From assembly GCA_947493495.1 (NCBI GenBank), contig CANLRN010000014.1, forward strand, positions 1-64,000: DNA of 64,000 nucleotides, given 5' to 3'. Positions 1 to 64,000 of the stretch are shown in pieces. How positions within the stretch are numbered: position 1 is the first letter of the stretch; each line of letters starts with the position of its first letter. Below the pieces are notes generated by a model. It saw only the letters and a program-made list of their open reading frames with translations, had not been told where the DNA came from and made no database searches. Position numbers and translations under genes: made by a program. The DNA comes from an uncultured Aquimarina sp. Its GTDB lineage: Bacteria > Bacteroidota > Bacteroidia > Flavobacteriales > Flavobacteriaceae.

Positions 1-226
1 CTACAAGGGTTCAATCTCGTCTCTTTCAGCTTCTCTACTCCCACCATAGCATACTACTCACAATACAACTGCGGTAGCGCCTTTTTACCTTATCGCTCAA
101 GACCAACCCGTGAAAGGTAAGCCCCATAAGGAGGTTTGATTGATATGCCTAACATCCCAGTCGAGAGACCAATCCTCAATTCCTTTTCTTTACGTGAGAC
201 CATCTTGACTTTCTTATGTCAAACTC
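1..226 (-). mobile_element. Probable 5' portion (domain I) of a group II intron running off the left edge of the window
   Basis: Minus strand reads GTTTGACATAAGAAAGTC...CACGTAAAG...GGGATGTTAGGC...CTTGAGCGATAAGGTAAAAAGGCGCTACCGCAG...GGTGGGAGTAGAGAAGCTGAAAGAGACGAGATTGAACCC, resembling 5' regions of bacterial group II introns from memory; no ORF explains it. Confidence 0.45.
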
Positions 227-420
227 GTTTCTGAAAAAAAAATGAGCCTCTCATCTCAATACAGTTATGTTCCTCCTAATTTATTTCCTAAATTGTATCC
301 CCAAGTAACGCAGGACACACAACAAAGCCTAACAGTTTGTATATTGCATATGCTCCCTTCGGGGCAACAACGTTTGTTATATTTATATTTAGCTATCATT
401 AGAAAAAATCATAAAAGAAG

Positions 421-558
421 TTGAAAAAATACGCTTTTGAATTCCTGTCAATTTTTATTGCGGTAATATCTGCATTTACACTAAATAATTGGAATGATAA
501 CCGAAAAAATGCCAAGGCTGAAATTGCTGTTGTACATATAAAATATAGAAATGTTTGA
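421..558 (+). pseudogene. N-terminal fragment resembling a DUF6090-type small membrane protein
   Basis: TTG start, reads (M)KKYAFEFLSIFIAVISAFTLNNWNDNRKNAKAEIAVVHIKYRNV*; typical N-terminal TM segment of this flavobacterial family, then stop. Confidence 0.45.
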
Positions 559-769
559 AAGTTCTTATACCACTTAGATGAAACAACACAGTAATAGTTA
601 CCACCTCGCTTGTAGACATCGTAAATTTTCGATTTCTAGTCTTTTTACCTGTGTTACTTATCTTTTTCGCATAGTAGGCTCATAAACAGTGCAAAAATCA
701 TCAATAGAACAAAATATTTCAGTAATTTTATCTTTAGAAATCATAAGCAGAATACATTTAGTCAATTGA

Positions 770-994
770 AAAAACGGCAAAGCATTTATAAAAAATGGAG
801 AAACTTACACAAGATATTTTAAGAAGCTTGACAAAACAAAAGGAAACCTACCGAATGAGAACACGCTATATGGCGTTGCATCTATCACAAAAATAATGAC
901 TGCAATAATTGCCTCTAAGACAGTACTCGAAAAAGAATTAAGCCTAGACGATGATATAAGGAATTATTTAGATGGTAAATTTCTAAATTTATAG
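770..994 (+). pseudogene. Fragment of a serine beta-lactamase-like hydrolase
   Basis: Open frame KNGKAFIKNGETYTRYFKKLDKTKGNLPNENTLYGVASITKIMTAIIASKTVLEKELSLDDDIRNYLDGKFLNL*; contains the SxxK (SITK) motif and LSLDD..YL context, but no start codon or C-terminal part. Confidence 0.6.
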
Positions 995-1050
995 TATCAA
1001 ATAAATCCTATTAAAGTTAGATATCTTTCAACTCATATAAGAGAAACAAA

Positions 1051-2106
1051 ATGAATAAAATAGCAATATTGTATCAAGCTCAACTTCCTCCTGCAAAGGA
1101 TGGAATCCAAAAACCTATGAAACCAGGAGGTTATTCTGATAGCGGTGCTGATATTGCTTTTGAGCTATTGAAAAATAAGCTTGATGTAATTACACCTGTC
1201 GAAAATCCTAATCAAAACAATGATAAAGATTGGGTTTTTCCAGATACAAAAAATGGTATTGAGGCAGCACTACAAAAAGGAGCAAAAATTTTTTGGTTAA
1301 ATACGGTTTTATATCAACATCATAGTATAGAAGGTTATTTCGATAAAGAATTAGAAATTGTAGGACAAATACCCAAATTAGTTGATACTTTTGATGACAA
1401 AACACTTACCAATAAGCTATTGAAATCCAATAATATTCCCATCCCAAAAAATAAGCTTATCAACATAAAGAATTATAATAATTCATCTATAGAATTAGAA
1501 TTTCCATTAGTTTTAAAACCCATTAGGGGAAGGGGAAGTCAAGGAGTTACTAAAATTGGTAATCGAAATGAACTCATAGAAAATCTTAACAAAATATTTT
1601 CAGAGAATAATTACGGAAACGCAGCATATATTGAAGAGTATTTAAACGGACAGGAAATCACAATTACCGTAATGCCAAAAGGAAATTACTTTGTTAATAA
1701 CAGGGAGGAATATTTTAGTAGACCTTGGTGTTTACCAGCGGTTAAAAGATTTAATCATACTAACGGAATTGCACCTTACAATGGGATTGTAGCTGTTATG
1801 GAAAACAGTGAAGTTTTGAGCGATAATGAATTACAGACAGAAGAAATTCAAGAGGCATATCAACATTGTATCAAATCAGCTGAGTTAATTGAAATCAAAG
1901 CACCTATTAGAATAGATTGCAGGGCAAATAAAAATGGAAAATACTTTTTATTCGACCTGAATATGAAACCAAATATGACTGGACCATCAAGACCTCACAG
2001 GAAAAATCAAGATAGTCTGACTTTACTTTCTGCAAGAAAAATTGGATGGAATTATTTTGATTTATTAAGTAATATGTTAAATCAAAAATGGAAGTCGAGT
2101 AAGTAA
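1051..2106 (+). CDS. ATP-grasp domain protein (D-Ala-D-Ala ligase-like)
   Basis: 351 aa; FPLVLKPIRGRGSQGVTKI, YIEEYLNGQEITITVMP and APIRIDCRANKNGKYFLFDLNMKPNMTGPSRPH are ATP-grasp signatures. Confidence 0.7.
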   Translation: MNKIAILYQAQLPPAKDGIQKPMKPGGYSDSGADIAFELLKNKLDVITPVENPNQNNDKDWVFPDTKNGIEAALQKGAKIFWLNTVLYQHHSIEGYFDKELEIVGQIPKLVDTFDDKTLTNKLLKSNNIPIPKNKLINIKNYNNSSIELEFPLVLKPIRGRGSQGVTKIGNRNELIENLNKIFSENNYGNAAYIEEYLNGQEITITVMPKGNYFVNNREEYFSRPWCLPAVKRFNHTNGIAPYNGIVAVMENSEVLSDNELQTEEIQEAYQHCIKSAELIEIKAPIRIDCRANKNGKYFLFDLNMKPNMTGPSRPHRKNQDSLTLLSARKIGWNYFDLLSNMLNQKWKSSK

Positions 2107-2300
2107 AAGGGAATCTCACCCCAAACCTCTCACAGAATCGTATGTGATAGTGTCTCATCACACGACTCTTCTTAACACATCTGCCTATCATTATAGGTAG
2201 ATCTGAGGTATAAAACCAATGCACAAATAAGTTAGGGTACTGCATAGCTATTTCCTGTATCCATTTGTAAACATAATACTAATGCTTGCGCCTAAATCGT
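2105..2300 (-). mobile_element. 3' remnant of a group II intron: RT/maturase C-terminal trace plus domains V-VI
   Basis: Minus strand contains the 34-nt domain V-like hairpin GAGTCGTGTGATGAGACACTATCACATACGATTC (2135-2168), followed by TGTGAGAGGTTTGGGGTGAGATTCCC (domain VI-like); upstream frame reads VYKWIQEIAMQYPNLFVHW, a typical maturase C-terminus. Confidence 0.6.
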
Positions 2301-2549
2301 TATTATTTGTTGCTTACACATTTGGCTAGCCCTAACTTCAGAAATCGAAATACACAATATAATTCACTCATTCAACCTTACCATATAATAGTATATCCTC
2401 CCTTCTACTTTACTTATTATTGACCTCATATATCCTTTTTGGATTGAAGCGAAAATCTAAATGGGTTCATTGAATCTTGAAAGCCAAAAATATTCTAGAA
2501 TAATCAATTTTTCTCTTTTTTTACTGGGATTTTATAAAAGAACTGGAAA

Positions 2550-4082
2550 ATGAATGTAGAACTTCCTTATTTTTATAAAAACATGTATACAATGAGCAGC
2601 GATATAAATAAGGTACAGAAAGAGTATGATCTCATCTGCGTAGGTGGCGGTATTATGACCGCTACATTAGCACTACTTACCAAACTTCTGAAGCCTAAAA
2701 CCAATATTCTGATCCTAGAAAGATTAGATAAGGTGGCAAAAGAGAGTTCTGCTGCTTGGAATAATGCAGGAACAGGGCATTCTGCATTATGCGAACTTAA
2801 TTATTGTCCAGAAAATAGTGATACTACTGTAGATATCAATAAAGCGATCTCCATCTGCAAGCAGTTCGAAATCTCCAAGCAATTCTGGGCTCACTTAGTA
2901 CAACAGAATCTTATAAAAGACCCTAGCTCATTTATCAAATCGGTACCACATCATAGTTGGGTAACTGGCACTACAAATAGTGACTATCTAGAGAAACGTT
3001 ATACTGCAATGAAAGATCATTTTATGTTCGATACCATAGAATTCACCCGCCAGCATGAAAAGATGAAAGAATGGTTCCCTCTAATAATGAAAGATCGATC
3101 TGGCGATGAAATTATGGCTGCTTCTAGAATCGATAGAGGTACCGAAGTTAATTACGGATCCCTTACTAAGCAACTATTTCATATCCTGGAAACAGATTTT
3201 GACACTCCTGTGCATTGTAATATGGAGGTGCAAGATATTGATCCCGACGAGCAAGTAGAATGGTCTGTAGAGGTAAAGAATCTAATAACTAACGAAAAGC
3301 AATATCTAGACGCGCAACATGTGTTTATTGGTGCGGGGGGTGGTAGTTTATTATTATTACAAAAGGTAGAAATTGATGAAAAAGAAGGATATGGTGGGTT
3401 TCCTGTGAGTGGTGGATGGCTCGTATGTAAAAATGAAGATCTTATCACACAGCATCTTGCCAAAGTATATAGCAAAGCAGGCATCGGAGATCCTCCCATG
3501 TCTACACCACACCTTGATACTCGCTACATAAATGGAAAACAAGAGTTACTTTTTGGGCCCTTTGCAGGATTTAGTCCTAAATTTTTAAAAGAGGGGTCTA
3601 ATCTAGATCTGTTCAAATCTATAAAAACGGACAATCTCGGTGCTATGATGGGTGCTTTCTGGCACAACCTCCCACTTACCAAATACCTTATCGAGCAGGT
3701 TACCATGTCTTTTGAAGATCGCATGGAAAGCCTTAGAAAATTTATAAAAAATGCAAAAGATGAAGATTGGGAAATAATGGATGCTGGTCAACGAGTACAG
3801 ATCATAAAAAAAGATGACTATGAAGGTGGCAAACTACAGTTTGGTACAGAAGTAATCAGTAGCAAAGATGGTAGTATTACCTGTTTACTAGGAGCATCCC
3901 CTGGTGCATCTACTGCCACTGTAATCATGCTAGAGGTGCTGGAGAAAGCATTTCCCGAAATCCTACATACTTCTGATGCTATTAAGAAATTAAAAGATAT
4001 GATTCCTTTCTATGATACTAAAGTCTCTCCAGAATTATTTGATCAATGTCTTAAAAAAGCAAAACATATATTACAATTGTAA
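2550..4082 (+). CDS. mqo: Malate:quinone oxidoreductase
   Basis: 510 aa; YDLICVGGGIMTATLALLTKLL, SSAAWNNAGTGHSALCELNYCPE, GQRVQIIKKD, SITCLLGASPGASTA are Mqo signatures; start may be a later Met. Confidence 0.93.
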   Translation: MNVELPYFYKNMYTMSSDINKVQKEYDLICVGGGIMTATLALLTKLLKPKTNILILERLDKVAKESSAAWNNAGTGHSALCELNYCPENSDTTVDINKAISICKQFEISKQFWAHLVQQNLIKDPSSFIKSVPHHSWVTGTTNSDYLEKRYTAMKDHFMFDTIEFTRQHEKMKEWFPLIMKDRSGDEIMAASRIDRGTEVNYGSLTKQLFHILETDFDTPVHCNMEVQDIDPDEQVEWSVEVKNLITNEKQYLDAQHVFIGAGGGSLLLLQKVEIDEKEGYGGFPVSGGWLVCKNEDLITQHLAKVYSKAGIGDPPMSTPHLDTRYINGKQELLFGPFAGFSPKFLKEGSNLDLFKSIKTDNLGAMMGAFWHNLPLTKYLIEQVTMSFEDRMESLRKFIKNAKDEDWEIMDAGQRVQIIKKDDYEGGKLQFGTEVISSKDGSITCLLGASPGASTATVIMLEVLEKAFPEILHTSDAIKKLKDMIPFYDTKVSPELFDQCLKKAKHILQL

Positions 4083-4095
4083 TCTTTTCCTACTA

Positions 4096-4971
4096 CTACT
4101 TATTAGCAAACATTCTAATACCCCATGCTTTCTTATAATGTTTGTATAATAAGTCATAGATAACCATTTCGTGCAAACGGTTTCTGGACCTAAATAATCG
4201 ATTCATTAGCATGTGAATATAACTACTCATCATATCGTGTAATTCTTCTTCCTTTCTGACCATTACAATTTTCTTAATCGTATCTCTACAATCTTTACTT
4301 TTTTGATCTATGGTTTCAAATATTGGTGCGTATTCAGATGATACCTCAGTCCCTAGGAAACTTCTTATTTTGTCTTGTTCTTCTCTATATTTTTTATCTA
4401 ATTGCTTTTTTAACCCTTTATTCATACCAAATTCTATCCCAAAAGCTGTTTTTATCCTTTCTAGCAAGTTTAATTTTGCATCTTCATTATATCCAAAATC
4501 GCTTAACAATTGATCAATTGCTTTTACCGAAAATAACCATCGTAATTCCTCTCCTTGATCTCCATCAATCATATCTAGGAAATTCATGATCATGTTACTT
4601 TCATAATAGAACAACGTTTCCGACAATTCCATAGTTGATTCTCCATAGCGCTCTATCTCTCTCTGATAGGTGTCTAATTGTATTTTCCAGATCAGATCTT
4701 CATTGACAAAATCAAGTAATAATGGATATAGGGTATTGATAATCTGAGCTACATTTTCTGGTGCTGTATAATGAAAACGAACTCTAATATGATGTTTTGG
4801 ATCTGAGTATCTGATAAAAAACCACTTATCGATAACTCCTTGTGAGAGCAAGTTTTCTGTGATAGGTTTCATGATTTCTGTAAGTACCAGATCAGCAGTT
4901 TTTGGACCAGTGTATATTTTATAATACAGCCATTCTCCTCCCACTATATATGAACGTTGTATGTTACTCAT
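4096..4971 (-). CDS. Thiopeptide-type/SpaB C-terminal domain protein (LanB elimination domain, stand-alone)
   Basis: 291 aa; RSYIVGGEWLYYKIYTGPKTADLVLTEIMKPI...WFFIRYSDPKHHIRVRFH and C-terminal RNRLHEMVIYDLLYKHYKKAW. Confidence 0.85.
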   Translation of the reverse strand: MSNIQRSYIVGGEWLYYKIYTGPKTADLVLTEIMKPITENLLSQGVIDKWFFIRYSDPKHHIRVRFHYTAPENVAQIINTLYPLLLDFVNEDLIWKIQLDTYQREIERYGESTMELSETLFYYESNMIMNFLDMIDGDQGEELRWLFSVKAIDQLLSDFGYNEDAKLNLLERIKTAFGIEFGMNKGLKKQLDKKYREEQDKIRSFLGTEVSSEYAPIFETIDQKSKDCRDTIKKIVMVRKEEELHDMMSSYIHMLMNRLFRSRNRLHEMVIYDLLYKHYKKAWGIRMFANK

Positions 4972-4974
4972 TCG

Positions 4975-7215
4975 TTAATTTTGGATATTTTTTAATTTTT
5001 TATCATTATAAAATGATATAATAACTTGATTCGTATAGGATTCGTTACCTTTTTCTACCAGACTTTTTTCTGTATGTAAAAATTCTTGTAGCTTAAAACG
5101 AGATCTATTTTTTACTGTATGTAATACCATTTTTACAGAAGTTATATTTTTCATATTGATTAACAACTCATTATCTCCATCTACTAATACTATATATTGT
5201 GGTAATTTTTTAATGTTACTAAAATCATTCAATGCAGTAATAAATGCATCTTTATTATTGATTTTATCTACTAAGGGTTGTATCTCTTCTATGGTAACAT
5301 GCCAGATAGCAGGCGATAAAATAACTCCACGATAGTCTACCCTAGGCAAAAAACTATATTCTTCTTGCAATGGACCCCAATCAAATGAAATACCCCCTCT
5401 TTTATTATGAGATTGCATATTGGCTAAAAACTGGTAAATAGGCAATGCATTGCCCGAAAAATTATGTGCATTGGTCAATCGTGGAATTACTTCCTTATTG
5501 TGCTTTTTTGATCGTAGTTTTATATACCCATTAGATGTAGTAGATATCATAAGATCATCAAGAGGTATTTGATGTTGATGGTCTACTATTGATTTTGCTA
5601 GATATGGAATTTCATATTTTCTGAAATTAGGACGCATTAAGATATTCCCAACTCTCGATTCTGGTAAATGTACTATTTCTGCAAGAATCTTATTAGGATT
5701 CATCATTGCTTCCTGGTCTATAATTTCTTGTGTATACTCATGTAATGCAGCATCTCCGTGACAAAAACGCCCTAATAAATTCGCTGCACTAGATCCTCCT
5801 GCGCTACTAAAAATAATTTTTTCTTCTCCGTTAATAGTTACGAATTCTACCATAGAAGATATGGTATCAGGCAAGTCATCCCAATTCTCCTTCAAACTTT
5901 CAAAATCCTGATCTTGTAATGAGATACTATACTTTTGTTCATTGATACTTTCTAGCAATTTTTTTTGTAATATGGTATGTATGGGAGACAATTTTATATC
6001 TCTATATGCTTGATTATTTTCTTTAAAAGGCAAAACAAGATCATCTACAATTGCGCTTACATCTCCAGATCCTTGATTCTGAAGAAACCCTACTCCTATT
6101 TCCACATCCAATGCTTTAGATAAAGGGACTTCTCTATTCTCATAACGCTCATAAAATGCAGCTTGGAATCTAGTCATTAGCGTTTCTTGTGGTGAAAGCG
6201 AAATCTTATTGAGCAACCGTATTGCCTTTCTAATTGTGTGCAAGGATTGGGTATTGATACAATTCTTAGTAGGGGTAACAATCATATCTGTCTGGAACAT
6301 ATACTTAAGTTCAAAACCTGTCCCTAATTTTTTTAAAGCATCACTTAATTTTATATATATCGATGCATCATTTCCTAATTTTTTATCAATCGCCAATAAT
6401 TCTTTTTGGGCTTTTTCTAGTGCTAAAACAATCTCTTGCGCAGCCTCTATTTTTTTTAGAACAGGCAACATCTGATCTAAAAATTCTGCTCCAGAAACCG
6501 AAGGCTCTAATTCGCTAATTAGTAATTGACTTTCTATTAATTGATCGATAAATCCTTTTGCTTCTTCTATGGTAATTTCTTCATCTACCAAGAGTTCTGC
6601 AAGATCTTGTAATAGTGCTCCTTGGTTTGCTTTTTCTAATACTACTTGTATGTAATCAGAATGTTCTACTGCTACTATATGATGTACTCTTCTACTATTG
6701 ACATAAGTATATTCTACATAGCGCAATTGTTTTCCTGCATTATAAATACTCGTATTGGGATAGAATTTTAATTGGTTTTTAATCTTTTCTTGTGCTACAA
6801 TATCCTGAGATAAAGCCACTAAATAATTCATGTCTAATCGAGTATGCCTCTTATTCTTGGTCTTATCCTGTAATACAATAGTCGTTTGCTCAGCAAAACT
6901 TCCTATACTTGTCCCTGCAAAAAGACCAAAAGGCGTACACCTTGAAGACATTCTACTAATATATTTAAGGACAGAATGTTCTATTCTTTCTGATACCGAG
7001 GAATCAGTAATCTCTCCTCTATACCATTTTTCGAACTCCTGATACAATGAAGGAGAAGCTAGAAAGATTGCTTCTTTAAGGATAGGATCTTTACACACTT
7101 GTCTCAATACGGCTGTGTCTAGCTCCTTACTTTCGGTCAGTTTTTTATAAAATGAAAATGAAAATAACGGAACTCTTAATACATATTTAGAGAAGTTCTT
7201 ATAAGTCATGAGCAA
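4975..7215 (-). CDS. Lantibiotic dehydratase (LanB N-terminal/glutamylation domain)
   Basis: 746 aa; ISRMSSRCTPFGLFAGTSIG is the hallmark LanB motif; architecture and operon context with LanC. Confidence 0.9.
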   Translation of the reverse strand: MLMTYKNFSKYVLRVPLFSFSFYKKLTESKELDTAVLRQVCKDPILKEAIFLASPSLYQEFEKWYRGEITDSSVSERIEHSVLKYISRMSSRCTPFGLFAGTSIGSFAEQTTIVLQDKTKNKRHTRLDMNYLVALSQDIVAQEKIKNQLKFYPNTSIYNAGKQLRYVEYTYVNSRRVHHIVAVEHSDYIQVVLEKANQGALLQDLAELLVDEEITIEEAKGFIDQLIESQLLISELEPSVSGAEFLDQMLPVLKKIEAAQEIVLALEKAQKELLAIDKKLGNDASIYIKLSDALKKLGTGFELKYMFQTDMIVTPTKNCINTQSLHTIRKAIRLLNKISLSPQETLMTRFQAAFYERYENREVPLSKALDVEIGVGFLQNQGSGDVSAIVDDLVLPFKENNQAYRDIKLSPIHTILQKKLLESINEQKYSISLQDQDFESLKENWDDLPDTISSMVEFVTINGEEKIIFSSAGGSSAANLLGRFCHGDAALHEYTQEIIDQEAMMNPNKILAEIVHLPESRVGNILMRPNFRKYEIPYLAKSIVDHQHQIPLDDLMISTTSNGYIKLRSKKHNKEVIPRLTNAHNFSGNALPIYQFLANMQSHNKRGGISFDWGPLQEEYSFLPRVDYRGVILSPAIWHVTIEEIQPLVDKINNKDAFITALNDFSNIKKLPQYIVLVDGDNELLINMKNITSVKMVLHTVKNRSRFKLQEFLHTEKSLVEKGNESYTNQVIISFYNDKKLKNIQN

Positions 7216-7231
7216 TAGATTCTTAGTAGAT

Positions 7232-8452
7232 TTAGCTAATTAATAAACATTCATCCCACTTGGTGTCGAAGGGCGCAAGGTATGAAATGATTGCTAATCC
7301 AATTCCTGTAATACCTTCTAATAGATTGGTTTCATTTCTCCAGCCTTCGTTTTCTCCTCCGCTCCACTGCATATAACCCGCCTGCCCATTTTGATGGATC
7401 GCCATAGTAAGCCCTTCTCGCATCCAAAAATCTGAAGTCTCTTTAAATAGTTCTTCTTTTGTTTCTTTATACATATACTGATATACATGCATGACTCCAA
7501 AAGCACCGTGACATAATCCTGAGTCTTTGATTTTGCACTCTGTAAGGTCTCTTCTATTGGCAGAATGTTTTAAAATTTCTATACCCTTTTGTTCAATGCG
7601 ATCATCATTTAATACCTTTCCTGCTCTCCATAATGTAATCCCTATGCCTAGATCTCCATAACACCATCCTAACCTGGCCGATGAATCCACCTTCATACCA
7701 TCATATACCCAGCTTGGAAAAAGCGAAGAAGAAGAGATACTAGCGTCCTCAAAACCTAAAACATAATGTATCGCGTCCTTCATCAATTTTTCTACTTCTG
7801 GATAAAATTCTTTATATGCTGCCAAACGAGATAAAAAATTAATTATACTCATCATCCCATGTGACAAACTGAGATTATAGCCTTTTAGTTTTTCTTCTTT
7901 GATTAAATACACTTCCCACTTGGCAGTATCTCCTTTTTTTATAGCGGTAGCATCTAGTGTAGATATAATTTCTAAAAGTATTTTTTTATACGATTTTTTT
8001 AATATATCGGATGCTGTATTCTGATATCTCTTCAGGAAATAAAACCCAATACCCATTACACCGTGAAGAAAATCATAATAATTATCCTCTTTTCCAAATT
8101 GTTCTACAGACTGAACCAAGAATTCATCTAAACCAGACAATAGCTCATCACTATCTATATCCACCATTTCTTCTTCTCTTAATAGTTCTATTGTCCACGC
8201 AGCACCTGCTATACCTGTACAGAAGGTTGGGTACGTATATCCTTCATTTATCTGCTCGATAATAGAAGATAGTATCTCTGCTCCCATATCTGCATTAGCT
8301 TCTGTTTGCATAAACTTAGCATAATAGAAATGAAAGAGTGCCCTCCCAGAAGCTCCAGCTAGGACCCCAATATGTTCTCCTCTGGGTTTTGTTTTAGAAA
8401 GTATCTCCTCTATTTGGTGAAGTTTTTCTAATAAGATAGATGTATTATTCAT
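7232..8452 (-). CDS. LanC-like lanthionine cyclase
   Basis: 406 aa; SLSHGMMSIINFL, WCYGDLGIGITLW and GLCHGAFGVMHVYQYMY supply the C...C-H zinc-ligand pattern. Confidence 0.9.
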   Translation of the reverse strand: MNNTSILLEKLHQIEEILSKTKPRGEHIGVLAGASGRALFHFYYAKFMQTEANADMGAEILSSIIEQINEGYTYPTFCTGIAGAAWTIELLREEEMVDIDSDELLSGLDEFLVQSVEQFGKEDNYYDFLHGVMGIGFYFLKRYQNTASDILKKSYKKILLEIISTLDATAIKKGDTAKWEVYLIKEEKLKGYNLSLSHGMMSIINFLSRLAAYKEFYPEVEKLMKDAIHYVLGFEDASISSSSLFPSWVYDGMKVDSSARLGWCYGDLGIGITLWRAGKVLNDDRIEQKGIEILKHSANRRDLTECKIKDSGLCHGAFGVMHVYQYMYKETKEELFKETSDFWMREGLTMAIHQNGQAGYMQWSGGENEGWRNETNLLEGITGIGLAIISYLAPFDTKWDECLLIS

Positions 8453-8471
8453 GCTTGCTTATAAAATTGTA

Positions 8472-8500
8472 TAAAAAAAACTGCCTAAAAATAAGGCAGT
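8472..8500 (-). terminator. Intrinsic terminator/attenuator between precursor peptide gene and lanC
   Basis: Minus strand ACTGCCT-TATTTTT-AGGCAGT followed by a T8 tract. Confidence 0.75.
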
Positions 8501-8597
8501 TTTTATAAATAAATTACTAAAAGTAAAACTAGTTAACGATTTTATGACTGCAATAGTCAAATAGTAGCCTATAATTATTTAACTATTCTCTCTTTTA

Positions 8598-8771
8598 TTA
8601 GAAACATTGCATTCCTGGAGGAGGACAAGAATTTAATGCTCCTTGTGTCATACAGAAATTTGTTGGAGCAGGACACATCGCCGTTGGATGCCACCCTCCT
8701 TTAATGTCTTTAAGATTTAAATTACTTATAGTTTCTTTTTTAAGTTGTAAATTTTTTAATGACTTTTTCAT
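8598..8771 (-). CDS. Lanthipeptide precursor peptide 1 (57 aa, GG leader)
   Basis: Translated by hand: MKKSLKNLQLKKETISNLNLKDIKGGWHPTAMCPAPTNFCMTQGALNSCPPPGMQCF*; leader nearly identical to the peptide at 10245-10418; directly upstream of lanC. Confidence 0.88.
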   Translation of the reverse strand: MKKSLKNLQLKKETISNLNLKDIKGGWHPTAMCPAPTNFCMTQGALNSCPPPGMQCF

Positions 8772-8792
8772 GTGTATTATATTTAAAAATGA

Positions 8793-8824
8793 CCTACTCT
8801 ATTAAAGGTTTTCGGTTTCCCCTT
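8793..8824 (-). promoter_or_regulatory. Conserved precursor-upstream element, copy 1
   Basis: Plus strand cctactctattaaaggttttcggtttcccctt; matches the two other copies, 22 nt before the ATG at 8771. Confidence 0.7.
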
Positions 8825-9328
8825 TTATAGGAATTATTATAAAAGCAGCTCCTATGTATTCTAAAAGTACTATTGAAAAGAAAAATTAAAAACTATGTGT
8901 CCTTAGATTTTTTAAACCTGAATCAGGCATTAGAAAATTTAATTTTTCAAATTTTATTCTTCTGATATGAGGTAAAGGTTTTCTATTAAAAGAAACCTAT
9001 TTGAGTTCCTCTCAAAGGTATCTAAATAATCAAAAAATAACGACAGAAGTTTCTTTAGATTTATAAATTTAAACAAATATTTCGTATCTTTATTTACTTA
9101 GAAAACTACCGTCTTTGCTGGTATTTCCTACATTTGGATATTGGAGTCAAATATCCAATTTGCCTGCTCGAAGCTGTTATAGTTTTTTGGTTTTTGGGAA
9201 TTTTTTTGTTAATACCTAAGCAATTTATCGTTTAATTGTCAATTATTAGGCGTTTAAAAGAAGCCTCAATAGTCTAAAATCTTATTTAAATTTTTGATTC
9301 TTTTCACAATCAGCAGAATTACAGACTT

Positions 9329-9424
9329 TTATTTTTGTGCATATGCATTGATACATATAGTTAAGAATACTCCAAAAAAAAAAAGAATATGTTTTATAGA
9401 AGTTTGTTTCTTATTGAAAATCAT
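9329..9424 (-). pseudogene. Truncated paralogue of the TPR/AraC regulator N-terminus (signal peptide only)
   Basis: MIFNKKQTSIKHILFFFGVFLTICINAYAQK*, cf. MIFFRKQILFFQALILMFISLVSTAQG at 12665; upstream ~30 bp (tatactc(tc)ccaaatgtaataattcttttt) also shared. Confidence 0.55.
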
Positions 9425-9503
9425 TAAGACAAGTATCAGATATACTCTCCCAAATGTAATAATTCTTTTTTAAGTAAGGTAAATTAGGAAATCAAACATA
9501 AAA

Positions 9504-9529
9504 ATCCCTGAAACCTTAATTTCAGGGAT
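9504..9529. terminator. Hairpin terminator
   Basis: atccctgaaa-ccttaa-tttcagggat. Confidence 0.55.
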
Positions 9530-9643
9530 AAAATGAGCGCAATTTAATGTTTGTTCGCGTTTAGATTACGATGAAATATCAATGAATAATTATCTCCATT
9601 ATTCATCCTTTATTTTATTAAAATTTAAATTACCAGTGGCTTA

Positions 9644-9823
9644 TTATAACACAAAATAATCTTTGCCGTCTTTACCTTTTAAAATAAAATAAGTCCTACC
9701 ATCTTTATTGATTTCAATAGGATATTCATCAGATAGTGTTGTTCCTCCAATTATTCCCTTCAAACTCTTTTTTTCAAGAAGCTTAACTTCTTTCCATTTT
9801 GATACTAAAAAAAAATCTAACAT
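9644..9823 (-). CDS. Small double-glycine peptide without cysteine (59 aa)
   Basis: MLDFFLVSKWKEVKLLEKKSLKGIIGGTTLSDEYPIEINKDGRTYFILKGKDGKDYFVL*; ComC/bacteriocin-like leader ending GG; starts 18 nt after the preceding peptide pseudogene stop. Confidence 0.65.
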   Translation of the reverse strand: MLDFFLVSKWKEVKLLEKKSLKGIIGGTTLSDEYPIEINKDGRTYFILKGKDGKDYFVL

Positions 9824-9841
9824 AATTTTGATATTTTTAAA

Positions 9842-10025
9842 TTAATGTAATATTTGATAACAGGTTCCTTCTCGAGTACACCCCCCAGAAAAATTCTGAA
9901 CACAATGTTGATATAAAGAACCGTGTCCAGGCAAACTAATGTCATTACAATCTCTGGCTTTAAAAGATTTCTGTTCTTTACTATCTAATTTTTACTCCCT
10001 CTAAATTTAAAATATTATTAAGCAT
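9842..10025 (-). pseudogene. Frameshifted Cys-rich precursor peptide
   Basis: MLNNILNLEGVK then +1 in an A5 run, continuing LDSKEQKSFKARDCNDISLPGHGSLYQHCVQNFSGGCTREGTCYQILH*; span of 184 nt is 3n+1. Confidence 0.7.
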
Positions 10026-10031
10026 AATTAT

Positions 10032-10165
10032 CAATGTCGTTAAGTTAAGCTTTGTCATTGTCAGTCTGAGCTTGTCGAAGACCATCCTAACTTTCGTTTT
10101 TGATTCCACTTCGACAGGCTCAGTGTGACAAAATAGATGTTTTTTAGCTTAACTTAACGACATTG
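10032..10165. mobile_element. MITE-like element, copy 1 (134 bp)
   Basis: 20-bp perfect TIRs CAATGTCGTTAAGTTAAGCT / AGCTTAACTTAACGACATTG; 10-bp flanking direct repeat GCATAATTAT (10022-10031 and 10166-10175); inner palindrome CTGAGCTTGTCGAAG / CTTCGACAGGCTCAG. Confidence 0.9.
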
Positions 10166-10189
10166 GCATAATTATATATATTTTAATTA

Positions 10190-10222
10190 CCTACTCTATC
10201 TTAAGGTTTTCGGTTTCCCCTT
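10190..10222 (-). promoter_or_regulatory. Conserved precursor-upstream element, copy 2 (separated from its peptide by the MITE)
   Basis: Plus strand cctactctatcttaaggttttcggtttcccctt; ~21 nt from the ATG copy preserved in the right TSD (10167-10169). Confidence 0.7.
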
Positions 10223-10244
10223 ATAAAGAAGTTTTAAAACAATT

Positions 10245-10418
10245 TTAATGTAGCACACAAATTGGTCTTGTACCTGGCCCCGTTCTAGCTGTGTTTCCAC
10301 AGAGATATGAATTCCCACAAAATAATGAAAAAAGCTCATTTCCTCCTTTAATTTTATTAAGACTTAGATTACTAATTGTTTGCTTTTTTAACTCTAAATT
10401 TTTTAATGATTTTTTCAT
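10245..10418 (-). CDS. Lanthipeptide precursor peptide 2 (57 aa, GG leader)
   Basis: MKKSLKNLELKKQTISNLSLNKIKGGNELFSLFCGNSYLCGNTARTGPGTRPICVLH*; the ORF-track start at 10493 is over-long and would run through the conserved upstream element. Confidence 0.88.
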   Translation of the reverse strand: MKKSLKNLELKKQTISNLSLNKIKGGNELFSLFCGNSYLCGNTARTGPGTRPICVLH

Positions 10419-10439
10419 GATCCATTGTATTAAAAAACA

Positions 10440-10472
10440 CCTACTCTGCTTTAAGGTTTTCGGTTTCCCCTT
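10440..10472 (-). promoter_or_regulatory. Conserved precursor-upstream element, copy 3
   Basis: Plus strand cctactctgctttaaggttttcggtttcccctt, 22 nt before the ATG at 10418. Confidence 0.7.
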
Positions 10473-10547
10473 ATCAAAATCAGTTGTCGACATTGCTTTG
10501 ATTCTGACACTAAACTATATTTAAAAAGAGTGAATTAAAAACAAAAC

Positions 10548-10603
10548 AACCCTGTTTTATCTAAAACAGGGTTATAAAAAAACCTGCAAAATATGCAGGT
10601 TTT
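10548..10603 (-). terminator. Tandem hairpin terminators downstream of the 10626-10787 peptide
   Basis: aaccctgttttatctaaaacagggtt and aacctgcaaaatatgcaggttttttt. Confidence 0.6.
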
Positions 10604-10625
10604 TTTTATATGCAGATTTACTCAG

Positions 10626-10787
10626 CTATAAACAATAATATTCTGTCATATCTAGAAGATGAAAAATAGATGTTTCATCCTCAGTTACTACGCAATCACC
10701 TCCAATAATTTTACTCATTGCATCTGGATTAATCCTAGCAATAGTTAGCTTTTTTAGACCGATTTTGTTTTGTTGTTGTTTTTTCAT
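10626..10787 (-). CDS. Divergent lanthipeptide-like precursor peptide (53 aa, GG leader)
   Basis: MKKQQQNKIGLKKLTIARINPDAMSKIIGGDCVVTEDETSIFHLLDMTEYYCL*; LKKLTIA.IN leader resembles class I precursors of Bacteroidota. Confidence 0.75.
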   Translation of the reverse strand: MKKQQQNKIGLKKLTIARINPDAMSKIIGGDCVVTEDETSIFHLLDMTEYYCL

Positions 10788-10940
10788 AAACAAGGTGTTT
10801 TAGTGATTTTTCTTACTCTTTTTTTGGATTTTCAGAATCTCCCATGTTTCAATATTCTTACTAAAATATATTTTATCCGAGAGACTTATCACAATTCGTC
10901 CACCCTATATTAGACAAAAACGGGTTGTTTTTTATACCTC

Positions 10941-12665
10941 TTAATTAAAATTATTTTTGTTATAATTCTTTTTTATATTCTTGATATAATATGATGGGTT
11001 TAAACCTGTCTTTGCCTTAAAATGTTTTGCGAAAGCATCATCACTTTTATACCCTACTTCTGCCGCAATAGACTTCACAGAAAAATTTCTAAATTTTTTA
11101 TCATTCTTTAATCGCTGCAATGCATATCTAATTCTTAAATCAGTAATGTATTCATTAAATTTCTTTTGTTTATGCGTATGAATAATCTTAGTTAGATAGG
11201 TCGTATTTGTTTTTACTTTTTTAGCAATGGATGTCAAATTACATTCGGGTTTTAAAAAATATTCTTGTTGTTCTAACCTAGCCAAACCATTTAGTACTTC
11301 GGTTACCTTATCATCATCAATTACAATTTGCTTACTAACATTATTCTTATTGAGATTCTCTTGAGATTCTAAACGATCTATTTTTTCTATCAAAGCATTA
11401 AACATTTTTTTATAAGTACTTTGCTTCTTTACATATAAAAATATAATGCTAAATAATCCACATAAAATCAATACTAAAAACCATAAAACATACTTCTTTT
11501 TTTCTTCTGCATTAATTTTTTCTTGATTAAGATTTTCTATTTGTTCTCCTAATTTTTGAATATCATGATTGTTAATTTTATGTATCGTTTTGTCCTTTTC
11601 ATTAAGGAATTGGTCTCTTAGCAATGTATATTTCTGCATCCAACCAGCGGATTCTTTTTAATCGCCAAGGGCAAAGTAGCAATCTGCCAGTAATCGATAG
11701 GTATACAAAACTCTTATCTTTTTTAAATCTTTTTTTTGTAATGAAGTAATAGTTTTCTTAAGATATACAATAGCTTTATCGTATGACTCTTGTTTGTACA
11801 AGCAACTCGCTAAAAAATAATTAAGATTCATCAAATATTTTTTAGCTTTTAGAGGATTATTAAATAATATATTCTCTGCTATATGTAAATTATCAAATGC
11901 TTGGTCTAAATCGTCCTGAAAAAAAAATACAGAACCTCTTTTGGTATATAAATCAATAAGACCAATTTTATAATTGATCGGTTTACTCAGGTCTATCCCA
12001 ATTCCTGCATAATGTAAAACTGAATCATATTTCTTTTGATCCAAATACGTTTCACTAACAATAGTAAGTAGATTCACATGATTTTTGCCATTTTCGAAAG
12101 ATGTGTTCTTAGTTAATTCTAGGGCATGGGTACTAACTTTCAAAGCTTTCTCCAGCTGTCCCATCCTTCTATAAATTATTGCAATTCCAGAATTTGCAAT
12201 AATTTCACGTTTTACATTTCTGTTTTCTTTCAGTATGTTTAACGCTAAATGATATGTATCAAGGGCTTTTTGATTTCTCCATTCTTTTAAATGAATATTT
12301 GCCATTTTTAAATAAACACGACATAATAATTCTCTATCGTTCAACTTTCTGGCAAGTGTATCAGTCTTGCTTAAGTATAGTAAACTCTTTTCGTAATTTA
12401 CTTTAGTATAAAAAAAGTTAGCAACATCAAAATATAAGGATATTGAATTAGATTGTTCATTTTTCGGAAGGTTTAAAAATATATTTTCATAGACCGCTAT
12501 TTCTTTAGCATCAGAGGACTTAATTAAAATTACTAATTCTATAGGTGTTTTATTTTTTAGACTATCCACCGCTTCAATAGTTATTCCTTGAGCAGTACTA
12601 ACCAATGATATGAACATTAGTATAAGTGCCTGAAAGAAAAGAATTTGTTTTCTGAAAAAAATCAT
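10941..12665 (-). pseudogene. TPR-repeat/TM/AraC-type HTH regulator interrupted by one in-frame TAA
   Basis: ORFs 11658-12692 (TPR part; likely start MIFFRKQ at 12665) and 10941-11639 (TM plus AraC HTH, VKSIAAEVGYKSDDAFAKHFKAKTGLNPSYY) are in the same frame: ...CYFALGD*KESAGWMQKYTLLRDQFLNEKDKTI. Confidence 0.75.
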
Positions 12666-12754
12666 TGTTACAGCTAAGAAGTATACTCCCAAATGTAATA
12701 ATTCTTTTTAATCTGTTTTTAGATCTATAAGAACTTATACTATCTTATATGGAA

Positions 12755-13144
12755 TTACTGTCTAAAGTTAATCGTACAACTCTGCGATTGTCCAAACCAT
12801 TTAACTCTATTCCGTGAAGCTATGTTATATATACCATCTCGGAATATTTTTGGGATAAAGGCTAGTAAGGCAGACACTTGTTTCCATTTTGGAATTTTAG
12901 ACACAATTCTTAAAAAACCGTCAGAATGTGTATGTATTCCTTTTTTATCAATAAGAATAACGGTTTCTAGATTCTCTGTCGGAAAACGATGTTCTATAAG
13001 AAAATTTTGACCTTTCATTGATTGAAACGCTATGAAATGAAAAAGATCTTTTGGAGCAAACTGCACCAACCAACCAACAACGCCATTGCACAAATTACAT
13101 TGACCATCGAATATGATAATACTTTTATCTATAGAGTTTTCCAT
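12755..13144 (-). CDS. DCC-family (DUF393) thiol-disulfide oxidoreductase-like protein
   Basis: IIIFDGQCNLCNGVVGWLVQFAPKDLFHFIAFQS. Confidence 0.85.
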   Translation of the reverse strand: MENSIDKSIIIFDGQCNLCNGVVGWLVQFAPKDLFHFIAFQSMKGQNFLIEHRFPTENLETVILIDKKGIHTHSDGFLRIVSKIPKWKQVSALLAFIPKIFRDGIYNIASRNRVKWFGQSQSCTINFRQ

Positions 13145-13171
13145 TTTGTTGATTTTTAACCTTTTATACTA

Positions 13172-13840
13172 TTATGGTCGTATGGATCCATCAATCATTT
13201 CAATAGTTTTATGAGAATTACGATACATTGTAGAATTATGTGTAGCAATAACTACCGTTTTCCCTTTATTTTCGGTAATTTCTTTTAGTAAATTAAATAT
13301 AAGATGAGAATTTTTTTGATCTAAATTCCCCGTAGGTTCATCGGCTATAATCAAAGACGGGTTATTAATTAAAGCTCTGGCAATTGCTACCCGTTGTTGT
13401 TGTCCTCCAGAAAGCTGATACGCTGGCCGTTTTGCATATTCTCTCATCCCCATCTCATCAAGAAGTCCCAATGCATCTTCTATAATTTCTTCTTTAGCTT
13501 TTTTTGATAACTTCATTGCTGGCAACATTACATTTTGTAATACATTAAATTCTGGAAGTAAATAATGAAACTGATATACAAATCCAATATGTTTATTCCT
13601 GAAATCAGTTAATGCAGAAGCACCTAATGTTTTTATATTTTGATCTTTAATTTTTAAATCTCCTTGAAAATCTGTGTCTAATGTGGATAAGATATACAAT
13701 AAGGTAGATTTTCCACTTCCTGATTCTCCATGAATAGCTACCAATTCCCCATCAGGGATAACCAAAGAAATATTTTTTAGCACTTGTCGTTTTTCTGGCT
13801 CTAAGAAATATTTGTCGATATGTCGCGCTTCTAAGATCAT
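13172..13840 (-). CDS. ABC transporter ATP-binding protein (MacB/LolD type)
   Basis: Walker [12 protein letters not shown], signature [15 protein letters not shown], Walker [13 protein letters not shown]. Confidence 0.93.
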
Positions 13841-15051
13841 ATCCCTCTAATTATAGTTACTGGGTCAACTCTACTGGCTTTTTTTGAAGGGAAATAACCC
13901 GCAAAAATAGTTGTTAAAATCCCAAACGAAAATCCTAGTATATAATAGAACATCTTAAAATTAATTGGGTATGTCTCTACAATAATAAAATCTGATGTGT
14001 CTAATGATGTGATCGAAATCATATAACTAATACTATATCCTAAAACACAACCTAAAAGAGCTCCAATTAATCCAATAATCATTGCCTGTACTAGAAAAAT
14101 AAAAACGATATCATTACTGGAGTATCCAATCGTTTTTAGTACGGCAATATCTTTTCGTTTTTGGATTACAGTGATGGTAAGAATATTATAAATCCCGAAT
14201 CCCGCGACTAAGAGCAGTGCAAAAGAAACTGACCAAGTAAGAATATCACGAACTTTATTACCAATAACAATAGTTTTGTTACTGTCTTTCCAATCTTCTA
14301 CACCAATACCATTGACCTCTTCTACAAGCGTACTTTTTAAACTAACATCATCTCTGTCTTTTAATTTTACATGAATATTAGTAATGCCATTTTTTTGATT
14401 TAATAAACCTTGTAACGTAGTAGCAGAAATATAGGTTCTTACATTATCTATGGTCGTAATTCCAAAACTGAATATACCTGATACTTTTAGGTTTGTATTA
14501 TTACCATTAGGCAGTATCATTTTTATCTGATCTCCAACTGAAACTTGTAATCGTTTAGCGAGACTAATTCCTAACAAGATCGTGTTTTCTTGTGATATAC
14601 TTTGGAAACCTTTGCCTTCTACTAATCTTCGCTCTAGGTTTATCATTTCTTTTTCTTTTTCAGAAAAAACACCATTAATACTAGCAGGAAATTGTTTTCT
14701 ATCGCTAATCAAAATTGCTGGTGTTAGTATCTGATGTGCAAAAGAATGAACATTTTCATTTTCGATTAAAACCTTATCAATCTCATTACTATTCTCTAGA
14801 ACACTTGAAATAATCAACCCTTTATTGTCTCTCTGTTTTTTAGTTTTAGTACTAATTATTATATCTGGACTTCCATTAAACACTGCATCATCTAAAAAAT
14901 CATTAACCCCAGTCATAAAATTAATCATAACAATAAAAGTAGTTACCCCAAGTAGCACTCCAATGGCGGCTAAGCAGCTTTGCTTTTTTCGAGCAGATAA
15001 ATATTGCAGGGCAATAAAAATATTAGTTTTGTTAAAAACATGAGTTGACAT
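13837..15051 (-). CDS. ABC transporter permease (FtsX/MacB type)
   Basis: N-terminal TM plus MacB periplasmic-like region and C-terminal FtsX TMs; overlaps ATPase start by 4 nt. Confidence 0.88.
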   Translation of the reverse strand: MSTHVFNKTNIFIALQYLSARKKQSCLAAIGVLLGVTTFIVMINFMTGVNDFLDDAVFNGSPDIIISTKTKKQRDNKGLIISSVLENSNEIDKVLIENENVHSFAHQILTPAILISDRKQFPASINGVFSEKEKEMINLERRLVEGKGFQSISQENTILLGISLAKRLQVSVGDQIKMILPNGNNTNLKVSGIFSFGITTIDNVRTYISATTLQGLLNQKNGITNIHVKLKDRDDVSLKSTLVEEVNGIGVEDWKDSNKTIVIGNKVRDILTWSVSFALLLVAGFGIYNILTITVIQKRKDIAVLKTIGYSSNDIVFIFLVQAMIIGLIGALLGCVLGYSISYMISITSLDTSDFIIVETYPINFKMFYYILGFSFGILTTIFAGYFPSKKASRVDPVTIIRGI

Positions 15052-15143
15052 GGATCTTCCGTCGAAAAAACAAAATAAGGATTACAAAAATGGATTAGTT
15101 TAGGGAATTGTATATGAGTAAGATAACAAATAATAATGCATAA

Positions 15144-15506
15144 TCATTTCCTTTTTTTACTCTTCTTAGCCAATGGGTTAAAATCCAAACATAATTGTAT
15201 CCAATATTCCAAATCTACATCTAAATCAAATCCATCCGGAGAGACAAAAACATAACCTTTCATGGGTCTCCCTGTAAAATCCATTGGGTGACAACCGTTT
15301 CTTAGCATTGCCTGATCATATGCTTTTTCTCCTATCCGAGCCATTAAAAGGTCCGTTTCTTTTTTCTTATCATAATGAATTCCACAACACATTTTGTCAT
15401 CTACCATAAAACAGAGTCCTCCCATCATTTTCTTAGCATAATAATTAACGTGCTTTTCATTTAATATCTGATGAATCCTATCTGCTATAAAATCACTAAA
15501 CGCCAT
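15144..15506 (-). CDS. TfoX/Sxy N-terminal domain protein
   Basis: KKMMGGLCFMVDDKMCCGIHYDKK...LLMARIG...MDFTGRPMKGYVFV. Confidence 0.8.
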   Translation of the reverse strand: MAFSDFIADRIHQILNEKHVNYYAKKMMGGLCFMVDDKMCCGIHYDKKKETDLLMARIGEKAYDQAMLRNGCHPMDFTGRPMKGYVFVSPDGFDLDVDLEYWIQLCLDFNPLAKKSKKRK

Positions 15507-15628
15507 TATTCTATGTAATTGATTTTGATAAAAATATTTATAGCCCTTATTGTATTTCTGTATTCTATAAAGTTATTTAAATTGCAACGATATTCCCTAT
15601 TTTTGGTTTATTATTTAAAAATACTATA

Positions 15629-16213
15629 ATGAGGATACTACTGCCTATTTATTTTATATTACTATTTGGAGGACTCGCTTGCAAAAATGAAAACGTATCT
15701 GAGTTTCAAGAAAAAGGAGCTACCATAGTATTGGATAGTCTCTCCCAAGAAAAAACAAAACTTGATCTATTGAAACTCTCCCCCGAATCTAAAAAAGACC
15801 TAGAGAGTTATGAAGACTTTAAAAATCTTCAAAATCTCATAAAAACAATGCATACTTCTAATCCATATTATATTAAAAAATATGCAGATAGTGTAGATGT
15901 TTTGATTCAGGTTTTTGAAGAAAACCTTACCAAAGATCACCTTAAAGTAAATTCTATAACCTCTAGAGTAGCTGTATTATCCACTGCATCTGGGTTATTA
16001 ATACAAGTATCTAATAAAAAAAGTTTATCTTCCGATAAGTTATTAGATGCTAATAAAAGACTTCTTACTGCATACAATAGTCTGATCATACAATTAAACG
16101 AATTATCATTAGCCATCCCAGATGCTATAGAAGAAGAATTATTACGTGACAATACCATCTCTAAGGACTCTATAGCAGAAGAAGAAAAACAAAATTTAAT
16201 TATAGAAGAATGA
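15629..16213 (+). CDS. Hypothetical lipoprotein
   Basis: Lipobox-like LLFGGLACKN signal. Confidence 0.55.
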   Translation: MRILLPIYFILLFGGLACKNENVSEFQEKGATIVLDSLSQEKTKLDLLKLSPESKKDLESYEDFKNLQNLIKTMHTSNPYYIKKYADSVDVLIQVFEENLTKDHLKVNSITSRVAVLSTASGLLIQVSNKKSLSSDKLLDANKRLLTAYNSLIIQLNELSLAIPDAIEEELLRDNTISKDSIAEEEKQNLIIEE

Positions 16214-16217
16214 CCAA

Positions 16218-16721
16218 ATGAAAAAAATAATAGTCCTAGTCCTTTTATTTCCTATATTATGTCTTGCACAACTTAATACTCCAGAAAAAGAAATTGATCA
16301 GTTACTAAACCAATGGCATCAAGCTGCATCAGATGCTGCATTTGACACCTATTTTGGTCTGATGACCAGTGATGCAATTTTTATTGGTACTGATGCAACA
16401 GAAAATTGGGATTTAGAAGTATTTAAAGCATTTTCTAAACCTTATTTTGATAAAGGAAAAGCATGGAGTTTCAAAACACTTGAAAGAAATATATTTACCC
16501 AAACTGTCCCTAATATTGGCTGGTTTGATGAATTATTAGATACTCAAATGGGTATTTGTAGAGGCAGTGGTGTTGTAGAAAAAACCGATCAAGGGTGGAA
16601 AATAAAGCATTATGTATTATCCATAGCTATTCCTAATGAAAATGTGAAAGACATTACTAAAGTAAAAGCGGTTTTTGATGCTGATTTAATGGCTAAATTA
16701 CGTCGTAATACCAAAAACTAA
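16218..16721 (+). CDS. SnoaL/NTF2-like secreted protein
   Basis: Signal peptide then EIDQLLNQWHQAASDAAFDTYFGLMTSDAIFIGTDATENW. Confidence 0.65.
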   Translation: MKKIIVLVLLFPILCLAQLNTPEKEIDQLLNQWHQAASDAAFDTYFGLMTSDAIFIGTDATENWDLEVFKAFSKPYFDKGKAWSFKTLERNIFTQTVPNIGWFDELLDTQMGICRGSGVVEKTDQGWKIKHYVLSIAIPNENVKDITKVKAVFDADLMAKLRRNTKN

Positions 16722-16743
16722 AATACGATTCTAAAAAAATAGT

Positions 16744-19152
16744 CTATAGCGTATATTTTAATGATAAAATAAGATTTCGGCCAGCAGCAGCAATACCAGA
16801 AGCATAAGGTCGATAACGCTGATCTGTTATATTTTCTATGGCTAATGTCGCCTGTACATTTTTAGTGAATTGATACCTTGATCGTAGATTCAATGTGTAC
16901 CAAGATGGTGAATAGGGGTTTCCATTTTCATCTTTTGCGTACAAAAAACCATTGTTTTGCTGTGAAGGCGCTAAATCTTCGAAATCAAATTTTCCATTAT
17001 AAATGGCAAAAGCATCTATCAGCCATTTATCAGTACTATACTTTATATGTGTATTACCAAACTGCGGTGCCACATGTCTAGAAGGAGAAACCAAACCGTT
17101 ATCCAACTCCTCTTTTCCTCCAGTAAATGTATATTGCGATGAGAAATTAAAATTTCTTGCAAAATCATATGTAATTCCAGCCTCAAAACCATAAATCTGA
17201 GCATTGGCTGCATTCTGTATCGCCTGGACATTACTTGGTTCACCTCCAAAATCAATAACTGTTTCTCCATCTAAGCTAAAATCCCTTCGGACCAACGCAT
17301 TGTCTAATTGCGTGTAATATGTGGCTAGATCAATTTTAAAGTTTTTGGTTAGATTTGCTGTTACTCCCAATTCTCCGTTATAAGCATATTCGGGTTCCAG
17401 ATCAGGATTAGGAACTACTACTGACCCTGGTTCTGAATCAAAAATTTTACCTACATCATCTATATTAGGAGCTCTAAAAGCAGTAGAAAAGTTTAATTTC
17501 CATTGTAGGATATCATTAGGCAACCAATTAAAGCCAGCTGTTCCTGTAACAGCTTCTGTATCTATGTTGGCTTCGGTAAAAGGAAAATCAAAAAACTGAT
17601 CTTCAAATTCTGAAAACAGAATAATTCTATTATACCGCAAACCTCCTTGAAACCTCAATTTTTCACTTAAGTTAGTTTTAATACTAGCATAAGCTGCAAT
17701 AGATTGCCAGGTGGCACCATCAGGATATCGAGACGGTGCTTCACTAATACTATCAATTACTATATCACGATTAGATCCTATAGAGCCCACTTGATTTAAA
17801 ATATATTCTAACCCATAATATAGTGTAGTTTTTTCTTTGAATTTTTTCTCAAAATCAATATTAGCAGAATAGGCATCCAAATTTTCTTCTGTTCTTGAAA
17901 AAATAGTACTATTAAAATCTCTGTCGTTTCTACTTTCTTGAAAATTTTGATAGGCAAGCGTTAGTTTCATTTTATCATAGAAGTCATTCTTCCATTTATT
18001 AGTAAGCTGCACATTACCCATTAACCATTTCTGAGGGCCATAAAACCATTCTGCAGAGGTTAAATTTCCATCAGTTCTCCTAATCAGACGATCATATCTG
18101 GGATAATCTGAAGATGCTGTGTATATAAAACCTGCATCAAAATCCCAATATTCATTGGGGGCATAATGTACTTTTTGTAGAAAATTAAACTGATTGTATC
18201 CTGTAAAAACTTGTGTCTCTGGATCTTCATTTTGCACTACAGTATCTACTCCATTTATAGTCTGCACATATTCATTACGCAAGTAATCATCTGGTCCGTG
18301 ACTTCCCATTTTTAGATCCTCAAAATCTGTGTAACTGACACTTGTAAGAAAAGCCCATTGTTCTAATCCGATATTAAAATCTACGTGAGCTGTTTTTTCA
18401 TTACTGGCAGTTGCATATCGTACTATAGCACTACCATTAATCTTATCTTTACCATTAATAGCGACTTTGGGCTGTGCCGTATAAAAATTCATTACTCCTC
18501 CAATAGCATCACTCCCATAAACTACGGATCCAGGGCCTAATATTACCTCTGTTCTATCTATTGTAAAAGGGTCTACAGAAATCACATTTTGTACATTTCC
18601 TCCTCTAAATATAGCAGTATTCATCCGCACTCCATCTACTGTGAGTAATAAACGATTGGTAGAGAAGCCTCTGATAATAGGACTTCCTCCCCCTAATTGA
18701 CTTTTTTGTATAAATACCTGACCACTACTCTGTAATAAGTCTGCAGAAGTTTGCGGCGTAGCCAATGCTATTTCATCGGATGTAATACTTACAATTTTTT
18801 GTGGAATATCTTTTTTATCTTGTTCCCATTTTGATACAGATATTAAGACCTCTGATAATTGATTCTCATCTACCTGAAGATATACTACCTTTTTCCTCTT
18901 TATTATTTTTGATTTTATAAGACTCTTAGTGATATGAGAAATATGCTCAAAATACAATACTTCATTAATATCAAATTCTGAAATATCTGCAAATCCATCA
19001 AAATCAGTAGATGTGATTTTCTCTTTAGATTTAGTGTAGATAGCAACATCAGGAATCGGTTTGCTATTAGCACTACTAAGAACAGTTATCTTTTGAGCAA
19101 TACTAGTAGAAGTAAAAAAAAAGGTGAATAAAATAATTATGAGTAAACGCAT
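16744..19152 (-). CDS. TonB-dependent receptor
   Basis: 802 aa; plug domain GGGSPIIRGFSTNRLLLTVDGVRMNTAIFRGGNVQN, C-terminal beta-barrel ending LILSLKYTL. Confidence 0.9.
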   Translation of the reverse strand: MRLLIIILFTFFFTSTSIAQKITVLSSANSKPIPDVAIYTKSKEKITSTDFDGFADISEFDINEVLYFEHISHITKSLIKSKIIKRKKVVYLQVDENQLSEVLISVSKWEQDKKDIPQKIVSITSDEIALATPQTSADLLQSSGQVFIQKSQLGGGSPIIRGFSTNRLLLTVDGVRMNTAIFRGGNVQNVISVDPFTIDRTEVILGPGSVVYGSDAIGGVMNFYTAQPKVAINGKDKINGSAIVRYATASNEKTAHVDFNIGLEQWAFLTSVSYTDFEDLKMGSHGPDDYLRNEYVQTINGVDTVVQNEDPETQVFTGYNQFNFLQKVHYAPNEYWDFDAGFIYTASSDYPRYDRLIRRTDGNLTSAEWFYGPQKWLMGNVQLTNKWKNDFYDKMKLTLAYQNFQESRNDRDFNSTIFSRTEENLDAYSANIDFEKKFKEKTTLYYGLEYILNQVGSIGSNRDIVIDSISEAPSRYPDGATWQSIAAYASIKTNLSEKLRFQGGLRYNRIILFSEFEDQFFDFPFTEANIDTEAVTGTAGFNWLPNDILQWKLNFSTAFRAPNIDDVGKIFDSEPGSVVVPNPDLEPEYAYNGELGVTANLTKNFKIDLATYYTQLDNALVRRDFSLDGETVIDFGGEPSNVQAIQNAANAQIYGFEAGITYDFARNFNFSSQYTFTGGKEELDNGLVSPSRHVAPQFGNTHIKYSTDKWLIDAFAIYNGKFDFEDLAPSQQNNGFLYAKDENGNPYSPSWYTLNLRSRYQFTKNVQATLAIENITDQRYRPYASGIAAAGRNLILSLKYTL

Positions 19153-19155
19153 TAC

Positions 19156-19875
19156 TTAATTAAAAATTTCATTTAAAACCGATAGTGATTTTGGCTTCTT
19201 AAAACCGTGCAAATGTAGTTCAAAATATACTAATAACAGGTTAACAATATCATTTCTTATGTTTCTGGATATGATGACATCCATACTTTTATCAAATGTC
19301 GTGCCTAAAAATTCTTTGAATTTTTCGACCTGCTCTCCTTGAACACAGTAAACATTAGAATTTATTGATTTAAAGCATCCTTCTTGTAGATCAAAAAAAA
19401 GTTCGGATACTGATGTGATATCTGGATAAAATCCTAAATATTGTGTGAGTTTAATCAAAAAAATAATATGAAAATTCCCACATTTATGATGAGAATCTAG
19501 CCATAACAATGTGGTTTTAATATACTCGAAAAGTTCATCATTAGTTTCTTCTTCTTTTATGGCATTTTTAAGTACTTCTGAAAGAAAAAACACAATCGCA
19601 TTTTTTGTTAAATCTGTATGTAGCGTAGTATATGGATGTAGAATTTTGGCTTCTCTTATACGTTCTAGTGTTCCTTTATTTTTATGATTTGCTTCAATTT
19701 CTAATAAAGTTAATGGTTGAAAAAGAGCAGCTCTTATTTTTCCTCGCTTGGATTTTAGAACTCCTTTTAGCAAATAAGATCGCACCCCACTTGTTTTGGT
19801 CAGTAAAGAGACTATTAAATCATTCTCACTATAGCGTAAAGAATGTAATACTATAGCATGAGATTGGACATTCAT
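19156..19875 (-). CDS. recO: DNA repair protein RecO
   Basis: AIVLHSLRYSENDLIVSLLTKTSGVRSYLLKGVLKSKRGKIRAALFQPLTLLEIE. Confidence 0.9.
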   Translation of the reverse strand: MNVQSHAIVLHSLRYSENDLIVSLLTKTSGVRSYLLKGVLKSKRGKIRAALFQPLTLLEIEANHKNKGTLERIREAKILHPYTTLHTDLTKNAIVFFLSEVLKNAIKEEETNDELFEYIKTTLLWLDSHHKCGNFHIIFLIKLTQYLGFYPDITSVSELFFDLQEGCFKSINSNVYCVQGEQVEKFKEFLGTTFDKSMDVIISRNIRNDIVNLLLVYFELHLHGFKKPKSLSVLNEIFN

Positions 19876-22163
19876 TAACGTATAATCATAAGCTTAGAGA
19901 CAGTAGTATCTGCATTATCCTCTGCTGTTACAAGAATAAGGTATACACCAGAGGCTACTTTATGCCTGCCAAAAGCTGTCGTATTCCATTGAATACTCCC
20001 TCCATCACTGATTTGTTCGTATACTAAGTTTCCTTCTATATCAGTTATTTTCACATTAGCTTTACTGGTTAGTCCTCTAATGGTTACATTACCATTAAAA
20101 CCTGGCTTTACTGGATTGGGAAAGGCTACTACGTTTTCGAGATTTTGTTCTGGGCCAGTTGCTGTGCCTTTGAATTCTAATAGTCCTTGTAGAGTTGCAA
20201 AATAAACAGCTCCTGTACTATCATCCACAGATATATCAATTACATTATTAGTTGGTAATGGCGAATTGTCTTGCGTAAAATGAGCCAATGTTTCTTGTCC
20301 ATCTGGAGAAAAATAAAATACTCCCGATGAGGCAGTTGCTACCCATTTATTATTAGAGCCATCAGCTTCTATATCAGTAACTGTTTGATCAAATAATAAT
20401 TCCTGAGGAACGCCTTCATCATCAGTAATTATAATTTGGCTTGCTTGTGTGTTGTTTTGCTGAAAAACTCCTGCAGTATTAAACAAAACTCTTATTCCTC
20501 TAAATGTACCTATCCACAATTGATTATTACTATCTATTTCTAATGCTAAAACATTATTACTAGGTAAATTAGAACCTTCTGTTTCTCCTATTAATTGAAT
20601 GAGTCTTCCTGTATCTCCATTGTATCCTATTACCCCAGAGGACCACCCTCCAAAAAAAACATTGCCATTTGCATCTAATACAGTATCAGAAAATCCTAAG
20701 TTCCTTAGAGGATCTGAAATAAATGAAGATAAATCAACATCCAGAGTCTGGGTAGATCCTGGCGTAAAACGCTTTAATCCATTATCTACTCTAGCATTGG
20801 TAATCCATAAATTTCCTTCATTATCGAATACAGAGCCATTAAGAAATATAAATCTACTATCATCCGGTAAAAATGTATCAAATCCACTATTAGTGTCATT
20901 AAATAAATTTGTAACCACGTTATTATTTATCTCTAACAACCCACTATTCAAACTACTTATAAAAACCTGTTCTTCATTATTAGGGTTAATAGTTATATGT
21001 GATAATGCAGTTGCTCCTAATACATCATCGCTAGAAATATTAAGCCACCCCTCTGGAGTAAGCTTACTGATTCCTCGATTTCTCATAGGAAAAGGAAAAG
21101 GATTATAATTAACATCATATTCTCCAAAGACTGTCCATAAATTACCATTATTAGCCTCGATACCAAATACTCTATTGAGTAACGGACCATCTGGACTAAT
21201 CGAATTTCTAGTATCAAGAGTAGTATTTTCTATCTCTAATAAACCTCTGGTCGTTGTGGCCAAATATAATTTATCTCCTAGCACCAGTGAAGCATTGGCA
21301 ATAAAAACATCATCTACAGTGCTTATTATAGATTGTACTTCTTGTAGGTTCGTATCATATACCACAGATCCTTCTGTAACAGTTAAGACAAGATTTTCAG
21401 AAGTACTTGATATTGCCTTAATTCTCGAAGGTGCTGTAATTAATGTAGTGAGTGTACCACTATCAAACCTTCTGATAAGGTCATTATTTTGTAAAACTAA
21501 TAATTCATTATTAAAAACAGTAATCCCTCTAAAATTACCTGTAGCAACTGTAGCCCACTCATTAAAATCTACTAAGTTAGGATTATTGACAGCAGCTGAT
21601 AACAGTCCATTTTGCGAATCACTAGTAGCATATATTGTATCGTTAAAAACTACAATACCTGTAATATTTATCTGACTCCCTCCAGTACCTACAAAAAAAG
21701 TATCTCCAAACTCTATCCGTTCTAAATTAAATTCTACGATACCAAATTGTGTAGAGATATATACCTTATCTTCATACTCGAAGAAATCATTTATTCTTTT
21801 TTGGGTTGGAGGAATCGTAGGTTTTTCTACAATATCAATAAAGGTTCTTACCTGATCATCTACTAGTAGTTCTAACAATCCATTTTCATATCCTATTAAT
21901 GTAATATCATATGTATCACTATGGTATACTGTAGCTATAGATTCTCCTGATAATCCATTAATTGTAGAAAATGTTTCGGTAGTTCTATCCTCTGTATTAT
22001 AAACAAAAATGGAATTTGCCGAAGCTGCATATATAATCCCATTAGTTGTGTAAATATCATTGACATTAAAATAAGAATAGTGGCCTGTCCACTGATTTGA
22101 AAAATTCTGTGAAAAGATACTTAATGGAAAAGCTATAAATAGTAGATATTTACAATATTGCAT
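19875..22163 (-). CDS. porZ: PorZ-like beta-propeller protein (type IX secretion-associated)
   Basis: 762 aa; two-component-regulator-type propeller repeats and C-terminal Por sorting-like domain; adjacent to recO. Confidence 0.7.
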   Translation of the reverse strand: MQYCKYLLFIAFPLSIFSQNFSNQWTGHYSYFNVNDIYTTNGIIYAASANSIFVYNTEDRTTETFSTINGLSGESIATVYHSDTYDITLIGYENGLLELLVDDQVRTFIDIVEKPTIPPTQKRINDFFEYEDKVYISTQFGIVEFNLERIEFGDTFFVGTGGSQINITGIVVFNDTIYATSDSQNGLLSAAVNNPNLVDFNEWATVATGNFRGITVFNNELLVLQNNDLIRRFDSGTLTTLITAPSRIKAISSTSENLVLTVTEGSVVYDTNLQEVQSIISTVDDVFIANASLVLGDKLYLATTTRGLLEIENTTLDTRNSISPDGPLLNRVFGIEANNGNLWTVFGEYDVNYNPFPFPMRNRGISKLTPEGWLNISSDDVLGATALSHITINPNNEEQVFISSLNSGLLEINNNVVTNLFNDTNSGFDTFLPDDSRFIFLNGSVFDNEGNLWITNARVDNGLKRFTPGSTQTLDVDLSSFISDPLRNLGFSDTVLDANGNVFFGGWSSGVIGYNGDTGRLIQLIGETEGSNLPSNNVLALEIDSNNQLWIGTFRGIRVLFNTAGVFQQNNTQASQIIITDDEGVPQELLFDQTVTDIEADGSNNKWVATASSGVFYFSPDGQETLAHFTQDNSPLPTNNVIDISVDDSTGAVYFATLQGLLEFKGTATGPEQNLENVVAFPNPVKPGFNGNVTIRGLTSKANVKITDIEGNLVYEQISDGGSIQWNTTAFGRHKVASGVYLILVTAEDNADTTVSKLMIIR

Positions 22164-22230
22164 AATTACGATGTCTTTTTCGCTTAGCTAGCTAACACGC
22201 TAAAATAGTAAATATTACTTTTAAATAATG

Positions 22231-22270
22231 AAAAAAGCCGTTCTAATATATCTTTAGAACGGCTATAAAT
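22231..22270 (-). terminator. Hairpin terminator
   Basis: agccgttctaatatatctttagaacggct with flanking A/T tracts. Confidence 0.6.
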
Positions 22271-22284
22271 TTTTATAATCACTA

Positions 22285-23631
<1,347 letters not shown>

Positions 23632-23729
23632 TTAATAGGATTTATAAATTCTTATCAATTTATTATTTTATTATCTCAAATATATATTTTTCTTAAAAAA
23701 ACAAAGTTATTTTTTTCAATTTAATAAAA

Positions 23730-24869
23730 TTATCCTATCGCTTGTTTTAGATCTGCTATTAAATCATCAACATCTTCTATGCCTACACTTAATCGTATCA
23801 ATGCATCTACAACTCCTGTTTTTTCACGTTCTTCTTTGGGAATAGAGGCATGTGTCATACTTGCAGGGTGACCTGCTAAGCTTTCTACTCCTCCTAGAGA
23901 TTCTGCAAGCGTAAAAATCTTGAGGTTTTCTATAATTTTTATGGCACTGTTGTAATCACTCCCTTTGGTAATAAACGAGATCATACCTCCAAAATCATCC
24001 ATCTGCGATTTTGCAATCTGATGATTCGGATGTTCTTCGAACCCTGGCCAGTATACTTTTTCAATTTTAGGATGTGTTTTTAGATACATTGCTATTGCTT
24101 TTCCATTCTCACAATGGCGTTGCATACGTACATGTAATGTTTTGATACCTCTTAATGCTAAGAAGCTATCTTGTGGACCACATACGGCTCCACTTGCATT
24201 CTGTATGAAATATAACCGTTCTGCGATTTTCTCATCTTTTACAATTAAGGCACCCATAACCAAGTCACTATGCCCGCCAATATACTTAGTTGCACTGTGC
24301 ATTACGATGTCAGCTCCAAGATCCAGTGGTCGCTGTAAATAAGGAGTAGCAAAAGTATTATCAACAGCTAATAGTATATTATTCTTTTTTGATATTTCTG
24401 CTATCGCTTTGATATCAATGATATTCATCATGGGATTGGTTGGAGTCTCTACCCAAATCAATTTTGTGTTTTTAGTAATAAAAGTTGCTACTTTATCGGC
24501 ATTTTCCATGCCGATAAAATGAAACTTGATCCCAAAATCTTCAAAAATTTTGGTAAACAAACGATAGGTTCCTCCATACAAATCATTAGTAGAAATTACC
24601 TCATCTCCTGGTTTTAATAGCTTAATCACTGCATCAATCGCTGCCAGACCTGATCCAAAAGCTAATCCATACTTTCCATTTTCTATACTTGCAAAAGCAT
24701 TTTCTAACGCTTTTCTTGTAGGATTGTGTGTTCTGCTGTATTCAAATCCTTTATGCCCTCCCGGTGTGGATTGCGCATAGGTGGATGTTTGATATATTGG
24801 TGGCATTACTGCTCCATATGCAGGATCATGTTCTTGTCCTCCGTGTATTGTTTTTGTATTAAATTTCAT
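23730..24869 (-). CDS. Cystathionine gamma-synthase family PLP enzyme
   Basis: 379 aa; SATKYIGGHSDLVMGAL, GGVESLAGHPASMTHASIP. Confidence 0.92.
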   Translation of the reverse strand: MKFNTKTIHGGQEHDPAYGAVMPPIYQTSTYAQSTPGGHKGFEYSRTHNPTRKALENAFASIENGKYGLAFGSGLAAIDAVIKLLKPGDEVISTNDLYGGTYRLFTKIFEDFGIKFHFIGMENADKVATFITKNTKLIWVETPTNPMMNIIDIKAIAEISKKNNILLAVDNTFATPYLQRPLDLGADIVMHSATKYIGGHSDLVMGALIVKDEKIAERLYFIQNASGAVCGPQDSFLALRGIKTLHVRMQRHCENGKAIAMYLKTHPKIEKVYWPGFEEHPNHQIAKSQMDDFGGMISFITKGSDYNSAIKIIENLKIFTLAESLGGVESLAGHPASMTHASIPKEEREKTGVVDALIRLSVGIEDVDDLIADLKQAIG

Positions 24870-25007
24870 TCGCCATTATATTTTTGAAAAGAATAAATTA
24901 ACTTGCCTGTCTTTATGAAGTGTTTTAAACCACTTCTATGTGAAAAAACTAAACAAATGTATGATTTAATTCATACTAATCATATTTTCAATGAATACCT
25001 TTAGTAG

Positions 25008-25787
25008 ATGATTAACACAAAACCTATCTCTAATCTTTCCTTCATAATTATGATAGGGATTTTTATCAGCTTATATAGTTGTCGTAATACCGAAATATTG
25101 ACTTTCGAAAAACAAACAATCGCCATACAAGACTTTATTGATTGTAAAAATACTGATTGTGTTCTTACAGAAATTCTATTACTGCAATCTATAAGCGAAA
25201 CAGATATTGCTAAAAAGATTAATCTTGAAATTGAACAAGCAGCTGCAGCCACATTGCATATTGACGAAAATGAACCCCCAGAAACTATTGAAGAAGCTAT
25301 AAAAAAGTTTAATATATCATATCAAGAAATGAAAAAGGAGTTTCCTGAAGAAATTATTCCTTATGAAGCTAGTATTAATTGTGATCTAAGCTTTCAGAAC
25401 CAGGAGATACTTTCTGTAAGTATAGATTCTTATATTTTTACTGGAGGGGCTCACGGAAGTGAAAATTCTAAATTCATTACTCTAGATCTCAAAATAGGGA
25501 AAGTTATAGACAACAATTCTTTATTTAAAGATTATTCTCAGTTTGTTTCTTTTGCAGAAGATGTTTTTAGGAAAACAAATGATATCCCAAAAAATCAATC
25601 TATTAATAGCACTGGATTCTTTTTTGAAAATGACACATTCTCACTTCCATCCTCTATTGGAATCATGGATAGCAATGTTATTTTATTCTATAATTCTTAT
25701 GAGATTAGCTCTTATGCCGATGGCCCTGTAGAATTAATATTAAATAAAAAAGAAGTTTCTAAATTCTTTCGTATTGATATTTTATAA
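25008..25787 (+). CDS. DUF3298/RsiV-like lipoprotein
   Basis: Lipobox SLYSC; SIDSYIFTGGAHGSENSKFITLDLKIGKVID. Confidence 0.65.
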   Translation: MINTKPISNLSFIIMIGIFISLYSCRNTEILTFEKQTIAIQDFIDCKNTDCVLTEILLLQSISETDIAKKINLEIEQAAAATLHIDENEPPETIEEAIKKFNISYQEMKKEFPEEIIPYEASINCDLSFQNQEILSVSIDSYIFTGGAHGSENSKFITLDLKIGKVIDNNSLFKDYSQFVSFAEDVFRKTNDIPKNQSINSTGFFFENDTFSLPSSIGIMDSNVILFYNSYEISSYADGPVELILNKKEVSKFFRIDIL

Positions 25788-25840
25788 GCGCTAAGATATA
25801 TCCTAAACGCACTCTTTATTGAATTGTTAAATAGAGGTTC

Positions 25841-26017
25841 TTTAACCCGCTTTATGCAATAGAAAATTTATTACATCTTGTAGCTACCGCAAATACTAAC
25901 GCTGCACTTCGTTTTTTAATTTCACCATAGCGGTGCTATGCAAAAATTAAGAAAACACTAGTATTTCTTGCATCTACAAGCTTCTTGACAACCTTCTATT
26001 GTATAAAGCGGGTTTAA
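25841..26017. repeat. Large imperfect palindromic repeat, family B copy 1
   Basis: Outer arms TTTAACCCGCTTTATGCAATAGAA / TTCTATTGTATAAAGCGGGTTTAA; inner arms CTTGTAGCTACCGCAAATACTAA / CTAGTATTTCTTGCATCTACAAG. Confidence 0.8.
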
Positions 26018-26311
26018 TATCTATTAGTTCTATTTTCTTTGCAAATTTTTCTGCATTGGTTCTTCTTTGATATCTAATCATCAAGCATTATTAGCAAACT
26101 GTATTCTGTGTCCTAAAATAGAAAAAACTCATTTACAAAGTAATCTGATACAACTACAAACTTATATGGGTTTATTACAAAAAAAGAGCTGTTTTTTAGT
26201 TAGTAATTAATTATTCTTGTAGACGAAAATTATCTTCTAAATTTAATCACGTTTACAAATAAATTTCAAAAAATATACGTACAGCTCAATATTACCATCA
26301 CACACAATCAT

Positions 26312-26349
26312 ATTCCAGAATATAAACTCTGACATTTATATTCTGGAAT
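26312..26349. terminator. Hairpin terminator
   Basis: attccagaatataaa / tttatattctggaat followed by T-tract. Confidence 0.65.
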
Positions 26350-26361
26350 TTTTTTTATAGA

Positions 26362-26817
26362 TCATAAAGATTTTTTTAAGGCTAAGATATATCCTAAATG
26401 AATCCCTTCGTGGAAATTATTAAACGCAATCGCATCAGCCAAAGATTGCAATACAAAACCTGTGCTTGTAGGATATTCTTCATATTCTTTAAAAATAGAA
26501 TTTTCTATATCTTTTTCGGTCTGATCAATGGTACCAAATAAAAGTTCTTTTACGTGCGCTACTTCTTCTTTTGTTACAAACCCTTCTGTTTTGGTTCCTT
26601 TACGGTATCTAATTACCATTTTATCATCAGTCATCATTGGCAAACCACTTAGTTTGTATACTAATAATTGTTGTGTCACAACTACATGTGCAATATTCCA
26701 GATCAAATTATTGTTAAACCCGTCTGGCACTTTGTTTAGGTCCTCTAGTGAGTAATTATCTAATATTTTGACCAGTAATTTTCTATTGGTTTTAGTAATC
26801 TCTAATTGATCTTTCAT
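26362..26817 (-). CDS. DinB-family protein
   Basis: NNLIWNIAHVVVTQQLLVYKLSGLP...AFNNFHEGIHLGYILAL. Confidence 0.8.
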   Translation of the reverse strand: MKDQLEITKTNRKLLVKILDNYSLEDLNKVPDGFNNNLIWNIAHVVVTQQLLVYKLSGLPMMTDDKMVIRYRKGTKTEGFVTKEEVAHVKELLFGTIDQTEKDIENSIFKEYEEYPTSTGFVLQSLADAIAFNNFHEGIHLGYILALKKSL

Positions 26818-26917
26818 GAGCAGATGATAAATGTTCTTAATTTTTAGCCAAAAATATGAGTTTTAATTGTGAAATGAATTTCCTTTGTGCTGATTTTGAC
26901 ATTTAAACTACTTTTTT

Positions 26918-27268
26918 GTGAAAAAAATATATCACCTATCAACCTGCGATACATGTAAGCGAATTATCAATGAAATAAGTCCTTCTTCTGACTTCATTTT
27001 GCAAGACATTAAAACAGAATCCATAACACCCGAACAGTTAGAAGAAATGAAAACTCTTGCCGGAAACTATGAAGCCCTTTTTAGCAAGAGAGCAAGATTA
27101 TATAAAGAACGTGATCTAAAGAATCAGCAACTAACGGAGAATGATTATAAAGATCTTATTTTAGAACATTATACTTTTCTAAAGCGTCCAGTATTAATTA
27201 GCGAACATCAGATTTTTGTTGGGAACGCAAAAAAAACAGTCGAGGCAGCAAAGGCAGCTATCTACTAA
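26918..27268 (+). CDS. ArsC/Spx-family reductase-like protein
   Basis: YHLSTCDTCKRIINEI...GTG start; ...LKRPVLI. Confidence 0.8.
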   Translation: MKKIYHLSTCDTCKRIINEISPSSDFILQDIKTESITPEQLEEMKTLAGNYEALFSKRARLYKERDLKNQQLTENDYKDLILEHYTFLKRPVLISEHQIFVGNAKKTVEAAKAAIY

Positions 27269-27270
27269 TT

Positions 27271-28164
27271 ATGAGTAAGAGAGCTCTTGCGTTTTGTGCA
27301 GCTAGTTTAGCTGCACTATTTTATGCTGGAAATTACAGTATTGCCAAGGATGTTATGCCACACTATGTACAACCCTTTGGTTTTATTGTACTTAGAGTCT
27401 TAGGAGCTGGTGTATTGTTTTGGATTGTTAGTTTTTGGGGGCCAAAAGAGAAAATAGAAAGAAGAGATTATATACACATTGCCGGAGCCGCAATTTTTGG
27501 GGTAGGAATTAATATGTTGACTTTTTTTGAAGGACTCAGCCTGACCACTCCTATAAGTGCTTCTGTTATTATGACAACAGTGCCTATTTGTGTACTAGTT
27601 CTCTCCACTCTCTTTTTAAGAGAAAAGCTAAAAACACTAAAAATCATCGGAATACTCATTGGTTTATCAGGTGCCTTGATTATTATATTATATGGATCAG
27701 GCAATAGTCGTACTGCAACGAATCCAACACTAGGGAATATGCTGGTTTTTATAAATGCAGCATCCTATGCAGTTTATATTATAGTTGTAAAAAAAATAAC
27801 ACAAAAATACCATCCTTTTACTTTTATTAAATGGATGTATTTATTGGGATTCTTATTTGTACTTCCCTTTGGGTATGAACAACTGAGTAAGGTACAAATT
27901 GAAATGATCCCATTATCAGAGTATCTAAAAATAGGATATGTTCTGGTATTTGCCACTTTTGGGACTTATATGCTTAATATATTTGCCATACGCGAACTTA
28001 AACCTACTACAGTAGCTGTTTTTATCTATGTACAACCTTTACTTGCCTCGATATTCGCCATAGGATTAGGTAAAGACACACTAGATATTGTAAAAATTAT
28101 TGCAGCTATTTTGATTTTCTCGGGCGTGTATCTCGTAACTAAAAAGCCAAAAGCATTAACTTAA
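27271..28164 (+). CDS. EamA-family (DMT) transporter
   Basis: 297 aa with ~10 TM segments and EamA repeats. Confidence 0.88.
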   Translation: MSKRALAFCAASLAALFYAGNYSIAKDVMPHYVQPFGFIVLRVLGAGVLFWIVSFWGPKEKIERRDYIHIAGAAIFGVGINMLTFFEGLSLTTPISASVIMTTVPICVLVLSTLFLREKLKTLKIIGILIGLSGALIIILYGSGNSRTATNPTLGNMLVFINAASYAVYIIVVKKITQKYHPFTFIKWMYLLGFLFVLPFGYEQLSKVQIEMIPLSEYLKIGYVLVFATFGTYMLNIFAIRELKPTTVAVFIYVQPLLASIFAIGLGKDTLDIVKIIAAILIFSGVYLVTKKPKALT

Positions 28165-28632
28165 ATCTACTGGTATTTTATTAAATCTTCTCGTATACTC
28201 TTTCGTTAGCGTCTTAAAATCTTCAGGGTATTCTACATCTCTTAAAAATGCTTGCATCTCATCAGGAAGCGGAATCAATTTACGAGTTTCTAGATCTATC
28301 CATGCTCCTACCATTTCGCATCGTGCAAAATTCCTCCCTTTATAATCATAATAATTATGTCTAAACTCAAAAAACTTTCCATCTTCACTTAAACCAGAGA
28401 TCTCTAAGGAAACCCTTACAGGTTTTCCATAAAATACTTCTTTGAAATAATAAATATGTTCATAAAACACTACAGGTCCTATATTAAATTTAGCGAGTAA
28501 TCGTTGATCAAAACCTCGTTCCATTAGAAATGACATACGAGTATGAGCTGCATATTCGATATACGCCTTGTTCGCTAAATGCCGATTGGCATCAATATCA
28601 TTCCATCTAATTTCGAATTCCTTTAAATACAT
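28156..28632 (-). CDS. Acyl-CoA thioesterase (4HBT hotdog fold)
   Basis: EIRWNDIDANRHLANKAYIEYAAHTRMSFL. Confidence 0.85.
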   Translation of the reverse strand: MYLKEFEIRWNDIDANRHLANKAYIEYAAHTRMSFLMERGFDQRLLAKFNIGPVVFYEHIYYFKEVFYGKPVRVSLEISGLSEDGKFFEFRHNYYDYKGRNFARCEMVGAWIDLETRKLIPLPDEMQAFLRDVEYPEDFKTLTKEYTRRFNKIPVDLS

Positions 28633-29245
28633 TTAATCATTCTTTTGCAGTCACAAAAATACAAATATATTTATTATGCATGCCTAATAAATATATTTGA
28701 CTACAGAGACTCAAGCATCAAAAAACCTATTCCAAAAATTGGAAATCCACAATCAATCTAATATGATATAGAATTAGTTTAATAAATTGGAACTCTATTT
28801 CTGTTTTTATGCTTATTATAAAATGATATGATAAAAACACAAACCCAATCTTAGCATTTACAAAAAGTAAATACATATTCTTTTATTTTAAATATAAATT
28901 TACACACAATTAGCACACAAAAAGTTTTAACCAAACTTATAACATATTTATTAACCTAACTAAGATTAACTATCACTAATTATGAAATGTTTCTATTTTA
29001 CTTATCTCTAAAATTATATAGCCTATTAGTCGACAAGCTATATGTGATTTTCGACTATAAATCAATATTGAATCTATAGACTAATATTCGTATAGCAATT
29101 AAAGATAAGTTTCAAGCGTATTACTTAAACTAACGCAATCCAAATTAAGAATAGAATTGTTTGAAAAAACAGTTCTATTTTTTTTGTAAACTCCAAAAAT
29201 TAGACTGAAATTGTAATTAAAAAACATACAAATTTATAAATAAGT

Positions 29246-30211
29246 ATGCCTGTTGTAGTTTCTAAATATATCCCATCTTATCTATTTAAAAACAGCCATC
29301 TTTCGACTATATACCCTAATCTATTAAGAAAGGTTAGGTATATTGCTCAAAAAAGAGAACGGTTAGAGTTAGATGATGGTGATTTTATAGATATAGATTG
29401 GAGTTATACTGCTGATAAAAACAGTAAAAATCTTGCCATACTTATTCATGGGCTTGAAGGAAATGCGCAAAGGCAGTATATGCTGGGACTTGCTAAAAAG
29501 CTCAATAATTCTCAATGGAATGTAGCAGCGATTAATTTACGTAATTGTAGTGGAGAAGTTAACCGGTATTACCAATCATACAATGCTGGCGTTAGTGATG
29601 ATTTGCATGAAGTGATACATCATATTATCAATACGTATTCTTATTCCATTATCACTCTTTGTGGTTTTAGCCTTGGCGGCAATATCATGCTTAAATATTT
29701 GGGAGAAGAACGTGTTTTACCAAAAAAAATAAGAGCAGCAGTTGGTATTTCTGTTCCTTGTGATTTATATGATTCATTAACCGCAATTAACAAACCTCAT
29801 AATTATATATATCAAAAACGTTTTATTCGTACTCTTAAACGTAAATTATATGAAAGACAAGAGCTTTTTCCTGACCAACTAAAGATTGAGGATATTAAAG
29901 CTTGTAATTCTTTAATTGACATTGATAATATATATACTAGCAAGGCTCACGGATATATAGACGCCATGGATTATTATATGAAATGTAGTTGTTTACAGTT
30001 TTTACCTAATATTAAAGTCCCTACCTTAGTACTAAATGCTAAAAATGATTCTTTTCTTGGAGCTAACTGCTACCCTATAAAAGAAGCAAAAGAAAATCCA
30101 AATTCATTTCTTGAAACTCCTAAATATGGAGGTCACGTAGGTTTTTATCTTCCTAGCGGGACTTATTATCACGAATATAGAGTTGCTCAATTTTTTAAAA
30201 AATACGAATAG
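29246..30211 (+). CDS. YheT-like alpha/beta hydrolase
   Basis: LAILIHGLEGNAQRQYMLGLAKKL, LCGFSLGGNIMLKYLGE. Confidence 0.85.
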   Translation: MPVVVSKYIPSYLFKNSHLSTIYPNLLRKVRYIAQKRERLELDDGDFIDIDWSYTADKNSKNLAILIHGLEGNAQRQYMLGLAKKLNNSQWNVAAINLRNCSGEVNRYYQSYNAGVSDDLHEVIHHIINTYSYSIITLCGFSLGGNIMLKYLGEERVLPKKIRAAVGISVPCDLYDSLTAINKPHNYIYQKRFIRTLKRKLYERQELFPDQLKIEDIKACNSLIDIDNIYTSKAHGYIDAMDYYMKCSCLQFLPNIKVPTLVLNAKNDSFLGANCYPIKEAKENPNSFLETPKYGGHVGFYLPSGTYYHEYRVAQFFKKYE

Positions 30212-30242
30212 GTGTTTTAACCTAATTTATGCCTCAGAAAAA

Positions 30243-32072
30243 TTATATAGACTGCATTCCTACTAGTTTTTTATACATCCCATTTTTAGCTAATAATTCT
30301 TCGTGTGTTCCTTGTTCTAAAATTTCTCCTTTTTGCATCACCACTATAGCATCTGCTTTTTGGATGGTAGATAATCGATGTGCAATCACTATAGAAGTTC
30401 TGTTTTGCATCATTTTTTCTAACGCATCTTGTACCAAACGCTCGCTTTCTGTATCTAAAGCAGAAGTGGCTTCATCCAGTATCATAATCGGAGGGTTTTT
30501 AAGTACTGCTCTAGCGATACTCAATCGTTGTTTTTGTCCACCAGATAGTTTTCCTCCAGAATCTCCAATATTAGTGTGGATACCATTTGGCAAATCTTTT
30601 ACAAACTCCCAGGCATTTGCGATTTTTAATGCATCAATGATCTCTTCTTCACTAGCATCTTCTTTTCCTAATACTACATTATTCTTTACCGTATCATTAA
30701 ATAAAATAGAATCTTGTGTGACTAAACCCATCAAATTTCGTAGCGATTTTTTAGTCAAGTCTTTGATATTCTGATTATCAATAGTAATTTCTCCTTTGTG
30801 TACATCATAAAATCGAGTTACTAAATTGGCTATCGTAGATTTTCCACTTCCTGATTGTCCAACTAGTGCAACGGTCTTTCCTTTCTCGATTTTTAAAGAA
30901 AAATCCTTTAACACATAATCATCTTCATATTTAAACGAGATATTGCTAAAAGATACATCGGTATTGAACCCTTCTTTTACAATTGCACCTTCTTTATCTT
31001 GTAGTGGTGACACGGTCTGCAAAACATCTAATACTCGATCTGCTGCGGCATTTCCTGCTTTTACTTTATAACTAGCTTTACTAATGGCTTTTGCAGGTGT
31101 TAATATCTGGTACGCCAATCCCATATAACCAATAAAGGCTCCACCAGTTAATGAATGATCTATCAATACCATAATCCCTCCGTACCATAATAATGCAGCG
31201 ATCGTAACAATTCCTAAAAACTCACTCGTAGGAGATGCTAGGTTCTGGCGATGCCCTAGCGTATTAGAATAATTAAAAAACCGATCTGTAGATTGTTGAA
31301 ATTTTTTATTAAAATGAGATTCGGAATTAAAGCCTTTGATTACTCTTAACCCACTTAATGTTTCTTCTAATGTAGATAAAAACATTCCTTGTTCTTCTTG
31401 TACTTTCTGTGAATGTTTTTTTAATTTTTTGCCAATCCAGGAAATGATAAAACCAGCAATAGGAATAAACAAAAACACAAATATGGTAAGCTTAACACTA
31501 GTGAGAAACATGGTAACTATTGCAAAAATAATAGTCAATGGTTCTCGGACAATTAATTCTAAAACCGATAATAAAGATGCTTGTACTTCTGCTACATCTC
31601 CAGAAATACGGGCAATAATATCCCCTTTTCTTTTTTCTGAATAATAAGAAATAGGTAATCTGATTATTTTATCATAGATACTATTTCTAAGATCTTTTAA
31701 CACCCCATTTCTAAGATAGGTAACAAAAAATATAGCAAGATAACTAAACAGATTTTTCAATAAAAAAAGACTAATGATAATAATAATCATATACATCAGT
31801 GTTTTTTGCGGCCCATCATTTTCGGATACAGAAGTGATAAAATAGTTCAATGAATCTACTACGTATGATTTATACCCTTCAAAACCAGTTTTATCATAAA
31901 TAGGTTTTTCAAATATTTTTTCACTTTCTCCAAATAATACATTGATCATCGGCATCAATGATACCATTGCTAGTGTACTAAATAATGCATAAAAGATATT
32001 ACATATGATATTGAGTATTGCATACCGCTTGTAGGGTGCAATAAAGTGTGATAACTTTTTTAGGTAATTCAT
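30243..32072 (-). CDS. ABC transporter, MsbA-like (fused TM and ATPase)
   Basis: 609 aa; VALVGQSGSGKSTIANLVTRFYD, LSGGQKQRLSIARAVLKNPPIMILDEATSALD. Confidence 0.92.
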   Translation of the reverse strand: MNYLKKLSHFIAPYKRYAILNIICNIFYALFSTLAMVSLMPMINVLFGESEKIFEKPIYDKTGFEGYKSYVVDSLNYFITSVSENDGPQKTLMYMIIIIISLFLLKNLFSYLAIFFVTYLRNGVLKDLRNSIYDKIIRLPISYYSEKRKGDIIARISGDVAEVQASLLSVLELIVREPLTIIFAIVTMFLTSVKLTIFVFLFIPIAGFIISWIGKKLKKHSQKVQEEQGMFLSTLEETLSGLRVIKGFNSESHFNKKFQQSTDRFFNYSNTLGHRQNLASPTSEFLGIVTIAALLWYGGIMVLIDHSLTGGAFIGYMGLAYQILTPAKAISKASYKVKAGNAAADRVLDVLQTVSPLQDKEGAIVKEGFNTDVSFSNISFKYEDDYVLKDFSLKIEKGKTVALVGQSGSGKSTIANLVTRFYDVHKGEITIDNQNIKDLTKKSLRNLMGLVTQDSILFNDTVKNNVVLGKEDASEEEIIDALKIANAWEFVKDLPNGIHTNIGDSGGKLSGGQKQRLSIARAVLKNPPIMILDEATSALDTESERLVQDALEKMMQNRTSIVIAHRLSTIQKADAIVVMQKGEILEQGTHEELLAKNGMYKKLVGMQSI

Positions 32073-32867
32073 ATATGCATCAAATATTTCGTATTTACTA
32101 AACTATATCTCCCGATAGTTTTTGTAAATCTATCAGCAAAAATAAGGCTTATTTTTTGGTTATCTAATACCAAATCTTTGATACCTATAGCTAAATCAAA
32201 TAAGAGTAAATAATCTAATTCTGAAGTATAAGAAGAAGTTAGTAATGGAACAAGTACTTTACATCTAGGATAATCGTATGCCTTTTATCTTTTTTGAAAT
32301 AAATACTAAAAAAAACCTGTAGGTTCCATAAAACAGACAGGTTATTCATTGTGATTAAGGGCAACTGTGATTTTGTTTATACTATTAAAATCACATTGTA
32401 ATTTTTTCTTATTTAAAACAAAAAAACTTTTTTTGCTAAATACATACAGTTAGAAATCAATTCGAATGTAGGCTTCACTGATTTTCTTAGATTGTTTATA
32501 CGTTTTTTCATAACAGGGCAATGCGAGAGGTTAAAAATTAATTTATCGTTTTTAAGAAATATCACATATTATATTATGCTATCTCTAAATGGGATTGCTA
32601 ATATACAAAAAAAACAATAAATGACGTTTAAATACTTATTAAATAGACAAAATGCACAAAATTTTAACATTTATATGTGTAAAGTTATATTTTATCGGTT
32701 AAAGTAAAAGTTTAACCCTATACAATTCTTACATGTATTGTAGTCTTTTTCTTTCAAAAATTAGATTTTTTTGCTTTTTCTGACAAACAAGGTTGTTTTG
32801 AAATACTTATTATTCGTGATTCAATAAAATAAAAACGTATAATTTTATAGAGAATTTGAATTTGATG

Positions 32868-33521
32868 TTATAAATTCATTTCAGGCACATTTTCGCTAAT
32901 TATAAGCTTGCCTTCTGTAGCTTTTTTTATTTCATCTACACTAATTCCAGGTGCTCTTTCTTTAAGTATAAATCCTTCATTGCTAATTTCAAAAACAGCC
33001 ATGTTAGTGACTACTTTTTTAACACAGTTGATACCTGTGAGAGGCAAAGAACATTCTGCGAGTAATTTTGATGCTCCAGCTCTATTAGTATGCATCATAG
33101 CAACAATTATATTTTCTGCACTGGCTACAAGATCCATCGCCCCTCCCATTCCTTTTACCATTTTTCCAGGAATTTTCCAGTTGGCAATATCTCCTTTTTC
33201 TGAAACTTCCATCGCTCCGAGAATGGTTAAGTCTACATGCTGCCCTCTAATCATATTAAAACTTGTCGCAGAATCAAAAAAAGAAGCTCCAGGCATAGTT
33301 GTAATAGTTTGTTTCCCCGCATTAATAATGTCTGGATCCTCTTCTCCATCATACGGAAATGGTCCCATCCCCAGTACACCATTTTCACTTTGAAATTCTA
33401 CCTCTACCCCTTTAGGAATATAATTAGCCACCAAAGTTGGAATACCTATTCCCAAATTCACAAAATATCCATCCTTTAATTCTTGTGCAATTCTTTTTGC
33501 TATTCCATTTTTATCTAGCAT
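32868..33521 (-). CDS. 3-oxoacid CoA-transferase subunit B
   Basis: YFVNLGIGIPTLVANYIPKGVEVEFQSENGVLGMGPFP. Confidence 0.92.
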   Translation of the reverse strand: MLDKNGIAKRIAQELKDGYFVNLGIGIPTLVANYIPKGVEVEFQSENGVLGMGPFPYDGEEDPDIINAGKQTITTMPGASFFDSATSFNMIRGQHVDLTILGAMEVSEKGDIANWKIPGKMVKGMGGAMDLVASAENIIVAMMHTNRAGASKLLAECSLPLTGINCVKKVVTNMAVFEISNEGFILKERAPGISVDEIKKATEGKLIISENVPEMNL

Positions 33522-33742
33522 AATTATTTTCTTGTGATTTTATATAAACTGATACCCGTATATTTTTTATACAGAAATGTATTCAAGTGTTTTTAATTAC
33601 CATACTAAGCAAGTTATATAAAAAATTATTGAAATTATCTTGAACAGACTTAGTATGGTAACTTAAATTTAATACTCATAAAACGCCAATATATAGTATC
33701 TGAATATTGTTTATGAATATAAATAAGTAATCACAACAACTA

Positions 33743-34378
33743 TTAATTAGGTTGCGGTGTCATTCTTAAATACGGTTTTATTTCTTTATGTCCTTTTGGA
33801 AATAATTTCGGGATATCCTCAGTACTCACTGCTGGTACAATAACACAATCGTCTCCTTGATTCCAATTAGCAGGAGTAGCTACCTTATGATAGGCTGTTA
33901 ATTGTAATGAGTCTATTACTCTTAGTAATTCGTCAAAATTACGCCCTGTAGATGCAGGATATGTAATTGTTAACTTTATTTTCTTATCTGGTGCAATGAC
34001 AAAAACTGAACGCACCGTTAATTGACTATCTGCCTTAGGGTGTATCATATCATATAATTCTGATACCTTTCTATCCTCATCAGCAATTATCGGAAAATTA
34101 ACCGTTGTATTCTGAGTTTCATTGATATCTTTAATCCAACCATGGTGTGATGATACTCCATCTACGCTCAAGGCAGCAACTTTCACATTTCGTTTTGTAA
34201 ATTCTTCAGTGTACTTAGCAACTGTGCCTAGCTCTGTTGTGCAAACAGGGGTATAATCTGCTGGATGTGAAAATAAAATCCCCCAGCTATCCCCTAACCA
34301 GTTGTGAAAATCTATTTGTCCTTCTGTTGTTTCTGCTATGAAGTTAGGGGCCTCATCTCCTAATCGTAATACTGCCAT
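33743..34378 (-). CDS. 1-Cys peroxiredoxin (Prx6 type)
   Basis: SWGILFSHPADYTPVCTTELGTVAKY. Confidence 0.93.
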   Translation of the reverse strand: MAVLRLGDEAPNFIAETTEGQIDFHNWLGDSWGILFSHPADYTPVCTTELGTVAKYTEEFTKRNVKVAALSVDGVSSHHGWIKDINETQNTTVNFPIIADEDRKVSELYDMIHPKADSQLTVRSVFVIAPDKKIKLTITYPASTGRNFDELLRVIDSLQLTAYHKVATPANWNQGDDCVIVPAVSTEDIPKLFPKGHKEIKPYLRMTPQPN

Positions 34379-34404
34379 AATTTGTGTGTTTTAAGTTTTA
34401 TTTA

Positions 34405-35103
34405 TTATTTTTTTCGAACAGTTCGCTGTTCTATTCTTTTTTCATAGTTCTCTCCCTGAAAAATCCGTTGTACAAAAATCCCAGGAATATGTATATGATC
34501 TGGATCTAAGCTTCCAGCTGGAAGTAGTTCTTCTACCTCAGCCACAGTAATTTTTGCTGCACCGCACATACAGGGGTTAAAGTTTCTAGCTGTTCCTCTA
34601 AAAATAAGATTTCCTGCTTCATCTCCTTTCCAGGCTTTTACAAAAGCATAATCCGCTTTAAATGCTTGTTCTAATATGTACATTTTACCATTAAACGCTC
34701 TAGTTTCTTTTCCTTCTGCTACTTCTGTACCATAACCAGCAGGTGTATAAAATGCAGGAAAGCCTCCTTGTGCTGCACGACAACGTTCCGCTAATGTTCC
34801 TTGCGGAATTAGTTCTACATCTAATTCTCCACTTAGCATCTGGCGTTCGAATTCTTCATTTTCTCCAACGTATGACGAAATCATTTTTTTTATTTGTTTT
34901 TGTTGAAGTAAAAGCCCTAATCCAAAATCATCAACCCCAGCATTGTTAGATATACAGGTTAACCCTGTAATATTTTTTTCAACTAATGCTGCAATGGCAT
35001 TTTCAGGAATTCCACAAAGCCCAAAGCCTCCGAGCATAAAAGTCATATTATCATGTACTCCTTTTATTGCTTCCCGTACTCCAGACACTTTTTTGCTGAT
35101 CAT
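34405..35103 (-). CDS. 3-oxoacid CoA-transferase subunit A
   Basis: [58 protein letters not shown]. Confidence 0.92.
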
Positions 35104-35314
35104 ATATCATTTTTTAGCAGATTAAAAGTAGTAAAAATAACACCAAATCATTTGTAAAAAAGGAGTTTTACAAACATTTAAGAAAAAAGACCCACAGATG
35201 TATTCACATACCAAATATTAGAGTAATCTCAATATCCCTATAAGATCTTGTTTCTAGAAAAAATCTATTTTGTATCTTAATGAAGAGGTTTAAACTTTTT
35301 TCAATAAGTATATC

Positions 35315-37609
35315 TTAAAAAACAAGTTCACTTTTTTCTTTTTTGTTCTTTTTATATACATCGCAATCCATCTCTATAGAAAGATTTTCTGGTTTCTCAA
35401 ACTCAGATTGAGAAATTACTAAATTCTCATCAGTATAGCACTTTTTCATATACAAGCCCCAAATCGGAAGTGCCATTGTTGCTCCCTGACCGTAGATAAC
35501 AGAGCTAAAATGTGTGGCTCTATGTTCTCCTCCTACCCAAACTCCAGTACAAAGATTAGGAACCATCCCTATAAACCAGCCATCACTATGATTCTGAGTA
35601 GTTCCTGTTTTACCTGCAATAGGGTTGGTAAAACCGTAGGGATATCCTGTTACTGCTTTATTCATAGTAGAAATATCCGTTCTAAGCCTCTGTCCAGAAC
35701 CTGTTTGCGTGACTCCCTCCATCAAATTGATAGTGGCATACGCTGCTTGCTTATTAATAACATCTCTAGTTTCTCTACTATTTTTGTATAAAACATTTCC
35801 ATTTTTATCTTCTATTCTAGTGATCATAGTAGGAGTGTTATATATCCCTTCATTAGCAAAGGTACTGTAAGCTCCTACCATTTCTGATAATGTAAGACTT
35901 TCTGTACCTAAACTTATAGAGGCAACAGGTTTTATAGGCGATCGAATTCCCATTTTTCTGACTAACCTAATTACGGTCTCTGGACCTACTTTATCCATCA
36001 ATCTTGCAGATATTGTATTTACAGATCCTGCTAATGCATCTTTTAGTGTCATTAATCCTATATAATCATTATCTGTATTCGTTGGTATCCACGCCTTGTT
36101 AGCAACACCATGTTTCCCTATTGGAATTATAATTTTAGACTTTGGTTCTTCGTGACAAGGAGATAATTTTAATTGATCTATAGCCGTTGCATATACAAAA
36201 GGTTTAAATGTGGATCCCACTTGTCTTTTTGCTTGGTATACGTGATCATATTTAAAATAGTGATGGTTAATACCTCCCACCCAGGCTTTAATTTCTCCAG
36301 TTTTTGGTTTTATAGATAACAGGCCAGTATGTAAAAATCTTTTGTAATACAAAATAGAATCTCTGGGAGTCATTATAGTATCAATATTCCCTTGCCATGA
36401 GAACAACTTCATTTTGGTTTTTATGTCGAAAGAAGCTATGATTTGGTTTTCATTATATCCTTTTTGGAGCATAACGCGTCGTCTTTCAGAAGATCTAATA
36501 GATTCATTTATAATTGCTTGTATTTGTTGTTCGGAAATTCCTGTATAAGGGAAAGTTGCATTATCTTTTTCTTGTACATCAAAGATGTTTTGCAAATTAG
36601 CAAGATGTTCTTTAACAGCAGCTTCTGCATGTTTTTGTAATCTAGAATCTATAGTTACAAATACCTTAAGTCCATCTCTATAAAGGTTATAGTACGCTAC
36701 TGATGATTGGTTTTTCTCCTTTTTGGGATTCTTTTTTATCCACTCTCCTACCCAATCTTTTATATATTTTCTGGCATACGTAGCACTCCCAGAAGAATAC
36801 CCTTCTGTCATAAAATGCAACTGTAATGGTAATTGCTGTAAACTATCTTTTTCTATAGTAGTGATATACCCATATTTAGCCATTTGAGCTAGTACTGTAT
36901 TTCTTCTTTTTATTGATTTTTTTGGGTTTGATTTTGGATTATAAATTACTGCACTTTTTAGCATCCCTATTAGAACGGCTGCTTCTTCTATCGTGAGATC
37001 TTTTGGTTTTTTACTAAAATATATCCGAGAAGCTGATCCGATACCTATTGCTTGATATATAAAATCATATTTATTGAGATACATTTCGATAATCTCATTC
37101 TTAGTGTATTGACGTTCTAGTCGAATCGCAATCACCCATTCTTGGATTTTTTGTGCTATCCTCTTGCTTAATTTGTTAGACCCTCCTGTAAATAGTTGTT
37201 TTGCCAATTGCTGCGTAATAGTACTGGCGCCTCCTCTAGAACCCACGGCGCTTATTGCCCTAATCGTTCCTCTGGCATCAATTCCAGAATGTTTATAAAA
37301 ACGCACATCTTCTGTAGCTATTAATGCCTGTACCAAATGTTCTGGTAGGTCTTTATAATTAATAGGCGTTCTATTTTCATTTGGTTTAAAAATAGTACCT
37401 AATTGAACTCCATCAGATGATATAATCTGTGCGGCAAGATCTGTTCTGGGGTTTTCTAATTCTTCGAAGGTAGGCATATCACCAAAAAACCCCCAACCTG
37501 CTAGCTGAAACAAAAACAATATCCCGCATATGCTTATTACAAAAACACCCCAAAACCATTTTATATACTTCTTGTGCGTTTTACTAATTTGCACCATATC
37601 CGTTATCAA
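35315..37609 (-). CDS. Penicillin-binding protein 1A (transglycosylase/transpeptidase), paralogue 1
   Basis: EDVRFYKHSGIDARGTIRA, GGASTITQQLAKQLF, QVGSTFKPFVYATAI, KTGTTQNHSDGWF. Confidence 0.93.
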   Translation of the reverse strand: MITDMVQISKTHKKYIKWFWGVFVISICGILFLFQLAGWGFFGDMPTFEELENPRTDLAAQIISSDGVQLGTIFKPNENRTPINYKDLPEHLVQALIATEDVRFYKHSGIDARGTIRAISAVGSRGGASTITQQLAKQLFTGGSNKLSKRIAQKIQEWVIAIRLERQYTKNEIIEMYLNKYDFIYQAIGIGSASRIYFSKKPKDLTIEEAAVLIGMLKSAVIYNPKSNPKKSIKRRNTVLAQMAKYGYITTIEKDSLQQLPLQLHFMTEGYSSGSATYARKYIKDWVGEWIKKNPKKEKNQSSVAYYNLYRDGLKVFVTIDSRLQKHAEAAVKEHLANLQNIFDVQEKDNATFPYTGISEQQIQAIINESIRSSERRRVMLQKGYNENQIIASFDIKTKMKLFSWQGNIDTIMTPRDSILYYKRFLHTGLLSIKPKTGEIKAWVGGINHHYFKYDHVYQAKRQVGSTFKPFVYATAIDQLKLSPCHEEPKSKIIIPIGKHGVANKAWIPTNTDNDYIGLMTLKDALAGSVNTISARLMDKVGPETVIRLVRKMGIRSPIKPVASISLGTESLTLSEMVGAYSTFANEGIYNTPTMITRIEDKNGNVLYKNSRETRDVINKQAAYATINLMEGVTQTGSGQRLRTDISTMNKAVTGYPYGFTNPIAGKTGTTQNHSDGWFIGMVPNLCTGVWVGGEHRATHFSSVIYGQGATMALPIWGLYMKKCYTDENLVISQSEFEKPENLSIEMDCDVYKKNKKEKSELVF

Positions 37610-37651
37610 AATTATATATTATCAGGAAATAAAGGAACTAAAAAAACAATA

Positions 37652-39982
37652 CTAAAACCCTAATTCATCATCATCATTTACACCTATAGGAGTATTCTTT
37701 TTATAGGCTTCGCAATCTACTTCGATGGATAGATTTTCTGGTTTTTTGAAACCGCCTTTAGAGACTTTGAGTGTTTTATCGGCATAACACTTCCTCATAT
37801 ATATTGCCCATATAGGTAGGGCCATTGTAGCCCCTTGACCAAATCTAGTAGAGCTAAAATGTGTAGCTCTATCATCGCCTCCAACCCAAACTCCTGTGCA
37901 TAGATTAGGAACTATCCCCATAAACCAACCATCACTTTGGTTCTGAGTAGTTCCTGTTTTTCCTGCTATTGGATTGTTAAATTGGTAGGGATATCCTGTG
38001 ATCACATTTTTATAATCATATCGATTCGAGGGGCCACTTCTCAATCGAGCACCAGAACCTGATTGTGTAACGCCTTCCATAAGATTTAGTGTAACATACG
38101 CCGCTTCTTTACTGATCACATCTAAGGTTTCTGGTTCGAACTGATACAAAGTAGTTCCATTCTTATCTTCTATACTAGTGATCATTACTGGTTTATTGTA
38201 TACTCCTTCATTAGCAAATGTACTATAGGCACCTACCATCTCTATCAATTTTAGATCTACAGACCCTAAGGCTATCGAGGCTACCTCTACAATCTCGGAG
38301 GTTACTCCTGATCGTCTTGCTAATCTTACTATAGGTTTTGGACCTATTCTATCTATTAGACGTGCAGAGATAGTATTTACTGATTTTGCCAATGCTTTCT
38401 TTAGACTAAAATATCCTGTATATTTTCCATCACTGTTCTTTGGGGTCCAATCTTCGGTAACTCCGTGACTTCCTGCCGGAATGGTTATCTGAGATACTGG
38501 TAGTGTGTCACAAGGAGATAACTTTAGTTGATCAATAGCCGTAGCATATACAAAAGGCTTAAATGTTGATCCTACCTGCCTGGCACCTTGATACACTTGA
38601 TCGTATTGAAAATGTTTAATGTCTATGCCTCCTACCCATGCTTTTACTTGTCCAGTTTGTGGTTCCATAGAGAGCATCCCTGATCGTAAAAACCGCTTGT
38701 AATAATAAATAGAATCTCTAGGAGTCATAATCGTATCTATGTATCCTTTCCAAGAAAATATTTTCATTTCTGTTTTTTCATCAAAAGATTTCAGTATTTG
38801 ATCTTCACTTTTTCCTTGAGCCAACATTTTTTTTCTCCTTGCAGAACTCTTAACAGCTCTCCTGATAATGGCGTCTACTTCTGTTTTTGTTAAATCTCTA
38901 AAAGGAGATGTTTTATTTTTTAATTCTTGTTTATCAAACTCTTTTTGGAGATTAGACATGTGCATATGTACAGCTTCTTCTGCATTTTTTTGCATTCTAG
39001 AATCTATGGTTACATTAATTCTTAATCCATCTCTATATATATCATAGTATACATCATCGCCTTCTTCATTCTTTTTCTTTGGGTTGTTCTTCACCCATTT
39101 ACTCATCCAGCTTCTCACATATTCTCTAAAATATGTAGCAATCCCATCAGAATGTCCTTCGGGAGCATAATCTAATTTAAGTGGTAATTCTTGTAAGCTA
39201 TCTTTTTGCTGTGTAGTGATATATTCATACTTTGCCATCTGTGCTAATACTACATCTCTTCTGTTTTTTACCAATTCTGGCCTTCGCAATGGATTATATA
39301 ATGCTGAGTTTTTAAGCATTCCAACTAATACTGCTGCTTCTTCTTTTTTTAGTTTCTTAGGGCTTTTATTAAAATAGATCCTAGAAGCGGAACTAATACC
39401 TATCGCTTGGTTTAGAAAATCATATTTATTGAGATACATGGTCATGATCTCATCTTTGGTATATTGTCTTTCTAGACGAGTAGCAATTACCCATTCTTTT
39501 ATTTTCTGAGTATATCGCTGCCAGCCTCTGGATCGTTTTCCGGTAAACAATAATTTTGCAAGTTGTTGGGTAATGGTACTAGCGCCTCCTTTGGTTCCTA
39601 AAAAAGCAAAAGCACGTACGGTACCTCTAGCATCAATTCCTGAGTGATCATAATAACGAGCATCTTCTGTAGCGACCAAAGCATTTACTAGATCAGGTGC
39701 TAAATTATCAAAAGTAACTGGGGTACGATTTTCTTTAAAAAAAGTTCCTATTTGTTTTCCATCAGATGATATAATTTGTGTAGCTAAATCATTCTGAGGG
39801 TTTTCTAAATCTTTAAAATCTGGCATTTCTCCAAAAACTCCCCAACTAGCTAACAGAAATAATAGAATTACTACCAATACACCTACTCCAAAAGTAATCC
39901 AAAACCATTTAATATATGTAAACACATTTAATGGTGGTGTGTTTGATGTTTTTCTTGTTGATTTGGATGTTGCTTTAGCCAT
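37652..39982 (-). CDS. Penicillin-binding protein 1A, paralogue 2
   Basis: EDARYYDHSGIDARGTVRA, GGASTITQQLAKLLF, KTGTTQNQSDGWF. Confidence 0.93.
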   Translation of the reverse strand: MAKATSKSTRKTSNTPPLNVFTYIKWFWITFGVGVLVVILLFLLASWGVFGEMPDFKDLENPQNDLATQIISSDGKQIGTFFKENRTPVTFDNLAPDLVNALVATEDARYYDHSGIDARGTVRAFAFLGTKGGASTITQQLAKLLFTGKRSRGWQRYTQKIKEWVIATRLERQYTKDEIMTMYLNKYDFLNQAIGISSASRIYFNKSPKKLKKEEAAVLVGMLKNSALYNPLRRPELVKNRRDVVLAQMAKYEYITTQQKDSLQELPLKLDYAPEGHSDGIATYFREYVRSWMSKWVKNNPKKKNEEGDDVYYDIYRDGLRINVTIDSRMQKNAEEAVHMHMSNLQKEFDKQELKNKTSPFRDLTKTEVDAIIRRAVKSSARRKKMLAQGKSEDQILKSFDEKTEMKIFSWKGYIDTIMTPRDSIYYYKRFLRSGMLSMEPQTGQVKAWVGGIDIKHFQYDQVYQGARQVGSTFKPFVYATAIDQLKLSPCDTLPVSQITIPAGSHGVTEDWTPKNSDGKYTGYFSLKKALAKSVNTISARLIDRIGPKPIVRLARRSGVTSEIVEVASIALGSVDLKLIEMVGAYSTFANEGVYNKPVMITSIEDKNGTTLYQFEPETLDVISKEAAYVTLNLMEGVTQSGSGARLRSGPSNRYDYKNVITGYPYQFNNPIAGKTGTTQNQSDGWFMGIVPNLCTGVWVGGDDRATHFSSTRFGQGATMALPIWAIYMRKCYADKTLKVSKGGFKKPENLSIEVDCEAYKKNTPIGVNDDDELGF

Positions 39983-39984
39983 AT

Positions 39985-40476
39985 CTAAGGGTTTTGTGCG
40001 TACTCTATTCTAAAACCTATATCGGTTATTCCTTCTAATGAGCGTATCCCATTTACTTCGCCATTTTTACGCATAGCATGTTGTAATTCTATGGTATACA
40101 CTCCTTTTTCGTAAAACCGAACGCCTTCTTTGTACCAGAGTTTGTTCTCTTTTGTATCCGTGAATCCTGTTCCTAACCAATCGCCATTAGGCTGTGCCAT
40201 TTCATATTCTAGGGTATCTGTAACAATTTTCCCATTCGGAAATCTCATTTTACTGATCAAAAATAAATTACTGTATGGGTATTCATTAGTATTCCTGACA
40301 TTGATAAACAAATTGTATTGCTTAATACTATCTAATTCTGGCAATACGAATTGCATTATATCACTTGCCTCCCAAGATCCTGGAACCGTTTTATACTCAT
40401 CAAACAATTGCTTGTTATCGCAAGAAATTATGCTAATAATTATAAAAAGAAGTGCCAAAAATCTAATTTTTATCAT
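39985..40476 (-). CDS. gldH: Gliding motility lipoprotein GldH
   Basis: MIKIRFLALLFIIISIISCDNKQLFDEYKTVPGSWEASDIMQFVLPELD...; lipobox start at 40476 preferred over the ORF-track start at 40662. Confidence 0.85.
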   Translation of the reverse strand: MIKIRFLALLFIIISIISCDNKQLFDEYKTVPGSWEASDIMQFVLPELDSIKQYNLFINVRNTNEYPYSNLFLISKMRFPNGKIVTDTLEYEMAQPNGDWLGTGFTDTKENKLWYKEGVRFYEKGVYTIELQHAMRKNGEVNGIRSLEGITDIGFRIEYAQNP

Positions 40477-41743
40477 TATTTTTTTTCTGTTGAGGTTTTC
40501 GTTTTCTATTACGTTGATTGTTTTTGTTATTAGAATTTTTGGGTTTTTTATTTCCTTCTTTTTGTTTTTCTGTAACAACATTCTGTTTTTTAGAAGGTCT
40601 TTTTGTTTTATTTTGATTTCGATTTTTCTTCCTTCTTCTATTGCTTCTTTTGGGGCGATCAAATCGAGTTAAACTGTCTTGTCCTACAACGTTTTCAAAT
40701 TCTATTTTAGTATCTTGTAATAATTCTGATGCAAATTCTTCGAGGCTAGGAATTTTTTCATTTTTGGTATTGGCCTCTATAATTTCATTGGCATGATCAA
40801 CAGATATCTTATGCCAATTCATCCATTCTCCTTCATAAGCATACCATAGATGTCCTTTGAAAATATCTATTTTCTGGCACACAGCTATTCCTTTTTCTGT
40901 CTGTAGTTTGATTTCTGTTTTAGGAAATTCTTTTAATGCATCGATATAGGCGTCCAATTCATAATTAAGACAGCATTTCAATTTACCACACTGTCCCGCT
41001 AATTTCTGAGGATTTAATGATAATTGCTGATATCTAGCTGCGCTTGTATTCACGGATCTAAAATCTGTAAGCCAGGTAGAACAACACAATTCTCTCCCAC
41101 AAGACCCTATACCTCCTAATCTAGCGGCTTCTTGTCGAAATCCTATTTGACGCATCTCAATTCGTGTACTAAATTCTTTTGCGAATTCTTTGATCAATTG
41201 CCTAAAATCTACACGTTCTTCTGCTGTGTAATAGAACGTACATTTGGAGCCATCTCCCTGAAATTCTATATCAGAGATTTTCATCTGTAGTTGTAATCGA
41301 ATAGCAATTTCTCTAGATCTAACCTGAATGGATTTTTCTCTATTTCTTACTTTTTGCCATGTGTCTATATCTTTCTGAGAGGCTTTTCTACATATTTTTT
41401 TAACTTCTTCGCTGTCTATTTCTATTTTCTTCTTCTTCATTTGTATGCGAACCAGTTCTCCAGTGAGTGTCACAATACCTATATCATAGCCCGATGTAGA
41501 TTCTGTAGCGACAATATCACCAATATGTAAAGAGAGATTATTTACATTTTTAAAAAAGCTTTTTCTCCCGTTTTTAAACCGTACTTCTATACAATGAAAC
41601 GGTGTTGCACCGCTAGGAAGAGACATATTAGATAACCAATCAAAAACAGTTAGTTTATTACAACCATCTGTACCACAGGTTCCATTATTCTTACACCCTT
41701 TCGGCTGCCCTTCTTTATTGGATGAACAACTATTGCATCCCAT
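40463..41743 (-). CDS. PSP1/RicT-like protein with basic low-complexity tail
   Basis: FHCIEVRFKNGRKSFFKN...RQEAARLGGIGSCGRELCCSTWLTDFRSVNTSAARYQQLSLNPQKLAGQCGKLKCCLNYE. Confidence 0.9.
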   Translation of the reverse strand: MGCNSCSSNKEGQPKGCKNNGTCGTDGCNKLTVFDWLSNMSLPSGATPFHCIEVRFKNGRKSFFKNVNNLSLHIGDIVATESTSGYDIGIVTLTGELVRIQMKKKKIEIDSEEVKKICRKASQKDIDTWQKVRNREKSIQVRSREIAIRLQLQMKISDIEFQGDGSKCTFYYTAEERVDFRQLIKEFAKEFSTRIEMRQIGFRQEAARLGGIGSCGRELCCSTWLTDFRSVNTSAARYQQLSLNPQKLAGQCGKLKCCLNYELDAYIDALKEFPKTEIKLQTEKGIAVCQKIDIFKGHLWYAYEGEWMNWHKISVDHANEIIEANTKNEKIPSLEEFASELLQDTKIEFENVVGQDSLTRFDRPKRSNRRRKKNRNQNKTKRPSKKQNVVTEKQKEGNKKPKNSNNKNNQRNRKRKPQQKKNNDKN

Positions 41744-41890
41744 ATCCTGTCTTATATTGAAATTTGTTTACGTATAAGAACGCAACAAATATGATTCTTA
41801 CTTTGGTTAGACATTCTACACATCTAACATCCCAATCGATAAATATACTATGATTTCTTTTAATACCATAGTATCTATATCATTTTAGTA

Positions 41891-42922
41891 TTACTGCTTA
41901 TATTTTAAAACTTCTGAACGCCCTTTTTTAAATATTTTGTTACTATTTCCTTTCCCTTTCCTTAATGCTTTTTGTTGCTCATAGGGCAAGCTATTTATTT
42001 CTTGGCATTCTATAGAACAGCAATTATCCATGGTAGTTGCACAGGTTTCGCACTGTATAAACAATAAATGACAGGCTTCATTCTCGCAATTAACATGTAT
42101 ATCGCAGGGGTTGCCACATTGATGACAATTAGCTATGACATCTTCTGTGATTCGTTCTGATCTTCTATGATCAAATACAAAATTCTTCCCTCTAAATTTA
42201 TTTTCTAAACCTTCAGTCTCTACCTGTCTTGCATATTCTATAATCCCACCTTCTAATTGATAAACATTCTTAAACCCCTTATGTTTATAGTATGCACTTG
42301 CCTTTTCGCATCGAATTCCTCCTGTACAATACATGACCAATTTTTTATCCTCTTTATGATCTTTTAGATCTTCTTCAATGATATCCAAAGAATCTCTGAA
42401 GGTATCTACATCTGGAGTTATTGCCCCTTTAAAATGTCCGATCTCACTCTCGTAATGATTACGCATATCAACCAATACAGTATCTGGATCTTCTATCAAT
42501 TCATTGAATTGAGCAGCGTTTACGTGGACTCCTTTATTAGTGACATCAAAAGTATCATCATTAAGTCCATCGGCAACGATTTTGTGTCGAATCTTTACCT
42601 TTAATTTAAGAAATGATTTTATATCCTGTTCTCGAGCAATATTAAGGCGTACATTTTCTAAAAAAGAAATACTATCTAGGTGTTTCTTAAAAGTTTCAAA
42701 GGTTGGTGCAGGAACAGAAAGTTGTCCATTAATCCCCTCGTTTGCTACATAAATCCGACCTAGTACATCTAATTCATTCCAATGAATAAAAAGATGATTC
42801 CTAAAAATTTCGACGTTCCCAATATGCGCATATTGATAGAAAGAGAGTGTAAGACGTTCTGTACCTGTTTCATCTATAAGTGCAGCTCTCTCTTTAGCGC
42901 TTAATGTATTGTACAGTTGCAT
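41891..42922 (-). CDS. trhO: tRNA uridine hydroxylase / rhodanese-like protein TrhO
   Basis: VYVANEGINGQLSVP-type region, VMYCTGGIRCEKASAYYKHKGFKNVYQLEGGIIEYARQ. Confidence 0.9.
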   Translation of the reverse strand: MQLYNTLSAKERAALIDETGTERLTLSFYQYAHIGNVEIFRNHLFIHWNELDVLGRIYVANEGINGQLSVPAPTFETFKKHLDSISFLENVRLNIAREQDIKSFLKLKVKIRHKIVADGLNDDTFDVTNKGVHVNAAQFNELIEDPDTVLVDMRNHYESEIGHFKGAITPDVDTFRDSLDIIEEDLKDHKEDKKLVMYCTGGIRCEKASAYYKHKGFKNVYQLEGGIIEYARQVETEGLENKFRGKNFVFDHRRSERITEDVIANCHQCGNPCDIHVNCENEACHLLFIQCETCATTMDNCCSIECQEINSLPYEQQKALRKGKGNSNKIFKKGRSEVLKYKQ

Positions 42923-43018
42923 GCTATACTAATTTTAAGTTAAAGAAATTGTTTTATCAATGACAAAAGTACGAATCATAGTGAAATATACAAGAGTAGT
43001 AATTTTTAGAATAAAAAA

Positions 43019-43043
43019 ATGCCTCAGCAATTTGCCGAGGCAT
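43019..43043. terminator. Hairpin ATGCCTCAGC-AATTT-GCCGAGGCAT
   Basis: Perfect stem followed by T-tract; near-inverted copy at 44190. Confidence 0.65.
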
Positions 43044-43063
43044 TTTTTTATTTTAAATTTTTT

Positions 43064-44050
43064 CTAAAAAAATGCTGCTCCATAACTATTAACAAATGTA
43101 CCTTCTAGTACAGTTGTAATTACCACAGAAATTTCTCCATACCTTGGTTCATACTTATCTGTTCCATTAAGTTCTGCTAGTGGACCCGAATATATCCTCA
43201 TGGTATCATCGAAAATTCCAGTAGGAAAATAAATCGTGCGCCCCTTTCCAAATCCTGTTGTAGCATTTTTATAATATACAGAACTGTCAGGTCCGACTAC
43301 TAAACTAGGATATAAAATAGGGATTCCATTTATAATTAAATAAAGCCCATATTGAGTAAAATATTGATTTGAAAGATCAGGAAGAATACCTGTGTGATAG
43401 GTCATCCCTATGATTGGATTACTTGTGACAACAACTCCTTCTACAAGTACAGGTGGAGCAAATTTTTCAGAAAAAGAATTTTTAAGCTTTAGGTTTTCTT
43501 TATTTACCAATACTTCTCCACTCTCATTAAGGATTTCAGACATATCCTTATCATAAATGGAAACAGTTGTGAAATCTGTTTTTACTAAAAAATCAGAATA
43601 CTTATTCGATAAAGCTTTTGCTTTTAAAGGATCTAAAAGTTTTAATGATTCAATCTCATCAACTATACTCTGTAAACTAGTGAAATTAAATCTTTCTCTT
43701 AGTTCATAAATCGCATTTAATCTTTCAGTATGATAAAACTTTGCGTTTTCCAGAAGTATATTTTCATCTATCAATAAAGGTTTTGAATCTGATTCTGCAC
43801 TTTTTATCAAATCCTCAGGAGTAGGTTTTGTTAAATTATTATGAAGAAGAATTTTTTCAAAAATATCAGCATTCTGATTCTTTTTAAATTCAATAATTTC
43901 TTGAATTTTACCTTCCATTTCATTCTGATTATCAAACTCCATAACAGAAGCGTTTTGCACTGTTTCTATAGTTTCTATTTCATCTTTATTACAAGAAACT
44001 GTTAGAGTTGCCATAATTACTAATACTAAATAATACTTTAATTTTTTCAT
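43064..44050 (-). CDS. Hypothetical lipoprotein
   Basis: MKKLKYYLVLVIMATLTVSCNKDEIET; internal Met chosen over ORF-track start at 44116. Confidence 0.65.
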   Translation of the reverse strand: MKKLKYYLVLVIMATLTVSCNKDEIETIETVQNASVMEFDNQNEMEGKIQEIIEFKKNQNADIFEKILLHNNLTKPTPEDLIKSAESDSKPLLIDENILLENAKFYHTERLNAIYELRERFNFTSLQSIVDEIESLKLLDPLKAKALSNKYSDFLVKTDFTTVSIYDKDMSEILNESGEVLVNKENLKLKNSFSEKFAPPVLVEGVVVTSNPIIGMTYHTGILPDLSNQYFTQYGLYLIINGIPILYPSLVVGPDSSVYYKNATTGFGKGRTIYFPTGIFDDTMRIYSGPLAELNGTDKYEPRYGEISVVITTVLEGTFVNSYGAAFF

Positions 44051-44189
44051 GATTAGGTTTGTTTTAATAAAAATTAATTTGTGTTTAAATGATGTAAAAT
44101 TGATTACACTTATCACTTAATTACAGTTCATCCCTATTTGTTACCTAAAAAATGCAGAAAAAATGTTAAAAAAAATAATCAAAGAAAAA

Positions 44190-44216
44190 ATGCCTCGGCA
44201 AATTATGCTGAGGCAT
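44190..44216. terminator. Hairpin ATGCCTCGGCAAATTATGCTGAGGCAT
   Basis: Near reverse complement of the 43019 hairpin, with T-tract. Confidence 0.6.
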
Positions 44217-44603
44217 TTTTTGGGCTAATTCGTTATTACTAATTTATAGCGTCTTTATAGACTAGTATATTGACAATAACGAAGCTAACCCCCTTCTACT
44301 ATACAATTACTAATTTTAGTAATCGTATGACCATAAAGGTTATGTCTTACGACTCTTTTAAGAAATTTCATGCATCTTCACTCTTCATTGTTTGTTCATT
44401 GTTTGCTTTAATACTTAGATGTAGAAAAAAGTAAAGGGTTGCGTCAATAAATTAAAAAAATCTTTCTCAAAAAAATAAAGTAAAAATAAGTACTCTAACT
44501 ACTATTGTTAATAAATTAGTTCGCTAAGAGTAATTTTTAAAATGTGTATACAAAAAACTTATAGTATTTTAGCCAAAATTCAATAATAAAAGAAAGTAAA
44601 CGC

Positions 44604-45617
44604 ATGAGTACGGACAAAGAAAAAGAGGCAAAACTAAAAGCGTTAAAACTAACTTTAGACAAGCTGGACAAAGCCTATGGTAAGGGGACAGTAATGAAAA
44701 TGAGTGATGATGCTGTACAAGAAGTAGAAGTCATTTCTACAGGATCATTAGGATTAGATTTGGCACTTGGTGTTGGCGGGTATCCTAGAGGTAGAGTCGT
44801 AGAAATTTTTGGCCCAGAATCTTCTGGTAAAACTACATTAACATTACACGCTATAGCACAAGCACAAAAAGCAGGAGGGATTGCCGCTTTTATAGATGCA
44901 GAACATGCATTTGACCGTTTTTATGCGGAAAAACTAGGAGTTGATATTGATAACCTTATCATTTCTCAACCGGATCATGGAGAACAAGCATTAGAGATTA
45001 CTGATAATTTAATCCGATCGGGGGCTATTGATATCATTGTTATTGATTCTGTAGCGGCACTGACTCCAAAAAGTGAAATTGAAGGTGAAATGGGAGACTC
45101 TAAAATGGGGTTACACGCCCGATTAATGTCTCAAGCCCTGAGAAAATTAACGAGTTCTATCAGTAAAACAAATTGTACAGTGATTTTTATCAATCAACTA
45201 CGAGAAAAAATTGGTGTTATGTTTGGTAATCCAGAAACAACTACTGGAGGTAATGCCTTAAAATTTTATGCCTCTGTTCGATTAGATATTCGCCGATCTA
45301 CACAGATTAAAGATAGCAATAGTGAGGTACAGGGTAATAAAACCCGCGTAAAAGTTGTAAAAAATAAAGTAGCACCTCCATTTAGAACTGCAGAATTTGA
45401 TATTATGTATGGTGCTGGTATATCCAAAACTGGAGAAATCATAGATATCGGCGTTAATTATGAGATCGTTAAAAAAAGTGGCTCTTGGTTTAGCTATCAA
45501 GACACAAAGCTAGGGCAAGGACGTGATGCTGTAAAAGCGTTATTAAATGACAATCCAGAATTGATGGAAGAACTCGAAGAAAAAATTAAAGAGGCTATTA
45601 AAATTGTAAACGAATAA
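44604..45617 (+). CDS. recA: Recombinase RecA
   Basis: [74 protein letters not shown]. Confidence 0.98.
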
Positions 45618-45640
45618 TCAAATATTCTTTCACCCTATAA

Positions 45641-45667
45641 AAAATCCCGATAGTATCGGGATTTTTT
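45641..45667 (+). terminator. recA terminator
   Basis: aaaaatcccgatagtatcgggatttttt. Confidence 0.8.
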
Positions 45668-45672
45668 ATATA

Positions 45673-45996
45673 TTAAACCTAGATTATGCGTTAGAACTTC
45701 GTTATGAGTCAATCATATACAATAAATACTAGTGTTTTCTTAATTTTAGCATAGCACCGTATTCTGTGATTATTAAAAAATACAGTTTACATTAGTATTT
45801 GCAATAGATCATAGACACAATAGATTTTTTAATGCATAATCTGGGCAATGTCGTTAAGTTAAACTTTATCATTGTCAGTCTGAGCCTGTCGAAGACCATC
45901 CTAACCTTCGTTTTTGATTCCACTTCGACAGGCTCAGTGTGAAAAAACAGATGTTTTTTTGAGCTTAACTTAACGACATTGATAATCTGGGTTAAA
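45673..45996. repeat. Palindromic repeat family B copy 2, interrupted by MITE copy 2
   Basis: Outer arms TTAAACCTAGATTATGCGTTA / AATGCATAATCTGGG[MITE]TTAAA; shares AATACTAGTGTTTTCTTAATTTT.GCATAGCACCG with 25841-26017 in inverse orientation. Confidence 0.7.
45846..45981. mobile_element. MITE-like element, copy 2 (136 bp)
   Basis: CAATGTCGTTAAGTTAA.../...TTAACTTAACGACATTG TIRs; 10-bp TSD ATAATCTGGG at 45836-45845 and 45982-45991; ~90% identical by eye to copy 1. Confidence 0.9.
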
Positions 45997-46103
45997 CTGC
46001 GGTTGTACGATTTTTTTCAAAATTATACCTAATTCACACGCAACCCAATCTATCGCCCTGCATCTATATTAAAAAAAAGGTATGTAATACCCTAATAGTA
46101 ATT

Positions 46104-46526
46104 ATGATGAAGAAGTATGTAATATTTATATTGCTGATCGCAACAACCATTATGACAGGTTGCTTACAAGATGATGATGATATTCTTTTTTCTTATGAAA
46201 GAGTACCTATAGAAGAAGTCGATATCCCTGATGAATTTACAAGAGGACAAACAACAGAAATTACTGTTTCGTATTTTAGACCCACTGATTGTCATTCATT
46301 TAGTGGATTTGATTATGATCGTTTATCTAATGAACGTACTGTATCTGTAGTAAATGTATTTATTGAAAAAGCCTCTTGCCAAGAATTACAACAAGCAGAT
46401 ATGATTGAGCAATCTTTTAGATTTATTGTAGGATCAGAAGATTCTTATGTGTTTAGATTTTGGCAAGGAAGAGATGATCAAGGTGAAAATCAATTTTTAA
46501 TTGTTGAAGTTCCCGTGGTTGAATAA
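46104..46526 (+). CDS. Hypothetical lipoprotein
   Basis: Lipobox IMTGCLQDDDD. Confidence 0.6.
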   Translation: MMKKYVIFILLIATTIMTGCLQDDDDILFSYERVPIEEVDIPDEFTRGQTTEITVSYFRPTDCHSFSGFDYDRLSNERTVSVVNVFIEKASCQELQQADMIEQSFRFIVGSEDSYVFRFWQGRDDQGENQFLIVEVPVVE

Positions 46527-46558
46527 CTGAAAAATATTAATTAAAATAGAGACTGTAA

Positions 46559-47107
46559 GTGAGCTTAGACCAACTCATAAAAGATTGTAAAAGACAAGAT
46601 CTTAAAGCTCAAGAACAGTTGTATAGATTATATGGTAGTAAATTATTTTCAATCTGCCTTAAATACTCTAACAACTATTCAAGTGCCGAAGACACTTTGC
46701 AAGATGCCTTTATTACTATATTTAGCAAAATTGATCAATATAAAGGAGAAGGTTCTTTTGAAGGATGGATAAAAAGGATTACTATTAATACAGCATTACA
46801 AAAATTTCGAAAACAAAAAGTTTTTGAGATTATTGGAGAGGAACAATTAGAAGAAATAGAAATAGAAATAGATGAAGATACTGTCTCTTTAGAATATCTT
46901 TTGGAGATTATCCAACAACTCCCCGATAGATATAGATTGGTATTTAATCTATATGTGTTAGATGGGTATTCCCACAAAGAAATTGCAGAGATGTTAACCA
47001 TTTCCGCAGGCACTTCTAAATCTAATTTAGCAAGAGCAAGAAATATTTTAAAACAAAAAATTGAAACCAACCAAGAACCAACCAAGGTTCGATTAAATGA
47101 AGGATGA
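46559..47107 (+). CDS. ECF-type RNA polymerase sigma factor
   Basis: GSKLFSICLKYSNNYSSAEDTLQDAFITIFSKIDQYKGEGSFEGWIKRI; YSHKEIAEMLTISAGTSKSNLARARNILK; GTG start. Confidence 0.9.
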   Translation: MSLDQLIKDCKRQDLKAQEQLYRLYGSKLFSICLKYSNNYSSAEDTLQDAFITIFSKIDQYKGEGSFEGWIKRITINTALQKFRKQKVFEIIGEEQLEEIEIEIDEDTVSLEYLLEIIQQLPDRYRLVFNLYVLDGYSHKEIAEMLTISAGTSKSNLARARNILKQKIETNQEPTKVRLNEG

Positions 47108-48669
47108 AGATGAATGACAAAAAAAATATAGATAGATTATTTCAGGAGAAGTTCAAAGATTTTGATATCACTCCTTCTGATACTGTATGGGAAAAAATCA
47201 AAGCCCATCAAGAAAAAGATCGTAAACGTTTATTTATTATCCCTTTATGGTATAGAATTGCTGGGGTAGCTGCACTTATTGCTGTTCTGTTTTCTTTAGG
47301 TACTGTTTTCTTTCAGGATAATACTACCATAAAAGAAAATAAAATAGTTACAAATGGTGAGGATAGTGAAAAAAAATCAATCCCTGCAAAAGATATTATT
47401 CCTCCTCCATCTACTCCAAAAACTAACATTGTAGAAAAACTTCCTGAAGAAACTACTAGTACTACTGATATTGTCGATGTTCATCCAAGAAAAGTTGATA
47501 AAAAACAAACTACTAAAAAGAATTCTACTCATAAAACCCAATTGACGAGTAATTCATCCACAGCAAATCAACTAGCCATACCAAATATAAAAATTCAGCA
47601 ACAGAGAAACGAAGTGACTTCTAAAACTCAATCAAAAGAAGCAATTGCTATTACTAACACATCTACTCCAAATACAAAAACTACAACTCCTAGCGCTGTA
47701 AGCACTAATAGTGTTGCTGACACGAATAGTAATCGTCTAAACAAAAATCAAAACGCTGACCTAGATCCCCATTATACATCTCCAAATACTACTCGTAAAA
47801 CAGAAATAGCCAACACCTCAACTCCTGAAAAACAACAACCAGACAAAGAAAGTAATATACCTCCTGATACCTCTAAAAAATCTATTTTTGAAGCTATCCA
47901 AGAAAAAGAAGATATCGCAATCTCTGAGATAGATACTGAACATCCTAACAAAAAATGGAGTGTTGCCCCTAATGTTGCTCCAGTATTTTATAGCTCTTTT
48001 GGGGATGGCTCATCGATTGACAATCAATTAGCAGATAATACTAAGCAAGGTCAAATAAACCTTAGTTATGGAATACAAGTCGCTTATAACATTAATAAAA
48101 AATGGAGCATACGATCTGGGGTCAATAAAGTAGATGTTGCTTATAACACAGAAGATGTAGGGTTTGGAATTTCGTCAGTTACAAATAATTTTACTGATAA
48201 CAGAAGAAATATCAATCCATCGAGAAATATTATTATTTCAGATTTTAATACGAGACCCTCCCCTGCATCAGATGTTAACAGAGGAAGTTTAATTAAATCA
48301 CTAAATCCTGGAATACTTAATCATAGTCTAGGATATATAGAAGTCCCTGTAGAATTAAAATATGCATTAACAACTACTAAACTAGGAATTCATATGATCG
48401 GTGGGGTAAGTACACTTTTTCTTGAAGAAGATACCGCCTCTGTAATAGCTGGCAGTTTTAAGAATAGTGATATTTTGAGAGATGATACTGTTAATGACCT
48501 TAGTTTTAGTGGTAATATAGGTATCGGTATCGATTATAAATTAACTGATCAGTTTCTGATTAATATGGAACCTATTTTTAAGTATCAGTTTAATGGATTT
48601 AAAAATAGTGCAGAAAATTTTAGACCTTATTACTTTGGAGTATACACTGGTGTAAGCTTTAAATTTTAA
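47104..48669 (+). CDS. Membrane-anchored protein with C-terminal outer-membrane beta-barrel-like domain, in operon with sigma factor
   Basis: 521 aa; one TM near aa 45-70, low-complexity S/T/N/P linker, C-terminal YFGVYTGVSFKF. Confidence 0.65.
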   Translation: MKMNDKKNIDRLFQEKFKDFDITPSDTVWEKIKAHQEKDRKRLFIIPLWYRIAGVAALIAVLFSLGTVFFQDNTTIKENKIVTNGEDSEKKSIPAKDIIPPPSTPKTNIVEKLPEETTSTTDIVDVHPRKVDKKQTTKKNSTHKTQLTSNSSTANQLAIPNIKIQQQRNEVTSKTQSKEAIAITNTSTPNTKTTTPSAVSTNSVADTNSNRLNKNQNADLDPHYTSPNTTRKTEIANTSTPEKQQPDKESNIPPDTSKKSIFEAIQEKEDIAISEIDTEHPNKKWSVAPNVAPVFYSSFGDGSSIDNQLADNTKQGQINLSYGIQVAYNINKKWSIRSGVNKVDVAYNTEDVGFGISSVTNNFTDNRRNINPSRNIIISDFNTRPSPASDVNRGSLIKSLNPGILNHSLGYIEVPVELKYALTTTKLGIHMIGGVSTLFLEEDTASVIAGSFKNSDILRDDTVNDLSFSGNIGIGIDYKLTDQFLINMEPIFKYQFNGFKNSAENFRPYYFGVYTGVSFKF

Positions 48670-48756
48670 AAAATTGAAAAGAGAATTTATTTCTAAATGT
48701 GTTTAGAAATTTTTAGTTGGTTAGGTTGAATTATTGCAATTAAGCAATGATGACAA

Positions 48757-48785
48757 AGCTGTTTCTGGGGAGAAACAGCTTTTGT
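48757..48785 (+). terminator. Hairpin terminator
   Basis: aaagctgtttctggggagaaacagctttt. Confidence 0.6.
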
Positions 48786-48813
48786 TTTTGTATCCATTAA
48801 CTAATAATACTTC

Positions 48814-49554
48814 TTATAATATTCCTGATTGTAATTTATTGTAGATAATAGTGCGGGTTTGCTCATTCAGTCCTTTTTTATTTTCTTGTGTCAATCCAGA
48901 AGTCGAAACTTCTCGATGGATATATGCTCTTGTCCTACCAGGGCTTCCACTAAAAAAAGTATAGGACATTCTTTTCTTATTATCCAAAAAAGTTAATGGT
49001 AGTATTGGTATCTGATGTTCAATGGCTAATCTAAAAGCACCATCTTTAAATATATCCAATACAATAGATTCATCTTCTGGAACTCCTCCCTCTGGGAAAA
49101 TACAAATGCTGGTTCCAGCTTTCAATCGATCCTGAGCACGGTTAAAAACTTCCTTTCTACTTTTTTGACTCGTACGATCTACAAGTATACAGGTGCGTTT
49201 ATAAAAAAAACCAAATATCGGAATCTTAGTCAATTCTTTTTTGCCTACAAAAACAAAGGGATTCTTTATACAATAAAGCATCAGCATAATATCTACCATA
49301 GAGGTATGATTCGCTACAAACATATAACTCTTATGGAGATCTACTGGAGCCTCTTTTTTAAGGATAGGAATAAAACCAGATCCATACAATACAATTTTGG
49401 CCCAAAATCTAGCTACCTTAAAAAACTGAGCATACCACGCTTCTCTAGATGTAAGAATCAATAATATTGGAAACAACCCAATAATAGGAACGGTCATCAT
49501 CACATAAAACCATATCCGCCAAAGAAGAATTAATATATTTCTAAATAATTGCAT
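48814..49554 (-). CDS. 1-acyl-sn-glycerol-3-phosphate acyltransferase (PlsC family)
   Basis: MFVANHTSMVDIMLMLY, SICIFPEGGVPEDE. Confidence 0.88.
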   Translation of the reverse strand: MQLFRNILILLWRIWFYVMMTVPIIGLFPILLILTSREAWYAQFFKVARFWAKIVLYGSGFIPILKKEAPVDLHKSYMFVANHTSMVDIMLMLYCIKNPFVFVGKKELTKIPIFGFFYKRTCILVDRTSQKSRKEVFNRAQDRLKAGTSICIFPEGGVPEDESIVLDIFKDGAFRLAIEHQIPILPLTFLDNKKRMSYTFFSGSPGRTRAYIHREVSTSGLTQENKKGLNEQTRTIIYNKLQSGIL

Positions 49555-49629
49555 GAAAGGTAAAAATACATAATTGCTTTGAGGTATGTGAACAAAAAAA
49601 TTACCTTTGCCAAAAACAATAAAATTACT

Positions 49630-50598
49630 ATGCCTAGAATTCTAACTGGTGTACAAAGTACAGGAACTCCACATTTAGGAAACCTATTAGGAGCTATCAT
49701 TCCTGCTATTGAGATGGCCAATCAGCCAGAGAATGATTCATTTCTTTTTATTGCAGATATGCATTCCTTAACGCAGATCAAAGATGCTAAAATCTTGCGT
49801 GAGAACACCTACTCTACTGCTGCTACTTGGTTAGCTTGTGGATTAGACATAGAAGAAACAGTTTTTTATCGGCAGAGCGATATTCCGCAAGTAACGGAGT
49901 TATCATGGTATCTTAATTGTTTTTTCCCGTACAAAAGATTACTATTAGCACATTCATTTAAGGATAAAGCAGATCGATTAGAAGATATTAATGCTGGGTT
50001 ATTTACGTACCCGATGCTCATGGCCGCAGATATTTTATTATATGATGCAGAAATTGTACCTGTCGGAAAAGATCAGGAACAACATATAGAGTTTACCAGA
50101 GATGTAGCAGACAGAATACATAACAAGGTAGGAGAAGTTTTTGTATTACCAAAAGCTCAGTTCCATACACAAACAATGCACGTACCTGGAACCGATGGTG
50201 GCAAAATGAGTAAATCCAAAGATAATACGATCAATCTATTCTTGCCCGATAAAAAACTACGCAAAACCATCATGGGTATCCAAACGGATAGTACACCGAT
50301 AGAAGCTCCTAAAAACCCTGATACCTGTAATGTATATGCGTTATACCAACTAGTAGCAACAAAAGAACAACTCTCCGAAATGCGGGATAATTATCTAGGA
50401 GGTAATTATGGCTATGGCCACGCCAAGCAAGCTTTATATGAAGTATTGATTGATAAATTTTCTACGCAAAGAGAGCGGTATAATTACTACATCAATAATT
50501 TGCCTGAAATAGATAAGGCATTAGCTATTGGTGCAAAAAAAGCTTCTGATGTAGCTAATCAGGTACTTGCCAGAGTTAGAGAGAAAATAGGGTATTAG
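49630..50598 (+). CDS. trpS: Tryptophan--tRNA ligase
   Basis: MPRILTGVQSTGTPHLGNLLGAI; KMSKSKDNTINLF; Met at 49630 preferred. Confidence 0.95.
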   Translation: MPRILTGVQSTGTPHLGNLLGAIIPAIEMANQPENDSFLFIADMHSLTQIKDAKILRENTYSTAATWLACGLDIEETVFYRQSDIPQVTELSWYLNCFFPYKRLLLAHSFKDKADRLEDINAGLFTYPMLMAADILLYDAEIVPVGKDQEQHIEFTRDVADRIHNKVGEVFVLPKAQFHTQTMHVPGTDGGKMSKSKDNTINLFLPDKKLRKTIMGIQTDSTPIEAPKNPDTCNVYALYQLVATKEQLSEMRDNYLGGNYGYGHAKQALYEVLIDKFSTQRERYNYYINNLPEIDKALAIGAKKASDVANQVLARVREKIGY

Positions 50599-50767
50599 TT
50601 CAGTAATTATAGTTTAATTTTTAAGTCAGAACTGTTGTAAAACTTTAACATCAGAAAAACAGAAGCTCCAACTATAAGAAGTTGTAATTTTAATCTTAAC
50701 GTATTTTTAACTTTAATATATATATACTATCTCTTAAAAAATCGACTTTTAGTACAAATTACAATTT

Positions 50768-51979
50768 ATGAGCCTTTCTAAAATTACATTCTCCAATGCA
50801 CAAGGTCAAACGCTATCTGGGCGCTTAGAGTTACCAGCAGATCAACATCCACATAATTTTGCCCTGTTTGCACATTGTTTTACGTGCACCAAAAATTTAA
50901 GCGCTGTTCGTAATATCAGTCGTGCACTGACTTCTCAAGGATTTGGAGTATTGCGATTCGATTTTACAGGTCTGGGAGAAAGTGAGGGTGATTTTGAAGA
51001 TACTAATTTCTCAGGGAATGTAGAAGACTTAATTGCAGCTGCAAACTACCTGTCTCAGCACTATAAAGCACCATCCTTACTTGTTGGACATTCATTAGGA
51101 GGTGCAGCAGCTATCTTTGCTGCTTCGCAGATAGATACGATAAAAGCTGTTGCTACAGTGGGTGCTCCTTCTAATCCTATTCATGTACAACATCTACTCA
51201 AAAGCAGTATAAACGAAATCGAAACTACTGGGCAGGCAATCGTTCATCTAAGTGGTAGAGATTTTACGATTAAAAAACAGTTTATCGACGATTTAGAAAC
51301 TAAATCTCTTCCTGACACGGTTAAACATCTAGGGAAAGCGATATTGGTACTCCATTCTCCACAGGATACTACTGTTGGAATAAAGAACGCAGAAGAAATA
51401 TACCGAGCTGCTAGACACCCCAAAAGTTTTGTTTCCTTAGATGGAGCTGATCATTTGCTGATGAATAAAGAAGACTCTTTATATACTGGAAATGTTATTG
51501 CTAGATGGTCATCTAGGTATGTGGATATCCCTACAGAACAACATCTTAAAAGTCAACATCAAGTGGTTGCTAGTTTAGGAAATAATCCAGGATTTACTAC
51601 ATCTATGAAAGTAGGTAATCATTATATGCTGGCTGATGAGCCAGAGAGTGTTGGTGGACACGATTTCGGCCCATCGCCTTATGAATATGTATCCGCTGGA
51701 TTATCTGCCTGCACCGCGATGACTATAAAAATGTATGTAGCCAGAAAAGGATGGGATCTACATGGTGTAGAAGTACATACCAACTATAGTAAATCACATA
51801 TTCATGATTGTGAAAACTGCGAAGATCAAAATGCAAAAATTGATACGTTCGAAAGAGCTATAAAAATAGAAGGGAATCTAGATGAAAAACAGATCGCTAG
51901 AATCTTACAAATAGCTGATAAATGCCCTGTTCATAAGACATTACATTCTGACACACAGATTATCACTAAATTAGTGTAA
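50768..51979 (+). CDS. Alpha/beta hydrolase-OsmC fusion protein
   Basis: N-terminal FALFAHCFTCTKNL...LVGHSLGGAAAI; C-terminal OsmC with SACTAMTIKMYVARKGW and CPVHKTL. Confidence 0.9.
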   Translation: MSLSKITFSNAQGQTLSGRLELPADQHPHNFALFAHCFTCTKNLSAVRNISRALTSQGFGVLRFDFTGLGESEGDFEDTNFSGNVEDLIAAANYLSQHYKAPSLLVGHSLGGAAAIFAASQIDTIKAVATVGAPSNPIHVQHLLKSSINEIETTGQAIVHLSGRDFTIKKQFIDDLETKSLPDTVKHLGKAILVLHSPQDTTVGIKNAEEIYRAARHPKSFVSLDGADHLLMNKEDSLYTGNVIARWSSRYVDIPTEQHLKSQHQVVASLGNNPGFTTSMKVGNHYMLADEPESVGGHDFGPSPYEYVSAGLSACTAMTIKMYVARKGWDLHGVEVHTNYSKSHIHDCENCEDQNAKIDTFERAIKIEGNLDEKQIARILQIADKCPVHKTLHSDTQIITKLV

Positions 51980-52002
51980 ATATACTGTTCTATTTAGGAG
52001 AT

Positions 52003-52398
52003 TTATGTAATCAGAACCCCTCGCTGCTCTAATATGGGTATATCCTGAAAAGCGTTTTCATTAATGGTGTTTTTTCTAAAAATATATTTCTTATCATAGA
52101 GCGTATTCTCGATAAAGAAAGTAACTGCGAATTCATTATTCATGCCAAACAATTCTTCTTGTAGCATTTCTATTTTAGCAGAAGACTTGGCTTTTACTGT
52201 ACCAATCCCATGGCGTAATAAAGATGTTTTACGTTCTTTATCATATCCCTTGGTCACTACCAATACCATCTCGATAGGAACATCCTGATCATTGATAATA
52301 TATGAATTCCAGTCATGAGAGGTGAATTCTTTATTCCATTCTTTTACCACAGCGATATACACATTCTTAACTGTGGGTATTTCGATATCTTTTTTCAA
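52003..52398 (-). CDS. Conserved hypothetical protein
   Basis: 131-aa ORF, compact spacing next to pheS. Confidence 0.6.
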   Translation of the reverse strand: MKKDIEIPTVKNVYIAVVKEWNKEFTSHDWNSYIINDQDVPIEMVLVVTKGYDKERKTSLLRHGIGTVKAKSSAKIEMLQEELFGMNNEFAVTFFIENTLYDKKYIFRKNTINENAFQDIPILEQRGVLIT

Positions 52399-52416
52399 TT
52401 TTTTGTATATGGGTGC

Positions 52417-53436
52417 TTATAGAGATGACTTAAACTGTTCTAAAAAACGAACATCATTTTCGCTGAGCATCCGAATATCAGAAATTCCATATAGTAATAG
52501 AGCGATACGATCAATCCCCATCCCAAAAGCAAATCCACTATATTCCTCTGGATCTATATTACAATTTTTAAGCACATTAGGGTCTACCATCCCACAGCCC
52601 ATAATTTCTAGCCAGCCTGTTCCTTTGGTCATTTTATAATCCGTTTCTGTTTCTAAACCCCAATATACATCTACCTCAGCACTAGGCTCTGTGAATGGAA
52701 AATAAGATGGGCGTAATCTAATCTTAGATTTTCCAAACATCTCTGTTGTAAAATATTGTAATGTTTGTTTCAGATCAGCAAAGGATACATCTTTATCAAT
52801 ATACAGCCCTTCTACCTGATGAAAAAAGCAGTGCGATCTGGCTGAGATGGCCTCATTACGATATACTCGCCCTGGTGAGATGGTACGAATTGGTGGTTGG
52901 TTATTCTCCATATAGCGAACTTGTACCGATGAGGTGTGGGTACGTAATAGAATATCTGGATCTGTCTGAATAAAAAAGGTGTCTTGCATATCACGAGCTG
53001 GATGATATTCTGGCAAATTCAGTGCTGTAAAGTTATGCCAGTCATCCTCTATCTCTGGACCTTCACTTACATTAAATCCAATATGAGAAAAAATATCAAT
53101 GATCTGATTTTTAACTAAGGATATCGGATGACGAGACCCTATAGTAATTGGTTCTGAAGGGCGTGTCATATCTCCAAGCACTCCTTTGTTTTCTTCTTTG
53201 GATTCTAATTCATCTTTTAATGCACGAACTTTTTCCTCTGCGGCATTTTTTAAGGTATTTACTGTCTGACCAAATTCTTTCTTTTGTTCTGCAGCTACAT
53301 TTTTAAACTCTGCAAAGAAATCGTTAATCAAGCCTTTTTTACCAGAAAATTTAATTCTAAAAGCTTCTACTTCTTCTTTTGTCTTAGCCTTAAATTCTTC
53401 TACTTCGGCAATATATTCTTTAATCTTATCGATCAT
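52417..53436 (-). CDS. pheS: Phenylalanine--tRNA ligase alpha subunit
   Basis: HPISLVKNQIIDIFSHIGFNVSEGPEIEDDWHNFTALNLPEYHPARDMQDTFF; FAFGMGIDRIALLLYGI; Met at 53436 preferred. Confidence 0.95.
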   Translation of the reverse strand: MIDKIKEYIAEVEEFKAKTKEEVEAFRIKFSGKKGLINDFFAEFKNVAAEQKKEFGQTVNTLKNAAEEKVRALKDELESKEENKGVLGDMTRPSEPITIGSRHPISLVKNQIIDIFSHIGFNVSEGPEIEDDWHNFTALNLPEYHPARDMQDTFFIQTDPDILLRTHTSSVQVRYMENNQPPIRTISPGRVYRNEAISARSHCFFHQVEGLYIDKDVSFADLKQTLQYFTTEMFGKSKIRLRPSYFPFTEPSAEVDVYWGLETETDYKMTKGTGWLEIMGCGMVDPNVLKNCNIDPEEYSGFAFGMGIDRIALLLYGISDIRMLSENDVRFLEQFKSSL

Positions 53437-53625
53437 GATCTTATTCTTGATAAGGAACAAATTTACTAGATAATTCAACAAAAAGCATTAAAAAAATGAT
53501 AGAAATAGCACTTTTATAACTTTTGTCTTTATGAAATGATTTACATTTATAATTTTATATTTTCTTCTAGTACATATAATATGATGTTGTAGCCAATAGT
53601 TGAACAAAAAACTTATCGATTTAAT

Positions 53626-54069
53626 ATGGAAAAATCTAAGCTAAAATTTATACCTGCTCAACAAAATGACATTAAATACCTTCTCGATTTAAGAATAAAC
53701 ACAATGAATGAACATCTAATTAACTCTGAAATGGATATAGATGTCAAAAACCATATAAAACGAATTAAATATAAATGGGATGATTTAAAAATAATCTTAT
53801 TAAACAACAATAGGATAGGAATGCTCAAAGTATTTGAAGATGACTTAAACATCGAAATAATTCAAATTCAAATTGATCCTAAATATCAAAATTTTGGTAC
53901 TGGGGAACAGATAATCAGATTGAAAATAAAGGAGGTTATCAAAAAAAGAAAATCACTAATTGTAAGCGTTTTAAAACAAAATAAAGCTAAAAAACTATAT
54001 GACAAATTAGGATTCAAAGTAATAGAAGAAAATGATTCGTCTTACTTAATGAAATATCAATATAGTTAA
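53626..54069 (+). CDS. GNAT-like acetyltransferase
   Basis: IQIQIDPKYQNFGTGEQIIRLKIKEVIKKRKSLIVSVLKQNKAKKLYDKLGFKV. Confidence 0.8.
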   Translation: MEKSKLKFIPAQQNDIKYLLDLRINTMNEHLINSEMDIDVKNHIKRIKYKWDDLKIILLNNNRIGMLKVFEDDLNIEIIQIQIDPKYQNFGTGEQIIRLKIKEVIKKRKSLIVSVLKQNKAKKLYDKLGFKVIEENDSSYLMKYQYS

Positions 54070-54247
54070 ATTAATACTCTTCTATTCTAGAAAACGAACT
54101 GCAAACACTATGCTTTCAGAGTATTTTGAGCTAAGGGAATTGGGTATTTGCGGGGTCCGCGTCACAAATTTTATTAGTTTACTACTACATTTAAAAAACT
54201 AAAAAGTGAGCGCCTTGTGCTCTACCTAACTTTCTATTTATTTAGTG

Positions 54248-54604
54248 CTATACAATGTATTCACTTTTTAGAAAATAACTGACTATTGCTTCTTTCATTA
54301 GGACAGATTGTTCTCCAGCTTTGAGATTAGGTAATTGTTCTTTTATGGTATAATGCGGCCAGCCTTGCTCATCGAAATAATCAAATTCGTAATACCCATA
54401 AGGTTCTAATAGTCTACAAATGGCAATATGCATCAAATCTAATTTTTCATCTTTTTTAAATTTTTGATGAGGCTTTCCTAATTCTTGTATCCCAATTAAG
54501 TAGATAATCGCATCCAGATCTAATGTTTCGCCATCTGCAAACTGATTTGATAGTTTCTCTACCAATCCTTCCCATCGCTCTTTTAGTTTTTCATCTCTTG
54601 CCAT
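54248..54604 (-). CDS. Conserved hypothetical protein
   Basis: MARDEKLKERWEGLVEKLSNQFADGETLDLDAIIYLIGIQELG...; start at 54604. Confidence 0.65.
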   Translation of the reverse strand: MARDEKLKERWEGLVEKLSNQFADGETLDLDAIIYLIGIQELGKPHQKFKKDEKLDLMHIAICRLLEPYGYYEFDYFDEQGWPHYTIKEQLPNLKAGEQSVLMKEAIVSYFLKSEYIV

Positions 54605-54687
54605 AGTATTCTGTAAAGTGCAAAAATACAAATTGACGTTGTACTTTCATTTAAAATAGTATCTTAGTATTTCTAAAAGCATTTCCA

Positions 54688-55200
54688 ATGAATTATATAG
54701 ATATCATTTTAGCCATCTTATTGCTTTGGGGTTTAATACACGGGCTTAGAAAAGGATTATTTGCTTCTATAGCTTCAATGGTAGCCCTTATTGCTGGTAT
54801 CTATATTGCTGTTCATTTTTCTCATATTATGGGAGATTTTATTGGAAAATATGTAGACTGGGGTGAGGGAGCCATGCGATTGACGGCTTTTGCCATTACA
54901 TTTATCGTCGTGATTATTCTAGTTTCCTTAGCAGGAAAGTTATTAACCAAAATTGCTGATTTTGCTTCTTTAGGAATTCTAAATAAGCTTTTGGGTGCTG
55001 CTTTTGGGGTGTTAAAATTTGCTTTTATCGCTAGTGTCGTGATTATGCTTTTAGATGCTGGAAATAGAACGCTAAATATCATTAAACAAGAAACATTAGA
55101 TGCTTCATTATTATATGCTCCAGTACAAAAATTAGCGCCAATGGTATTGCCCAAAATACTAAAGGATAACACCTCAGAAAAAGAAAATCAAAAAGCTTAA
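54688..55200 (+). CDS. CvpA family membrane protein
   Basis: MNYIDIILAILLLWGLIHGLRKGLFASIASMVALIAGIYIAVHFS. Confidence 0.85.
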   Translation: MNYIDIILAILLLWGLIHGLRKGLFASIASMVALIAGIYIAVHFSHIMGDFIGKYVDWGEGAMRLTAFAITFIVVIILVSLAGKLLTKIADFASLGILNKLLGAAFGVLKFAFIASVVIMLLDAGNRTLNIIKQETLDASLLYAPVQKLAPMVLPKILKDNTSEKENQKA

Positions 55201-55240
55201 GCTCTCTAGTTATTAAGTGTTATGTAATCCCTACATATCT

Positions 55241-57127
55241 TTAGGCTGTATTCTTTACAGTATGCATAATATACTCTAAACAAGATTCAAAGTCCTTAAA
55301 AATAGAAGCATCAGATACCAAATCAGGAATAATATCTATATTTTCCATCATATACCTAGGTTGTTTTGGTAATCCAACAAATAATACCTTGATCCCTTTT
55401 TCTTGAAGTCCTAAAATAATTTCTTCCATCGTATATAACCCTGATTGATCCATATACTGCATTTTATCTAATCGAACAATCACCACTTTAGAGGTATCTG
55501 GTATTTGCGCAGCCAAATTCTGAAAATCACTAGTAGATCCAAAAAACAAAGGTCCTTTGACATGTTTTATGAACACTTCTTCTTTTAATTGTTCTGGAAA
55601 ATCTTTTTCATCACTCCAAGCTTCTTCTTTGAGTGATTTTACATCAGAGCGCTCTGCAGTAAGGTCTCCAATTTTTTTCATAAACATAAGGCAAGCGATG
55701 ACTAATCCAATCCCTACGGCATACACTAAGTTCCAAAATGTAGAAAGTAGTAATACCACAACCATTATCAACACCTCAGAACTCAGTTTTATAGGACCTA
55801 ATTTAATATCCTTAGGCATACTTGGTATCGCTTTTAATCCTTTATAGTCCATGACCCCAATACCAACAGTAATCAATATCCCTGCAAGAACAGCTGCTGG
55901 TATATTAGAGGCTACTGGGGCTAATCCTAGCATAACAATTAATAAAACTAATCCTGCAATCATCCCCGATAATTTAGTGGTCCCTCCTGCATTAATATTT
56001 ACTACAGTTCTAATGGTCGCTCCAGCACCTGGTATACCACCAAATAATGCTGCTATACTATTACCAATTCCTTGACCTACTAATTCTTTATTTGGTTTGT
56101 GTCTCGTTTTGGTCATATTATCGGCAATGACACTGGTCAATAAAGAATCAATAGCACCTAATAATGCTAATGTTAGGGCCGTGAATATATAAGGAGTTAT
56201 ATTACTTAGACTAAAACCCGTAAATATTTCCCATCTGGGTATTGGCAAACCACTAGGAATTTCTTCTATACGACGGTAATCTAATCCAAAACCATAGGCA
56301 ATTCCAGACATAACCACTAACGCGACCAATGTACTGGGAACTACTTTGGTAATTCGTTTAAATCCATAAATTATAAAAATAGTGCCTAACGCCAGTAACA
56401 GTTCTAGCCAATTAATATTTTTTAGTGCTCTGGGCAATATCTTAATAGCACCAAAAGCACCTGATGCTTCTTTTCCTGCAAGTGTTTGGGACTCTTTTAG
56501 GATATCTGCTTCGGAAATAGTGTTGGCTTTGGAGATCGTTTCTTTAAAATCTTCTAATACTAATATTCCTTTTCCTGCTTCGTCTTTGAGAATATTTTTC
56601 AGGATTACCTCTTCTGCTTTAGGTTTAAATTTTGAAACAAAATCCTGATCTTCTTTGGGGTAATATCCTACCGAAGGCAATATCTGAGTAAGTAATATAA
56701 TCACACCAATGGCTGTCATAAATCCAGAAATTACCGGATAAGGAATGTATTTTATATATTTTCCAAGACCTATCGCTCCTAATAGTACCTGTATCAATCC
56801 ACATAGAAGAAAAATAATCAAAATAGCAGGTAGTGCTTTTTCTACGCTCCCATCATTGGCAGCAATAATCCCTGCTATCACGACCATGCTTACTGCAGTC
56901 ATGGGCGCAGTAGGGCCTGAAATCTGTGTATTAGTTCCTCCAAAAAGTGCTGCAAAAAAACTTATAAAAATGGCTCCGTATAATCCTGCAGTTGGTCCTA
57001 ATCCAGAAGACACTCCAAAAGCTAGTGCTAATGGCAATGCAACAATTCCTGAGGTTAACCCACCAAAAGCATCTCCTTTTAAATTACTAAAAAATCCTTT
57101 CATTAGTTTAATGATTTTATTTGACAA
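55241..57127 (-). CDS. SulP-family anion transporter with STAS domain
   Basis: GGLTSGIVALPLALAFGVSSGLGPTAGLYGAIFISFFAALFGGTNTQISGPTAPM; C-terminal STAS. Confidence 0.92.
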   Translation of the reverse strand: MSNKIIKLMKGFFSNLKGDAFGGLTSGIVALPLALAFGVSSGLGPTAGLYGAIFISFFAALFGGTNTQISGPTAPMTAVSMVVIAGIIAANDGSVEKALPAILIIFLLCGLIQVLLGAIGLGKYIKYIPYPVISGFMTAIGVIILLTQILPSVGYYPKEDQDFVSKFKPKAEEVILKNILKDEAGKGILVLEDFKETISKANTISEADILKESQTLAGKEASGAFGAIKILPRALKNINWLELLLALGTIFIIYGFKRITKVVPSTLVALVVMSGIAYGFGLDYRRIEEIPSGLPIPRWEIFTGFSLSNITPYIFTALTLALLGAIDSLLTSVIADNMTKTRHKPNKELVGQGIGNSIAALFGGIPGAGATIRTVVNINAGGTTKLSGMIAGLVLLIVMLGLAPVASNIPAAVLAGILITVGIGVMDYKGLKAIPSMPKDIKLGPIKLSSEVLIMVVVLLLSTFWNLVYAVGIGLVIACLMFMKKIGDLTAERSDVKSLKEEAWSDEKDFPEQLKEEVFIKHVKGPLFFGSTSDFQNLAAQIPDTSKVVIVRLDKMQYMDQSGLYTMEEIILGLQEKGIKVLFVGLPKQPRYMMENIDIIPDLVSDASIFKDFESCLEYIMHTVKNTA

Positions 57128-57158
57128 TAATAATAAATCCTTTTGGATTTACAATCAA

Positions 57159-57192
57159 AAAAACCCAAGTCAAAAAAATGACTTGGGTTTAT
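57159..57192 (-). terminator. Hairpin terminator
   Basis: aaacccaagtcaaaaaaatgacttgggttt. Confidence 0.7.
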
Positions 57193-57210
57193 TAATGAAA
57201 TATTTATTTC

Positions 57211-57843
57211 TTAATTTTCATAAAAAGTAACGCTCCCGTCACTGATATTATACATCCCACCGATAATCAAAATCTCACCATTAGCTTCCATTTCATTAAG
57301 TACTTGACTTTGTTTTCTAATATTATCAATAGTCATGTGTACATTTTTTACTGCGACTTCATTGACAAAATCGATATTTCCTGAATTTCTTTTAGCAGCA
57401 TCTGCAGGCTCTGTAACGGCCGCTACTGCTGGTTTTATTTTGCTTAGCAAGGCTGTAAGATTTCCTAGCTTGGCATCATCACATGCTCCTTTTACAGCTC
57501 CACAAGCGGTGTGACCTAATACCACTACTACTTTAGTCCCTGCAAGTTTACACGCAAATTCCATACTCCCCAAGATATCTTCATTCACAAAATTACCTGC
57601 TACTCGAGCACTAAAAATATCTCCTATCCCTTGATCAAAAATCAATTCTGAAGATACTCTAGAGTCTATACAACTTAGAATGGTTGCAAACGGGTACTGA
57701 CCTGATTTGGTATCATTAACCTGATCCAACAGATCTCTATTGGCCATTTTCTTTTTCTGAAATCTTTCGTTCCCTTCTTTTAGCAACTCTATTGCTAGTT
57801 GCGGTGTAATGTCAGCTTGTGTCTCTTTAGTATGTGCTTTCAT
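57211..57843 (-). CDS. Beta-carbonic anhydrase
   Basis: PFATILSCIDSRVSSELIFDQGIGDIFSARVAGN, VVVLGHTACGAVKGA. Confidence 0.95.
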   Translation of the reverse strand: MKAHTKETQADITPQLAIELLKEGNERFQKKKMANRDLLDQVNDTKSGQYPFATILSCIDSRVSSELIFDQGIGDIFSARVAGNFVNEDILGSMEFACKLAGTKVVVVLGHTACGAVKGACDDAKLGNLTALLSKIKPAVAAVTEPADAAKRNSGNIDFVNEVAVKNVHMTIDNIRKQSQVLNEMEANGEILIIGGMYNISDGSVTFYEN

Positions 57844-57855
57844 ATTATATACTTT

Positions 57856-59454
57856 TTATGTTGTTTTTTTTCTTAATTTAAAAAACTGGATATAACTATC
57901 TGGATTTTCTACAATCCCTCGTTCTGATATTAATTGAATATCAATATTTCTATTTCTGGCTTTTTCTGAAAAATCCTCTAAAATCTCAATAATATCATTA
58001 TCCAAATATCTTGTTTTAGTAACATCTAATGTAAGATAGGTGCTCTCTGGTAATTTATCCAATTCTTTTAAGATAGCGCCTTTATTAAAAAAAGTAACTT
58101 CTTCTGCCAAGGTCATTTTTATCCTATTCTTCCCATCACTCTTATCTTCGATATGCAAAAAATGAGAGTTTTGGTAACTTTTAAACAAGATTACTACAAT
58201 CCCTACTGCTAATCCTAATCCAATTCCAACTAATAAATCGGTAAATACTATTCCCACTACAGTAACTATAAATGGCACAAATTGTTTCCAACCTGCTTGC
58301 CACATCGCTTTAAATGTAGCTGGTTTTGCTAATTTATATCCAACAATAAAAAGAATCGCTGCCAATACAGAAAGTGGAATTTTGTTAAGTAAGTTAGGGA
58401 TAAGAATTACGGATATCAATAAAAAGAATCCGTGAACAATAGCTGATACTTTGCTTTTTCCTCCTGATTGTATGTTTGCAGAACTACGAACGATTACTTG
58501 CGTAATCGGTAATCCTCCTATCATCCCTGAGATGATATTCCCTGTTCCCTGTGCTAATAATTCTCTATTGGTAGGTGTAACTCGTTTGAGTGGATCTATT
58601 TTATCTGTTGCCTCTACACAAAGTAATGTTTCTAATGATGCGACCAGAGCAATTGTAAAGGCTGTAATTAACACATCACCTCTGGTAATTACTGCAAAGT
58701 TAGGAAAGGAAAATTGTCCTAAAAAACTATCAAAATTATCAGGTACTGGTACCGAAACCAGATGATCAGGCGTAATACCCATCGAACTATCTTTGGTAAA
58801 AAAATAAAAAATAATTCCTACCGCAACAGCAACAAGAGGGCCCTGTACTAATTGGAAAAATTTTCCTTTATTAGATAATACATTACTCCATAATAGCAAA
58901 ATAGCCAAACCTATGACAGCAATAATTGTTGCTCCCACACTAAAATTTCCACTCAATAACGCATTAAGGGTCTTTAGTAATTCTGTAAATGTGTTTTCTC
59001 CATCTACCTGAAGGAAAGCAAAATCTCCTTCTGGATTTTTATCTATACCAAAAAAATAGGGGATTTCTTTTAAAATAATAATAATCCCAATTCCTGTGAG
59101 CATACCCTTAATCACTGAAGAAGGGAAATAGTATCCAATAATTCCGAATTTCAGTACTCCAAACAGTATCTGTATTACACCACCAAGTACTACGGCAACC
59201 AAAAAGTTTTCAAAACCTCCCAAGGCTCCTATAGCTGTTAAAACAATAGCTGCTAAGCCTGCAGCTGGGCCACTAACCCCTATTTGCGACCCACTAAGTA
59301 ATCCTACTATGATTCCTCCTACAATTCCTGCGATAAGCCCAGAAAAAAGTGGAGCACCACTAGCTAAAGCAATCCCTAAACATAAGGGTAAGGCTACAAA
59401 AAATACGACAATACTAGCAGGAAGATCGCTTTTTATATTTTTAAAAAAATTCAT
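57856..59454 (-). CDS. SulP-family anion (probable bicarbonate) transporter
   Basis: SDLPASIVVFFVALPLCLGIALASGAPLFSGLIAGIVGGIIVGLLSGSQIGVSGPAAGL; 13 nt from carbonic anhydrase gene. Confidence 0.9.
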   Translation of the reverse strand: MNFFKNIKSDLPASIVVFFVALPLCLGIALASGAPLFSGLIAGIVGGIIVGLLSGSQIGVSGPAAGLAAIVLTAIGALGGFENFLVAVVLGGVIQILFGVLKFGIIGYYFPSSVIKGMLTGIGIIIILKEIPYFFGIDKNPEGDFAFLQVDGENTFTELLKTLNALLSGNFSVGATIIAVIGLAILLLWSNVLSNKGKFFQLVQGPLVAVAVGIIFYFFTKDSSMGITPDHLVSVPVPDNFDSFLGQFSFPNFAVITRGDVLITAFTIALVASLETLLCVEATDKIDPLKRVTPTNRELLAQGTGNIISGMIGGLPITQVIVRSSANIQSGGKSKVSAIVHGFFLLISVILIPNLLNKIPLSVLAAILFIVGYKLAKPATFKAMWQAGWKQFVPFIVTVVGIVFTDLLVGIGLGLAVGIVVILFKSYQNSHFLHIEDKSDGKNRIKMTLAEEVTFFNKGAILKELDKLPESTYLTLDVTKTRYLDNDIIEILEDFSEKARNRNIDIQLISERGIVENPDSYIQFFKLRKKTT

Positions 59455-59566
59455 ATTTTTTAATTAAATAAATTAATGTCATACATATGACAAATTAGTT
59501 TTTTGATGATTTCTTATGATCATCTACTCCTTATGTGTATGAGGAGCTAAAAATACTTGATAAAAT

Positions 59567-59896
59567 CTATGAAAGTCTTGGAGGTGGTGTGGTATATTCT
59601 AAATATACTGAAACAGTATAAAAATAAAATTCTGGATAGCATCTGATAATCAAATCACATATCCTTTTTGGATTTTCATCGTTATATTGAGAAATTTTAT
59701 CTTTTTTCTTAAGGTCTTCCTTTTCTGAGTTTTCTTTTTCGTTAGACTCAGATTTTTCTTCGTTATCATCGATATTAAAAACAATAGAAGTACCATCTTC
59801 ACTATACAAATCAAATAACTGCAATGCATAACTTCCTAGGTTTAATATAAAACCTAGTACAATTAATAATCTTGCTATCTTAATTTTAGTAATCAA
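59567..59896 (-). CDS. Hypothetical protein
   Basis: 109-aa ORF with N-terminal TM and charged middle. Confidence 0.45.
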   Translation of the reverse strand: MITKIKIARLLIVLGFILNLGSYALQLFDLYSEDGTSIVFNIDDNEEKSESNEKENSEKEDLKKKDKISQYNDENPKRICDLIIRCYPEFYFYTVSVYLEYTTPPPRLS

Positions 59897-59970
59897 TAGA
59901 GAATAATAATATTAAATGATAAAAATAATAGTAATACTTTCAAAATTTGTTAAATCGATTGTAAAATTAA

Positions 59971-60684
59971 TTATAGATATTTCTCTTTCTTCAATTCAGG
60001 TTCTTTCATAGTCGTATTTAGTATAAATTTCATGAACATGTATAGCCCTAGAATATGTGCTATATTGATAGGTATAGTATATATTATATCATAATGATAC
60101 AACTCATTAATTACGATTAAAGGAACTTGAAATAATGAAAGCACTCCAGATATCAATAGATTAACTCCATTTTTATAAACATCTGTGAGATATATAATAG
60201 AAAAAACTACTGAATACATTAATTGACTAAAAACACTTGCTATTACAACAGGTAATGCATATACAATAGACTCTTCTACTAACTGATAAACGGATAGTAT
60301 TACATAAGAAATTAAACTAAAAGTTAATAGTATAGGTATAGATAAAAGAATATTAAATCTAAATCTATCTAATAGGACTAATTTTTTTAGGGCTAGACTA
60401 CAAGAGAGAAAGTATATGGATATAGATATTCCAATACCACAAAAATACCCTATAAAATCATAGTACCAAAATATGTCACAGCATAGTATTGCTATGAGAC
60501 TTATAATGTACCAAAAATTTATTTTTTTGGCGTGCTTACAATAAATTATACCTATTGATATAATGACTATAGGAAGAATATAAATTAAATATCCTCTCTC
60601 CATAAAAATGCTTACTAAAATAGATATGACGAAAGAACAATAAAATAGTATATATTCCGACTGTATATTTTTAGAAATGTCCAA
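59971..60684 (-). CDS. Hypothetical multi-pass membrane protein
   Basis: 237 aa, several TM segments. Confidence 0.55.
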   Translation of the reverse strand: MDISKNIQSEYILFYCSFVISILVSIFMERGYLIYILPIVIISIGIIYCKHAKKINFWYIISLIAILCCDIFWYYDFIGYFCGIGISISIYFLSCSLALKKLVLLDRFRFNILLSIPILLTFSLISYVILSVYQLVEESIVYALPVVIASVFSQLMYSVVFSIIYLTDVYKNGVNLLISGVLSLFQVPLIVINELYHYDIIYTIPINIAHILGLYMFMKFILNTTMKEPELKKEKYL

Positions 60685-60827
60685 TATATAATTTGATGAA
60701 AATTAGTAGAATATACTAAAAAACTAGCCTTTCATCCTTAAAAATCTAATATAAAATCACTTTTAAGGCTTTCCCCTATGGCAAACATTTATTTTATAAG
60801 ATAATCAATCGCTCACAATATAGCAAC

Positions 60828-61580
60828 TTATAATTCTTTCAAGTCTGTACTAGGAATCCAACCAATTTTTCCATCGGTTAGTTTAATTTTTTTCCAATCA
60901 TTTACAGTCTCGATAATTTTTACTTTGGTGCCTTCGTGCAATTCAAAAACCTCTTCACTTCTTAGATTTGGTTCGCTTTTTATGGTAATTTCTTGGGCAA
61001 AAATAATCGCATACTGATTATCCATGATAAGATTATATTGTTTAAAAGCAAAGAAAATCGAAAATAGTCCAATCATTAATAGCAACCATGAGCTTATAAA
61101 AAATAATCGTTTCTTAGAAGAAATATGAGCATTATAATACAACATAAACAAAACTACAAACATTAGTATACAGCAAATAGAAATCCACGCCCATCCATCA
61201 AAACTAAACATATTAGTAAAGCTATTAATGGTACGAGATAGTACTCCTTCTGGTATAATATCTATAGAATCAATAGCTGCATTTTTGGCAAATGATAGAT
61301 TGTTTTTTATATCCTCATCATTAGGTGCTAATGCTAATGCTTTTTCGTAATAAAAAATACTAGGCCCTATATTACTCAATTTATAATGTGCATTTGCCAT
61401 ATTATAATATAGTGATCCGGATTCTTGTCCTTGATTGAGTATGGAAGAGTATGTATCAATAGCTTCTTGATATTTTTCTTGGTTATACAGTTCATTAGCT
61501 TGCTTAAAAACATCTTCGCTCTGAGCAACCCCTATAGAACTGATCAGCAACCAAACGACTATGGATATTAAATTCTTCAC
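60828..61580 (-). CDS. BatE-like TPR/SH3 protein
   Basis: TPR repeats, two TMs, C-terminal SH3-like region EGTKVKIIETVNDWKKIKLTDGKIGWIPSTDL; next to BatD. Confidence 0.85.
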   Translation of the reverse strand: MKNLISIVVWLLISSIGVAQSEDVFKQANELYNQEKYQEAIDTYSSILNQGQESGSLYYNMANAHYKLSNIGPSIFYYEKALALAPNDEDIKNNLSFAKNAAIDSIDIIPEGVLSRTINSFTNMFSFDGWAWISICCILMFVVLFMLYYNAHISSKKRLFFISSWLLLMIGLFSIFFAFKQYNLIMDNQYAIIFAQEITIKSEPNLRSEEVFELHEGTKVKIIETVNDWKKIKLTDGKIGWIPSTDLKEL

Positions 61581-61590
61581 TAGTTATTTT

Positions 61591-63363
61591 TTATAATTGT
61601 TTGTCAATAGATGCTATCACTCTAGATGCCTTATCATAATCTTGTTTCATGGCAGAAATAGAAGAGGGTGTATATCTGGCAAATTCGCAACTCTCTAATA
61701 GGGCAATAAACTCTATGGTAGTTTGTGTTTCTACTTCTCTTTCATTAAGCAAACGCTGGATGCGATCTTTACTCATATCACTGGTCTGAATATTAAGTTT
61801 TGCTTTTAGGTAATTATGTAGGGCGCGTTCCATCGCAATATAAAATTCTTGTTGATCTCCAAGATTTTTTTTAGCTTCGGAAAGGTATTTACGTGCTAGT
61901 TTATCTGCTTTTCGTATTCTATTTCCGCGTACATCACTTAATCTTTCTTCTCTCTTTTTTCCAAAAAATAGAAATATAGGAATTGCCAATAATGGGGCTG
62001 TTAATGCTATCCAATATCCTGTGGATTTAAAAAAGTATTTTTTATCGATCGGTTCTAAATTAGCATTGGATTTTAAAAAACGAAATTGATTCCCTCTCTG
62101 CGTAACTGCTTTCTTAGTAGATGTAGTAGATGTGGAGGTATTATTTGTTATTGTGCCTCCATCAGGCCCATTTTTTACATTGATTACAATTTCATCTGAG
62201 GTTATACTCTTATATGTTTCAGTTTTAAGATCAAAATACGAAAATGAAACTGGAGGAATCGGATAGGTCCCTTTATATTGTGGAACCAATGTATAGGTTT
62301 CTGATATATTGCCAGACATTCCTGTAAGATTAGTACGCACGCGTTCTTTGTGTTCTGGCTCATATTGCTCTAATCCATTGGGAACAGTTAGTTTAGGTAT
62401 ATCAAAAAGTTTTAAATTTCCGTTTCCAGAGATTACTATTTTGGCCTCTAATGATTCTGTAGCGTCTAGTTCTTTTCTACTAGGGGTTATCCTAAAATCA
62501 AAGGACCCAACTGCTCCAGTAAAATTATCAGGTTTGCCTTGTACCGGTAATGGTTTAACGTTAATTTTTCTACTACCAGCAGCAACTGTTTTACTAACTG
62601 TAGAGTATAACCTACCTCCAAAAATATCACGACGATTAGTAGGCACATCCACGTCTATAGATAATGCGAGTGGTTCTATCTCTAAATCGCCTGTTTTTTG
62701 CGGGTATAAAACAGTCTTACCACATACTACAAAATTGTAAGGCTCTCCTTTGTATTCTCCTCTTTCTACCTTTAGCTGACCTATTTTTATAGATTGACTC
62801 CAAAAGTCACTATACTTAGGGTTATCCAACTGTTTTAGATTACTTACCTGTATTCTGGGGCTGATATACAATTTATAGACCACAGTAATCGCTTCATTAA
62901 GATAGGGATTGTTTTTAGAGACTTCTGCTATCAGATGTAAATTCTCACTGGCAACATAATCTGCATTATTACCGTCTTTTGGTTTTTGTACAGCTGTTGT
63001 TACTTGTACTTTTGTGGGGAGGGTTTTATAAACTTGGCCATCAATTTCTATAGTGGCCTGCCCTATCGAAAACGTTCCTTTTTTAGTGGGAGATAAAAAA
63101 TAACTAAAGGTTTTTGAATACGACCTTTTTCCGTTAATCCACGAGTTGCTAATAGACTGATTTGGGCCTCCTACTACTGTAAATCCTCTAAAATTAGGAG
63201 GTGTAAAATTATCGCCGTCTTGATTCATTTCAAAATCAACACGTAGTCGCTCATTAACGCCTAATTTTCTCTTACTTAATTTAGCTTCAAACTTTACCTG
63301 AGCAATACCTGATGAGGTAATCGCCAGAAATAACGTTAGAAAAATTAATTTTAGTCTCATCAC
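61591..63363 (-). CDS. batD: BatD (aerotolerance/oxygen tolerance) protein
   Basis: 590 aa; VKFEAKLSKRKLGVNERLRVDFEMNQDGDNFTPPNFRGFTVVGGP. Confidence 0.9.
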   Translation of the reverse strand: MMRLKLIFLTLFLAITSSGIAQVKFEAKLSKRKLGVNERLRVDFEMNQDGDNFTPPNFRGFTVVGGPNQSISNSWINGKRSYSKTFSYFLSPTKKGTFSIGQATIEIDGQVYKTLPTKVQVTTAVQKPKDGNNADYVASENLHLIAEVSKNNPYLNEAITVVYKLYISPRIQVSNLKQLDNPKYSDFWSQSIKIGQLKVERGEYKGEPYNFVVCGKTVLYPQKTGDLEIEPLALSIDVDVPTNRRDIFGGRLYSTVSKTVAAGSRKINVKPLPVQGKPDNFTGAVGSFDFRITPSRKELDATESLEAKIVISGNGNLKLFDIPKLTVPNGLEQYEPEHKERVRTNLTGMSGNISETYTLVPQYKGTYPIPPVSFSYFDLKTETYKSITSDEIVINVKNGPDGGTITNNTSTSTTSTKKAVTQRGNQFRFLKSNANLEPIDKKYFFKSTGYWIALTAPLLAIPIFLFFGKKREERLSDVRGNRIRKADKLARKYLSEAKKNLGDQQEFYIAMERALHNYLKAKLNIQTSDMSKDRIQRLLNEREVETQTTIEFIALLESCEFARYTPSSISAMKQDYDKASRVIASIDKQL

Positions 63364-63407
63364 TCGTTTAATTTGTAGTGTTTCTTCATTTACAGAACAT
63401 ACTATCC

Positions 63408-64000
63408 TTACCAGTCTTTTTCGGTTCTGGTTTTTGCTCCTTTGACTTTCTTAGCGTTAATTTTATTCTGTACTTTCTTTTCTTCATTATTCATTGCTTC
63501 TAGCAAGTTTTTTACTTGTTGAGGAGATAATTGTCCCTGTACTTGCTGTGGTTGTTGTTTTTGTTCCTCAGGTTTTCCATCTCCTTCTTTTTTATCTTCT
63601 TTCTTTTCATCTCCTTCATCTTTTGGCTCTTCTTTTTTATCTTTCTGATCCTCTCCTTTTTTATCTTCTTTATCATCACCTTCATCGCCTTTTTGATCTT
63701 TCTTGTCTTCGCCTTCTTTTTTATCGTCTTTATTATCTTGCTTTTCGTCTTTATTTTCGTCTTTATTCTTGTCCTTGTTGTCTTTATCTTTGTCTTTATT
63801 ATCCTTATTCTGATCGTTTTCTTGTTGCTGTTGTTCTAGCATTTTTTTGGCTAGTGCCAAATTATAGCGGGTTTCATCATCTTTAGGGTTATTACGCAAC
63901 GCATTTTTATAAGCCTCTACTGCTTCTTTGTATTTTTTCTGCTCCATAAAGGTATTTCCTTGATTATGGAATGCTTTATGTTTTTCTACTTTAGTTTTTG
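63408..64000 (-). CDS. BatC-like TPR protein, 5' end beyond the window
   Basis: Frame continues upstream of the ORF-track Met (TKVEKHKAFHNQGNTFMEQKKYKEAVEAYKNALRNNPKDDETRYNLALAKKML); acidic/lysine low-complexity region. Confidence 0.85.
   Translation of the reverse strand, partial: KTKVEKHKAFHNQGNTFMEQKKYKEAVEAYKNALRNNPKDDETRYNLALAKKMLEQQQQENDQNKDNKDKDKDNKDKNKDENKDEKQDNKDDKKEGEDKKDQKGDEGDDKEDKKGEDQKDKKEEPKDEGDEKKEDKKEGDGKPEEQKQQPQQVQGQLSPQQVKNLLEAMNNEEKKVQNKINAKKVKGAKTRTEKDW

Follow-up and report, generated by a model that had tools for sequence, protein, structure and literature searches.

Class I lanthipeptide clusters of Bacteroidota combine a lantibiotic dehydratase in N- and C-terminal parts (LanB), a LanC cyclase and several precursors with GG-type leaders. 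The cluster described here, which lies in a 64,000-nucleotide stretch of an uncultured Aquimarina sp. (the window), shares this make-up but differs in that one precursor and the regulator are broken, and in that each main precursor has its own copy of a DUF805b RNA element. Between one such element and its precursor lies a MITE. In its size, perfect inverted ends (TIRs), constant 10-bp duplicated target (TSD), high copy number and lack of coding capacity it resembles other bacterial MITEs; it differs from them in that no autonomous partner or transposase was found beside the TIRs in this genome, and no IS family has been assigned.

The element itself can be compared with small pseudoknot riboswitches that act on translation, such as SAM-V and preQ1, in which a compact pseudoknot of the H type likewise lies immediately before a start codon. 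DUF805b differs in having no known ligand, in carrying a 5-nt loop, GAAAA, between its helices, and in occurring in up to 27 copies per genome. Bacteroidota, moreover, mostly lack Shine-Dalgarno sites that could be hidden, an absence noted in PMC9723704. We suggest that DUF805b may work like these riboswitches, and do not claim that it belongs with them.

The precursor array and its DUF805b elements

On the minus strand the genes are arranged in the order regulator, precursor (ATG at 10787), precursor (10418), broken precursor (10025), small GG-peptide ORF (9823), precursor (8771), LanC and LanB in two pieces. The cluster contains both a dehydratase and a cyclase, namely the N-terminal (4975-7215, PF04738) and C-terminal (4096-4971, PF14028) parts of LanB and a LanC-like protein (7232-8452, PF05147), all on the minus strand. 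Among the relatives of the LanB protein in named genomes, 13 of 14 are from Aquimarina. Two intact GG-leader precursors lie at 8598-8771 and 10245-10418 (both minus), downstream of DUF805b copies 1 and 3, respectively. A further GG-leader precursor, at 10626-10787 (minus) downstream of copy 4, matches the class I lanthipeptide leader model NF038153; one precursor scored above the cut-off of this model and two others below it. The small ORF at 9644-9823 (minus), with a GG-type leader (MLDFFLVSKWKEVKLLEKKSLKGIIGG...), belongs to the same array and has no DUF805b element. At the edge of the window, a group-II-D1D4-2 Rfam match above its cut-off (65-177, minus) represents part of a group II intron.

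The earlier note on this DNA had described a conserved element upstream of the precursors. The element is indeed present, but it is not new: it is the Rfam family RF02914, DUF805b RNA (clan CL00115, type Cis-reg). Our search of the open-access literature found no work on it. With the covariance model and its gathering cut-off of 35.6 bits, three minus-strand copies matched end to end and above the gathering score: copy 1 at 8791-8825 (45.3 bits), copy 2 at 10188-10223 (43.8 bits) and copy 3 at 10438-10473 (38.9 bits). These correspond to the three units counted previously, to which a fourth, sub-threshold copy at 10810-10845 (minus, 30.9 bits) has to be added. Other Rfam matches between 8400 and 10900, to leader peptides and sRNAs, were below cut-off and mostly fell on terminator-like hairpins near 10540-10650.

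DUF805b is present in 61 of 69 Aquimarina genomes, with up to 22 copies, in 109 of 201 sampled genomes of the family, where the maximum of 27 is reached, and in 77 of 299 genomes of the phylum. One copy elsewhere in the present genome (G000:C15:49293-49328) scores above the cut-off with no recognisable ORF behind it and is an orphan element.

A MITE over the start codon of one precursor

The insertion between copy 2 and the precursor starting at 10025 occupies 10032-10165 (134 bp; no strand is assigned to it or to its flanking repeats). Its TIRs, CAATGTCGTTAAGTTAAGCT, match at 20/20 bases, and its body is palindromic. On both sides it is bordered by the direct repeat GCATAATTAT, a perfect 10-bp TSD, with one copy beside the ORF (10022-10031) and the other beside the element (10166-10175). 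A BLAST search of the 5.02-Mb genome returned 57 matches to this family, many of them partial or single-arm, and full copies measure about 134 bp. Where both ends were found (20 copies, including the one at 10032-10165), the 10-bp TSD was perfect in 9 and had one mismatch in 6 more. The TIR consensus occurs 67 times in the genome and the reversed control pattern not once, so that the combined signal of TIRs, TSD and copy number is far beyond chance. The element is thus a MITE, as had been proposed: short, multicopy, bounded by TIRs and a TSD of constant length, and devoid of a transposase. When a further 18 genome regions were searched for an autonomous partner, 17 had a TIR site, and no recognisable transposase lay beside these solitary TIRs.

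A second copy of the same MITE is found in the window at 45846-45986, with the perfect 10-bp TSD ATAATCTGGG. Many copies (L018, L019, L023, L024, L029, L032 and L033) have almost the same target, TAATGCATAAATYGGG...TTRAA, as though the MITE had gone into another repeat family or had a strong target consensus. By itself, the MITE insertion is an ordinary event. CAT, which is ATG on the other strand, lies within the TSD, and the start codon is therefore present twice on the minus strand, at 10025-10023 in the copy beside the ORF and at 10169-10167 in the copy beside the element, which bears out the duplication that had been read from the repeats. With the T of GGT taken as the final base of the element, copies 1 and 3 both end 20 nt before the ATG. 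For copy 2, the distance is 163 nt with the MITE and 19 nt to the element-side ATG without it, close to the roughly 21 nt expected in the earlier note once the MITE and one TSD are taken away. The insertion added 144 nt and has displaced the precursor start from its element.

The empty site is retained in relatives. When the region was searched for across the genus, several genomes gave matches to the element part and the ORF part whose overlap is exactly ten bases long, as is characteristic of an unoccupied MITE target. In an alignment with six Aquimarina relatives, each has a single target copy (ATAATTATGC or a close variant) and no MITE, compared to the two copies flanking the MITE in the window. 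The earlier note had held that sister strains with the wide gap and no MITE would speak against an insertion; these six sequences, which are orthologues or close paralogues at the genus level rather than sister strains, have the short gap.

The duplicated ATG, 19 nt from the element, reads ATG CCA ATG TCG TTA AGT TAA, a six-codon ORF (MPMSLS plus stop; 10149-10169, minus) that enters the MITE. As RNA, the MITE hairpin is predicted to be very stable (-58.3 kcal/mol, z -10.7), and when it was folded with its flanks the two TSD copies paired with each other and lengthened the MITE stem, which would put the true ATG at the foot of the hairpin. These features suggest the following history. A non-autonomous MITE, whose inverted ends are 20 bp long, went into this Aquimarina class I cluster across the start codon of one lanthipeptide precursor and duplicated 10 bp. 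It left 144 nt between the gene and DUF805b, a putative small H-type pseudoknot whose end normally lies some 20 nt ahead of the start codon. If DUF805b controls translation initiation in cis and depends on short spacing, the insertion would have uncoupled the element from the gene; any initiation close to the element would then go to the six-codon ORF, and the real ATG would sit at the hairpin foot, if such an RNA is made. A transcript that began within the MITE would lack the DUF805b element. We infer this effect on gene expression from the arrangement of the sequence.

Decay of the displaced precursor

A peptide ORF does start at 10025, as had been noted, but it is just 14 codons long, ending at the stop TAG at 9981-9983. 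When a 1-nt deletion in the A-run at 9989-9993 is allowed for, the remainder aligns over its full length with intact precursors of relatives, several of which end in GTCYQILH. The AG processing motif in front of the core in those precursors is AR here, and fewer Cys are left. Judged by this alignment, the stretch at 9842-10025 (minus) is a decayed lanthipeptide precursor, a pseudogene for reasons unrelated to the MITE. Since the gene is also broken by the frameshift, the insertion would be one step in the decay of the unit or a passenger of it. We think it probable that the MITE, lying over the precursor start, uncoupled the gene from a start-proximal cis-acting DUF805b pseudoknot that is strict in its spacing, in one or the other of these two roles.

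It could also be that relaxed selection had already let the precursor decay and that the MITE came later as a neutral passenger, uninformative about the element, although we lean slightly against this. The frameshift, the lost AG motif and the fewer Cys agree with it, as does the adjoining regulator, a TPR plus AraC-type HTH protein (10941-12692, minus) that is continuous in relatives and split here by an in-frame TAA at 11658-11660. In addition, another DUF805b precursor of the same genome (L005, G000:C114:3699-3733) has a frameshift in an A-run right after its ATG with its element at the normal 20 nt, so that decay in this genome needs no displacement. The perfect TIRs and TSD are as expected for a recent insertion and favour one, perhaps into an already failing gene. 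However, a single genome does not reveal which event came first, and the element is still perfect, which would make the decay recent too. Because the gene is broken for other reasons, and L005 decayed at normal spacing, the locus alone cannot tell what the DUF805b element does; it is a weak natural test of DUF805b function and not the clean internal experiment that the earlier note had seen in it.

Being in an A-run, the 1-nt deletion could be a sequencing error, in which case the ORF would be intact in the living strain and the displaced gene would be functional, or silenced by the MITE only. The genome is a draft of 333 contigs and the two frameshifts described here both lie in A-runs, but the run at 9989-9993 is just five A long, the remaining long genes in the window are unbroken, and the change of AG to AR and the stop in the regulator are substitutions rather than changes of run length. 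We regard this explanation as unlikely.

Pseudoknot pairing and start-codon distance of DUF805b

The proposed uncoupling of the precursor by the MITE presupposes an RNA element with a fixed place before the start codon, and both properties were examined beyond this locus. The printed Rfam model of RF02914 pairs P1 only; covariation adds a second helix, P2, formed between the trinucleotide that precedes GAAAA and the final trinucleotide of GAGTAGGN. In copy 2, P1 joins 10222-10219 with 10206-10203 and P2 joins 10214-10212 with 10191-10189. The covariation set consisted of 88 distinct hits anchored on the ends of the covariance-model hits, independently of the proposed P2; this anchoring was used because MAFFT, given the mixed elements, aligns the P1 3' strand in the wrong place. 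Pairs 1 to 3 of P1 are standard in 86, 87 and 85 of the 88 hits, and the inner two P2 pairs are near-invariant and standard in all 88. The outer P2 pair varies (G-C 34, A-T 22, T-A 14, C-G 4, G-T 4, T-G 1) and is Watson-Crick in 74/88; over 5000 shuffles, which do not correct for relatedness, the count averages 28.5 and never exceeds 45. A larger, pattern-found Aquimarina set agrees (124/138 standard, shuffle maximum 107). The pair types recur across different P1 backgrounds and different families, and copy 4 of the window keeps P2 as TCT/AGA, the compensatory version of ACC/GGT. On the strength of this covariation, DUF805b is best read as an H-type pseudoknot.

The distance to the gene is regular as well. 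It was measured in the best-scoring loci, chosen by model score only. Of 104 such loci from Aquimarina, 101 have the end of the element 15-33 nt ahead of an ORF's first ATG, with a median of 23; for other Bacteroidota the figures are 59 of 61 and a median of 21. Together this gives 160/165 with a cis-regulatory position upstream of a gene. Because this distance is constant, we infer that DUF805b may control translation initiation. A sigma-A box directly before the element showed no enrichment next to P1, and the promoter was not located; one-mismatch -7 boxes gave a modest, weak peak 37-41 nt upstream of P1, which would place the element in the transcript. That the element acts instead as DNA, as a promoter or protein-binding site, with the MITE lengthening the leader without effect, would suit its position upstream of the gene and its strong sequence conservation but is quite improbable, as P1 and the outer P2 pair are kept while their letters vary through all four Watson-Crick types, the distance to the ATG is kept, and the -7 peak, weak as it is, would leave the element transcribed.

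In Aquimarina, the genes behind the element are mostly those of GG-leader peptides or exported proteins. By a crude classifier, the 104 ORFs that follow it there include 61 short ones carrying a GG-type leader and 32 that look Sec- or lipoprotein-like; the GG pattern alone is found in 17% of control ORFs. Outside Aquimarina the mix, by the same crude classifier, moves to Sec- or lipoprotein-like genes, which make up about half, with a GG leader in 12/61, and an exclusive link between DUF805b and RiPP precursors was accordingly rejected.

Returning to the proposed uncoupling of a gene from its element by the MITE, a more specific and rather doubtful proposal can be made. The DUF805b pseudoknot might gate the translation start, through a ligand or a protein, for exported peptides and RiPP precursors in Bacteroidota, and might do so only within about 15-33 nt; the MITE allele would then be a natural spacing mutant in which one precursor is turned off via initiation at the duplicated start codon. 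The element is a known one, and what deserves further attention is its pseudoknot, its spacing rule and the genes with which it is associated. The orphan RNA can now be described more sharply, by a covariation-supported pseudoknot, by a strict phylum-wide spacing before the start codon and, in Aquimarina, by downstream genes whose products are mostly of the GG-leader (RiPP-type) kind or exported; its function thereby becomes directly testable with a reporter. As a sequence tag, DUF805b can also help to locate precursor peptides, which annotation easily overlooks.

Two of the spacing outliers, L146 and L152, have 97 and 84 nt, respectively, between element and ATG and precede lipoprotein-like genes; they are possible further natural spacing variants, and the gap of L152 contains a hairpin, AGGTGAT...ATCACCT.
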